A stretch of DNA of 43,434 bases from Gemmatimonadaceae bacterium (GTDB lineage Bacteria; Gemmatimonadota; Gemmatimonadetes; Gemmatimonadales; Gemmatimonadaceae). The translations under genes were made by a program, and so were the position numbers. How positions within the stretch are numbered: position 1 is the stretch's first letter; every line of letters starts with the position of its first letter. Below are positions 1 to 43,434 of this stretch, in pieces. The notes under the pieces are model-generated. The model searched no databases and had not been told where the DNA came from. It was given only the letters and a program-made list of their open reading frames with translations. The stretch is from assembly GCA_022843265.1 (NCBI GenBank), contig JALHNZ010000028.1, forward strand, positions 1 to 43,434. The letters run 5' to 3'.

Positions 1-497
1 CGCGTACGCGCCGGACCCTGCGTAAAGAAGCTCGCGACATGCCAACCAATCGCCTCTCCTTCGCGATCAGGGTCGGTTGCGATGAAGACTTCCTTCGCCA
101 CCCGCGCGTGTTTTTTCAGATCGCCGAGAATGTCTTCTTTGCCTTCGATCGTGACGTAGTCGGGCGCAAAGCCATTCTCGATATCGATCCCGAGTTTCTT
201 GGCGGGCAAGTCGCGCACATGGCCGACCGTCGCCTTCACCGTGTAGCCACTGCCCAGATACTTGCCGATGGTTTTGGCTTTCGCGGGTGACTCAACGATG
301 ACCAGTGACTTGCCTGGCGATGGCAGGACATCATCTTCGTACGGCGTGGCCGCTGCGCTGCGACGACTGGTCTTGGCGACCGTTTTTTTCACGCCCGCCG
401 TTTTTTTGACGGCGGCTTTTTTGGCCACCGCTTTTTTGGCGGGCGCTTTTTTCGCGGCCTTCTTGACGGCTTTTTTTGCGACCTTCTTGATTGCCAT
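1..497 (-). CDS. topA: DNA topoisomerase I, N-terminal part (runs off the left edge)
   Basis: Type IA topoisomerase, which relaxes negative supercoils by cutting one strand through a tyrosine intermediate. Only the first 165 codons are present. After an unusual lysine-rich leader (residues about 2-42, repeated KKA/KKAP/KKAV units) comes the TOPRIM domain, with the characteristic [10 protein letters not shown] and [10 protein letters not shown] stretches and the acidic metal-binding motif [12 protein letters not shown]. The catalytic tyrosine and zinc fingers would lie beyond the window. The start is the ATG at 497, five bases after the stop of the smg-like gene, so it is the last visible gene of an aroC-aroK-smg-topA operon. 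The basic leader is absent from well-known TopA proteins such as that of E. coli and probably binds DNA nonspecifically (inference). The family call is very secure. Confidence 0.95.
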
Positions 498-502
498 GTG
501 GC

Positions 503-946
503 TCAGTGCAGCAGAGTGCGATCGGCGTCCGGCGAGAGGGAGTCAAATCCCACGTCGTCGGCGAGCGAACGGATGTCGGACAACCCGATCCGGCCATCAA
601 TATGAAAGAGCGCGCGTTCAACCAGCTGTTCAAAGTCAAACGGCGCGACAAGTCCTGATTCGTGCAGCATCAGCAGGTACCCCCAAGCTTCGGGAGTGAA
701 CCGTCCACGCTCGTGAGGTCCCTGAACCCGCAGGGAAGTGCGCGGTGCACCACCTGGGATTTCCGTGACCGCAACGGGCGGTTGGTCCATCGCAATACCA
801 TCGGCAAAGTACAACGACAGCACCTCACCAATTTCTTGCCGATCCAATCCCTTGGCCGCGAGAAACGATTCCATTTCTACTATATCTACGTCGCTCGAGA
901 ATCGCTCCCGGAGCGTCGCCAGCATCTGAACCCAGCGTTCAGTCAT
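503..946 (-). CDS. smg: Smg/DUF494 family protein
   Basis: A 147-residue protein that I match to the Smg (DUF494) family, which is about 155 residues in E. coli. The N-terminal half has a small helical segment ([20 protein letters not shown]) and the C-terminal half carries the family-like pattern [18 protein letters not shown] followed by FEQLVERAL, ending in LLH as E. coli Smg does. The biochemical role of the family is not established. Context supports the call: in enterobacteria smg sits between dprA and a topoisomerase-like zinc-finger gene, and here topA follows 5 bp downstream. Its ATG directly abuts the TGA of aroK, so the two are probably translationally coupled. The sequence is divergent, so the assignment rests on pattern plus neighbourhood. 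Confidence 0.65.
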
Positions 947-1480
947 TCAGGCATCCAGTGTCGGGTCGTCGACCAGGGCCAGCGCGCACACCCGGTCCAC
1001 CACCGTTTGAAGATCTGTGTCGTCTGTGTCGACCACGGCGTGCGCCGTCGCATACGCCGACGACCGTTCACGCCAGAGACGATCCAATACGCGTTCCGGC
1101 TCGATGGTACCGAGCAGGGGGCGAATAGTGGCATCTGATTGCAGCCGCGCCAAGGCTTGCGCCGCCGAAACTCTGAGATGGATGATACAAGCACGGGTCC
1201 CAACCAGCGCCAATACCCCCGGGACGGTCACCCAACCGCCGCCCGGCGCCCACACCCTCGGCGGCGAACTCAGCAACTCGCGCGTGACTTCGTATTCCTG
1301 TTTCCGGAAATACGCTTCTCCATGATCTGCAAAGAGTTGCGGGATCGACATGCCGGTTCTGGACTCGATTCGCAGGTCCAGATCCTCAAACGGTACGCCG
1401 AGCTGTGCGGCTGCGGCACGCCCCACGGAACTCTTTCCAGCTCCTGGAAGACCGACCAGAATCAGATGACGCCGCAGCAT
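947..1480 (-). CDS. aroK: Shikimate kinase
   Basis: Cytoplasmic enzyme that phosphorylates shikimate to shikimate 3-phosphate with ATP, the fifth step of the chorismate pathway. At 177 residues it has the normal length. Visible family motifs are the P-loop GLPGAGKSSVG near the N-terminus, the substrate-binding DLDLRIE, the arginine in AYFRKQEYEV, the PGGG loop that binds shikimate, and the lid arginine in RPLLG. The ATG (1480-1478) overlaps the aroC stop by one base (TGATG), and its own stop abuts the smg-like start. The coupling with aroC puts two steps of the same pathway under common expression. The call is secure. Confidence 0.95.
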   Translation of the reverse strand: MLRRHLILVGLPGAGKSSVGRAAAAQLGVPFEDLDLRIESRTGMSIPQLFADHGEAYFRKQEYEVTRELLSSPPRVWAPGGGWVTVPGVLALVGTRACIIHLRVSAAQALARLQSDATIRPLLGTIEPERVLDRLWRERSSAYATAHAVVDTDDTDLQTVVDRVCALALVDDPTLDA

Positions 1481-2685
1481 CAGGTTTCAGGGCGTCCGGC
1501 AACCCGTTCGTCGAGCCGAGCCAGATACGCGGCGAGATTCCGCTGCACCTCGACCAGCGAGTCGCCCCCGAACTTCTCAAGCATCGCCTGCGCGCACACG
1601 AAGGCCGTCATGGCCTCCGCAATCACACCCATCGCCGGAACCGCCGTGACATCGCTGCGCTCGGCGGCGGCCGAGGCCACCGCACCGGTTGCGACATCCA
1701 CGGTGGCGAGCGGCTTCATGAGCGTGGCGATCGGCTTCATGGCTACACGGATTACGAGGGGCTCACCGGTGGTCATGCCGCCTTCCAGGCCGCCCGCGCG
1801 ATTGCTACGACGTCGCACATGCCCAGCAATGGTCCGACCCGGCGCCGGCTCGATTTCATCATGTACCTCGGCGCCGGTGCGGCGCGCGGTTTCGAAGCCG
1901 AGGCCAATCTCCACGCCCTTTACCGCCTGAATCGACAGCAACGCCTGTCCGAGTCGGCCGTCGAGCTTGCGATCCCACGACACATGCGAGCCGAGTCCAA
2001 CCGGAAGACCAGTCACGACCACTTCACAAATGCCACCGAGCGTGTTGCCAGCGCGTTTGATTTCGTCGATGTGCGCGATCACGCGAGCTTCGGCTTCGGC
2101 GTCGAGCATGCGCACGGCGGAAGCGTCGGATACGGCGTTGAGGTCAGCGGGCAACGTGTCGGGCGTCTGGGCATCAATGCCTCCGAGGTGCACCACGTGC
2201 GATCCAATGTGCACACCGAGCGCTTCAAGAAAGCGCCGACAGACCGCACCGGCCGCAACGCGCACGGTGGTCTCGCGCGCCGACGCACGTTCCAGAATGT
2301 CGCGCGCGTCTTCCCGATCGTATTTGAGTACGCCTGTGAGGTCCGCGTGCCCCGGCCGAACGCGCGTCACGACACGCTTTCTGGGGCTGGTGTCATCGGA
2401 CTCGCGCGGTGCTGGATCCATGATCTCGATCCAGTTCTTCCAGTCCTTGTTCTGCACGAGCATCGCGATGGGCGAGCCGATCGTTTCACCCGCTCGCACA
2501 CCGGACTGGAACTCCACGCGATCGGTTTCGATCTGCATGCGACGTCCGCGCCCGTAGCCCTGCTGACGACGCGCCAACTGCGTGTTGACATCGTCAGCGA
2601 GGAGCGGCACACCCGCGGGCATGCCCTCAAGAATCGCAATCAACGACGGGCCGTGTGACTCGCCGGCAGTTGTGAAACGCAGCAT
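1480..2685 (-). CDS. aroC: Chorismate synthase
   Basis: Catalyses the last step of the shikimate pathway, anti-elimination of phosphate from EPSP to give chorismate, using reduced FMN. The 401-residue protein begins MLRFTTAGESHGP, the classical N-terminal signature, and contains GRGRRMQIE, the RASARETTVRVAAGAV signature and GGLEGGMTTGEPL near residue 300. I chose the ATG at 2685 because the open frame upstream (to 2793) has no homology-like content and the family starts here. It is the first gene of the aroC-aroK-smg-topA operon. The promoter should lie between 2686 and about 2790, although no canonical boxes stand out. The call is secure. Confidence 0.96.
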   Translation of the reverse strand: MLRFTTAGESHGPSLIAILEGMPAGVPLLADDVNTQLARRQQGYGRGRRMQIETDRVEFQSGVRAGETIGSPIAMLVQNKDWKNWIEIMDPAPRESDDTSPRKRVVTRVRPGHADLTGVLKYDREDARDILERASARETTVRVAAGAVCRRFLEALGVHIGSHVVHLGGIDAQTPDTLPADLNAVSDASAVRMLDAEAEARVIAHIDEIKRAGNTLGGICEVVVTGLPVGLGSHVSWDRKLDGRLGQALLSIQAVKGVEIGLGFETARRTGAEVHDEIEPAPGRTIAGHVRRRSNRAGGLEGGMTTGEPLVIRVAMKPIATLMKPLATVDVATGAVASAAAERSDVTAVPAMGVIAEAMTAFVCAQAMLEKFGGDSLVEVQRNLAAYLARLDERVAGRPET

Positions 2686-2793
2686 CGTGCAACCAGTGAA
2701 AAGGATCGGGCGCCTGCACCGCTCGCGCAGTCGTCTGGCGATAACGTAACCAAACGCAACGCGAGACACGACGTGTGCACCCGGGTTAAACAC

Positions 2794-2832
2794 ACGAAAC
2801 GCCGCGTCCCGGGAAGGAACGCGGCGTTTCGT
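2794..2832 (-). terminator. Strong hairpin terminator after the pilus-block lipoprotein gene
   Basis: A perfect 14-bp inverted repeat (2794-2807 and 2819-2832, arm ACGAAACGCCGCGT) with an 11-nt loop lies 30 bp past the stop of the leftward lipoprotein gene at 2862. On the minus strand it is followed by a weakly U-rich GTGTGTTTAA. It most likely ends pilus-block transcription before the aroC operon. The U-tract is poor, so termination efficiency is uncertain. Confidence 0.7.
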
Positions 2833-2861
2833 GGACCCAGCGGACCGGGGCAGATCCTGGG

Positions 2862-5276
2862 TCAGTTACAGACGGTAGTGAAGTTGTCCGGCAACTGCAC
2901 CAGCGTGACACCGCGGATCGTTGCGCCAACCAGCACGATGGCACCGTCGGAGCGAAGTGATGCACGCACCGGTCCGATGATCGGATCACGGATTGGCACC
3001 GATCCCACACGCTTGAAGCAGTAGCTGTCGTAGATCTCGATCACTGGCTCCGACGAGGCCACGAAGGCGAGGCGCGTATTCAGTGAGTTGTTGTTCACGC
3101 CGCGGTTAGCCGGATGGAAGTCGAGACCACCCGTGCTGCCACGCGACTGGAAGATACCTTGCAATCGCAGCGTGTTGTCGAAGACGTACGTGGAGTCACC
3201 CTTGATGGCGGCAAGCTCACCGTCAAAGTTGATACCGACGCCCTGGACACGAGCAAACGTGTTGGCGACGTAGTCGGACACGTCCATGCTGCGCGACACA
3301 CCACGGTCAATGACCGGGAGTGGAGGCGTGCGGTCGAAGCCTCGCGTGGCGTCGTACATCATGCCGCGGCTCCCGAGCACCGGTCCACCTTCGCCGATGA
3401 CCGCGCGGCGGAAGTTGCCCGAGTTGCGCACGTACGTAGTATCACGGAACGCGAGCTGATCGATCCGGATGACGATGGAATAGTTGTAGAACGAACCGTC
3501 TGGAAGCGGTACACGCTGCTGGAACGGAACGAGCACGGAGTCAGCACCCACTCCACCGGCGGCGTAGCGCTCAACTTCGAGCGTGTCCGCGCGCTGCGCC
3601 GTCTGGCCCATGGCCTGCTCAAAGAACAGGTGTGTGCTGTTGCGCGTGAGGTTTTCGTAGCGGACCGTGCCGCGATTCGCGAACGGTGCCAACTGCCCCG
3701 GCGTTGGTGTGGTGGAGTACACGAGCACCACGTCTTCGCAGGCCGACGTTTCGCTCGTGCCACCCGTGCAGGTGGACGCGAGGAACTGCGGGCGATCTGA
3801 GAAATCGTACACGGTGCGCTGTGTGATCACTTCAGACGTTGTTTCGGAACGCACCGACGTGACGCTGTAGGCGATCAGGTTCGGCAGCGGATACCGGTAG
3901 ACTTCGCGACCCGTATTGCCTTGCGTAAGGTCCACGTAGCTGATGTTGGTACCGCCAGAGTTTGCCACCAACAGCGTATCGCCCATCACGCCGCCGCGAG
4001 TACGCGGCCAGGCCGAAACGCCCCACGGACGCGAACCGACGATAATCGGCTGACGGAAGGTCGAGTCGGCAAGGTTGTACACTTCAAGCTGATTGCGCTC
4101 AATGTTCGTGAGGTACAGGCGATTGTTGCGCGGGAAGTAGATCGCGTCAGCAATGGTTCCCCCGTCTGGCAGCCCACGTGTATAACCAGCCACAACCTGC
4201 GCCGTGTCGACACGCACGTTGCCGTTCGACAACCGCGCGACATCGCGGCGGCCGTTGGTGTTGCGCGCAAAACTCTGCACGGTAACGGGCGTTGGGAATG
4301 TCGTAACCGGGATACGCACATTGAAGGTGCGAACGAGCGTCGTGAAGCGACCATCAGACTGCACGGAATCAGCCGAGAGCAGCGCGCCACCAAGGGTGCG
4401 AATCTCGTAACCAAGCGACACGATTCCAACCGCGTCCGTGGCTTCGACGAATACCGTATCCGTGATCTCGAGGCGACGCGACACACCGGTAATCACTCTG
4501 GGCACCGATGAGACTTCGCTTGGACGCTGCACCACGTACCGCACCGGCGAGCCGAGCACGCGCTGATTGAGCGAATCCGTCACGAACGGTGTCACCGTCA
4601 AGGCGGTACCAGTGACGGTATCAGGCAATGCAAGCGTGTCGATGGCCGCAACGCTGTCTCGGAGCGGATTGGCGTACGACGTGGAATCACTGGTCGCGAA
4701 CGCGCCCGAGGTGATGTAGCCAAGGGTTTTGACCTTGTACGCGGCTCGCGCGCTCAGCGACAGCACCAACGACTTGCCAGTGACAACCGGACTGCCCGCG
4801 ACGGGCGTCGTGATAACGGCCGTTGGTGGGGCGAGGTTGCCGACCGTCAGCACGAGCGACGCCGTATCGGATACGTTGCCGGCGCCGTCCTGCGCGACCG
4901 ACTGCACAATGACCGTGCTGCCGAGCGGCGCGCTGCGCGGAACCTGTGCCGTCACGTTGAACGTGAATTCCTGCACAGCACTGTTGAACGTGGTGTCGAT
5001 GCTCGCGTTGAAACCGCCCGAGAGCTGAATGCGAATATTTTTCAGACCAATGTCATCCTTGGCCGTGACGGCGAAGATGAGCAACGAATCCGGGGGATTG
5101 GTCCCCTTCGTCATGGTGACACGCGGCTTGGCAGTGTCTGCGAAGGGAGGATCAACGACCTCGTCCCCGTCGCACGCTGCCAGGCCGGCCACCGCCACGC
5201 CGAGCACGAGCGCTCGCACTGCGAGCGCGCCTGATCGACGGACGTGACGAACCTGAGTCATGGTGAATGCACGCAT
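2862..5276 (-). CDS. Large surface lipoprotein with Ig-like modules and a predicted beta-propeller
   Basis: An 804-residue secreted lipoprotein of unknown function. A lipoprotein signal peptide ends at the lipobox LAAC (Cys35). Residues about 45-360 look like three or so beta-sandwich (Ig/cadherin-like) repeats, each with recurring D-S-x-x-V patterns and phrases such as FAVTAKDDIGLKNI and AQDGAGNVSDTA. Residues about 370-800 read like a seven-bladed propeller: NRLYLTNIERNQLEVYNL and GDTLLVANSGGTNISYVDL are typical YncE-style blades. It follows pilQ by 23 bp with a GAGGAG ribosome site ahead of the 5276 ATG (a second ATG is at 5261), so it is probably co-transcribed with pilMNOPQ. A role at the pilus exit or in adhesion is only inferred from position. 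Confidence 0.8.
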   Translation of the reverse strand: MRAFTMTQVRHVRRSGALAVRALVLGVAVAGLAACDGDEVVDPPFADTAKPRVTMTKGTNPPDSLLIFAVTAKDDIGLKNIRIQLSGGFNASIDTTFNSAVQEFTFNVTAQVPRSAPLGSTVIVQSVAQDGAGNVSDTASLVLTVGNLAPPTAVITTPVAGSPVVTGKSLVLSLSARAAYKVKTLGYITSGAFATSDSTSYANPLRDSVAAIDTLALPDTVTGTALTVTPFVTDSLNQRVLGSPVRYVVQRPSEVSSVPRVITGVSRRLEITDTVFVEATDAVGIVSLGYEIRTLGGALLSADSVQSDGRFTTLVRTFNVRIPVTTFPTPVTVQSFARNTNGRRDVARLSNGNVRVDTAQVVAGYTRGLPDGGTIADAIYFPRNNRLYLTNIERNQLEVYNLADSTFRQPIIVGSRPWGVSAWPRTRGGVMGDTLLVANSGGTNISYVDLTQGNTGREVYRYPLPNLIAYSVTSVRSETTSEVITQRTVYDFSDRPQFLASTCTGGTSETSACEDVVLVYSTTPTPGQLAPFANRGTVRYENLTRNSTHLFFEQAMGQTAQRADTLEVERYAAGGVGADSVLVPFQQRVPLPDGSFYNYSIVIRIDQLAFRDTTYVRNSGNFRRAVIGEGGPVLGSRGMMYDATRGFDRTPPLPVIDRGVSRSMDVSDYVANTFARVQGVGINFDGELAAIKGDSTYVFDNTLRLQGIFQSRGSTGGLDFHPANRGVNNNSLNTRLAFVASSEPVIEIYDSYCFKRVGSVPIRDPIIGPVRASLRSDGAIVLVGATIRGVTLVQLPDNFTTVCN

Positions 5277-5299
5277 GGTGTGTGTGGCTCCTCGTGGCT

Positions 5300-7654
5300 T
5301 CAGCGGCCCGGAGGCGGCGTCGTGCCGTCCTCGAGGATGTGCGGAGTGACCAGAATCAGCAGGTCACGCTTCGTTTCGTTGGTGGTGTTCTGCGAGAAGA
5401 GACGGCCCAGGAACGGCAGGTCCATGAGGAACGGAATGCCCGAGCGGAAGCGCGACACTTCTGTCACGGTCAGCCCACCGATCACCGCGGCTTCGCCATC
5501 GGCAACGAGCACCTGACTTTCGGCGCGCTGCTGATTGAAGATGATGCCGACATCTGACGGTCCGACTTCGGCGTTGGAGTTTTCCGCCTTGATACTGAGC
5601 ATGACCATGCGATTGTTCGTCACCTGCGGCGTGACGCTCAGACGGATACCCGCTTCCTTGATCTGCACGGAAGCGCGCGGGAAGAACGTCTGCGCACTCG
5701 GATCCTGTCCGGCGCCACCACCTGCACCGCCGCCACCACCGCCGCCACCGCCGCCTGCGCTGGCATCGATGACACGGATCGGGATTTCCTGACCGACGAA
5801 GATTTCAGCCGTACGGTTGTTCAGAATCGTGACGCTCGGCTCGGACTGTACATCAGCGAGCGATGACGTCTGCAGCGCATTCAGGAATGCCGTCAGCTGA
5901 TACTTTCCGATCGCCGTGGAGTAGATCAGGTTGAGCGCGTTCGGCTTGATCGCGTTGTTCGCGTTAGCGATACCAGAGATCGCGTTGCCGCCGAGCGCGA
6001 TGCGCGCTGGGCCCTGGAACGGTGTACCACCACCACGGGCGTCGGGCACACCATCACCATCGGTGTCCACCGGCACGAGCGTGTTTGGATCGGTACGCGG
6101 CACAAGCTGCTGGAAGAACTGCTTGTTACCGGTGCCGAGATCGTACGCGAGGCCGATGTCCTGGATACCGGTGCGATTGATGAAGATGATCTTGGCCTTG
6201 ATGGCAACCTGCGGCGTACGCACGTCGAGTTCCTGCAGGCGCTTGATCAGTTCCGGCAAACGCGTGGGGACTTCGCTGATGATCAGTTTGTTCGTAGCGC
6301 TGTCGGCAGATACGGAGCCGCGCAGCACGCAACCTTCGCCGCCCTGCATGCCGCCCTGGCCACCGCGCGCGCCGCCCTGCGCGCCCATCATGCCCTGCTG
6401 GCCACCGGCGCCCATGCCGGCTCCCGTCTGCATAGTCGTGAGGTTCGAGCAGTCACGCGCGAGCAGTGCGCGCACCGTGTTCACAAGGCTCGCGGCTTTC
6501 GCATAGTTCACGTTCACGATCTGCGTGACGAGCGGTTCAAGCGCCTGGTTCTGCGCGAGTGCCTGATAGCTGTCGACCGTGATGATACCACTTGGATCTT
6601 CCGTCGCAGCGAGTCCCTGCGACTGGAGCAGCGCTTGCAGCGCCACGTCCCACGGCTTGTCCGTGATGTCAGCGGTGACCGTGCCTTCCACATTTTTGCC
6701 AACCACAATCGTGCGGCCCGAGAAGCTGGCGAACGTCGCGATCACGTCGCGAATGTTCGTGCCGTCGAGGCTGATCGTGATGCGCGGCTGCTGTGAAGGC
6801 TGTGCCTTGGTGGAGTACATCGCGTCCGGAGCAGGCGGAATCGCCAGCGGGATCTTGATAACGGCCGGCGCGTCGGACGTGGAGAACGAACTGTTGGACG
6901 CACTGTTGGACGCACTGTTGGACGCGTCGAGTTTGCCTTCACGCTCGTCACGCACGACCGGCGTGGCGACACGCGACGGCTCGGGCTGCGACACCGCGGG
7001 CTGCGAGAGTGCGGGCTGCGACAGTGCGGCCAGCGGTACGCTCGACAGGCCTGATGTCTGCGACGCGAGCGTTGCGGTTGGCGCGGTGAGCATGGTTGGA
7101 GCAGCGACGGGCGCTGCGACTTCGGCGGGCTCTTCAGCGGCCGCGGCGAGCATCGTGGTGGGCGCGAGTGCACCCGGCGTCATGTCCCAGCGCGCAAACT
7201 GCGACGCGCCGTTCACCCTGACACGAATCTCTCCACCTTCATGGCGCACCACGTACGCGGGCTTGCCCGCCAGTTCGAGCACCACGCGCACCGTATCAGT
7301 CGCGAACTGTGCGACACGCACATCCTTGATGGCGCCGCGCGCGGTGCGATCGTAGGCACGCGGCTTCACCGCAAGCTTGGCACCGATCACATCGAGTACA
7401 ATGCGATTCGGATTTGAGAGCGTGAAGTCGGTGACCTTCGCGGATGCATCAACGGCAATCACCAACTCGGCGCCGTTTGCACCTGGTACGAGGGAGACAC
7501 CGGTGACGCGCGGGCCTGCGAGCGTCTTTGGAGTCCAGATAGCCGCAGACGCGGCGCTAAAAGCGGTGTGTGGCTTGGGCGGAAGCGCGGCATGTGCCGA
7601 CACTGCATGGGCCAAGACCACGGTAAGCACCGCGGCCGTCGACTGAACGATCAT
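5300..7654 (-). CDS. pilQ: Type IV pilus secretin PilQ
   Basis: Outer-membrane secretin through which the pilus exits, 784 residues. A signal peptide is followed by an AMIN domain (residues about 45-140, VTGVSLVPGANGAELVIAV) and a Ser/Pro/Ala-rich linker with in-frame repeats. Next is the secretin N-terminal domain (ISLDGTNIRDVIATFA, about residue 290), then an N1 module (IVNVNYAKAASLVNTVRALL). The C-terminal secretin core has the family-typical VPFLGRLF-like ending (LPFLGRLFSQNT, LLILVTPHIL). Two glycine-rich insertions are present: a GGQQGMMGAQGG type near residue 410 and a run of about ten glycines near residue 640. The ATG overlaps the pilP stop by 4 bp. It is the last of pilM-N-O-P-Q. 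Confidence 0.95.
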   Translation of the reverse strand: MIVQSTAAVLTVVLAHAVSAHAALPPKPHTAFSAASAAIWTPKTLAGPRVTGVSLVPGANGAELVIAVDASAKVTDFTLSNPNRIVLDVIGAKLAVKPRAYDRTARGAIKDVRVAQFATDTVRVVLELAGKPAYVVRHEGGEIRVRVNGASQFARWDMTPGALAPTTMLAAAAEEPAEVAAPVAAPTMLTAPTATLASQTSGLSSVPLAALSQPALSQPAVSQPEPSRVATPVVRDEREGKLDASNSASNSASNSSFSTSDAPAVIKIPLAIPPAPDAMYSTKAQPSQQPRITISLDGTNIRDVIATFASFSGRTIVVGKNVEGTVTADITDKPWDVALQALLQSQGLAATEDPSGIITVDSYQALAQNQALEPLVTQIVNVNYAKAASLVNTVRALLARDCSNLTTMQTGAGMGAGGQQGMMGAQGGARGGQGGMQGGEGCVLRGSVSADSATNKLIISEVPTRLPELIKRLQELDVRTPQVAIKAKIIFINRTGIQDIGLAYDLGTGNKQFFQQLVPRTDPNTLVPVDTDGDGVPDARGGGTPFQGPARIALGGNAISGIANANNAIKPNALNLIYSTAIGKYQLTAFLNALQTSSLADVQSEPSVTILNNRTAEIFVGQEIPIRVIDASAGGGGGGGGGGAGGGAGQDPSAQTFFPRASVQIKEAGIRLSVTPQVTNNRMVMLSIKAENSNAEVGPSDVGIIFNQQRAESQVLVADGEAAVIGGLTVTEVSRFRSGIPFLMDLPFLGRLFSQNTTNETKRDLLILVTPHILEDGTTPPPGR

Positions 7655-8160
7655 CGCGTCCTCGCTGTGGTGGAATCGCTGGTCAGTGGCAGCGTTTCCT
7701 GCCGGCTGAATCCGAACTCATCAATGGAAAAAATCACGGCCTTCTGGCGGATACCCGACACACGAAGGCGTCCGAGCGTCTGTCCAACACGCACGCGATA
7801 CTGCTCGGCCGATGTCACGTTGCGCAAAATGGCAACGGAGTTCCGACCGTTTGGATCAAAGGCCACGGCAGTCAAACGCAGGTCGCTCACGAGCGGACGC
7901 AGTTCGCCGCTGGCCATGAGTGACGCGTAGGGGTCGCGACGACCACTGCCAGAATACGAGAAGATTTCACGATCAATGCTGAGCGTAGGGGCCGCTTCGT
8001 TGCCGCGCGTGAGGGGCTTGGCGCTATCGGCAGCCGCCGCGGTGCGCGAGACCGGCTGCGTGCGCGCGACCTGTGCGCCAAGCGTTGGCGCGCCGATCGC
8101 CGCCACGGCGAGCAGGAGTGCGCCACGCTGCACGAGTGAAGTGAGCTGCTGGCGAGTCAT
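7651..8160 (-). CDS. pilP: Type IV pilus assembly protein PilP
   Basis: Periplasmic protein linking the inner-membrane PilM-N-O complex to the PilQ secretin. The 169-residue product has an N-terminal signal peptide ending near TLGAQ, a disordered linker, then the compact PilP beta-domain: GRRDPYASL, LRLTAVAFDPNGRNSVAILRN and YRVRVGQTLGRLRVSGI match the family pattern. Unlike gammaproteobacterial PilP there is no lipobox cysteine, so the protein is probably soluble or anchored by an uncleaved signal helix. Its ATG overlaps the pilO stop by one base and its own stop overlaps pilQ by 4 bp. Synteny makes the call secure. Confidence 0.88.
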   Translation of the reverse strand: MTRQQLTSLVQRGALLLAVAAIGAPTLGAQVARTQPVSRTAAAADSAKPLTRGNEAAPTLSIDREIFSYSGSGRRDPYASLMASGELRPLVSDLRLTAVAFDPNGRNSVAILRNVTSAEQYRVRVGQTLGRLRVSGIRQKAVIFSIDEFGFSRQETLPLTSDSTTARTR

Positions 8161-8807
8161 TATTTGTTCTCCGAGGCAGTAGCGACACGCGTGGGCGAGG
8201 CCGCCGGACTGGTGCGCTCTACATACGTTTGCAGGGTGACGGTCGCCTCGAGTCCGGTGCGCTGCGCATTGCGAGCGACCGACGTCTGACGACGTCCGCC
8301 GGCGGCGCGACCATTGGAAGCCGTGAGTGAGAACTCGACCGGCGCCACAATGCGCGGCAGTGAGCCAACGTTCGCCAGGAAGCCCCCAACATCGTGATAA
8401 CCACCGATGATGGTGACCTTGTAGCGATGTGTGTCGAACTTCTCGCCACGAATCACCGGTTCGGGCGTGAAGGTGCCCACGTCGAGACCAGCGCGACGTG
8501 CCGCCGTTGAAACTTCTTCCAGCAGTGCCGGCACTTCGTTGTTGGTGGGCACCAGGCGACGCATGGCCACCAACGCCGCACGCTGTTCCGCTGCCTGCGT
8601 TTTCAACTCTTCAACGCTGCCCGCCGCAAACTCCTTCTGTGCGATGCGATTGGCCTGCTCCAGCGACTCCACGCGACTGTTGTCGAGCGCGAGCTGCTCC
8701 TGCGCCGCTGAATACGGATACATGTAGTACACGACCGAGAGTGCCACGGCGATGAAGCCGATGACGATCTTGATCTGGTCGCGCTGTGATTGTGGAAACT
8801 GAATCAT
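8160..8807 (-). CDS. pilO: Type IV pilus inner-membrane protein PilO
   Basis: Bitopic inner-membrane protein that pairs with PilN and supports the pilus alignment complex. The 215-residue chain has a single transmembrane helix at about residues 13-31 (IKIVIGFIAVALSVVYYMY). A coiled coil follows (about 33-85, EQLALDNSRVESLEQANRIAQ). The periplasmic ferredoxin-like domain includes LVPTNNEVPALLEEVSTAARRAGL, the canonical PilO signature region, and KVTIIGGYHDVGGFLANVGSLPRIV. A Ser/Ala-rich tail ends the protein. It starts 15 bp after pilN. Confidence 0.93.
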   Translation of the reverse strand: MIQFPQSQRDQIKIVIGFIAVALSVVYYMYPYSAAQEQLALDNSRVESLEQANRIAQKEFAAGSVEELKTQAAEQRAALVAMRRLVPTNNEVPALLEEVSTAARRAGLDVGTFTPEPVIRGEKFDTHRYKVTIIGGYHDVGGFLANVGSLPRIVAPVEFSLTASNGRAAGGRRQTSVARNAQRTGLEATVTLQTYVERTSPAASPTRVATASENK

Positions 8808-8822
8808 GGGATGTGACCTCGA

Positions 8823-9629
8823 TCAGCGAACGGGAACAACAAGCGGCTCAGTGCGCAGCAGCGCTTGCGGCGGCACTTCATACTCGGCGTCAAGCTGGAA
8901 CTCGGTCACATCCTTGCCGTCGACCACAACGATTTCGGATTTGATGAGCATCACGTTCTTTACGAAGGCCGATGCTTCGAGATCTTTCATGAACGACGTG
9001 AGCGCCTGCATGTCGACCGTCTGTCCGACGATCTTGAAGGCGACGGGCTGGTGCACGATGACGGTGTCAGCAGCGGCTTCAGCGCGCGCCTTCGCGGCCG
9101 CGGCTTTGGCCGCGGGCGTGCCGGCCGGCTCGTTCGCGAGTGCCTTCGGCTTGTCTCGCGGATCGACCGGTGCGGCGGGTTCGGCACCCGGCGGTAGCAC
9201 CGGCTTGCTCGTCTGCTCAACGCTGGTCAGCCACGTGTACGACGGCAGCGCGCTGCTGATTTCGTCAAGCAAGTGCGCCCAGATGTAGCGGTTGTCATCG
9301 ATCGTGCGAATGATTTGTACCTGCCGACGCACGGAGTCGCGCTCCACCGACACTTTGCGACGTGCCTCAAGCACGGTCGCGTAGCGCGTGGAATCACGCA
9401 CGGCTTTGTCGAGACGAACGCCGAGTTCTCCGGCGCTGGCCTGCTGCGTGGTAAAGAGCACACCGACAGCGACCACGGAAAGAATCACCGCGCCCGCCGA
9501 GCCCAGCATCCACGGATCCTTGATTGAATCCGACAGTCCAGAGAATGCGGCGCCGATGTTTCGCGAAGAGCCCTTGGAGCCCTTGTGCTTCTTTTTCGCG
9601 CCGGGGAGGAGATTGACCTGGATTTGCAT
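8823..9629 (-). CDS. pilN: Type IV pilus assembly protein PilN
   Basis: Inner-membrane partner of PilO whose short cytoplasmic N-terminus docks into PilM. The start MQIQVNLLPG contains the NLLP motif that binds PilM in characterised systems. A lysine-rich stretch follows, then a transmembrane helix at about residues 42-60 and a coiled coil. The PilN fold includes WAHLLDEISSALPSYTWLTSVEQ. At 268 residues it is longer than typical (about 180-200) because of a Pro/Ala/Lys-rich insertion around residues 140-180, inside the periplasmic part. It lies 17 bp after pilM and 15 bp before pilO. Confidence 0.93.
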   Translation of the reverse strand: MQIQVNLLPGAKKKHKGSKGSSRNIGAAFSGLSDSIKDPWMLGSAGAVILSVVAVGVLFTTQQASAGELGVRLDKAVRDSTRYATVLEARRKVSVERDSVRRQVQIIRTIDDNRYIWAHLLDEISSALPSYTWLTSVEQTSKPVLPPGAEPAAPVDPRDKPKALANEPAGTPAAKAAAAKARAEAAADTVIVHQPVAFKIVGQTVDMQALTSFMKDLEASAFVKNVMLIKSEIVVVDGKDVTEFQLDAEYEVPPQALLRTEPLVVPVR

Positions 9630-9646
9630 GATGTGATGTCCTCGCC

Positions 9647-10690
9647 TCAGGCGACTGACCGGAGGGCGAGCCCCACCGGCAACATGAGCAACGGCGCGAC
9701 TTCATCGGTCGCCATAAACTCGAGCGCTCCCTCACGCACGGTGAGTCGCGCGAGCGGATTCGCGGGCTGGACTGGCATGCGTAGGCGCTCGCCCAGCCAC
9801 GGAAGCAAACCGGGCGTACGCGCACCGCCGCCGCACGCGAACACCGCGCGCACCGAGCCGTAATGACGCGACGATGACGCCAGAAATGACATCGCCCGCT
9901 CAAGGCCGATGGCAAGCTCTTCACCGCGTGTGGCAATCACATTATTGAGCGACGGGGTGCGGTCAAAACCACGCACGAGCTGCTCCGCGTCCTCGGCAGA
10001 CAGGCCGTGGTCGCGCTGCAGATCTTCACGCAGACGACGTGTGCCGACGGTAAGATCGCGCGTGAGGATTGGTACGCCGTCGTCAAGAATGTTGAGCGAG
10101 GTGACTTCGTTGCCAATGTTGAGCAACGCCACCACGCCCTGCATCGCATCGGGATAGTTCATCGCAAACGCGTTGTGCAACGCGAACGCATCGACGTCCA
10201 TGATGGTGGGCGTAACGCCAGCGTCTGTCAGCAAGGTGCGCTTGTTTTCAACAAGCTCACGCTTGGCGGCAACGAGCAGCACGTTCATTTCAAGACTGTC
10301 ACCGTCCGGATCGAGGATCTGGTGATCCAGTTCGACGGAATCCATATCGAACGGCACATGCTGTTCCGCTTCCCAGCGGATGAGCTCCTGTGCCTGGGCG
10401 TCTTTCACGCGTTCGACCTGGATTTTTTTCACGATCACATCGCGACCACCAACTGCCGCCACAATGTCCTGTTTCTTCACGCCAATGGCTTCCATGGTCT
10501 GCCGGATTGCGTCCGCGACCATGGCGTGATCCATCACTTCGCCTTCAACGATGGCGTTTTCGTTGAGCGGGGTGATCACCACTTTCGTGAGTTCCGGTGT
10601 CGCACCGGCATGATCGATGACCGCAGCCTTTACCAGGCCGGACCCGATATCGAGTCCAATGGTCGTCTTCTTTCGGCCGAAGAGCTGCAT
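9647..10690 (-). CDS. pilM: Type IV pilus assembly ATPase-fold protein PilM
   Basis: Actin-like (FtsA-related) cytoplasmic protein that nucleates the PilM-N-O-P complex on the inner membrane. The 347-residue product begins MQLFGRKKTTIGLDIGSGLVKAAVI, with the phosphate-1 motif of the actin fold. Later it shows VVALLNIGNEVTSLNIL and the adenosine motif FACGGGARTPGLLPWLGERL. I chose the ATG at 10690 because the family begins at this motif. The open frame extending to 10924 has no recognisable content. No clear ribosome site precedes it. It is the first gene of pilMNOPQ, behind a 303-bp leader region. Confidence 0.95.
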   Translation of the reverse strand: MQLFGRKKTTIGLDIGSGLVKAAVIDHAGATPELTKVVITPLNENAIVEGEVMDHAMVADAIRQTMEAIGVKKQDIVAAVGGRDVIVKKIQVERVKDAQAQELIRWEAEQHVPFDMDSVELDHQILDPDGDSLEMNVLLVAAKRELVENKRTLLTDAGVTPTIMDVDAFALHNAFAMNYPDAMQGVVALLNIGNEVTSLNILDDGVPILTRDLTVGTRRLREDLQRDHGLSAEDAEQLVRGFDRTPSLNNVIATRGEELAIGLERAMSFLASSSRHYGSVRAVFACGGGARTPGLLPWLGERLRMPVQPANPLARLTVREGALEFMATDEVAPLLMLPVGLALRSVA

Positions 10691-10993
10691 ACGGCAGGGG
10701 GTTGCGCGGTGGTGGTCGTAAGACCGGGGCGATTGTTGACGGAACGTCACGCAATCGGAACTGGACACTTTGACCTGAGAGGTCGGGCGATTCACCCTCC
10801 ATACGACCGGCGGCGAGTGAGGTAACGTCCCTGAGAGGGGGTCCCCCCCCTGTTCGTGCGGTTTTTGTGACACCCTTGGCTCCCCACGTGCGGTTGCGCC
10901 GGTCCTGCGGCCCCAAGGCGTCACATCAATCGAGTCTCGGCACGCGGCCCATAAACGCGCAGTTTTGCATCGCGGCCAGATTCCCGTGGGGGC
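10691..10993. other. 303-bp intergenic region upstream of pilM
   Basis: No gene is apparent here. It separates the PilX-like gene from pilM, both leftward, and presumably carries a pilM promoter or leader RNA. It contains the foldback at 10866-10925 listed separately. There is also a run GGGGGTCCCCCCCC at 10837-10850 and two copies of the octamer CCTGAGAG (10772 and 10829), which on the transcribed strand read CTCTCAGG. No clean -35/-10 or -24/-12 boxes were found. Confidence 0.6.
10866..10925 (-). other. Imperfect inverted repeat in the pilM leader, possible RNA structure
   Basis: Arms TGTGACACCCTTGG (10866-10879) and CCAAGGCGTCACA (10913-10925) pair with one mismatch or bulge around a 33-nt GC-rich interior that could itself fold (GCCG-CAGGA-CCGGC on the minus strand). 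On the transcribed strand the 3' arm is followed by AAAAA, not a U-run, so a simple terminator is unlikely. It could be a structured leader or a protein-binding dyad. It matches no riboswitch consensus I know. Confidence 0.45.
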
Positions 10994-12112
10994 TCACAGC
11001 CGTTCGCTCCAGCCGTGTTGACGCACGGGTGCAGGGCGACCGGCCGTAGCGAGCGAGAGGCGTGCGGGACACTGCGCGCTCTGCAGCCGCACATCACCCT
11101 GCAGTCGACTCCCAAGCCCCAACACATCACGCACCACAACGGCACCTGAGATCGAGACCGGTTCGGTACCGGTCGGAACGTGAACCTGCAGCGCGCCGCG
11201 AATCACGAGCACGCCGGCGAGCGTGACGCCGGGATCAATGCGTACTGATCCGTTCGACACCAGTGCGCCCTGCACTGGCCGTGTGCCAGTCAGTCGCACC
11301 GTACCGCCATGCGAGGCATGGACTATCGGCCATCGGCGCGTGCATGCATCAACAGCACCAGCGCCGCGAACCGCACTACCGAACCAGCGCGCGCATCCGC
11401 TCGCGTCGGTGGCCATCGCGTCGGTGTTAATCACGCTGTCTGTTGTTGTCCACGTAGCGGCGGCGATGAGCGCCGCATGCGACGCGTCGAAATCTGCGCC
11501 AAGCGCGAGCGCGATCGCGGGGGGTAGCAGGCGAACCGGCGCGCCGTGTCCCGTCACCAGCGCCAGAGAATCGATCATCGCGTTGTGCGCAGCGACAGCT
11601 ACAACAGGCGAAGCGCGTGCTTCTGTTTCGCATTCGTCGCTCCAGCCGGCTGGAACCGCATCAGCGCCGAGCACGGTGCTCCCAGCGTGCAGTTCAATGC
11701 GACCGAGCACGGTGACTGCGCCGAGCGCCGGAATGATTGGCCAATCAAGGCGGACGACTCGTGAGAGCCTTCGCTCTGAGGGTCGCATTGCCCCGTCATG
11801 CACGCGCGACCAGGCATCAAGCGAAAAAACTCGCGCTTGCAGTCGCGTTCGTTGCACCAGCGCGGTGGCGCTGAGTACAACGGTATCAGACTCGCCAACA
11901 CGCAACGCCGCAGCGCTCGTGGCGCTCCACGCGGTCGCGGCGCGCAGCAGTGTGGTCTCAGCTTCGTGCGCCGCGCGTTCGCCCTGCCAACCGAGTCGCG
12001 CCGCGCGTGCGCCCTGCAAGACTGACTCAGCGAACGCCACGGACACCATCAAGAGCGTACTCATGAGCACGAGCACAATGACCAGCGAAAATCCGGTGCG
12101 ACGACGCGTCAT
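10994..12112 (-). CDS. PilX-like pilus assembly protein
   Basis: A 372-residue membrane-anchored protein with a prepilin-like N-terminus, MTRRRTGFSLVIVLVLMSTLL. It has a basic leader, a Gly before FSL and a hydrophobic helix, but no Glu at +5, as is seen in PilX/GspK-type components. The rest is a periplasmic domain rich in Ala/Val with a late beta-rich segment (GTRPVQGALVSNGSVRIDPGVTLAGVLVI) typical of PilX-like proteins. I chose the ATG at 12112: a strong GAGGAGGG ribosome site precedes it by about 7 bp, inside the end of the upstream gene. The longer frame to 12340 overlaps that gene antiparallel to sense. It is third in a minor-pilin set and probably works in pilus initiation (inference). 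Confidence 0.7.
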   Translation of the reverse strand: MTRRRTGFSLVIVLVLMSTLLMVSVAFAESVLQGARAARLGWQGERAAHEAETTLLRAATAWSATSAAALRVGESDTVVLSATALVQRTRLQARVFSLDAWSRVHDGAMRPSERRLSRVVRLDWPIIPALGAVTVLGRIELHAGSTVLGADAVPAGWSDECETEARASPVVAVAAHNAMIDSLALVTGHGAPVRLLPPAIALALGADFDASHAALIAAATWTTTDSVINTDAMATDASGCARWFGSAVRGAGAVDACTRRWPIVHASHGGTVRLTGTRPVQGALVSNGSVRIDPGVTLAGVLVIRGALQVHVPTGTEPVSISGAVVVRDVLGLGSRLQGDVRLQSAQCPARLSLATAGRPAPVRQHGWSERL

Positions 12113-12113
12113 A

Positions 12114-12986
12114 CTAACGCCCTCCTCGCAGCGACAACGTGGCATAGAGCGAGTCGAGCACTTCCGCGCTTCCGCCAATGCGATGTGCACTGGCGAGACG
12201 TACGTGCACCTGCTTCGCGTCAGGGTGCGCGCTGAGCAATGGTACGCCATCCGCTCGCATGACGCGCAGGCGAAAACCGCCTTGCGCGTTGCTCCGCAGC
12301 GGACCAACCACCGGCTGTATTGTGCTCCACGACGCGCCATTCCAATCCCGGCGACCGAGGTACGTTTGCTGGTCGCTGGCTCGATAGGCGCGCCATTCCG
12401 TACGGCGTGTGATCACGATGACATCACCAGGCCGTGACCACGTGGGCGAGGCGGCAACGAGCGTGATGCGCCATGGCGTGCCGCCGGCTCGCGCGTTCAT
12501 GGCCGATGACGAACAGGCGGATGGTTCAGTCGCCGCGCTGGCGATGTTCACGGCAACGCTCATGGTATCCAATCCAACGGCTGATCCACCGAGCATGGCG
12601 GTATCCGGTACGCTGAGTAGCAGGCGATCCCCCGCGCGCGGCACCGCGGTGAGCGACGCGCGCAGTGGACTGGAAGGCGCTCCACCGATCACGTCGATCA
12701 CGTGCGGCGCGGGCGCGGCGCACACGGCACCAACGAACATTTGCGCGTGCACTGTGATGCTCGTGTCTGACCACGTTTCCAGGTCAGTGGCCGCCGAGGC
12801 ACGGAGATCGGAGGCGAGCGCCAACACCGCATGTTCCAGCTCTCGCGTTCCCGCCACGCGCGCTTGCACCTGTCGAGAAACACGCAACTGCGTCAGCATG
12901 ATCTGCACCGCGGCGGTCGCGAGCAGCGCGGCGAGTGGAAGCGCCAGCACCAACTCGAGCAGCGCGGATCCTCGTGGCGTTCGCAT
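12114..12986 (-). CDS. PilW/GspJ-like minor pseudopilin
   Basis: About 290 residues. The N-terminus MRTPRGSALLELVLALPLAALL has a prepilin peptidase site (Gly before SALLE, with Glu at +5) and a hydrophobic helix, followed by a long domain typical of PilW/GspJ proteins (GDRLLLSVPDTAML, WRITLVAASPTWSRPGDVIVI, LDSLYATLSLRGGR). Two ATGs are possible, 12998 and 12986. I prefer 12986 because it overlaps the previous stop by one base (TAATG) and places the basic leader at six residues. It ends one base before the PilX-like ATG. It likely forms part of the minor-pilin priming complex. The gene symbol is left open because the family is divergent. Confidence 0.72.
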   Translation of the reverse strand: MRTPRGSALLELVLALPLAALLATAAVQIMLTQLRVSRQVQARVAGTRELEHAVLALASDLRASAATDLETWSDTSITVHAQMFVGAVCAAPAPHVIDVIGGAPSSPLRASLTAVPRAGDRLLLSVPDTAMLGGSAVGLDTMSVAVNIASAATEPSACSSSAMNARAGGTPWRITLVAASPTWSRPGDVIVITRRTEWRAYRASDQQTYLGRRDWNGASWSTIQPVVGPLRSNAQGGFRLRVMRADGVPLLSAHPDAKQVHVRLASAHRIGGSAEVLDSLYATLSLRGGR

Positions 12987-13360
12987 TATGCGCACCATCC
13001 GGCGACCATCGCGTGCAAAGCGCGTGGTGCCTGCTGTTCAAACGGATGCGGTACGAGCGTTACGATCAGATTGAGTGTGACAACGGCGCCCTGGTCCGCG
13101 CGTTGCCAGTCGGCAAGCGTGCGGCGCCTCGTTTCCTGGCCGTTGACCGCCGTGCATGCGTTGGCCTGCACTTTTTCATAACCGTCGAGCGTGAGGTCGC
13201 GCGCCACCGTGGTGCGCACCACACGATCGGCGAACGTGGCGGTGGCCTGCAACAATCGAAGCGACGCAGAGGTCGCGCCGCACAGAATCAGTGCGGCGAC
13301 GAGTAGTTCAACGAGGGCGCGGCCTTGGCGCGCGCGCGAGATTGCAGTGAAAGAAGTCAT
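12986..13360 (-). CDS. Type IV minor prepilin
   Basis: A 124-residue prepilin-like protein. MTSFTAISRARQGRALVELLVAALIL shows a leader ending at Gly13 followed by RALVE (Glu at +5) and a hydrophobic N-terminal helix, then a short globular part. It occupies the FimT/PilV/GspI-like place, first in a row of three minor-pilin genes. Which of these it matches cannot be told from the divergent C-terminal half. I start it at the ATG at 13360 rather than 13378 because this gives a normal-length leader. It lies 36 bp after the sensor kinase gene and overlaps the PilW-like gene by one base. Confidence 0.7.
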   Translation of the reverse strand: MTSFTAISRARQGRALVELLVAALILCGATSASLRLLQATATFADRVVRTTVARDLTLDGYEKVQANACTAVNGQETRRRTLADWQRADQGAVVTLNLIVTLVPHPFEQQAPRALHAMVAGWCA

Positions 13361-13396
13361 GGCGCAACCTGTCACCAACGTTGCGCCCCACCGTCA

Positions 13397-14461
13397 TCAT
13401 TCCAACGCGCGTTGTGTTTCTGTCACGCCGTGCAGTGGCAGCAGTACGATGAACGCGGCGCCGCCCTCGCGCGCGCGTTGCACCCACACGGTGCCACCGA
13501 GCCCCTCAATCGTTTGTGCGACGATGGCGAGCCCCAGTCCCGTGCCACGCTCCTCGGCTTTCGTGCTGAAGAAGGGCTCAAACACTCGCTCTTCATCTGC
13601 CGCGCTGACGCCAGGCCCAGAGTCGGCCACCACCACTTGCAGCACACGGTGCGGACGGTCAACGCGGGACAGCCAGCTTTGTACGCGACGACTTGGTGCC
13701 CGTTCGAAACGCTCGGTGCGCGCATCATGCTCACGGCGGAGAGCCGCCGCGCGCAATGCGGTTTCGTCGAGGGTACGCGTGCGGATGGCCAACTCGCCCA
13801 CGCCCCCCATGGCGTCGCGCGCATTCAATATCAGGTTCACGAACACCTGCTCCAGATCGTGTCGCTCACCGAAGACGGCCGCGTCGCTGGACTGAATGTC
13901 ACGCGCCACGTTGATTCGACGAAGGACCCCCTGGTCGGTGAGCAAACGCAGCACGTCCGTCACCAATTCGTCCACGCGCACGGCGCGCGGGGTACGCCGA
14001 CGCGGACGGGCGTAGTCGAGCAATCCGCGCACGATCCGATCAATGCGTTCGACTTCGCGATCGATGCCGTCGAGTGGTTCGTCGGTGCCGGTGACACCCG
14101 CGCTGCGTTGACGTACGAGTTGCGCGTAGCTGGCGATGGCCGCCAACGGATTGCCAACTTCGTGCGCAATTCCGGCGGCCAGTCGGCCGGTGGTGGCGAG
14201 CTTTTCTACGCGAGAAAGCGCTTGTGCCGCATCGCGCGCGGCGAGCAGCGGCGCTTCGAGCTGCCGTGTCAGAAAGTGCCGAAGCCATAGCCACCAGCAC
14301 AGCAGCGGAATCACACCGCTTACAACAAATCCGAGCGGTGCACCTTCGGCGCGCGTGACCGTCAGCCACGCCAGCACGGTGACCGACATGAGCAACACCA
14401 CCACAGACCACATCAGTGGCGTTCGAACTCCGGCGGGCGATACCTCAGTCGGTGATGTCAT
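13397..14461 (-). CDS. Membrane sensor histidine kinase in the pilus cluster
   Basis: A 354-residue kinase with two membrane helices (residues about 17-36 and 43-60) enclosing almost no periplasmic loop, then a NtrB-type HisKA core. The H-box is GIAHEVGNPLAAI (His100), the N-box FVNLILNARDAMG, then VVADSGPGVS and GTGLGLAIVAQTIEGLGG for ATP binding. It lies immediately downstream of pilA (past a terminator) with no response regulator of its own, so PilR at 15176-16564 is the likely partner, or it competes with the PilS-like kinase for PilR (inference). It may need its own promoter in the 50-bp gap after the pilA terminator. The kinase call is secure. Its partner is not. Confidence 0.9.
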   Translation of the reverse strand: MTSPTEVSPAGVRTPLMWSVVVLLMSVTVLAWLTVTRAEGAPLGFVVSGVIPLLCWWLWLRHFLTRQLEAPLLAARDAAQALSRVEKLATTGRLAAGIAHEVGNPLAAIASYAQLVRQRSAGVTGTDEPLDGIDREVERIDRIVRGLLDYARPRRRTPRAVRVDELVTDVLRLLTDQGVLRRINVARDIQSSDAAVFGERHDLEQVFVNLILNARDAMGGVGELAIRTRTLDETALRAAALRREHDARTERFERAPSRRVQSWLSRVDRPHRVLQVVVADSGPGVSAADEERVFEPFFSTKAEERGTGLGLAIVAQTIEGLGGTVWVQRAREGGAAFIVLLPLHGVTETQRALE

Positions 14462-14512
14462 CTCGTCGCGGAAACTGTGTGGTGGCGTGCGGGGAAGCCA
14501 CCCCAGAACAGC

Positions 14513-14541
14513 AAAAAGGGGCCGAGCTTTCGCCCGACCCC
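14513..14541 (-). terminator. Rho-independent terminator of pilA
   Basis: On the minus strand GGGGTCGGGC, a GAAA tetraloop and GCTCGGCCCC (14541-14518, ten pairs including two G-U) are followed directly by TTTTT. This is a classic intrinsic terminator about 40 bp after the pilA stop. It should make pilA mostly monocistronic and let abundant pilin message be made without the downstream kinase. A smaller stem (CCGGTCC/GGACCGG, 14550-14566) precedes it. Confidence 0.92.
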
Positions 14542-14578
14542 CTCTCGCCCCGGTCCGATGGACCGGCAGTTACTCAGC

Positions 14579-14953
14579 TTACAAGCAGATCGGCTCGCCT
14601 TCGGCGGTGTTCGCCGGCGTCGTGCTGCCAACGTAGATCGTGCACGTCAGGCCGTTCACTGATGCATGCGTCGCCGTGGCGGACCAGCCGGTCGCGCCAG
14701 CCGGGGTGAAGACCAGCGTCACGCCCGACGAGCCCACGGGCTGCGGGAAGTTGGCATACGTGTTGTCATCAGCGAACGATGCTTCAGCGGCCGACACCAT
14801 GTTCTTCAGGTCTGACTTCATCGCCGTGATGTACGCCTTCTCCTTCGTGTTCGCAAACTTCGGGATCGCAATAGCGGCCAAAATGCCGATGATCACGACA
14901 ACGATCAGAAGTTCGATCAGGGTAAAGCCTTTGCGAGTGCGGTTCCGGGGCAT
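14579..14953 (-). CDS. pilA: Type IV major pilin PilA
   Basis: Major pilus subunit, 124 residues before processing. MPRNRTRKG is the positively charged leader. Prepilin peptidase should cut before FTLIELLIVVVIIGILAA, with Glu at +5. The mature protein is small (about 115 residues), with a DNAYITAMKSD-like alpha-1C segment (KEKAYITAMKSDLKN) and a C-terminal disulfide loop between the cysteines in LTCTIY and EPICL. The ATG at 14953 has a GGAG site eight bases upstream. The longer frame to 15016 lies in the promoter region. It is expressed as a separate unit, with a candidate sigma-54 promoter upstream and a strong terminator downstream. Confidence 0.95.
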   Translation of the reverse strand: MPRNRTRKGFTLIELLIVVVIIGILAAIAIPKFANTKEKAYITAMKSDLKNMVSAAEASFADDNTYANFPQPVGSSGVTLVFTPAGATGWSATATHASVNGLTCTIYVGSTTPANTAEGEPICL

Positions 14954-15175
14954 GTCCGTATCTCCAAGAGATTGAGGGTTCGATCGACGCAGTCTCACTC
15001 GAGGCCTGCGCGACACTGACCCTTAGGGCAATGTGCGGGCCACACGAGTGGCACAACGCAAACACGTTGCCCTGCAATCACTTACATCATTCGGTTGCAG
15101 CCCGGAGCACGGTTACGCACCCCGCGTTTCGCAAGATCCCTTGCAGCGTGCAAGACTCGCGGTGCTCCCCAGACC
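14954..15175. promoter_or_regulatory. pilA upstream region
   Basis: 222 bp between the pilR stop and the pilA ATG. It holds the candidate sigma-54 element at 15027-15042 and room upstream (about 15080-15170) for PilR-binding sites, which I could not define. There is no terminator-like hairpin after pilR, so read-through into pilA is possible. Confidence 0.5.
15027..15042 (-). promoter_or_regulatory. Candidate sigma-54 (-24/-12) promoter for pilA
   Basis: The minus strand reads TGGCCCGCACATTGCC, matching TGGCACG-N4-TTGCW with the invariant GG and GC correctly spaced. It would start transcription near 15015, about 60 bp ahead of the pilA ATG. The upstream neighbour encodes a sigma-54 activator of the PilR type, which is the known pilA regulator in Pseudomonas and Myxococcus. 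Two positions deviate from the consensus, so this remains a prediction. Confidence 0.55.
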
Positions 15176-16564
15176 CTACGCCGCCTCTTCGCCGTACCGC
15201 GCAAGCTTTCGGTATAACGTGGACGGATCGATGCCGAGCACTTCGGCCGTGCGACTCTTGTTGCCGCTTTCGTTTTGCAGCACCCACGAGATGTACGCGC
15301 GCTCAATCGCCTCAAGTGTTGGTGTGGCCGGTGTACGGTCTGCCACGAGCGGCTCCGCACGTCGCTCGACAATGCGCGCGGGCAATGCACTCGCTTCTAT
15401 AGTGGCGCCTGGCGACAGAATCACCGCGCGTTCCAACGCATTCTCCAGCTCACGCACGTTGCCGGGCCACTGATAGGCCATCATGGCATCGCGCGCCGCT
15501 TCTGCGATCGTTTTGGGCTTCTCGCCGCGCTGCGTCGCCACGCGTGACAAAAAGTGCTCAGCAAGTAACGGGATGTCGTCGGCCCGATGACGCAGTGGCG
15601 GCAGATGCAACGCGATCACATTCAATCGATAGTACAGATCGCCGCGGAACGAACCACGCTTGATCTCTTCTTCGAGATCACGATTGGTCGCAGCAATGAC
15701 GCGCGCGTTGATCGGAATGGATTCCGTGCCACCAACCGGGATCACTTCGCGCTGCTGCAATACACGCAGCAGCTTCACCTGTGTTGCTGCAGTGGTCTCG
15801 CCGATTTCGTCGAGAAAAAACGTTCCGCCTAACGCGGCCGCAAACAAACCGGTCTTGTCCTTCACGGCACCCGTAAAGGAGCCCTTCACGTGACCAAACA
15901 GTTCACTTTCGAGCAAACTCTCCGGTAGCGCGCCGCAGTTGATCGACATGAATGGCAGATCATTGCGACCGCTCAGATCATGTACATAACGCGCGATCAC
16001 TTCTTTACCCGTCCCGGATTCGCCGGTCACCAGCACCGTGCTGTCCGTTGGCGCAACCATTTCCGCCATACGCAGCGCTTCCTGCCACGCTCGACTCTTG
16101 CCGACCGCAACAACCGCGCTGGTGCGATCACGCTTGCGAATTTCCTGCTTCAGCACCGTATTCTCAGCGCGCAACTGACGATGCTCCACCGCACGCTTGA
16201 GAATCGCAAGCAGTTCGTCGTTGCGAAACGGCTTCTGGATGTAGTAAAACGCACCCTCGTTGACCGCCTGCATGGCCGACTGCAGGGTGGCCTGAGCCGT
16301 CATGAGAATCACGGGACACGCGGGATAGCGTTCGCGTACAGCGGCCAGCACTTGCACACCCGAAACATCAGGCATGCGAATATCGGTGAGCACGACGTCC
16401 GGCTCACCGTCATCGAGTCGCTCAAGACCGGCGCGCCCACCGAGCGCGGTGATCGGATGAAATCCTTCACCCTTGAGCAGAATACGAAGCGACTCCAGAA
16501 TGCCCATTTCGTCGTCGACGAGCAGAACACGCGGCGCAGGGCTGTTGGTGGACGAAATGGTCAC
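15176..16564 (-). CDS. pilR: Sigma-54-dependent response regulator PilR
   Basis: NtrC-class activator, 462 residues in three parts. The receiver domain (about 10-125) has the acidic pocket VDDE, phospho-acceptor Asp61 in LTDIRMP and the conserved Lys in QKPF. The central AAA+ domain (about 150-390) has Walker A GESGTGKE and Walker B GGTFFLDEIGE. The C-terminal Fis-type helix-turn-helix ends NKSRTAEVLGIDPSTLYRKLARYG. The sigma-54-contacting loop reads GSFTGA instead of the commoner GAFTGA. It starts with GTG (16564), 41 bp after the PilS-like kinase, and stands just upstream of pilA, the expected target. The family call is secure. PilR specifically rests on context. Confidence 0.92.
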   Translation of the reverse strand: MTISSTNSPAPRVLLVDDEMGILESLRILLKGEGFHPITALGGRAGLERLDDGEPDVVLTDIRMPDVSGVQVLAAVRERYPACPVILMTAQATLQSAMQAVNEGAFYYIQKPFRNDELLAILKRAVEHRQLRAENTVLKQEIRKRDRTSAVVAVGKSRAWQEALRMAEMVAPTDSTVLVTGESGTGKEVIARYVHDLSGRNDLPFMSINCGALPESLLESELFGHVKGSFTGAVKDKTGLFAAALGGTFFLDEIGETTAATQVKLLRVLQQREVIPVGGTESIPINARVIAATNRDLEEEIKRGSFRGDLYYRLNVIALHLPPLRHRADDIPLLAEHFLSRVATQRGEKPKTIAEAARDAMMAYQWPGNVRELENALERAVILSPGATIEASALPARIVERRAEPLVADRTPATPTLEAIERAYISWVLQNESGNKSRTAEVLGIDPSTLYRKLARYGEEAA

Positions 16565-16605
16565 GACAGTGATCTCGCGGTAGTCAAAGGGAAAATTTTC
16601 ACACG

Positions 16606-18336
16606 TCAGGCCGCAACGGATGGGCGATCGATTTCTGGACTGGTGTCGTCACGTCGCACGAGCACCGCTGCGTCGGCGGGTTGCACGCGTGGTACCAACA
16701 ACGTGAAGCGTGTACCGGGCGAGAGGTGCTCGACAAACACGGCACCCTTGTGCGCTTCCGCAGCACGATGCACAATCGGCAATCCGAGCCCGGTACCTCC
16801 TTGTTTGCTCGTCACAAACGGTTCAAACACACGTTCGCGCATGTCCTGCGGAATGCCGGGTCCGTCGTCATTCACGTGCACCGCCACTGCTTCACCGTCT
16901 ATCGCGCGGTCAGTGGCTGCGGTGACATGCACGTGTACTCGCCCTGACGGACTCACCGCCTGCACGGCATTCAACACAAGATTGAACACCGCGCGATGCA
17001 AGAGATCGTCGTCGCCGGCCACCAGATACTCGGTGTTGTCTTCGGGCGCATCAATCGAGATCACCACGCCGTCACCACAGGCGGGATGTTGTCTGGCCAG
17101 GGCAACGGCTGTGCGCGCGACGGAACTCACGTCAACAGGCGTGAGCTGCGCCGCGCGAGTACGCGCAAAATCGAGGAACTCGCTCAGCAGTCGGCTGAGG
17201 CGGTCGGCTTCGCGCACGGTGAGCGCAAAAAGCGCCTGCTCGTCTTCGTCCGCATCGCCACGCTTGAGTTGACGACGCGCCAGCTGCTCGGTCGCGCTGC
17301 GAATAGAGGCGAGCGGATTCTTGATTTCATGCGCGAGTGATGCGCTCAACTCGGCAACAGCTTGTAACCGCTCGGTGCGCACATGCAGCGCTTGCAGGCG
17401 CTTGGAGTCGGAGATGTCCTGAAAAATCGCGGTCACCGTGCGACCGCCAGCCGAACCAGTGCGGTCCGCGACGGTCGTGGTGAGTCCCACCAGCACCGTC
17501 TGTCCTTCCCGATGAATCACCCCTTCCACGCGGCGTCGCCGTTCTCCGTCCACGGCGGAGCGCTGGAGTACATCGGCCAGCTCAGGCGCGACGGCGGCGA
17601 GCGTTCCCAGCACGGGGCGGCCCATCAATCCGCGCAGGCTCACGCCCAGCAGGTCGGAGGCCACGGGATTGGCGTAGAGCAAGTGCCCGGTTGCGTCGAC
17701 GGTGACAATGCCGCTCTGAATGCTGCGCAGAATATCCGCGGCTTCGAGCTGCACCTTGACCAGCTGTGCGGCCAGCGCGTCACGGCCGTCGCCGGCCTGC
17801 CGCAGGCGCGCGGCAATCACGCCGCTGCCAATGGAGACCACCACGAACACGCCCACCTGCACCCAGATGGCCAGCGCCGGTTGCTCCAGGCGGAACCACA
17901 GCACGTCGGCCGCATACAGCGCGCTCGCGGCCACGGCGAGCATGACGCCGTCCCGGAAAGGCAGCAGCAGCGCCGCGACGGCGATGACCAGGATATAGAG
18001 GGCGGCGAACTGGGAGCTCCAGCCGCCCGTGACGTGGACCACCGCCGTAACCAGGAGCAGGTCAACGGCACATTGTATCAAATAGAAGAGCCTGCCGGTG
18101 GGCTGGCGATATATTTCCCGGTACATCGCCGAGGCGACGGTGGCCAGGATGGCAACGGCAAACGCGAGGGTGGCGACGAGGGTATCGAAGGGGTCCGCGC
18201 GCTCCCAGACGAAGACGGCGGCCACCAGAATCGCGAATCCTATCACCACACGCCCGATCCAGACCCACCTCAGGACACGATGTGGGTCGAGCATGCGTTG
18301 GACAGCCAGTTCGGGATAACTTGGAGTGTACCGCAC
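16606..18336 (-). CDS. pilS: PilS-type sensor histidine kinase
   Basis: A 576-residue membrane kinase. About six hydrophobic segments occupy residues 22-195 (VWIGRVVIGFAILVAAVFVW through VGVFVVVSIGSGVIAARL), as in PilS. A PAS domain follows (about 205-315, DILRSIQSGIVTVDATGHLLYAN). The HisKA core has His336 in SLAHEIKNPLASI, then N-box FNLVLNAVQAV and ATP-lid motifs DDGPGIP and GTGLGLPIVHRAAEAH. It should phosphorylate PilR, encoded 41 bp downstream. The start is uncertain: GTG at 18336 gives the full frame, ATG at 18294 removes 14 residues, and neither has a clear ribosome site. It is the first gene of the leftward pilus block. Confidence 0.9.
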   Translation of the reverse strand: MRYTPSYPELAVQRMLDPHRVLRWVWIGRVVIGFAILVAAVFVWERADPFDTLVATLAFAVAILATVASAMYREIYRQPTGRLFYLIQCAVDLLLVTAVVHVTGGWSSQFAALYILVIAVAALLLPFRDGVMLAVAASALYAADVLWFRLEQPALAIWVQVGVFVVVSIGSGVIAARLRQAGDGRDALAAQLVKVQLEAADILRSIQSGIVTVDATGHLLYANPVASDLLGVSLRGLMGRPVLGTLAAVAPELADVLQRSAVDGERRRRVEGVIHREGQTVLVGLTTTVADRTGSAGGRTVTAIFQDISDSKRLQALHVRTERLQAVAELSASLAHEIKNPLASIRSATEQLARRQLKRGDADEDEQALFALTVREADRLSRLLSEFLDFARTRAAQLTPVDVSSVARTAVALARQHPACGDGVVISIDAPEDNTEYLVAGDDDLLHRAVFNLVLNAVQAVSPSGRVHVHVTAATDRAIDGEAVAVHVNDDGPGIPQDMRERVFEPFVTSKQGGTGLGLPIVHRAAEAHKGAVFVEHLSPGTRFTLLVPRVQPADAAVLVRRDDTSPEIDRPSVAA

Positions 18337-18505
18337 GACCGATCAGCGAAATCCGTTCAATGAGAGGATGTGCGAGCCAACCACCGGCGCGGGTTGTTGG
18401 GGTCGCAGAATGCGAGCGCCGCGGATCGCCCGCGAGTCTTGCAGAATGCACGATCCACAGCTTCACCCTGATGACGACCCATGAGCGCGCCCGTTTCCTT
18501 CACGC
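18337..18505. promoter_or_regulatory. Divergent intergenic region between pilS and the CNNM gene
   Basis: 169 bp separating divergent genes, so it should carry both promoters. No consensus boxes, hairpins or repeats stand out. Confidence 0.4.
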
Positions 18506-19852
18506 ATGATTTCTGACCCTGCCAGTACCGAAGCCGCACTGACCACCGGGACGATCACCTTCCGTTTGGCCGCGGTGGTTTTGCTTGTTGCCGCCAACGC
18601 GTTTTTCGTGGCCGCGGAGTTTGCGCTGGTGGCCGTGCGCCGCAGCCGCATTGACCAGCTGGTCTCGGAAGGCAGCCGCAGTGCCCTCGTGGTGCAACGC
18701 GCCCTCGGCCAGCTTGACCGCTACATCTCCGGCACGCAGCTCGGGATTACGCTCGCCTCGTTGGCGCTTGGTTGGATCGGCGAGCCGGCCATCGCGGTGC
18801 TTGTCGACGCGGGGTTAAACGCGGTGGGCGTCCCTCTGCCTTCCGGCGTGGTGCACAGCACGGCGGGCGTGATCGTGGCGTTCACGGTCGTCACGTTCCT
18901 GCATATCGTGTTCGGTGAACTGATGCCGAAGTCGGTGGCGCTGATTCGCCCGGAGCGCGTGAGCCTCTGGGTGACCCGGCCGCTGATCGTGTTTTCCAAT
19001 ATCATGTCGCCCTTTATCGCGCTCCTCCAGGGAACCGCGAACAAGCTCTTGCGACTCGTCGGAGTGGAACCCGCGTCCGAAGGCGCGCACGTACACTCGC
19101 CGGAGGAGCTACGCCTGCTGGTGATGCAGGCGCGCGCGCACGGTACGCTGGACGAAAGCGACTCGGCCATGCTGGCCGGCGTTTTCGACTTTCACAACAA
19201 AAAGGCGTGGGACGTCATGCGTCCGCGCACCGATGTGGCGGCGATCGCTGACGATGTTGAAGAAGATGAACTGCGAAAGATTCTGCGAACGGAACGGTAT
19301 TCCCGCTATCCGGTATATCGAGAGACACTCGACGATGTGGTCGGTGTGCTGCTCGCCAAGGATTTCTGGCTCTACGACAAAGACGAGCCGTTCGAGTTGC
19401 GCGAGCACCTTCGCGAGCCGCTGTTCGTGCCGGCCACGCGCGCTGCAGAACGCGTACTCGAAGACTTGCGACGCACGCGCGCGCATCTGGCCGTCGTGCT
19501 CGATGAGTACGGCGGAACGGCGGGCATTGTGACGCTTGAAGATCTGGTGGAAGAAGTCGTGGGCGACATTGCCGACGAATACGACCAGATCGCACGTGAG
19601 GCGATGGTAACGAACGGTGTGCTGGAGCTTGCCGGCGCGCTGTCGCTTGTGGATGTTCGTTCGGATTACAGTCTGGCAATTCCAGAAGGCGACTGGACCA
19701 CGCTCGGTGGTTACGCCTTTTCGGCACTTGGCCGATTGCCGCAGCTCGGAGATCGCGTGGGCTTTCCCGGTGGTGAACTCGAAGTCGTAGCCATGGATGG
19801 TCGTCGCGTCGCGGCGCTCCGTGTACACGCACGGGTCGAGGCAATGCGATGA
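18506..19852 (+). CDS. CNNM/HlyC-CorC family membrane protein with CBS pair
   Basis: A 448-residue protein annotated in databases as hemolysin-family or CNNM transporter. The N-terminal DUF21 domain (about 15-190) has three to four membrane helices, with AANAFFVAAEFALVAVRRSRI and FGELMPKSVAL typical of the family. Two CBS domains follow (about 215-345, MRPRTDVAAIADDVEEDEL and YGGTAGIVTLEDLVEEVVGDI). A CorC_HlyC domain ends the protein (about 360-445). Relatives take part in Mg2+ or Na+ homeostasis; the haemolysin name is historical. The start at 18506 follows a 169-bp divergent region shared with pilS, with no obvious ribosome site. The next gene overlaps its stop by 4 bp. Confidence 0.92.
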   Translation: MISDPASTEAALTTGTITFRLAAVVLLVAANAFFVAAEFALVAVRRSRIDQLVSEGSRSALVVQRALGQLDRYISGTQLGITLASLALGWIGEPAIAVLVDAGLNAVGVPLPSGVVHSTAGVIVAFTVVTFLHIVFGELMPKSVALIRPERVSLWVTRPLIVFSNIMSPFIALLQGTANKLLRLVGVEPASEGAHVHSPEELRLLVMQARAHGTLDESDSAMLAGVFDFHNKKAWDVMRPRTDVAAIADDVEEDELRKILRTERYSRYPVYRETLDDVVGVLLAKDFWLYDKDEPFELREHLREPLFVPATRAAERVLEDLRRTRAHLAVVLDEYGGTAGIVTLEDLVEEVVGDIADEYDQIAREAMVTNGVLELAGALSLVDVRSDYSLAIPEGDWTTLGGYAFSALGRLPQLGDRVGFPGGELEVVAMDGRRVAALRVHARVEAMR

Positions 19853-20670
19853 CGCGGCAGATGCGCGCAGGCGTGCTGACGGCGTTCGTGTCGTGTGTCG
19901 CGCTGAGCACCGCCTGTCGCCCATCGGGCGATGTGGTCGATTCACTGCGCACCAGCTCGGCGGTGTTGCCAAGTGATACCGGCCGGGCAATGGCTCCGCA
20001 GGGTGCTCCGGAAAATGCGTTCCCGTTGCCGGCACGGGCGGTTGCTGACATTGTCGCGCCACGCTGGAGCAATGAAGACGATCGCGACGACGCCGGTGAA
20101 GCCGAGCGTGTGATGCGAATTCTTGGCGCAAAGGAAGGAATGCACATCGCCGACATTGGCGCCGGCGACGGTTACTATGTGGCCCGACTCGTACCGCGTG
20201 TTGGCGCGACGGGTCGTGTGTACGGCGAAGACATTGTGCCGCGCTATCTCGAGTTGCTGGCATCGCGCGCACGACAGTCGGGCTGGAGCAACGTGGAAGT
20301 AGTGCGCGGGGAACCACATGATCCGAGACTGCCCGACGGTACCCTCGACGCCGCGATTCTCATTCACATGTATCACGAGATTTCGCAGCCGTTCGGTCTG
20401 ATGTGGAATCTGGCGTCGGCGATGAAGCCTGGTGGTCGTGTGGTAATTCTCGATCTTGATCGGCCAACGTCCGGACACGGCACACCGCTCGCGCTCCTGC
20501 GTTGCGAGCTGGCGGCCGTGGGATATCGCGAATCGCGCGTCGATCGCGAAGTCGCGGGTGAATATGTGGCGGTGTATATCGCGCCCAAACTCGAGGATCG
20601 GCCCACGCCTGAAGAGATTACGCGGGCGCTCTCGCAGAAGCCGTGTGTCCCTCCCGGTGGTCGCGATTGA
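19849..20670 (+). CDS. Lipoprotein with a class I SAM-methyltransferase domain
   Basis: A 273-residue protein that combines a lipoprotein signal (lipobox STAC, Cys23) with a Rossmann methyltransferase fold. Motif I is IADIGAGDGYYVARL, then GRVYGEDIVPRYLELL (motif II acid), a DAAILIHMYHEI strand and GGRVVILDLDRP. The target is unknown. The oddity is location: a lipidated protein would face the periplasm, where SAM is not expected. Similar signal-peptide methyltransferases are known from many bacterial genomes, without a clear explanation. The ATG overlaps the CNNM stop (ATGA). An internal start after the signal is not obvious, since the fold begins only near residue 85. Confidence 0.85.
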   Translation: MTRQMRAGVLTAFVSCVALSTACRPSGDVVDSLRTSSAVLPSDTGRAMAPQGAPENAFPLPARAVADIVAPRWSNEDDRDDAGEAERVMRILGAKEGMHIADIGAGDGYYVARLVPRVGATGRVYGEDIVPRYLELLASRARQSGWSNVEVVRGEPHDPRLPDGTLDAAILIHMYHEISQPFGLMWNLASAMKPGGRVVILDLDRPTSGHGTPLALLRCELAAVGYRESRVDREVAGEYVAVYIAPKLEDRPTPEEITRALSQKPCVPPGGRD

Positions 20671-21119
20671 ACAACGACGCTGAGTTGCTGTTCATCTCGG
20701 CCCACCTTGCGGTTCCGCACGAAGAGTTCGACGTTCGCGCGACGACCGGTGGTGGGCCGGGCGGTCAACACGTCAACCGGAGCGCCACGCGCATTGAGCT
20801 GCGATGGCAGCCGGCGCAGTCCGCGTCATTGCGCGCCGCGCTGGGCGATGCGCATCACGAACGCGTGTTGCAGCGTTTAGCCGGACGACTTGATGCAAGT
20901 GGCACGATGCGTCTTGTGTCGGCTGAACATCGCAGCCAGCGGCGCAATCGCGACGCGGCCATGGAACGACTCGCCGCGATTGTTCGCGCTGCGCTGCCGG
21001 ACCCGGTGCCTCGCAAGGCCACCAAACCTACACGCGGCGCGATCGAACGACGACTTGATGACAAAAAACGACGAGCCAGTGTCAAGCGCGATCGCGGCCG
21101 GCGTGAGCACGACAGCTGA
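20667..21119 (+). CDS. arfB: Peptidyl-tRNA hydrolase ArfB-like (release-factor-type GGQ protein)
   Basis: Small release-factor homologue that frees stalled ribosomes by hydrolysing peptidyl-tRNA. At 150 residues it matches ArfB (YaeJ), about 140 residues. The catalytic GGQ lies at residues 32-34 within GGGPGGQHVNRSATRIELRW, followed by the family SAEHRSQRRNRDAAMERL. The very basic tail (KKRRASVKRDRGRREHDS) is the kind that inserts into the empty mRNA channel. I place the start at TTG 20667, overlapping the previous TGA. It yields MNNDAELLFISAHLAVP, matching the family N-terminus. GTG at 20643 is an alternative. It is the last gene of the CNNM-methyltransferase-arfB run. Confidence 0.9.
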   Translation: MNNDAELLFISAHLAVPHEEFDVRATTGGGPGGQHVNRSATRIELRWQPAQSASLRAALGDAHHERVLQRLAGRLDASGTMRLVSAEHRSQRRNRDAAMERLAAIVRAALPDPVPRKATKPTRGAIERRLDDKKRRASVKRDRGRREHDS

Positions 21120-21156
21120 ACGCGAGTCGTGTTGACCGTGTGACCAGTCGCCGCGC

Positions 21157-21870
21157 TTAGAACACGACGGCTTGCACGCCGATGTAGTACGTGGAGAAAT
21201 CCACGCGCGATCGGATTGGCTGAGGATCACGACGCTGCTGAACCGCGGCGCGTACTTCGTCGGCGGTAAGATACGTCACGTCATCGTGACGCAAGTAGCG
21301 CATGCCAAGGTCCAGGCGAATGGGCCGCGCGCCGTTGTGCACGCGAATGTATGCACCCGCCGCCCCGCCGTACGCCCATGCGAAGTCACTGGAGTTTGTG
21401 GTCGACGCAAACGGTTCGGTGTTGTTTGTGCCCTCAACAGCGCTGGTCGTCCAGAACGCCGAAAATCCACCGAGCGCCGACGCGTACGGGGTAAACAGTC
21501 CGGTTGGGCCGAGCAACTGCGGTCCGGTGACAAACGTGACGATGTTATTGGTGGTATTCAGATCAACGCGGATCAGATTCCCGGTCGTTGAGCTCAGCGG
21601 CACTCGCTGGCGCACGCGACCGTACGACTGAAACGCCAGATCCGCGCGCGCATTGAAGATCGCATTGGGATCGAGGCTGATCAGCACATTGCCGCTGATC
21701 CCCCAACCCCGTTCTGTGGTTTCAGCGAACGCGCCGCGCGGAATGGAAAGATTTCCGCTGGCTCCGGCGGTGACACGGACGTTCGGGTTGTCCTGCGCAT
21801 TCGCGCCGCTGAGCGCGGCCAACGAGAGCAGTGTGGAAACGGAAAGCTGGGCGATGACGCGTGTCAGCAT
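21157..21870 (-). CDS. Predicted outer-membrane beta-barrel protein
   Basis: A 237-residue secreted protein with a signal peptide ending at ANAQ (about residue 26). The rest consists of alternating polar and hydrophobic strands rich in Gly, Tyr and aromatic girdle residues (GWGISGNVLISL, ARADLAFQSYGR, ALGGFSAFWTT, DLGMRYLRHDDV), closing with VDFSTYYIGVQAVVF, whose terminal Phe is the usual signal for barrel insertion. The size fits an eight-stranded OmpA/opacity-type barrel. It is 95 bp downstream of the TolC-like gene and in the same direction, so it may be the last gene of the exporter unit. No specific function is visible. Confidence 0.75.
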   Translation of the reverse strand: MLTRVIAQLSVSTLLSLAALSGANAQDNPNVRVTAGASGNLSIPRGAFAETTERGWGISGNVLISLDPNAIFNARADLAFQSYGRVRQRVPLSSTTGNLIRVDLNTTNNIVTFVTGPQLLGPTGLFTPYASALGGFSAFWTTSAVEGTNNTEPFASTTNSSDFAWAYGGAAGAYIRVHNGARPIRLDLGMRYLRHDDVTYLTADEVRAAVQQRRDPQPIRSRVDFSTYYIGVQAVVF

Positions 21871-21965
21871 AAAAGATTCGATGCGTTGGAGGTGATGCGT
21901 TCCCTACGGACTCAGCCTCCCAAGGTTACAGGCACCACGTCGAAGTGTTCGCTCACCACGCGTGT

Positions 21966-23465
21966 TCAATTCGGCCGCGCGCCGAGCGTTTCCGGAAGTG
22001 TGGTCAGATTACCTATTGCCACGGCGAGGGTGGCACGAGCTGCGGCAATACGCGCTTCGTACTGCGCCTGCCTCACTGATTCGTCCAACACCGCACGCTC
22101 GCGCAGATTCACAATCAGCAACGTGCTTTCACCGTTGGCAAATCGGGCCTGCTCGGCATCGCGGAGCAGACGCGTGCGCTCCACGTTTCGCTGTTGCAGT
22201 TCCAGCAGGCCCGCGAGCACTGTCAGTTCATTGGCTGCGATGCGCACGGCGTTGTCGACGTCCCGTCCTATGCGTTCCCGTTCAAGTCGGCGAATGTCGA
22301 GCTTCGCGCTCGCGCTCCCGAATCTTCCCCGTTCCTTGAGAAAGAGCAGTGGTGACTTGATATCGAGTGCGCCTTTGTAGTTCGACTCATTTTCGGAGCG
22401 ATCAAACACGGGCGGCGTGGTTCCGCGTTCGGAAATCGCGGACACCGTTGCTTCGGCGAACGGAATAAACTGTTGCCCCACGAGCAACCGCTGCGCCTCA
22501 GCCGCGCGCACTTCGGCTTCCAGTTTGCGCAGTTGCGGATTGCGCGAGCGCGCTTCGGCCAGCCACGTCGCCACCGCCGCCGAATCCACGGCGGGCATCG
22601 CGCCCGCTTCCAATCCGTCGAGAGACGGTCGTACGCCTTCGGCGAGTGAGATAGGCCGATCGGATCCGTCCCACAAGAACGCCGTGAGTACGAGCTCGGC
22701 GGCAAAGAAGGACGCGTCGGCTTCGCGCAACGTGACCTCCCGTCGTTGCACTTCGATCGACGCTTCAAGCGTATCGACCGCCGGACTGACGCCGGTAACA
22801 AGGCTCGCTTGCACCGCCTCCAGTCGGAACGCGGCCAGGCCAACGCCTTCACGAGCAATCTCGCGTCGGCGCCAGGCCTCGTACCACGCACCGTACGCAC
22901 GCGCGGCGTTCAGCACGAGGCTATTGATGATCGCTTCACGATCAGCTTCTCCAGCATCGCGCAGCGCACGTGCCTGCGTAAGTGCTGTGCGCCGTTCGTC
23001 GGTGAGCAGCCGCTGACCCAGAGGAATACTGAACCCCGCGGTAATCAAACCAACGTCCGGCGTCCGCCGATCGGGATTGATATATGTGCCCGCCGCGCGC
23101 TCGTATCCGATCTTGATGTCGCTGCCGATTGGCGTGGGAATCTTCACCGACACATCGGCATACGAGTAGTAACCCGTTCCATCAAACCGCTTCTGATCCC
23201 AGGTCGCGGCAACCGTGGGATCGAACGCACCCCAGGCGGTACGCAACTGACTGCGTACGTCTTCCGCCACGAGATCCGCCTGACGAGCAACGGGGTGGTT
23301 GGCGAGCACCAGCGCGATGAACGCGGCGTACGGATATGGGATGGTGTCGGCCGCGCTGCGCACCCACGAGAAGTCGTTCCCAACCGTAGACTGCGCGTGC
23401 AGCGCACGCCCGCCGCCAGCCATTACGCAGAGCACCGCGAGCAGCAGGGCACAGCGTCGGGTCAC
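21966..23465 (-). CDS. TolC-family outer-membrane efflux/export protein
   Basis: A 499-residue outer-membrane factor. A signal peptide (MTRRCALLLAVLCVMAGGG, cut near HAQ) precedes two internally similar halves rich in long amphipathic helices (YGAWYEAWRRREIAREGVGLAAF and its counterpart LELQQRNVERTRLLRDAEQARFANGES), with the LRERAVLDESVRQAQYEA pattern near the end. The GTG at 23465 is chosen because GGAGG lies six bases upstream and it overlaps the adaptor stop. The longer frame to 23594 lies inside the adaptor gene. It should form the outer channel of the type I exporter encoded with the HlyD and ABC genes. Confidence 0.9.
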   Translation of the reverse strand: MTRRCALLLAVLCVMAGGGRALHAQSTVGNDFSWVRSAADTIPYPYAAFIALVLANHPVARQADLVAEDVRSQLRTAWGAFDPTVAATWDQKRFDGTGYYSYADVSVKIPTPIGSDIKIGYERAAGTYINPDRRTPDVGLITAGFSIPLGQRLLTDERRTALTQARALRDAGEADREAIINSLVLNAARAYGAWYEAWRRREIAREGVGLAAFRLEAVQASLVTGVSPAVDTLEASIEVQRREVTLREADASFFAAELVLTAFLWDGSDRPISLAEGVRPSLDGLEAGAMPAVDSAAVATWLAEARSRNPQLRKLEAEVRAAEAQRLLVGQQFIPFAEATVSAISERGTTPPVFDRSENESNYKGALDIKSPLLFLKERGRFGSASAKLDIRRLERERIGRDVDNAVRIAANELTVLAGLLELQQRNVERTRLLRDAEQARFANGESTLLIVNLRERAVLDESVRQAQYEARIAAARATLAVAIGNLTTLPETLGARPN

Positions 23466-24826
23466 TTGTTGCCTCCACCCGACTTGCTTCCGCCCGAGGG
23501 AAGCGGCGCGCTGCGCGCGTCGGACCCACTGGCCGCACTGTTGGCATTCAACGCCGGCGGGAAGCCGTTCAGTTGGCGCCAGATCTCGAACCACACGCGC
23601 ACCGTGTCAAGCAGTGCCCAGCCATATACGCCGGAGCCCACGCGCAACTGCGCCGGCCATGGATCGTCGGTCGGATCAGGCACGACGAGTACGCGGAAGC
23701 GGCCGTCGACACTTGCAATCTTGTCGATAACCGCGACCTCGCCGCCGAACGTACCGACGGCAACACTTGGCCAACCGGAGAACTGCAGCGCCGGCCATCC
23801 GTCAAACTGCAGGCGAACTTTTCGGCCGGGCTGCAACAGTGGCACGTCCATGGCACGAACGTAAAGCTCGACCGCCTGACGGGGCGTGGCCGGCTGCACC
23901 GTAACAATCGGATCACCCGCTTTCACCAACTCGCCGACGCCTTGCACGATGGCCTTGACCACATACCCGTCCTGCGGCGCTTCAATGCGATAGTACGACT
24001 GACGGATTTCAAGCGACGCGACCTTGTTGCGCAACTTTGAAATTTCGACTTCGCCGTCGGCAACTTCAGCCAACGTGCCGGCGCGGTCCGATCGTGATTT
24101 TTCGATTTTCTCCTGAAACTCTGCGTCCAATGAGTTCAGTTCGATTTGTGCGTTGAGCAGTTCGTTCCGCCGCTGCACGAGCGCCGCAGACGCCGCCTGT
24201 GCGCGCATGCGCGCGGACTGCAGATCATTCAGCGAAACCAGCCCCAGCGGCGAGCGAAAGAGCGTATCGCGGCGCGCGAACTGATCGGACGCAATCGAAT
24301 CTTCCAATGTGAACTGCGCCACCGCCGCTTCCAGCTGTCGCACCTTGTTGCGCGTCTGCTCGACCTTGAACTTCAACGACTCGGAGAGCGCAGCAACCTG
24401 CGCGTCAAGCGCCCGTGCTTTGGCGCGCTTGTCATCGTTCGACGCACGCTTTGCTTCCAGCTGCTCCGTGGTACGCGCGATGATCTCTGGATCGAGGTAT
24501 TCATCCTTGATCTCGGAGATCTGCACAATCGGCGTTCCGCGCGCGACGAATTGGCCTTCGGATACAAACCAGCGCTCGACGCGGCCGTCGATACGCGAAG
24601 GTAGTGACTGCGGTCGGTCTGATGGACTCAGCGCGCTCACCATGCCATCCCCTTGCACGCTCTGCTGCCACGGCAAAAATGCCGCGAGAATCAGCGCGAT
24701 CAGGAGGCCGAACAGCCAACGCGCAACCGCCGAGTAGGACTGCGACTCAGACAGCAAGCGCGACGCGTTCAGCGGCATTGTCTCCATGGCGAACTGCTTG
24801 CCCTTCGACTTTGCTGGTTTTTTCAT
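23462..24826 (-). CDS. HlyD-family membrane-fusion (adaptor) protein
   Basis: Periplasmic adaptor linking the ABC exporter to the TolC-like channel, 454 residues. One inner-membrane helix lies at about 37-53 (WLFGLLIALILAAFLPW). Lipoyl half-motifs SRIDGRVERWFVSEGQFVARG and YRIEAPQDGYVVKAIVQGVGE flank a long coiled-coil hairpin (residues about 115-285). A beta-barrel domain follows (AVELYVRAMDVPLLQPGRKVRLQFDGW). The C-terminus is low complexity (SGGSKSGGGNK). Its ATG overlaps the ABC gene stop by 4 bp, and its stop overlaps the TolC-like start. Confidence 0.92.
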   Translation of the reverse strand: MKKPAKSKGKQFAMETMPLNASRLLSESQSYSAVARWLFGLLIALILAAFLPWQQSVQGDGMVSALSPSDRPQSLPSRIDGRVERWFVSEGQFVARGTPIVQISEIKDEYLDPEIIARTTEQLEAKRASNDDKRAKARALDAQVAALSESLKFKVEQTRNKVRQLEAAVAQFTLEDSIASDQFARRDTLFRSPLGLVSLNDLQSARMRAQAASAALVQRRNELLNAQIELNSLDAEFQEKIEKSRSDRAGTLAEVADGEVEISKLRNKVASLEIRQSYYRIEAPQDGYVVKAIVQGVGELVKAGDPIVTVQPATPRQAVELYVRAMDVPLLQPGRKVRLQFDGWPALQFSGWPSVAVGTFGGEVAVIDKIASVDGRFRVLVVPDPTDDPWPAQLRVGSGVYGWALLDTVRVWFEIWRQLNGFPPALNANSAASGSDARSAPLPSGGSKSGGGNK

Positions 24827-27096
24827 ACGCGCGCTCCCCTGGAGCCGCTCTCTCGCACGCCGCGCGCCATCTCACCGGTGCGCACGTGTGTCTCAAGCAG
24901 ACTCTCACAATACGGATCGTTGCGCACCTGCGAAAACGTGCCATCGGCCGCCACGGTCCCATCGCGAATGACCACGACACGATCGAACGACTCCAGCAGC
25001 ACCGGATCGTGCGAGACCGCGATGACCGTCCACTGGCGACTCGGATCCGACAGGATGGACAACAGTCGCCGACGATCTTCCGCCAACAGGTTCATGAACA
25101 AGTCGTCGAACAACACCAGACGCGGCTCACCCGCAATGCCCTGTGCAAAAAGCAGTTTCGTGGCAATGTGCGAGGGCAAAGAGCGACCGCCGTTCGTAAT
25201 GCGCGTTTCAAGCCCAAAGCGCATGTTTTGCACATCGCGCTCCAGGCCCACCAACCGAAGCGCTTCCCACACCTGCTCTTCACCGATGTGACTCCGGCCA
25301 ACGGATACGTTTTCGGCAATGGAGCCTTCAAAGAGATCGGTCAGTGACAGTACCTGCCCCACGCGCTCGCGCATGGCATCACGATCGACATCATGCATCG
25401 ACACACCGTCTACCAACAACGTGCCCTGATAATCGTCGAGCAGTCCACCGAGGAGACGCAACAGCGTACTGCGGCCGGCGCCCTTGAAACCGGTGAGCGC
25501 GACGCGTTGTCCAGGTTTGATCGTCATCGAGATATCGTGCAGTACGACCGTGCCCGTGCTGGCGTATGCATACGCAAGTTCGCGCGACTCCATCGTCATG
25601 CCGCGCGTGCTGTACGGCAGCGGCGAACGCCCCACGCTGTCTACGGGCAGATCGGTCACGTGTCCTGCCTTCTCGACCGATGTGAGAATGTCGTACACCA
25701 CACTGAGCGACAGTACCAGCTTTTCAACGCCCGCGAGCACGGTCACGACCACAAGCTCGGAGGCGACGAACTGACCCAGCGTGATCTGTCGGTTCACAAC
25801 GAGTACCGTACCAACGATGAGCAGGCCGGCGGTGATTGCCGTTTTGAACACCACAATCGCCACCGCCTGCTGCACCAGCACATTGAAGTGTTTGTTGCGA
25901 TACTTCAGGTACTTGGTGAGAATCGCATCCATTCGCGACAACGCAAGTTGCGAGCGCCCCGCAAACTTAAAGGCGTGAAACGCGCGCGCGACTTCTTCGA
26001 GCCAGTGCACAGCGCGATACTTGTACTTGCTCTCCATGATCGACGTGGCCAATCCCTTCGGGCCCGTCACCCAGAAAAGCAGCGCCAATGTCAGCACGAG
26101 CATCAACCCGACGAGCGTAAAATACGGGTGATAAAACGTGAGCAGAATGAGACCGAAAAAGATGGTCAGCAGCGCCTGCGAGGTGTCGAGCAGAAACTTG
26201 GCCAGACTCTTTTGAATTAACGCTGCTTCAAACAGTCGGTTCATACTTTCCGGCAAGTCCTCTTTCAGAAACACATCGTAGCGAACGCGCGGCAGGTGAA
26301 AGGCATACTCAAGCGCCATGCGCGCAAATACGCGTTGCTGAATTCGTTCCACAACGCCAAGCTGCAACACCTGCAATACGCCCGCGACAATCGTTCCTAC
26401 GATGACATACGCGATCAGAATCGTTGCCGACTGCAGGATCAAACCGCCCTGAATAAGCTGGACGATGGCGCCCACACTCAGTGGCAGTGTGAGCGAGAAC
26501 AGACCCGCGAGGCCCGCATAGAAGAACACCACGACGATTTCCCGTCGATCCCGCGACAACAGCTCCCATAATCGCGCCAGCGTTTGCGAACCGCTCGGCG
26601 TCGGATCAGATTCGGTGGCCGCGACCTCCTGCGCGTCGATGGTTTCCGACGCGGCGCCCGGCGTGACACTCGGGCTCAGCGCGAAGGGTGACAACGCGTA
26701 ACACTGCGGACCGAAGCGGGCCTGCACTTCCGCAGCCACCGCGTCTGGGGTTCGCGCGTCAAGCATGCGCGCTTCACCAGCACTCGGTACCAGCCACAAT
26801 GCGGCGCGCCCAGGCGCGTCTTCGGCGAGTACCAGTATGTCGCCGTCGGCCGCTGAGGCCGTCGCAACAAGCACCACCGGTGTATCGCGATCACGAACAG
26901 CGGCACCGGCGGCCACGCTTTCAATGTCGCGCGAGAGAAAGGCGATTTCAATCGACTGTCCCAAAGCAAGCAGCTGATGCGCCTGCGAGCCCGCTGGCAC
27001 GCGTCGCTCAAGGGAAATCCAGGCCGACGGATCAATATCCAAACGAAGCGCCTTTGCGAGCAGCTGCGCGGCGCGAATGGACTGAGGTACGGTCAT
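24823..27096 (-). CDS. Type I exporter-like ABC protein with a degenerate ATPase domain
   Basis: A 757-residue half-transporter of the HlyB/PrtD layout. The N-terminal cytosolic domain (1-150) resembles a peptidase-dead C39-like module. Six membrane helices span about 180-455, and the nucleotide-binding domain covers about 500-740. The NBD departs from consensus: Walker A is GFKGAGRST with Arg (codon 25471-25473) where Lys is nearly invariant, the LSGGQ region reads GGRSLPSHIATK, and Walker B is RLVLFDDLF with Asp for the catalytic Glu. The Q-loop (VGQVLSL) and H-loop (AVSHD) remain. ATP may bind weakly or hydrolyse slowly (inference). The start is the ATG at 27096; the frame upstream begins with TTG. 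The HlyD gene overlaps by 4 bp. The substrate is unknown. Confidence 0.9.
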   Translation of the reverse strand: MTVPQSIRAAQLLAKALRLDIDPSAWISLERRVPAGSQAHQLLALGQSIEIAFLSRDIESVAAGAAVRDRDTPVVLVATASAADGDILVLAEDAPGRAALWLVPSAGEARMLDARTPDAVAAEVQARFGPQCYALSPFALSPSVTPGAASETIDAQEVAATESDPTPSGSQTLARLWELLSRDRREIVVVFFYAGLAGLFSLTLPLSVGAIVQLIQGGLILQSATILIAYVIVGTIVAGVLQVLQLGVVERIQQRVFARMALEYAFHLPRVRYDVFLKEDLPESMNRLFEAALIQKSLAKFLLDTSQALLTIFFGLILLTFYHPYFTLVGLMLVLTLALLFWVTGPKGLATSIMESKYKYRAVHWLEEVARAFHAFKFAGRSQLALSRMDAILTKYLKYRNKHFNVLVQQAVAIVVFKTAITAGLLIVGTVLVVNRQITLGQFVASELVVVTVLAGVEKLVLSLSVVYDILTSVEKAGHVTDLPVDSVGRSPLPYSTRGMTMESRELAYAYASTGTVVLHDISMTIKPGQRVALTGFKGAGRSTLLRLLGGLLDDYQGTLLVDGVSMHDVDRDAMRERVGQVLSLTDLFEGSIAENVSVGRSHIGEEQVWEALRLVGLERDVQNMRFGLETRITNGGRSLPSHIATKLLFAQGIAGEPRLVLFDDLFMNLLAEDRRRLLSILSDPSRQWTVIAVSHDPVLLESFDRVVVIRDGTVAADGTFSQVRNDPYCESLLETHVRTGEMARGVRESGSRGARV

Positions 27097-27194
27097 GTGG
27101 CAGTAGGGAAAAAGTGGCAACGCCGCCTGAGCCCGGCTGGCGCGTCACAGTCACAACGCTGCGTCGGGTTCAATTGCTCCCAATTCTACTGCAA

Positions 27195-28979
27195 TCAGGG
27201 CCGCGCTACTGCATCGTGACTGGCCACTGCTGATGCCGTGACGGGTGCGCCGGCCGGATCCCTCCACACGCGGCGGGAGACAATGTGCACCGACCCCGCA
27301 CTCACTCGCATGCCGGTCATCTGTTCGACGTTCGAGTTCACCGACGCGCCGACTTGCAGGGCCGGCTGCACGTCTCCCGCCGGTACCGTCACACGCGTGA
27401 GCACAAGTCGGCCCGGGAGCAGGTGCCACCCCCGCGTATCCGCGCGCTCGATGGCCGACACGAACAGGCCCGCAAGCATGCCCGCCGCTTCGCCGTGCTT
27501 GTCACGCACCGCCTCGACCGCGGCCACACGCGTGATGGTGCGCGCCGTCAGGCGAGCCAGCCGAGGGCCGCGCAACCGACGCGCATCGGCGGCGACAGCG
27601 TCACTGAGGAGCGCACTGTTTGTGTGCTGCGCATTTACCGACACGGCCTGTTGCCATTCGCCGCTGTCGGATGAATCGCGGCGAACACGTGCGACGCCGC
27701 GTAGCGAAAACAGCGCAGCCGCTTCTGGCAGGCGCGACCGGACAAGGCTGGGCCATTCGATCTGAATCCAGTGGCCACTATGCTGACGGTTCCCGAGATA
27801 CCGAGTGCTCGGGACGCGCCGGGGCGTCCAGTCAGCAGCGGCACTGAGGGGTGCGTCAGCATGCGCGATGCCCCGCGTCGTTTCATCGGGCGACGCATCG
27901 GCGAACACCCCGCCGTCGGGAAGCGCATCGAGCGCTGCAAGCCACGCCGCCGTGCGCGAGGACGTATCAACCGAGTTCCGCTCGCTTGAATCCGCTGGAG
28001 CACCAACCGCGACACGAGCCTGTCGCGGCATCGGAATGCGGCCCGGCGCACGCGTTGGAGTTTCCCGGGCGCCACCAGCGCGCACCGTACGCGAAATGGA
28101 TGGTGACACCGCTGCCGTCGATGTATCGTTGAACGGGTTGCGCGCCGACGCCTTGCCAACGGTCTCGATCTCATCAGCGAACGTTCCGCGCGACCGACGC
28201 GAGCTCCCCGCCGATTCCAGCGGGATGGCAATCTCCTGCGATACGTAGTGCGCCACAAATCCGCTCTCCATGACCAGCAACACGGTGGCGCTATCGCCAA
28301 GTGGACGTGTGACTTCGATGGAGTCGACGGCGGCGCGCGACGCACCTCGCAGCAGCGCGCTGTTGCGATACGCCACACTTGCGTCGTTCCATTCGCCAGC
28401 GGCTTCGAACACCGCGCCCGCGACATCGCGCAGCGCGGCGTGCGTGGCGCGTTCCGACGCATCGACATCACCCGCCCATTGTTCGAGCAGCGTGGACAGG
28501 CGACGCGCATCGACCGCCGCTCCGTCGATGTCCCCCGACTGGACACGGGCCATCATGGCGTAGTAGCGCATGAACAGCCGTTCCGTGCGCGGTGGGACGT
28601 AGCGCAGCGCGTGATCATTGGTGATGACCGCGAGCACGCCGCGCGACGCGCTCTTGGTGTAGCGCTGCTCCGTGAGCTGCTCGGCCTCGGCAAATGCCAA
28701 CGCCGCGTCTTCGTACCGGCCAGCATAGTACGCCGACTGCCCGCGAAAGAGTGCGCGAAGCAGGGCGTCTCGTGGCGCACCATCGCGCCCCTCGAGCGTG
28801 CGGTCATATGCTTGTTCAAAGGTGCCCAGCACCAGCGCGCGCCGGATCAACTCCTCGCCCCAGGGAAGCCCACTGGGCGCCACGCTCGATACATGTGAGG
28901 GACCGCGCCCCAACGCATTGCAGCCACTCAACGCGAACGCGGTGAGTGACAGCAACACGATAGACAGGGAACGACGCAT
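27195..28979 (-). CDS. COG3014-like lipoprotein
   Basis: A 594-residue lipoprotein (lipobox ALSGC, Cys20) whose first half is helical and TPR-like (YYAGRYEDAALAFAEAEQLTE, TNDHALRYVPPRTERLFMRYYAMMARVQSGD), as in the COG3014 lipoproteins that accompany LpoB genes in many proteobacteria. A disordered Arg/Ser/Pro-rich linker (about 270-400) follows. A C-terminal part (about 410-560, including RTITRVAAVEAVRDKHG and WHLLPGRLVLTRVTVPAG) matches the second half of that family. The function is unknown; a role in envelope or peptidoglycan assembly is inferred from the company of LpoB. It starts 32 bp after the BamE-like/TPR gene and ends 98 bp before the ABC gene. Confidence 0.72.
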   Translation of the reverse strand: MRRSLSIVLLSLTAFALSGCNALGRGPSHVSSVAPSGLPWGEELIRRALVLGTFEQAYDRTLEGRDGAPRDALLRALFRGQSAYYAGRYEDAALAFAEAEQLTEQRYTKSASRGVLAVITNDHALRYVPPRTERLFMRYYAMMARVQSGDIDGAAVDARRLSTLLEQWAGDVDASERATHAALRDVAGAVFEAAGEWNDASVAYRNSALLRGASRAAVDSIEVTRPLGDSATVLLVMESGFVAHYVSQEIAIPLESAGSSRRSRGTFADEIETVGKASARNPFNDTSTAAVSPSISRTVRAGGARETPTRAPGRIPMPRQARVAVGAPADSSERNSVDTSSRTAAWLAALDALPDGGVFADASPDETTRGIAHADAPLSAAADWTPRRVPSTRYLGNRQHSGHWIQIEWPSLVRSRLPEAAALFSLRGVARVRRDSSDSGEWQQAVSVNAQHTNSALLSDAVAADARRLRGPRLARLTARTITRVAAVEAVRDKHGEAAGMLAGLFVSAIERADTRGWHLLPGRLVLTRVTVPAGDVQPALQVGASVNSNVEQMTGMRVSAGSVHIVSRRVWRDPAGAPVTASAVASHDAVARP

Positions 28980-29011
28980 GTCAGGCTCTGGAGAAGACGG
29001 AAGTAATCAGA

Positions 29012-29851
29012 TCAACGACTGCGACGGTCGAGCACCACAATGCGCTGCTGCGCCAGGGCGATGGCTTCGGCCAGCTTCGCGTTTTGCGTGCCAACGGCAT
29101 CAATGCGCTGCAGCTCAAGCGAGAGCAGAAACTTCTGGTAGCGCATCAGCGCCTCAACCGGGCGTAGCTGCTGATCGAGCAACTGCGCGACCTTGTAGTT
29201 GAGCAGCGCGTCGTCAGGCGAAAGCACCAGCGCGCGATCGTACCGTTCAAGTGCACGGGTGCGATCACCGGCGGCGACAAAATCATCACCTTCGCGAACG
29301 ATTGCATCCGCGAGTGCCTGCGATCGTGCGGCGCGCGTGGTGTCTGCCGGTCGACTTTCCACACGCAGCCCGGTGCGGTCGCGACGGGCCACGCTTGACA
29401 CACGATCGCCATCGAACTGCACGATCGCCAACTCTCCCTGCGCATCCGCCGGCACCGCGTCAAGCGACGCGGGTGTCATAGTGGCGCTGCCGGCCGTACG
29501 CCGCACACTCCACGCATCCGGCGCAGAACGCGACGCCGCCATGACCTGTGCGCTGGTCATGCCGAGGGTCACCTCACCGCGTCCGATAGCGTCGCAAATC
29601 GAGGGTGCACAATTCGCCGTCGCCGCTGAGGTCAGCGAATCGTGTTGTGCCTGACGTTCGGCACGCGCGCTGATCTCGCGGGCTTGCGCATTGGCAATGG
29701 CCGCATCGGCCATCTGCACGCGATCTCCAGTCACCAGAATCGGAACTTCCTGCACCACACGCGGGCCATTGCAGCCAGCGAGGAACGCCGCAGCCACGAG
29801 CGCGGCGCACGCGAACAGACGATGAGTCTGAATCATTGGAATAAGAGGCAT
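29012..29851 (-). CDS. Lipoprotein with BamE-like and TPR segments
   Basis: A 279-residue lipoprotein (lipobox LAGC, Cys27). Residues about 85-165 resemble a BamE/SmpA fold: the helix GEVTLGMTSAQVMAASRSAPDA, then a strand with conserved W and a closing strand ELAIVQFDGDRVSSV. Residues about 185-250 look like tetratricopeptide helices (DDFVAAGDRTRALERYDRALVLSPDDALLNYKVAQLL). BamE proteins help outer-membrane protein assembly; whether this one does is unknown. The ATG at 29851 has GGAG seven bases upstream, and the longer frame to 29914 is rejected. It follows lpoB by 10 bp. The BamE resemblance is by eye and should be treated as moderate. Confidence 0.65.
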   Translation of the reverse strand: MPLIPMIQTHRLFACAALVAAAFLAGCNGPRVVQEVPILVTGDRVQMADAAIANAQAREISARAERQAQHDSLTSAATANCAPSICDAIGRGEVTLGMTSAQVMAASRSAPDAWSVRRTAGSATMTPASLDAVPADAQGELAIVQFDGDRVSSVARRDRTGLRVESRPADTTRAARSQALADAIVREGDDFVAAGDRTRALERYDRALVLSPDDALLNYKVAQLLDQQLRPVEALMRYQKFLLSLELQRIDAVGTQNAKLAEAIALAQQRIVVLDRRSR

Positions 29852-29861
29852 GGGGTTTCTC

Positions 29862-30470
29862 CTACCAGCCGATGCGGCGGCGATCGACGTACTTCTTGAT
29901 CTTGTGCTGACCAACCCAGACCTTCGCGTTGGTTTCGAGATTCACCAGAGTCGCGTCGATCTGGTACGTGACCACCCGCTCGCGACCTTGCGCGTCTTCG
30001 ATGGCCTGTACATCACCCTGCAGCATGAACTGGGCGCCCTGCTCCATGGCCAGCTTCGCGCGTGATTCAGCGACCGCGTTCATCTGCTGGTCAGCACGTT
30101 CCGCGCGCACTTCGCCGCGCTCATCCACGCTGGCGACGACACGAACCGCGCCCGTAGTGACGTAGGCGCGCTCGAGATCCCGTGTGAAGGTCTGCACCGG
30201 GATGTGTTCGAGCGTACGGTTCCGAAACGCACCCACAATCACGGTGGGTGTCTTGCCACCGTTGGCCGCGCTGAACTGCGTGGCCCAGGTGGCGTCAATC
30301 GACTGCGTAATGAGCGCGTTGGCGACGAGGCGCGAATCGGCGTCGTTCCACCGACCCGACAGGTCGGTCACGGACTCCGGATCGATACGGGCCACGCGCG
30401 TACTTCCGCATGCCGCGAGCGTAAGGACAGCCGCAACCAACGCGACAGCACGAACTGTGAGGGAACGCAT
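29862..30470 (-). CDS. lpoB: Penicillin-binding protein activator LpoB-like lipoprotein
   Basis: A 202-residue outer-membrane lipoprotein (lipobox LAAC, Cys21). After a short linker comes the family domain: VTDLSGRWNDADSRLVANALITQS, TPTVIVGAFRNRTLEHIPVQTFTRDLERAYVTTGAVRVV and QGAQFMLQGDVQAIEDA are hallmark segments. In E. coli LpoB reaches through the peptidoglycan to stimulate PBP1B. Here the partner is not known. The start at 30470 has AGGAG six bases upstream; the much longer open frame to 30857 is rejected. It heads a leftward set with two further lipoproteins and probably an exporter. Confidence 0.87.
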   Translation of the reverse strand: MRSLTVRAVALVAAVLTLAACGSTRVARIDPESVTDLSGRWNDADSRLVANALITQSIDATWATQFSAANGGKTPTVIVGAFRNRTLEHIPVQTFTRDLERAYVTTGAVRVVASVDERGEVRAERADQQMNAVAESRAKLAMEQGAQFMLQGDVQAIEDAQGRERVVTYQIDATLVNLETNAKVWVGQHKIKKYVDRRRIGW

Positions 30471-30683
30471 GAAACACTCCTGAAACTGATTCGGGGGACG
30501 GTGGTGTGCATCCGTATCCAATGCAGACCTTGCGCCAGCGGGCTGAAACGCGGCTAACTGCTTGCCTTGCAAGGTGTTTCGGTGATGTCGATCACCCGGA
30601 GCGTCCCGCGCGCGGGACGATGGCACGTCGCCTTTTGAGGACAATGAGCTGCCAGAGTCTCCTTCGCTCGGTAACTTGCGAGC
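30471..30683. promoter_or_regulatory. Divergent promoter region, lpoB versus zinc-ribbon/CHAD genes
   Basis: 213 bp between divergent starts. It should hold promoters for both the leftward lipoprotein set and the rightward signalling set. I see no clear -35/-10 pair and no riboswitch-like fold. Confidence 0.4.
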
Positions 30684-30911
30684 ATGGATGACGAAGACTT
30701 TTCCCTGGGCGACGGCGTGGCCGATGACACCAGCCTTGTGTACTGCGCCTACTGCGGTGAGCCCAACGAGATCGCGCTGGATCCCGGTTCGGGGTCCGTT
30801 CAGGAATACATCGAAGATTGCCAGGTCTGCTGCCAACCGTGGTTGGTCGTCGTCCACTATATGCCTGACGGATCTGCTCAGGTGACCGTGTCAGCCGCAG
30901 ACGGCGATTAA
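30684..30911 (+). CDS. CPXCG-motif cysteine-rich small protein
   Basis: A 75-residue acidic protein with a zinc-ribbon core: YCAYCGEPNEI (C-x2-C) and DCQVCCQPW (C-x2-C) about 25 residues later, with an acidic start (MDDEDFSLGD). This fits the small 'CPXCG motif' cysteine-rich family (about 60-70 residues) of unknown function, often found in proteobacteria. The zinc binding is inferred from the four spaced cysteines; a fifth Cys lies beside the second pair. It precedes the CHAD-CYTH gene by 21 bp and is likely co-transcribed with it. Confidence 0.82.
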   Translation: MDDEDFSLGDGVADDTSLVYCAYCGEPNEIALDPGSGSVQEYIEDCQVCCQPWLVVVHYMPDGSAQVTVSAADGD

Positions 30912-30932
30912 CTGCGCCACACTCGCTTCGCC

Positions 30933-32348
30933 ATGATCGACCCTGCCCCGCTCCTCACCCACGCCGCTCCAGACGCCGCGCGCGCGCTCGCGCTGGGCTT
31001 CCTTGTGCGCATTGCCGAAGCGCGCGAACAACTCCGCCACGACGTGACCAATGTCGAGGCGGTACACGACGCGCGCGTCGCGATCACCCGACTGCGCGCC
31101 ACCCTGCGCGCATATCATGAAGTACTCAGTGGAGCGTTCAGCAAACGCGGTCGACGCGCGCTGCAGCGCATCAATCGTGCACTCGGCGAGGTGCGTGATC
31201 TTGATGTGAAACGTGCCTGGCTCACACAGCATCTCGACGCCATGCCAGAGCTTGCGCAGCACGGCGCAGGTGCATTGGGTGCCGATATTGACCGCAAGCG
31301 TGACAAACACGCGCAACGTATCGACGCGTTGTTCACGCGGCATTTTGATGCCGATCTCGAGTCGTGGCAGCATCGACTGCGGCATTACAATGAACGGCGC
31401 ATTGTTGGAGAGCCCGTGGTCGTTGAACCGCTCGCGGCGGTGGTGGTGCAACAGTTGCACCATGCACTGCATCGTCTTGAGCAGGCCGTGAAATACGCGT
31501 CCGAGCATCCGGACAGTGAGCGCGTTCACGCCGCCAGAATCGCCATCAAGCGCGTGCGTGCGCTGCTTGTGCCGTGGCTCAACGAGGTGCCCGCCGTTCG
31601 CCCGTTGTATGACACGCTGTCAGACGCCCAGGATGCAATCGGCCAATCACGCGACGCACATCTGCTCACGCTCCGCGCGCGACGCTTTGCCCTGAACGAT
31701 ACAGCGGACGAGCCGTCGCTGTCCGCGCTGGCCGATTTCTGTGACGACGAGCGTGAGCGCCTGAGCTCAGCGCTGGCCGGCCCGTGGCTCGCTGACGTGC
31801 ACATGGCAGCCATGCGTCTCGTGCCCGAGAGCGCACACGCGCTGTCGGCCATCGCGCGCGCGGATCATGAAATCGAACGCAAGTTTCTGCTCAGCGCAGC
31901 ACCGCCGCACGCCACTCAGGTGCCCGGCATGCGCATTGCGCAGGGGTGGTTACCGGGAGAGAAGCTGCGCGAGCGTCTGCGTCGCAGCGTGCACGCCGAT
32001 GGAACAGTAGAATGGACGCGCACTGTGAAGATCGGCACGGGAGTGGCGCGTATTGAAGTCGAAGAGTCCACCGAGCCGCTCCTGTTTGAAAGCCTGTGGC
32101 CGCTCACCGCTGCGGCGCGCGTTGAAAAAGTACGGTACACCGTGACAGACGGCGCCTTCACATGGGAGGTGGACGTATTTCTTGACCGCGAACTGGTGCT
32201 GGTTGAGGTCGAACTGCCGTCGACGGACACGCTGGTCTCGTTCCCGGAGTGGCTGGCGCCATTTGTCGTGCGTGACGTTACGGGTGAAGCTGAGTACATC
32301 AACGCGCATCTGGCCCGGGATCGACGTATTCACGCGCCCACCGCATGA
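30933..32348 (+). CDS. CHAD-CYTH fusion protein
   Basis: A 471-residue fusion. Residues about 10-300 form the all-helical CHAD domain, with the two repeat signatures VHDARVAITRLRATLRAYHEVL and VHAARIAIKRVRALLVPWL, whose His/Arg/Lys residues bind polyphosphate in known CHAD proteins. Residues about 311-465 form a CYTH (triphosphate tunnel) domain beginning HEIERKFLL, with the ExExK motif, and ending with the acidic strands LVLVEVELPS. Well-known fusions such as E. coli YgiF place CYTH first, so this order is reversed. It should bind and perhaps hydrolyse inorganic triphosphate or polyphosphate. The following gene overlaps by 4 bp. Confidence 0.9.
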   Translation: MIDPAPLLTHAAPDAARALALGFLVRIAEAREQLRHDVTNVEAVHDARVAITRLRATLRAYHEVLSGAFSKRGRRALQRINRALGEVRDLDVKRAWLTQHLDAMPELAQHGAGALGADIDRKRDKHAQRIDALFTRHFDADLESWQHRLRHYNERRIVGEPVVVEPLAAVVVQQLHHALHRLEQAVKYASEHPDSERVHAARIAIKRVRALLVPWLNEVPAVRPLYDTLSDAQDAIGQSRDAHLLTLRARRFALNDTADEPSLSALADFCDDERERLSSALAGPWLADVHMAAMRLVPESAHALSAIARADHEIERKFLLSAAPPHATQVPGMRIAQGWLPGEKLRERLRRSVHADGTVEWTRTVKIGTGVARIEVEESTEPLLFESLWPLTAAARVEKVRYTVTDGAFTWEVDVFLDRELVLVEVELPSTDTLVSFPEWLAPFVVRDVTGEAEYINAHLARDRRIHAPTA

Positions 32349-33568
32349 GTGCCACGGCGCTGCTGTCCACGTTGCTCCCCGTGCGGGATGCGCGCGAGCG
32401 CACCATTGCATACGAACTGCGCACGCATCCACTTGCGGGCCATCCATTCGCGAGCATCGACGATGAAGTCCGCGCCACGCTCACCATGTTGCAGCGGCGC
32501 GAACTGCTGCGCGCGGTGCGCGGCAAACCGCTGTACGTGCCGGTCTCGCCGTCCGTGCTGCGCGGCGGCGCGATTACCGGCTTTGCGTCGGCCGACATTG
32601 TGTTCTTTGTCGCCAGCGATGCACTTGAAGATGCCGACACCGTCCGCGCGATGGAGCGCTACGTGTCGGCCGGCTTCAAGTTTGGTTTTGTGGGCGCGGA
32701 GCTGCACGCCGAGTTGCCGGAAACGCTGCGCGGCTCACCGGTCGCATTCGACGCGGGTGCGCTCAGCGGCCTGATGTTGGCCAGCACCGTGCAACGACTG
32801 CTCGATGCAGGTGCCCGCCCGATAGCGCGACAAGTGGACGACCGCGCCACGCGAGAACGATTACGCGCCAGCGGCGTGTTTGCGTTCACCGGTCGCCCTT
32901 TGCCACGCGGGCGTTCGGCCTCCAACGACGCTCGTCCACGCGTGCTGCGAGCCCTCAAACTGCTCACCGCGCTTTCTGACGGTCGACCACCGGATGCAAC
33001 CTTTGATCAGTTTGTCGCGAGCGACCCCGTCGTTGCGCAAGCGGTGCTGCGCGCCACATCGTCAGCCGCGGTCGGCACCACCCGACCTCGCACGCTTACA
33101 CACGCCTTCACACTGCTGGGCCGCGAAGAAATGATCGCACGTCTGGTGGTGGCCACGTCGTTTTTGCTCGGGGACTGCGGCGGTGATCCGGAGTTGCCAG
33201 CCATCGCAATTCGTCGCTCTCGATCATTGGAGCGACTGGGTGGCGCGCTGGATCGTGTGGGGCATCCGCGGCTGCGCGTGGTAGCCGGTTTGCTGTCCGT
33301 CGCCGACGGTGCCACGGGTATGCCAAGTGTGATGCTGGCGGACGAGTTGCAAGCGCCCGCAGCACTGCGAGATTCGCTGGTGGAACGCGAACTTCCGCTC
33401 GGCGCCTTGCTCGATGTGATCGAGGCGCACGAATACGGATGGTGGGATGATCTCTTCGCGCGGTGCGCCGCAATCGGCATTGCGCCCTCAATCGTAGGCG
33501 ATGCCTGGACCGAAGGCTGGCAGCACGCGCGCGTAGAACTCGCCGCTCGTGCGGTTAGCGACGCGTAG
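32345..33568 (+). CDS. Degenerate EAL / HDOD signalling protein
   Basis: A 407-residue protein of the YuxH-like class. The N-terminal part (about 1-195) has an EAL-like barrel start (LPVRDARERTIAYELRTH) but the catalytic ExL and metal-binding acids of active c-di-GMP phosphodiesterases are missing. The C-terminal part (about 200-395) resembles an HDOD domain: RALKLLTALSDGRPPDATFDQFVASDPVVAQAVLRATSSA, then the HDOD-type helix AFTLLGREEMIARLVV. It is probably a non-catalytic regulator or c-di-GMP effector (inference). The ATG overlaps the CHAD-CYTH stop (ATGA), which suggests linked expression. Confidence in HDOD is good, in EAL moderate. Confidence 0.78.
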   Translation: MSATALLSTLLPVRDARERTIAYELRTHPLAGHPFASIDDEVRATLTMLQRRELLRAVRGKPLYVPVSPSVLRGGAITGFASADIVFFVASDALEDADTVRAMERYVSAGFKFGFVGAELHAELPETLRGSPVAFDAGALSGLMLASTVQRLLDAGARPIARQVDDRATRERLRASGVFAFTGRPLPRGRSASNDARPRVLRALKLLTALSDGRPPDATFDQFVASDPVVAQAVLRATSSAAVGTTRPRTLTHAFTLLGREEMIARLVVATSFLLGDCGGDPELPAIAIRRSRSLERLGGALDRVGHPRLRVVAGLLSVADGATGMPSVMLADELQAPAALRDSLVERELPLGALLDVIEAHEYGWWDDLFARCAAIGIAPSIVGDAWTEGWQHARVELAARAVSDA

Positions 33569-33631
33569 CGGATCCGGCAGCCCCACCCTGGGACACTGGC
33601 GAAGCGCTTGGCGCTGGTGCATTTATCGCGT

Positions 33632-34045
33632 ATGTCTGCTGACCCGCTTACGTATCTGCTTGATCGATTTGCAACCGACGCGGTGACGCTCCGCGCACGG
33701 GCCGCACACTTAGCTGGCGCTCCGGCGCCCGCGCACGGCCCCGATGCGGCCGCATCATTGCGAATGGCCGAAGCGTGCGAGTTGGTGATCGCCATGCTGA
33801 ACGACTTGTCCACCGAGACCGACGACGAGATGCTTGATGCGCTCGATGGACTCGGCCCCGAGCTCCATGCCCTGTCGGAACGCGCAGAAGATGCGTTCGT
33901 ACGCAGCGTGTATGGCGGGGCAGCCACGCGCGTGTCTGAAATCGTGCGTCGTACACGCGGTGATGAAACAGAAGGTGATGACGATGATGTCGACGACGAC
34001 GACTTGCATGACGACATCGTTGACGACGATGTGAAGCTCGGCTGA
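33632..34045 (+). CDS. Hypothetical protein with acidic C-terminal tail
   Basis: A 137-residue protein I do not recognise. The first 110 residues are helical and Ala/Leu-rich (YLLDRFATDAVTLRARAAHL, SLRMAEACELVIAMLNDLSTE), without membrane segments or a signal peptide. The last 25 are almost all acidic (DETEGDDDDVDDDD, then DIVDDDV). Such a tail may mimic nucleic acid or bind basic partners (inference). The ATG at 33632 is preferred over TTG at 33608. It lies 12 bp ahead of hslR in the same direction. The RNA-binding neighbour hints at, but does not show, a ribosome-related role. Confidence 0.6.
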   Translation: MSADPLTYLLDRFATDAVTLRARAAHLAGAPAPAHGPDAAASLRMAEACELVIAMLNDLSTETDDEMLDALDGLGPELHALSERAEDAFVRSVYGGAATRVSEIVRRTRGDETEGDDDDVDDDDLHDDIVDDDVKLG

Positions 34046-34057
34046 TACGCACCGTAC

Positions 34058-34450
34058 ATGAGCGACACGCTGCACTCAGTCCGTCTCGACAAGTGGCTTT
34101 GGGCCGCTCGCTTTTACAAAACGCGGGCCGTGGCCGCAGAGGCGATTGACGGTGGCAAAGTTGATGTGAATGGCGAACGTGCCAAACGTTCGCGACACCT
34201 CGCACCCGGCGATCGCATTTCACTGCGCCTTGGACAGTATGAGTGGCACGTGCTGGTGCGCGGCGTATCCGAGCGACGAGGCCCGGCGCCCGAGGCACAA
34301 TTGCTCTATGAAGAAACACCCGAGAGCGTTGCACGGCGCGCCGCGCTCAAGGTGCAGCTTGACAGCATGCCAAGTTTCTTCGGACATGGTGAAGGCAAGC
34401 CGACTAAACAGGACCGTCGCGCGATTCGGCGACTCAAGGGCGATCACTAG
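34058..34450 (+). CDS. hslR: S4-domain RNA-binding protein, HslR/Hsp15 type
   Basis: A 130-residue protein matching Hsp15. The S4 domain is at residues about 8-70 (VRLDKWLWAARFYKTRAVAAEAIDGGKVDVNGERAKRS), followed by DRISLRLGQYEWHVLV and a basic C-terminus (KPTKQDRRAIRRLKGDH). In E. coli Hsp15 binds free 50S subunits carrying nascent chains and returns them to use. Its TAG stop sits within a CTAG palindrome whose opposite strand is the stop of the convergent esterase gene. Confidence 0.88.
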   Translation: MSDTLHSVRLDKWLWAARFYKTRAVAAEAIDGGKVDVNGERAKRSRHLAPGDRISLRLGQYEWHVLVRGVSERRGPAPEAQLLYEETPESVARRAALKVQLDSMPSFFGHGEGKPTKQDRRAIRRLKGDH

Positions 34451-35163
34451 GCAAGCAGTTCGCGCAACAGTGGCGTGTGCAGACGATGACCGCCGTCAAA
34501 CGTATGCTCGTGTAGACGGACCCCTATCTCAGCCATGCGATCGCGCATCGCCGCGCGCGTAGTATCATTGGCGAACTGATCACGACTTCCGAGCACTGCG
34601 GCGACTGTGCTCTCCCGCCACGTGTTGCGCAGGGCATCATTCGCCACGTCGTGTGCCAACCCGCCGGCCCACAATACGTGCGTCGCCAGCGGTGCTGACG
34701 ACCCGACCGATGGATTGTTTGCCAGATCCACGGCGAAACGCATACTCATGGCCACGCCCTGCGAGAACCCGAGCAGACACAATCGCGGCGCTGTGCCTCG
34801 GCTGTGAACGATCGCCGCGTGTTCCCGCGCCACGACGGCGTGGAGCATCGCCATTGCGTCGCGCAGGTCATCGTCCCGATCATCGCGCGTAAGCCACGTG
34901 GCTCCCGTTTGCTCCAGATGCGAGCCATCGGCACGAGGCATTTGTGCATAGAAGCGCGACAGCCCTTCGGGCGCGACGATGCGGGTGTCCGGCGGCGTGA
35001 CGTTCGCAAAAGGTGCAATGAAACCGGCTGCGGTCTCCCCGTAGCCGTGAAACACGATCCACAACCGCTCCGCGTTATTGTGCGAAGCGCCGGCGGTGGC
35101 GTAGCGCGACGTTCGGGCCACGGTGAGTTTGTGGATCGCCACCGGTGACTGCGGATCCGACAT
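34447..35163 (-). CDS. Alpha/beta-hydrolase, phospholipase/carboxylesterase family
   Basis: A 238-residue cytoplasmic serine hydrolase. HGYGETAAGF gives the oxyanion-hole region, CLLGFSQGVAMSMRFA carries the nucleophile Ser134 in G-F-S-Q-G, AAVLGSRDQFA probably contains the acid, and TFDGGHRLHTPLL the catalytic His. It looks like the small esterase family that includes YpfH and acyl-protein thioesterases. The substrate is not predictable. The start at 35163 (MSDPQSPVAIH) is chosen because the frame beyond it, to 35352, overlaps ridA and lacks homology. It lies 34 bp after ridA in the same direction and converges on hslR. Confidence 0.85.
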   Translation of the reverse strand: MSDPQSPVAIHKLTVARTSRYATAGASHNNAERLWIVFHGYGETAAGFIAPFANVTPPDTRIVAPEGLSRFYAQMPRADGSHLEQTGATWLTRDDRDDDLRDAMAMLHAVVAREHAAIVHSRGTAPRLCLLGFSQGVAMSMRFAVDLANNPSVGSSAPLATHVLWAGGLAHDVANDALRNTWRESTVAAVLGSRDQFANDTTRAAMRDRMAEIGVRLHEHTFDGGHRLHTPLLRELLA

Positions 35164-35197
35164 CACCGGTTCCCTCGGCGTACGTTCGTGTTGCGAC

Positions 35198-35596
35198 TCA
35201 CTCGCGCGGCCGATACGCGGTCGCCGTGATTTCCACACGGATGCCTCGCAGCCGTGCCCCGACGACCGTGCGTGTCGGAAACGGCGGTGACATGAACTCG
35301 CGGTAGATACGGTCGAACTCCGGCCAGTCCCCCTCATCGGCGAGGTGCACACACACGCTCACCACATCGGTTAGGCTGAGCTCGCCGGCCTGGAGCACGC
35401 GCTCAAGGTTGCGCATGGTCTGTCGGACCTGCGATTCAATGTCTTCCCCCGCGAGTTCGCCGGTATTCGGATCGCGCGGAACCTGTCCGGAAACGAAATA
35501 GAGGTTGCCAGCCCATACACCGGGGCTGTACGCTCCCGCGGGTGGTTTTGTGTTTGCTGGCTGGACAGGCGTCCAGTGGCGAAGTTCTTCAGACAT
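35198..35596 (-). CDS. ridA: RidA-family enamine/imine deaminase
   Basis: A 132-residue member of the YjgF/YER057c/UK114 family. The family elements are GAYSPGVWAGNLYFVSGQVP near the N-terminus and the C-terminal FPTRTVVGARLRGIRVEITATAY, containing Arg109, the residue that anchors the substrate carboxylate in active RidA enzymes (Arg105 in E. coli). RidA hydrolyses 2-aminoacrylate and related imines released by PLP dehydratases to harmless keto acids. Its start lies 30 bp from the divergent start of a PLP enzyme that could make such an intermediate, which fits. Confidence 0.9.
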   Translation of the reverse strand: MSEELRHWTPVQPANTKPPAGAYSPGVWAGNLYFVSGQVPRDPNTGELAGEDIESQVRQTMRNLERVLQAGELSLTDVVSVCVHLADEGDWPEFDRIYREFMSPPFPTRTVVGARLRGIRVEITATAYRPRE

Positions 35597-35626
35597 TGGC
35601 AGTCGGGTTCAGGCCCAGGAGCAGCA

Positions 35627-36766
35627 GTGGCGACGCACCTCGAAACACTCGAGACGCCGGTTCCGATCGTCGACCTTGATCGGCTTACACATAATCTGGA
35701 TCGGATGGCCGCGTACGCCACCCTGCACGATCTGCGTTTGCGTCCGCATGTGAAAACGCACAAGTCCACACGCATCGCGACCGAGCAACTGCAACGTGGC
35801 GCCGTGGGACTCACCTGCGCTACCACCCGGGAGCTCGAAATCATGTCGGAAGTGTGCGACGACCTGCTGTTCGCCTACCCGCCGGTAGGCGCAGCGCGGC
35901 TTGAGCGCCTGATGCGCCTGCCGAGCAGTGTGCGTCTCACGGTCGCCGTCGATTCAGCACAGAGCATTCCCGCACTCGCGATGGCCGCCAATCTCGCACG
36001 TCGTGATGTCGACGTGTACGTAGAGGTCGACCTTGGCATGAAACGCGTTGGCGTGACACCTGAACACTCGGCGGTCGCGCTGGCGCGCACGGTACACACG
36101 CACGCACCGCTGCGCTTTGCTGGCATCACCTTTTATCCGGGACACGTGCGTTCCCGTGTGGAAGATCAAGGCGACGCGGTCGGTGCACTCGCACAACAGG
36201 TTGCGACCCTGCAAGAGCTGCTGCTCGATGCAGGACTCGCTCCGCGTGTGATCAGCGGCGGCAGTACTCCCTTGGCGTGGCGCATCCACGAAGTGCCCGG
36301 CGTCACAGAAGTGCGACCGGGCACCTACGTGTACAACGATCGCACCACCGCCGGCATCGGTGCCTGCGATTGGGAAGATTGCGCGCTCACCGTACTCGCC
36401 ACGGTTGTGAGCACGGCGGTGCCAGGTCAGGCAGTGGTTGACGCGGGCACAAAAGCACTGGCCCGCGAACCACTGCGCGCCGACGGCGACGGATGGGCAT
36501 CCCTGCTGGATCGACCGGAAGTTGTTGTCACTCGCATGAGCGAAGAACACGGTGTGCTCGACCTCTCCCACACCGACTGGCGCCCACGCGTTGGTGATCG
36601 CGTTCGCCTCGTTCCCAACCACGTGTGCATTGTGGTGCAGCAGTTCGATGAGATCGTTGGTATACGCGGCGACTACGTCGAAACGTCATGGCCCGTCCTT
36701 GCACGCGGTCGTGGCGCGGTCGATCTGCAGCAAGACAACGCTCCGCGTGGGCCGAGGGCGATGTGA
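35627..36766 (+). CDS. PLP enzyme of the D-threonine aldolase / D-serine dehydratase family
   Basis: A 379-residue fold-type III PLP enzyme. The alanine racemase-like barrel starts with the PLP lysine motif RPHVKTHKS (Lys43) and includes YVEVDLGMKRVGV, ITFYPGHV and ISGGSTPLAW for phosphate binding. The C-terminal domain carries the metal-site pattern PNHVC (His and Cys), typical of metal-dependent D-threonine aldolase and D-serine dehydratase. The exact reaction cannot be told from sequence alone. GTG at 35627 is chosen because AGGAG lies five bases upstream; the frame from 35576 would overlap the ridA start. It is divergent from ridA. Confidence 0.88.
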   Translation: MATHLETLETPVPIVDLDRLTHNLDRMAAYATLHDLRLRPHVKTHKSTRIATEQLQRGAVGLTCATTRELEIMSEVCDDLLFAYPPVGAARLERLMRLPSSVRLTVAVDSAQSIPALAMAANLARRDVDVYVEVDLGMKRVGVTPEHSAVALARTVHTHAPLRFAGITFYPGHVRSRVEDQGDAVGALAQQVATLQELLLDAGLAPRVISGGSTPLAWRIHEVPGVTEVRPGTYVYNDRTTAGIGACDWEDCALTVLATVVSTAVPGQAVVDAGTKALAREPLRADGDGWASLLDRPEVVVTRMSEEHGVLDLSHTDWRPRVGDRVRLVPNHVCIVVQQFDEIVGIRGDYVETSWPVLARGRGAVDLQQDNAPRGPRAM

Positions 36767-36820
36767 GTGTTCCACATCGCCGCCACTCGCCTCAACACTC
36801 CGCAATAAATCTGTTGCAGT

Positions 36821-36980
36821 TTTCGTGTCCTTCGTGCCTTCGTGCCCTTCCCGCCCGCAGTTCCCTCGCATTAGGCGCACCTTCGGGAATCAACCGCGCC
36901 CTGTGAGCCTCGGGGCAGGCGTGCTCCTAATGCGAGGGAACTGCGGGCGGGAAGGACACGAAAGCACGAAGGGCACGAAG
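36821..36980. repeat. 160-bp foldback repeat with 55-bp inverted arms
   Basis: The arms 36821-36875 and 36926-36980 are inverted copies. The inner 30 bp (36846-36875 against 36926-36955) are identical, and 21 of the outer 25 bp match, with all four differences being C/T. The spacer is 50 bp. The outer arm is itself internally repetitive, with three tandem TTCGTG-type units. It lies between the end of the PLP enzyme gene (36766) and the end of the convergent DUF429 gene (37021). It could act as a bidirectional terminator, or be a REP/MITE-like dispersed repeat. It has no coding capacity. Confidence 0.85.
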
Positions 36981-37020
36981 AAGAGCAAAAGATTGAAATT
37001 TTGGGGGAACGGATGCGGTG

Positions 37021-37890
37021 CTAGACCGGTGCAGGATGCCAGATGGTGCCTTCGAGACGCGAGATCGCGGAATTGCTGGGGAATTGTTTGAGCGTGTTGG
37101 GATTGAAACCGTCGGCCAGCGCGAGCGCACCAACGAGTGCGTCGAATGCATCGTCGCTTTTGGACACGTCCGGTTCGTAGCGCGTGAGATCGCGCGTGGC
37201 GTTCGAAATTGCGTGCAGGTGCGCCACACGCGCTTGGGCGTTGGATTTGTTAACGTGCGGCGCGTACAGGCGCGGCCAGATTTCTACGACGGCGGCAGTC
37301 GTGTCGGCGCGAATGTCACTGAATGGCCAGATCGTGGCGCCCGCGACGTGCAGCGCGTGCAGTGTGGCCATGCCGCGGAGTGTACCGGGACCGACGGCGC
37401 CGGCGCCCACCAACTGAAAGACGGAGAACGGGCGTGAGGTGCGTGCGGCCTGTTCGAGCTCTGTCGTGCGCAGCGGCGGCGTCTCGCTCTGATCGTACAA
37501 GGCGCTTGGTCGCGTGCGCTGCGTGCCGCGTCCCCAAAAGGGGAACTCGGGCACGCGCAGTGTGTGCTCCACACGCTCGGTCGTCCACGCACGCCACATG
37601 TCGGGAGCGTGGTTCCAACCTTGGGTGCGTGCATACCACGCCGGAAAGCCGAACGAAAAATCGAGGCCGATCACCGTCGGCACGTTTGCCGACTCGTGCA
37701 CCGCGCGCACAAGCTCCTGCGTCACCGATTCGCGTGTCCGACCGCTTTCCAGCCGCCTGACCTGCCCGCCGAGCACCTCGGCCAGCCAGATCTTGCGCGT
37801 CTCACCGGTGCGCGCACCGGACCAGTCAACCGCGATTGCTCGAATGGGTTTCACGTGAAGCAAACAGTCTTTGCCTGGCGGGAGTTGCAC
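37021..37890 (-). CDS. DUF429 family protein (predicted RNase H-like fold)
   Basis: A 289-residue protein matching the DUF429 family, which is predicted to have an RNase H-like nuclease fold. Visible elements are the first strand IRAIAVDWSGAR with its conserved Asp, PTVIGLDFSFGFPAWY in the middle, FQLVGAGAVGPGTLRG, AAVVEIWPRLY and the late SDDAFDALVGALAL with paired acids. A catalytic role is unproven. The start may be GTG at 37890 or GTG at 37854 (which begins just before the core); neither has a ribosome site. It is divergent from dinB. In other genomes DUF429 genes occur in many contexts, so no pathway is inferred. Confidence 0.85.
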   Translation of the reverse strand: MQLPPGKDCLLHVKPIRAIAVDWSGARTGETRKIWLAEVLGGQVRRLESGRTRESVTQELVRAVHESANVPTVIGLDFSFGFPAWYARTQGWNHAPDMWRAWTTERVEHTLRVPEFPFWGRGTQRTRPSALYDQSETPPLRTTELEQAARTSRPFSVFQLVGAGAVGPGTLRGMATLHALHVAGATIWPFSDIRADTTAAVVEIWPRLYAPHVNKSNAQARVAHLHAISNATRDLTRYEPDVSKSDDAFDALVGALALADGFNPNTLKQFPSNSAISRLEGTIWHPAPV

Positions 37891-37918
37891 TATTTTTCAT
37901 GGATCCCAAACAGATCAC

Positions 37919-39208
37919 GTGTCCTTCTCTCCACGCCGTATTCTGCTCGCTGACGCCGACGCATTTTTTGTGGCGGTTGCGCGTCTCGAAGATCCCGAAG
38001 GGGCAGGCCGCGCCGCGCTGCTCATTGTAGGCGGTCGACCTGGCAGTCGCGGCGTGGTGTGTTCGGCGTCGTATGAATGCCGAGCCTTTGGCGTACGATC
38101 CGCCATGCCCATCGCCCGCGCGCTGCAACTCTGTCCGCAGGCCATGTGCGTGCCGGTGCCGCGCGGTGCGTGTTCGCGCAGCAGCCGAGCGATCGCTGAG
38201 GTGCTGCACCGGTTCGCGCCGGTGGTGCAAGCGTCAAGCATTGACGAATGGTATCTCGATCTCTCGGGCACCGAAGCACTGTACAAACACGAGCCGCTGC
38301 ACGTGACCGCCGCGCGCATTCGCGATGCGGTCACGGAGGCGACCGGACTCTCGGTCTCGATTGGTGGCGGCACCTCGCGTGTGGTGGCGAAAATGGCCGT
38401 CGAAGACGCCAAACCGTCGCGCGGCGCCACGGGCGTGCACTGCGTAGAGCCTGGCACTGAACCAGCCTACCTCTCGCGATTCCGATTGTCCGACCTGCCC
38501 ATGGTCGGACCCAAGCTAGCCGAACGACTTGAACGTGCTGGCCTCGTCACCGTTGCGGAAGCACAGCAGGCCGGGCGTGAACGACTGATCCGCGTGCTCG
38601 GCGAGCGCGCGGGCGAGTGGTTGTTTGATCGTACGCATGGCGTTGACCCGAGCATCGTGGAGCCGCGCGACAGTCAGAAATCTGTGAGTCGCGAAGATAC
38701 ATTTGCGCGCGACATTTCAGACAATGCACTGCTCGAGCGCGAACTGTTGCGACTCGCTGTACGCGTGTCCGCGGATTTGCGCAAACAATCGCTCGAAGCC
38801 CGCACCGTCACCGTGAAGCTGCGCGACCGAACCTTTAGCACACGCTCGGCACAGCGTTCGCTGGTCTTGCCAATTGCCAGCGAGCAGTCTGTGTATCGCG
38901 TGGCGCGTGTGCTTTTTCGCAAGCTGCGACGCACCAGCACCACACCCGTGCGGCTGCTCGGCATCGGGCTCTCGCATTTTGAAGGGCGCGACGCGGAAGC
39001 TGCCCAGCTCGGACTCTTTGCCGATGACGCGCCGTCGCCTGCAAGCACGACCGACGAGCTGGCGCCGGTGGAGGGCGCACGCGACCGGGCGCTGACCAAG
39101 GCGCTCGATCGCATTCGCGCCCGGTTCGGTGCCTCGGCCATTGTGCCCGCCCAACTGGTGGAACGGCACGGGGATACCGGCCCGCGTGTTGAAGACGAGC
39201 CGGAGTAA
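37919..39208 (+). CDS. dinB: Y-family DNA polymerase IV
   Basis: Error-prone translesion polymerase, 429 residues from the GTG at 37919. The palm motif is LLADADAFFVAVARL, then GVVCSASYECRAFGV for the fingers, SSIDEWYLDLSG with the catalytic acids (canonical SIDEAYLD with Trp for Ala), and SIGGGTSRVVAKMA. The helix-hairpin-helix LSDLPMVGPKLAERLERAGLVTV and the little-finger domain follow. Near the C-terminus QLGLF fits the beta-clamp-binding motif. A 60-residue tail with ALDRIRARFGASAIV follows, as in many longer DinB proteins. The frame extends upstream to a TTG at 37871 that overlaps the DUF429 start. No LexA box was recognised upstream. Confidence 0.93.
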   Translation: MSFSPRRILLADADAFFVAVARLEDPEGAGRAALLIVGGRPGSRGVVCSASYECRAFGVRSAMPIARALQLCPQAMCVPVPRGACSRSSRAIAEVLHRFAPVVQASSIDEWYLDLSGTEALYKHEPLHVTAARIRDAVTEATGLSVSIGGGTSRVVAKMAVEDAKPSRGATGVHCVEPGTEPAYLSRFRLSDLPMVGPKLAERLERAGLVTVAEAQQAGRERLIRVLGERAGEWLFDRTHGVDPSIVEPRDSQKSVSREDTFARDISDNALLERELLRLAVRVSADLRKQSLEARTVTVKLRDRTFSTRSAQRSLVLPIASEQSVYRVARVLFRKLRRTSTTPVRLLGIGLSHFEGRDAEAAQLGLFADDAPSPASTTDELAPVEGARDRALTKALDRIRARFGASAIVPAQLVERHGDTGPRVEDEPE

Positions 39209-39327
39209 TCGACTGGCGGTGGAAACCGTGGCCGCGTCGGATTACTTTGTTTGGATAGCCACGGAGCGCTTTGTCTCCCGGTCGCTGTTGCGACCGTCGT
39301 CAGTACACCGCACCGACCTCTTCCCGC

Positions 39328-39552
39328 ATGAGCAAGCCATACAATCCGAATACGCAGGGCTGGGGATTCGCTCTTGTCGTTTGCGTTCTCACGGCCGGCC
39401 TGTTCGGCACCGCCTACACGATTCATAAGAACACGTACCGTCATCCGCGCGACCCAATGGCCACGCAGGTGTATGCAGATCGTGATTCCGTGAAGGCCTC
39501 CAAGGCAGGAAAGCCGGCCGCTAAGGACGAAGATCACGGCGGCGAGCACTAG
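39328..39552 (+). CDS. Small single-pass membrane protein
   Basis: A 74-residue protein of unknown function. Residues about 12-31 (WGFALVVCVLTAGLFGTAYT) form one membrane helix, followed by a polar, Lys/Ala/Asp-rich tail ending in DEDHGGEH, which has two histidines and several acids. It starts at the ATG at 39328 without a clear ribosome site. It is followed within 25 bp by a strong rightward terminator, which supports its being a real transcript end. A short GGTCGC/GCGACC stem (39279-39296) lies in its leader. Confidence 0.7.
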   Translation: MSKPYNPNTQGWGFALVVCVLTAGLFGTAYTIHKNTYRHPRDPMATQVYADRDSVKASKAGKPAAKDEDHGGEH

Positions 39553-39573
39553 GATCTGCTCGCAGCACCTTCG

Positions 39574-39609
39574 AGCGCTACCCTGCATCGCGGGGTGGCG
39601 CTTTTTTTT
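39574..39609 (+). terminator. Rho-independent terminator after the small membrane protein gene
   Basis: A ten-pair stem (AGCGCTACCC 39574-39583 with GGGTGGCGCT 39593-39602, one G-U) and a nine-nt loop are followed by a run of Ts (39602-39609). It ends the rightward transcript. It also overlaps the TAA of the convergent histidine kinase gene. Confidence 0.92.
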
Positions 39610-41227
39610 ACGCGACCGTCAGGGTGAATGACATGGTCGTGCCTCGGCCGAGCGCGGTGTCGACGGAAATGCTCCCACCGTGCGCGTCGATAATGCCTTT
39701 GGCAATGAAGAGTCCGAGCCCCGAGCCAGCCCGCATCAAGCGCGGCGCCTGCCAGTAGCGCTCGAACAGTCGGGGCACATCTTCACTCGGGATGCCGGGG
39801 CCGTTGTCGCGCACGGAGACACAGATGTTGCGCCCCGAGGAAGACAGCGACACATCCACGTGCACCTCGCCGCCGGGCGGCGTGAACTTGATCGCATTTA
39901 CCAGCAGGTTTGACAACACCTGCTGGATGCGTGGACCGTCCGCCTGAACTCGCGGCAGGTTGGTGGGCACGCTATGTGTGAGTGCGAGTTCCGCGGCTTC
40001 GGCCGTTGACTCAAAGAGCGCGCACGTTTCGATCACCATATCCGAGATGTCGCACGTTCGAATGTCCACGTGCAATCGGCCGGCGGAAATCCTGGTCACG
40101 TCCTGCAAGTCCTGAATCAGTCCGTCGGTCTGTCGCGCCGCGCCGCGCACCGCTTGCAACTGTTCAAGCTCGACCGGAACGGGTGCGCCGGCGTCGCTCT
40201 GCGCCATCAGCGCCCCGGTGAGCATCACGATCGCATTCACGGGATTGCGCAAATCGTGTGAAACGATGGCCATCAGTTCATCACGTTCACGCACCGCCTG
40301 GCGCGATTCCTGATAGAGGCGGGTGTTCTCCAACGCGAGCGCCGCACTCGAGCCAAACTGTTCCGCAATACTGACATCGTCGGGCACGTGCATGGCACCG
40401 GTGCGCGAACGCACCAGGCTGAGTGCGCCAATCGCGCGCCCACCGGCACGCAGCGGCACGATGAGTACGCTCGACGCGCCAATGCCCGCGGCACGTTCAC
40501 GATCCGCGTCATTCGGAAACGTCGCATCGAGCCAGCGCTGTGCGTCTGTGATGATTACCGGTTCGCCGCCGTGAGCAACACGCGCGGTGCTTCCGTACGG
40601 CAACAACGCTGGTAGTGGATGCGCCACGGAGGAGACCAGCGGCGACAGTTCGGCACCACGCATCGCTTCCACGTGCGAGGCTGCGGCGCGACGAATGTGT
40701 CCATCACTGGTCAGCAGTTCGACCAGACTCCAATCGCCGAGCATTGGCAACGGCATCTCGGCGATGGTCGCGAGTGTGGACTCCACGTCGAGCGATGCGG
40801 CCAGTACCCAACCTGCCATGGCCAACATGCGCTGTCCGTCTTCCATGCGTTTGCGTTCGCTGACATCGCGAATCACGACCATGAATGTGCGTTCGCCGTC
40901 GACCGTCACGCGCGCGATCGACGCGTCGGCCGAAAACTCTTCGCCATTGCGTCGCACGCCGGCAATCGCTCGGCGTTCAGCCATTCGGCGTGCGTCGACT
41001 TCACCGGTCGCAAACCCGCGCATGTGACCACGGTGCACCGCGCGCGATGCGAGTGGCAACAGCCGGTCAAGCGGCTCGCCGAGCATCTCTTCTTCGGTCC
41101 ACTGAAAAATGCGCTCGGCGCCCTTGTTGTAGCGCACGATGCGAAAGCGTTCATCGAGTGCAATGACGCCGTCAGCCGCAATATCAATGATGGCCGACAG
41201 CGCCGCCTGTGAATGCCGTTCGCTCAT
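39608..41227 (-). CDS. PAS-GAF sensor histidine kinase
   Basis: A 539-residue soluble kinase without membrane segments. Residues about 8-125 form a PAS domain (AIIDIAADGVIALDERFRIVRYNKGAERIF, with the PAC tail VVIRDVSERKRMED). Residues about 135-285 form a GAF domain (ASSVLIVPLRAGGRAIGALSL). The HisKA core follows with the H-box IVSHDLRNPVNAI, N-box LSNLLVNAIKF, RDNGPGIP, and GSGLGLFIAKGIIDAHGG. It starts at the ATG at 41227, close behind a GGAATGGG stretch. No response regulator is adjacent. It is divergent from the metal ATPase, separated by 112 bp, so it may sense a signal linked to it, but nothing shows this directly. Confidence 0.9.
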   Translation of the reverse strand: MSERHSQAALSAIIDIAADGVIALDERFRIVRYNKGAERIFQWTEEEMLGEPLDRLLPLASRAVHRGHMRGFATGEVDARRMAERRAIAGVRRNGEEFSADASIARVTVDGERTFMVVIRDVSERKRMEDGQRMLAMAGWVLAASLDVESTLATIAEMPLPMLGDWSLVELLTSDGHIRRAAASHVEAMRGAELSPLVSSVAHPLPALLPYGSTARVAHGGEPVIITDAQRWLDATFPNDADRERAAGIGASSVLIVPLRAGGRAIGALSLVRSRTGAMHVPDDVSIAEQFGSSAALALENTRLYQESRQAVRERDELMAIVSHDLRNPVNAIVMLTGALMAQSDAGAPVPVELEQLQAVRGAARQTDGLIQDLQDVTRISAGRLHVDIRTCDISDMVIETCALFESTAEAAELALTHSVPTNLPRVQADGPRIQQVLSNLLVNAIKFTPPGGEVHVDVSLSSSGRNICVSVRDNGPGIPSEDVPRLFERYWQAPRLMRAGSGLGLFIAKGIIDAHGGSISVDTALGRGTTMSFTLTVA

Positions 41228-41339
41228 CCCATTCCGTGCAGTGCGGTTGCTACGTAGCGTTCTCTTGGTCGCGCCGACGTCGGCCGCTTGAACTCCGTCA
41301 GAGGTTAACTGCCGGTCACCTTTCGGACCAGACTTGCAC
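41228..41339. promoter_or_regulatory. Divergent region between the PAS-GAF kinase and metal ATPase genes
   Basis: 112 bp with two outward-facing starts. It must carry at least one promoter. I see no clear dyad for a MerR- or ArsR-type regulator, and no regulator gene is adjacent. Confidence 0.4.
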
Positions 41340-43292
41340 GTGTCATTCCTACGACGGATTCCGTTGGTGCCAAAATTGGCAGCCTTGGCGCTGCTGCTTG
41401 GTTTTGTTGTTGGTCTCGTTTCAAGCGATCCTACGCTCCGCGCCAAGTTCTGGCTCGCATCGCTTCTGGTCTGCGGCGCGCCCGTCGTGTGGGGTACGCT
41501 GCGGGGCATGATGCGTGGGCAGTTCGCGGCGGATCTCGTGGCCTCCATGGCGATTGTCGGGGCGGTACTGCTGCAGGAGCCGCTGGCTGGTCTGGTGGTC
41601 GTGATCATGCAAACCGGCGGCGAGGCGCTTGAAGCGTGGGCCGTGGACCGTGCGTCGGATGCAGTTGCCGCGCTCGAGGCTGACGCCCCGCGTTCCGCTC
41701 AGCGCGTGCTCGCCGACGGGCGCATTGAAGAAATCGAAGCCTCCGCCATCGGGAGCGGTGACACGCTCCTGGTGCGTCCTGGAACGCTGATCCCATGCGA
41801 TGTCGTGGTGATTGACGGTGCGTCGTCCGTCGACACGTCGCGTCTGACCGGCGAACCTGTACCGGTGCGTGCTGCGGCCGGCGTAGCGCTGCCGTCGGGC
41901 GCCGTGAACGGTGAGGGGGCGCTCACGGTAAAAGCCGAGCGTGTGGCGGCGGAAAGTCAGTACGCGCGCATTGTCGAGCTGGTGCGATCAGCGCAGGCCA
42001 GCAAGAGTCCGCTGCAGCGAGTGGCCGACAAATGGGCGGTGTGGTTTACGCCATTTACGCTGATTGTGTGCGCGGTGGCGTGGTTCATTTCCAAGGACGC
42101 GTCTCGCGTGCTGGCGGTGCTCGTGGTGGCGACGCCTTGTCCACTCATTCTGGCGGCGCCGGTGGCGGTGATTGGCGGCATCAGCCGGTCGGCCCGGCGC
42201 GGCATCATTATTCGGCATGGCGGCGCGCTCGAGGCGCTGGCGTCGGTGAATGTGGCGGTGTTCGACAAGACGGGCACGCTCACGGTGGGTCGGCCGCAGG
42301 TGTCGGCGTTTGTCATGGCAAACGGGGCGACGCACTCGGCGGATGATGCGACGGTTGATGCGACGGTTGATGCGACGGTCGATGCGACGCTTGATGCGAC
42401 GGTCGATGCGACGCTTGATGCGACGCTTGATGCGACGCTGGACGGCGAGGCGCGCGTGCTCGCCTCGCAGGCGGCGAGCGTGGAGCAAGGCTCCGGGCAT
42501 CTGCTGGCGCGCGTCTTCGTGACGTGGGCGGAATCCCACGGGCTGGCGGTGGTGCCGGCGCGTGATTTACGCGAGGAGCCCGGTAGCGGCGTCCAGGGCG
42601 TTGTGGACGGCGTACGAGTGGCGGTGGGTTCACCATCATATGTATCGCGCGAGTTACCGGCACTGGCACCGCGCATTGCCGAGATGGAGCACCAGCTTGC
42701 CGGGTTGCGTGCGTACGCGGGCACCGACGGTGGGGCGCTTGGTCGCCTGGAGTTCCTCGATGAGCTGCGCCCGAATGTCTCGACGTTGCTCGGTTCGCTT
42801 CGGGCACTCGGCATCTCGCGCACCGTGCTGCTCTCGGGCGATCAGTCCGCCAATGTGCAGAAAATTGCCGAATCGCTGGGCATTACAGACTTTGCCGGTG
42901 ATCTGTCGCCCGCCGACAAGGTTGCGCGCGTTGCGGCGCTGCAGTCCGCCGGCTCTAACGTGCTGATGGTAGGCGACGGTACCAATGATGCGCCGGCGCT
43001 GAGCACGGCCAAGGTGGGCGTGGCGCTGGCCGGTCACGGCGGCGGCGTGAGCGCCGAGGCGGCCGACGTGGTGCTGCTGGTGGATGAGCCGTTGCGCGTA
43101 GTGGACGCGGTCACGATTGGCCGCTACACCATGCGCATTGCCAAGCAGAGCATCGCGGTGGGATTGGGGCTGAGCGTGATCGGTATGGGGTTTGCGGCGG
43201 CGGGGCTGTTGGAGCCGACGGCCGGTGCGATCGTGCAGGAAGTGATTGATGTGGCGGTGATTGTGAACGCGCTGCGGGCGGCGCGGGGGTAG
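41340..43292 (+). CDS. P1B-type heavy-metal translocating ATPase
   Basis: A 650-residue P-type ATPase without an N-terminal HMA domain. The actuator domain has the dephosphorylation motif TGEPVPV, the fourth core helix carries TPCPLILAAP instead of CPC, the phosphorylation site is DKTGTLT, and the hinge GDGTNDAPAL. TPC variants are grouped as P1B-5 in Arguello's classification; known members move Ni or Fe, but specificity is not certain here. The N-domain dipeptide that is usually HP reads HL (GSGHLLA). An 8-copy DATV/DATL repeat sits between the P and N domains. The start is GTG at 41340 or TTG at 41334; both lack a clear ribosome site. Confidence 0.88.
   Translation: MSFLRRIPLVPKLAALALLLGFVVGLVSSDPTLRAKFWLASLLVCGAPVVWGTLRGMMRGQFAADLVASMAIVGAVLLQEPLAGLVVVIMQTGGEALEAWAVDRASDAVAALEADAPRSAQRVLADGRIEEIEASAIGSGDTLLVRPGTLIPCDVVVIDGASSVDTSRLTGEPVPVRAAAGVALPSGAVNGEGALTVKAERVAAESQYARIVELVRSAQASKSPLQRVADKWAVWFTPFTLIVCAVAWFISKDASRVLAVLVVATPCPLILAAPVAVIGGISRSARRGIIIRHGGALEALASVNVAVFDKTGTLTVGRPQVSAFVMANGATHSADDATVDATVDATVDATLDATVDATLDATLDATLDGEARVLASQAASVEQGSGHLLARVFVTWAESHGLAVVPARDLREEPGSGVQGVVDGVRVAVGSPSYVSRELPALAPRIAEMEHQLAGLRAYAGTDGGALGRLEFLDELRPNVSTLLGSLRALGISRTVLLSGDQSANVQKIAESLGITDFAGDLSPADKVARVAALQSAGSNVLMVGDGTNDAPALSTAKVGVALAGHGGGVSAEAADVVLLVDEPLRVVDAVTIGRYTMRIAKQSIAVGLGLSVIGMGFAAAGLLEPTAGAIVQEVIDVAVIVNALRAARG
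42345..42440 (+). repeat. Eight tandem 12-bp repeats inside the metal-ATPase gene
   Basis: Unit GATGCGACGGTT repeats eight times without a break, with the last three bases varying GTT/GTC/CTT/CTG. It encodes DATV or DATL repeated eight times, always in frame. The repeat falls in the loop after the phosphorylation site, before the nucleotide-binding domain. Copy-number change would leave the reading frame intact. Confidence 0.95.
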
Positions 43293-43335
43293 TTGCTGAG
43301 CGGTGCGCAGAATGTGGCGCGTGGGTCGAAAACAA

Positions 43336-43367
43336 AAGCGCCCCGGTCCGTGAGGACCGGGGCGCTT
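43336..43367 (-). terminator. Terminator for the leftward PEP-CTERM gene
   Basis: A perfect 14-bp stem (AAGCGCCCCGGTCC 43336-43349 with GGACCGGGGCGCTT 43354-43367) has a GTGA loop. On the minus strand it is followed by TGTTTTCG, giving with the stem end CTTTTGTTTT. It stands 18 bp beyond the stop at 43386. On the plus strand it may also stop transcription from the metal ATPase gene. Confidence 0.88.
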
Positions 43368-43385
43368 CAAGTTCGTGCGAGCTGA

Positions 43386-43434
43386 TTACGAGTTGCGACG
43401 ACGGCGGGCGGCGACGCCCATGCCGAGGAGCCCA
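43386..43434 (-). CDS. C-terminal tail of a PEP-CTERM-type sorted protein (runs off the right edge)
   Basis: Only 15 codons and the stop are visible, reading GLLGMGVAARRRRNS. A short hydrophobic/glycine segment followed by a cluster of arginines at the extreme C-terminus is the end of the PEP-CTERM sorting signal, which directs proteins to exosortase processing at the cell surface. The VPEP motif and the protein body lie beyond the window. A strong terminator follows 18 bp downstream, which supports a real gene end. Confidence 0.6.
   Translation of the reverse strand, partial: GLLGMGVAARRRRNS

What the first reader, a model, noticed from the sequence alone, without database searches (positions are those of the whole stretch)
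24823..27096. Type I exporter ABC protein with three catalytic ATPase motifs altered
The sequence shows Walker A GFKGAGRST (Arg for Lys), no LSGGQ (the region reads GGRSLPSHIATK) and FDD in place of the DE pair at Walker B, while the Q- and H-loops and all six membrane helices remain. HlyB/PrtD-type exporters normally work as homodimers that need these residues. Either export here is driven in another way, or the domain is a regulated or partner subunit of another ABC protein. The reading frame is intact and tightly coupled to HlyD and TolC genes, so it does not look like a decaying gene.
Basis: partly seen in the sequence, partly recalled or inferred. Interest (0 to 1): 0.72.

Follow-up and report, generated by a model that had tools for sequence, protein, structure and literature searches.

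The report
ABC exporter family without working ATPase
This gene belongs to a widespread, conserved family of bacterial export pumps descended from ATP-driven ABC transporters whose ATP-burning half is broken in every close relative and completely missing in some, so the pump probably runs on another energy source or acts as a passive or structural part of the export channel.

Summary
In the protein at 24823-27096 (-) the Walker A Lys is Arg542, LSGGQ is LPSHI and the catalytic Glu is Asp665. It is neither an error nor decay. It is one member of a family of ABC-HlyD-TolC cassettes in Gemmatimonadaceae and Bacteroidota, with a more eroded arm in Sphingomonadales. None of 83 aligned NBD-bearing members has LSGGQ; two basal ones have LSTGQ. 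Gemmatimonadaceae have lost the Walker A Lys (26 of 27). Bacteroidota keep it but mostly lose the Glu and the H-loop. In 28 sampled Bacteroidota genomes the NBD is gone: a short membrane-domain protein runs straight into HlyD. The usual conservation pattern is inverted: TMD exceeds NBD in 96% of family pairs, against NBD over TMD in 99.8% of canonical pairs. No partner ATPase is encoded nearby. Members share charged TMD residues that canonical exporters lack (e.g. Glu447). Best reading: an ATP-hydrolysis-independent tripartite exporter built on an ABC membrane domain, possibly proton-driven. SbmA and NBD-less MsbA are precedents for the principle. The energy source and the substrate are inferred, not shown.

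The parts
24823..27096 (-). ATPase-dead ABC exporter protein (757 aa): C39-like N-domain, TMD, vestigial NBD
26677..27096 (-). N-terminal C39-like domain (residues 1-140), no peptidase motif seen; the least conserved part
   Evidence: model pLDDT about 80, full-length Foldseek match to HlyB/PCAT1; rough dN/dS 0.24-0.41 against two congeners
25642..26592 (-). transmembrane domain (residues 169-485), six helices; conserved charged residues E250, K296, K359, H403, E447, E458, K459
25756..25776 (-). TM6 family hallmark GQFVASE (residues 441-447); Glu447 in all aligned members (one Asp), 0/29 canonical exporters
24922..25599 (-). vestigial nucleotide-binding domain (residues 500-725)
25465..25491 (-). 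Walker A GFKGAGRST; Lys to Arg542 at 25471-25473
25330..25362 (-). Q-loop region VGQVLSLTDLF; conserved Gln is Ser584
25165..25179 (-). signature position LSGGQ reads LPSHI
25102..25119 (-). Walker B LVLFDD; catalytic Glu is Asp665
25003..25020 (-). H-loop AVSHDP, His696 kept
23462..24826 (-). HlyD-type periplasmic adaptor; start overlaps the ABC stop (ATGA)
21966..23594 (-). TolC-type outer membrane factor (true start probably inside this ORF)
   Evidence: PF02321

Best explanation
The gene encodes the inner-membrane component of a conserved tripartite (ABC-derived protein + HlyD + TolC) exporter that no longer uses ATP hydrolysis. The membrane domain, presumably a homodimer, is the working part. 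The NBD is a remnant that has lost the signature motif, the catalytic Glu and the Q-loop, and in this lineage also the Walker A Lys; it may still serve as a structural dimer clamp. Transport through the membrane domain into the HlyD-TolC duct is most likely driven by the proton gradient, using charged residues that the family conserves and ordinary exporters lack. Shown here: motif loss across the family, complete NBD loss in one clade, inverted conservation, an intact cassette and no local partner ATPase. Inferred: homodimer, ATP-independence in vivo, proton coupling, direction of transport. The claim 'ATPase-dead and NBD dispensable' is about 0.85 likely; the full statement with proton drive is about 0.45.
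For: Motif table: Walker A Lys in 1/27 Gemmatimonadaceae, 47/47 Bacteroidota core, 29/29 canonical; signature Gly-Gly in none of the core; catalytic Glu in 5/27 and 3/47; H-loop His in 27/27 and mostly lost in Bacteroidota, so each lineage broke the site differently. NBD-less members: 4 of 76 Bacteroidota hits, then 25 of 100 hits in one family, Hymenobacteraceae (including one of the four). All are followed directly by HlyD, all have only one family match per genome, and rough dN/dS is 0.04-0.30. Conservation: family TMD identity 0.46 vs NBD 0.33, with NBD above TMD in 4% of pairs; canonical 0.27 vs 0.50 and 99.8%. Cassette in 62 of 66 loci; only 3 other NBD ORFs in those loci, two LolD-like and one UvrA-sized. 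Charged TMD residues E250, K296, K359, H403, E447, E458, K459 near-invariant in the core (74 rows) and rare in 29 canonical exporters; Glu447 and Lys296/Lys359 invariant across NBD-less, Sphingomonadales and basal members. Precedents from papers: SbmA-type transporters arose from ABC proteins that lost the NBD and are proton-driven through a glutamate ladder (PMC13316013); NBD-less MsbA transports drugs with a pH gradient (PMC4979069).
Against: No energetics or transport was measured. The NBD is still under purifying selection and keeps Tyr, Asp664 and His696 in Gemmatimonadaceae and the Walker A Lys in Bacteroidota, so nucleotide binding may still matter there. Conserved charges may bind substrate or HlyD rather than protons. 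SbmA shows no detectable sequence relation. An ATPase encoded elsewhere in the genome cannot be excluded by sequence. Two basal members have LSTGQ with Lys, Glu and His and could be active.
Confidence: 0.45

Rival explanations
1. Scaffold or passive valve: the membrane domain has stopped pumping and only anchors HlyD and opens the HlyD-TolC duct, so that substrates reach it from the periplasm or move down their own gradient or folding energy.
For: HlyD and TolC are conserved next to every form of the protein, including NBD-less ones; loss of the whole ATPase is tolerated.
Against: Strong conservation of charged TMD residues and of coupling-helix residues is more than an anchor would need; a single-pass HlyD helix would suffice as an anchor.
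Confidence: 0.22
2. ATP-binding switch: the NBDs still bind nucleotide and clamp or gate the homodimer (CFTR- or SUR-like gating) without a power stroke from hydrolysis.
For: Walker A Lys kept in 47/47 core Bacteroidota members; A-loop Tyr, Walker B Asp and H-loop His kept in 27/27 Gemmatimonadaceae; NBD dN/dS about 0.15.
Against: The window lineage lacks the Walker A Lys and the signature; NBD-less members manage without any NBD.
Confidence: 0.17
3. Degenerate half of a heterodimer whose canonical partner (or stand-alone NBD) is encoded elsewhere and supplies ATP hydrolysis.
For: Degenerate NBDs are common in heterodimeric exporters, including an Arg at the Walker A Lys in ABCG5/G8 (PMC7756269).
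Against: No partner in the cassette in 66 loci; one family copy in nearly all genomes; closest paralogue in the own genome only 23% identical; with both half-sites of the same NBD broken neither composite site would be canonical.
Confidence: 0.12
4. Pseudogene or sequencing error.
For: Several catalytic motifs are lost.
Against: Same changes in independent genomes; intact frames; purifying selection.
Confidence: 0.02

Closest known systems
HlyB-type T1SS ABC exporter (HlyB/PrtD/LssB; PCAT relatives)
   Same: C39-like N-domain, TMD-NBD order, HlyD and TolC partners; best full-length structural match is HlyB
   Different: ATPase motifs lost across the family; some members lack the NBD; NCBIfam type I models hit far below their cut-offs; no RTX substrate gene seen next to it
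SLiPT transporters (SbmA/BacA)
   Same: ABC-exporter TMD that lost its NBD; conserved acidic residues in the TMD
   Different: No detectable sequence relation; here HlyD and TolC partners and presumed export; SLiPTs lack the coupling helices, whereas the coupling helix 2 region is largely kept here
Heterodimeric exporters with a degenerate site (TM287/288, TmrAB, TAP; ABCG5/G8, Pdr5)
   Same: Asp for the catalytic Glu, altered signature, Lys to Arg
   Different: There one composite site stays canonical; here no partner is seen and the protein breaks both half-sites
NBD-less MsbA (MsbA-MD) and LmrA-MD (laboratory truncations)
   Same: Exporter TMD working without NBD, driven by a proton gradient (PMC4979069)
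   Different: Artificial truncations; here NBD loss occurred in nature and is maintained

Membership tests
T1SS ABC exporter (HlyB/PrtD/LssB) | TMD-NBD half transporter in an operon with HlyD and TolC | tested here: met
T1SS ABC exporter (HlyB/PrtD/LssB) | catalytically competent NBD (Walker A Lys, LSGGQ, Walker B Glu) | tested here: not met
T1SS ABC exporter (HlyB/PrtD/LssB) | score over a curated type I model (TIGR03375/01846/01842) | tested here: not met
   169, 159 and 145 bits against cut-offs 693, 726 and 510
T1SS ABC exporter (HlyB/PrtD/LssB) | C39 or C39-like N-domain | tested here: inconclusive
   full-length Foldseek match to HlyB and PCAT1; domain not folded alone; many family members lack it
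SLiPT (SbmA/BacA) | ABC-like TMD without NBD | tested here: not met
   the window protein keeps a vestigial NBD; only one clade of the family is NBD-less
SLiPT (SbmA/BacA) | sequence homology to SbmA | tested here: not met
   hhalign probability 0.4%
SLiPT (SbmA/BacA) | proton-coupled transport | not testable with these tools
   needs reconstitution
Heterodimeric exporter with one degenerate site | paralogous partner encoded alongside | tested here: not met
Heterodimeric exporter with one degenerate site | second composite site canonical | tested here: not met
   signature, Walker A and Walker B all altered in the same NBD, so no partner could complete either site (site anatomy from PMC7756269)
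ABC-dead/HlyD/TolC family described here | TMD with GQ[FL]VA[AS]E, NRFFD/NRLFE and QK motifs, next to HlyD and TolC | tested here: met

The most novel reading that the evidence does not exclude
A natural lineage in which an ATP-driven ABC exporter became an ATP-independent, proton-driven tripartite export pump, with every step still visible: near-canonical basal members, signature loss, Walker A or H-loop loss, and complete deletion of the NBD. This would be a second ABC-to-secondary-transporter conversion besides SbmA, and the first in an envelope-spanning export system.
Probability: 0.4. Interest if true: 0.87.

Novelty: new variant of a known kind. Interest (0 to 1): 0.7.

Why it matters
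ABC exporters are defined by ATP hydrolysis. Here is a common family (about a quarter of sampled Bacteroidota genomes, plus Gemmatimonadaceae and Sphingomonadales) annotated as 'ABC transporter ATP-binding protein' that cannot hydrolyse ATP in the known way, with natural NBD-less forms. It offers a graded evolutionary series for testing whether exporter membrane domains can run on ion gradients, a question raised by MsbA-MD and LmrA-MD, and it warns against annotating T1SS from HlyD/TolC neighbours alone.

Tried and rejected
Sequencing error or pseudogene: rejected. Lys538 of GFKGAGR standing in for the lost Lys: rejected, not conserved even in the genus (Gln in L033). Operon-encoded partner ATPase: a first neighbour scan had a filter mistake (a LolD-like protein had entered the reference set); repeated correctly, 3 unrelated NBD ORFs in 66 loci. 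SbmA homology: none by profile; the SbmA glutamate positions could not be mapped. Close relatives on plasmids: only Bacteroidota at strict E-values, Sphingomonadales only with the NBD-less query. Literature: keyword searches found no description of this family; only open-licence papers are held, so an earlier description may exist. The careful tree did not finish; the quick tree is used, so deep branching (the place of L154/L155, L098/L099) is unsure. Charge positions in the membrane are inferred from a model with low confidence at 317-333 and 437-450. Substrate: neighbours differ between lineages and gave no clue.

Full report
WHAT IS THERE. The ORF at 24823-27096 (-) encodes a 757-residue protein with PF00664 (ABC membrane region, 188-446) and PF00005 (ABC ATPase, 519-665). 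A HlyD-type adaptor (23462-24826) overlaps its stop codon by four bases and a TolC-type protein follows. A model built from 15 family sequences (mean pLDDT 74, pTM 0.70) has a small alpha/beta N-domain (1-140), six long helices (184-481) and an NBD. The best full-length Foldseek match is HlyB of the hemolysin secretion complex, next the peptidase exporter PCAT1; by VIA-align the TMD-NBD part aligns with type IV exporters at Z about 30.

CHECK OF THE MOTIFS. Against 29 canonical exporters aligned in the same run, the window protein has Arg542 for the Walker A Lys, Ser584 for the Q-loop Gln, LPSHI (640-644) for LSGGQ, and Asp665 for the catalytic Glu; Asp664, His696 and the A-loop Tyr are kept.

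THE FAMILY. Searches of 298 Gemmatimonadota genomes gave strong hits in 33 Gemmatimonadaceae and 2 genomes of another family of the class. A named-genome scan found Gemmatimonadaceae, Cytophagales and Chitinophaga, and 76 of 296 sampled Bacteroidota genomes have a member. Nearly all genomes have one copy. The cassette ABC-HlyD-TolC is present in 62 of 66 loci examined; of the four without both partners, L062 and L152 are truncated or short contigs, and L075 and L159 were not resolved. In L066 and L076 the order is HlyD-TolC-ABC. In several Bacteroidota a TetR-like regulator lies upstream.

EROSION OF THE ATPASE. Counts: among 27 Gemmatimonadaceae, Walker A Lys 1 (R 13, E 6, Q 5, S 2), catalytic Glu 5, H-loop His 27, A-loop Tyr 27. 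Among 47 core Bacteroidota, Walker A Lys 47, catalytic Glu 3, H-loop His a small minority at most. In neither group does any member have the signature Gly-Gly. Thus each lineage broke the site in its own way on top of a shared loss of the signature. Among seven basal Bacteroidota members, two have LSTGQ with Lys, Glu and His, though not the Q-loop Gln; these may still work. In Sphingomonadales plasmid copies (L220-L223) the Walker A and B motifs are gone too and in the two tested Pfam no longer sees the ATPase domain.

COMPLETE LOSS. Four genomes matched only residues 161-488. Their ORFs are 333-339 aa, end just after TM6, and run into HlyD within a few to 40 bases, followed by TolC; no NBD lies in the flanks. 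In the taxonomic family of one of them (it includes Adhaeribacter, i.e. Hymenobacteraceae), 25 of 120 genomes carry the NBD-less form (71-88% identical to the query), 75 an NBD-bearing form and 20 none, one match per genome; all 25 are followed by HlyD. In the quick TMD tree the four tested NBD-less members form one clade (SH-aLRT 99), Gemmatimonadaceae another (99), and all family members separate from the canonical set (98) (quick search, long branches among the outgroup, so deep order is unsure).

SELECTION. Over 3,403 family pairs mean identity is 0.46 in the TMD and 0.33 in the NBD, and the NBD is the more similar part in 4% of pairs. Over 406 canonical pairs the figures are 0.27, 0.50 and 99.8%. 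So the usual ABC pattern is inverted. Against two congeners, NG86 dN/dS is 0.03-0.08 (TMD), 0.14-0.15 (NBD), 0.24-0.41 (N-domain), with dS 1.1-2.1, near saturation, so these are rough. NBD-less pairs give 0.04-0.30. Neither part is a pseudogene; the remnant NBD is still under some constraint.

THE MEMBRANE DOMAIN. In 74 core members Glu250, Lys296, Lys359, His403, Glu447, Glu458 and Lys459 are (nearly) invariant, against 0-17% of the same charge class in canonical exporters. Across a deliberately broad set (NBD-less, Sphingomonadales, basal) Lys296, Lys359 and Glu447 stay invariant. Glu447 lies in the TM6 hallmark GQxVA[AS]E. Placement in the bilayer is inferred.

HOW IT PROBABLY WORKS. Step 1 (shown by sequence): ATP hydrolysis in the canonical way is not expected of this protein, and the NBD is dispensable in part of the family. 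Step 2 (strong inference): a partner does not supply it. [quoted passage not shown] Step 3 (inference): the TMD is still the working part. Step 4 (speculative, about one half): proton drive. Precedents: SLiPTs such as SbmA arose from ABC exporters by NBD loss and use a glutamate ladder (PMC13316013), and NBD-less MsbA moves drugs with a pH gradient (PMC4979069). SbmA itself is not detectably related by sequence, so this would be a separate conversion.

NOVELTY. Degenerate ABC sites and one NBD-less family are known. A natural, graded, multi-phylum series from near-canonical to NBD-less exporters tied to HlyD/TolC was not found in the papers searched. I rate it a new variant of a known kind.

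Noticed in passing
L220 5929-10154, L221 3958-8156, L222 6001-10218, L223 6001-10194: Sphingomonadales plasmids carry ABC-like TMD + HlyD + TolC cassettes whose C-terminal half has lost Walker A, Walker B and signature; annotated as 'ABC transporter transmembrane domain-containing protein' or 'ATP-binding protein'.
   Followed up: partly
L148-L151 and L190-L214: NBD-less versions (333-339 aa in the first four) directly upstream of HlyD in Bacteroidota; the one in L151 lies beside CzcA/CzcB-like metal efflux genes.
   Followed up: yes
L154 6638-8380 (-), L155 6777-8522 (-): Basal members with LSTGQ, Walker A Lys, catalytic Glu and H-loop His but no Q-loop Gln: possible still-active relatives or intermediates.
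   Followed up: partly
window 27195-30857 (-): Upstream of the cassette: a 594-aa putative lipoprotein without Pfam match, a TPR lipoprotein and an LpoB-like protein (PF13036), conserved together within the genus.
   Followed up: no
window 21157-21870 (-): A 237-aa outer-membrane-barrel-like protein follows TolC in many Gemmatimonadaceae cassettes (cluster c5); role unknown.
   Followed up: no
L165 and L166 (same genome): One Bacteroidota genome has two complete copies of the cassette; almost all others have one.
   Followed up: no
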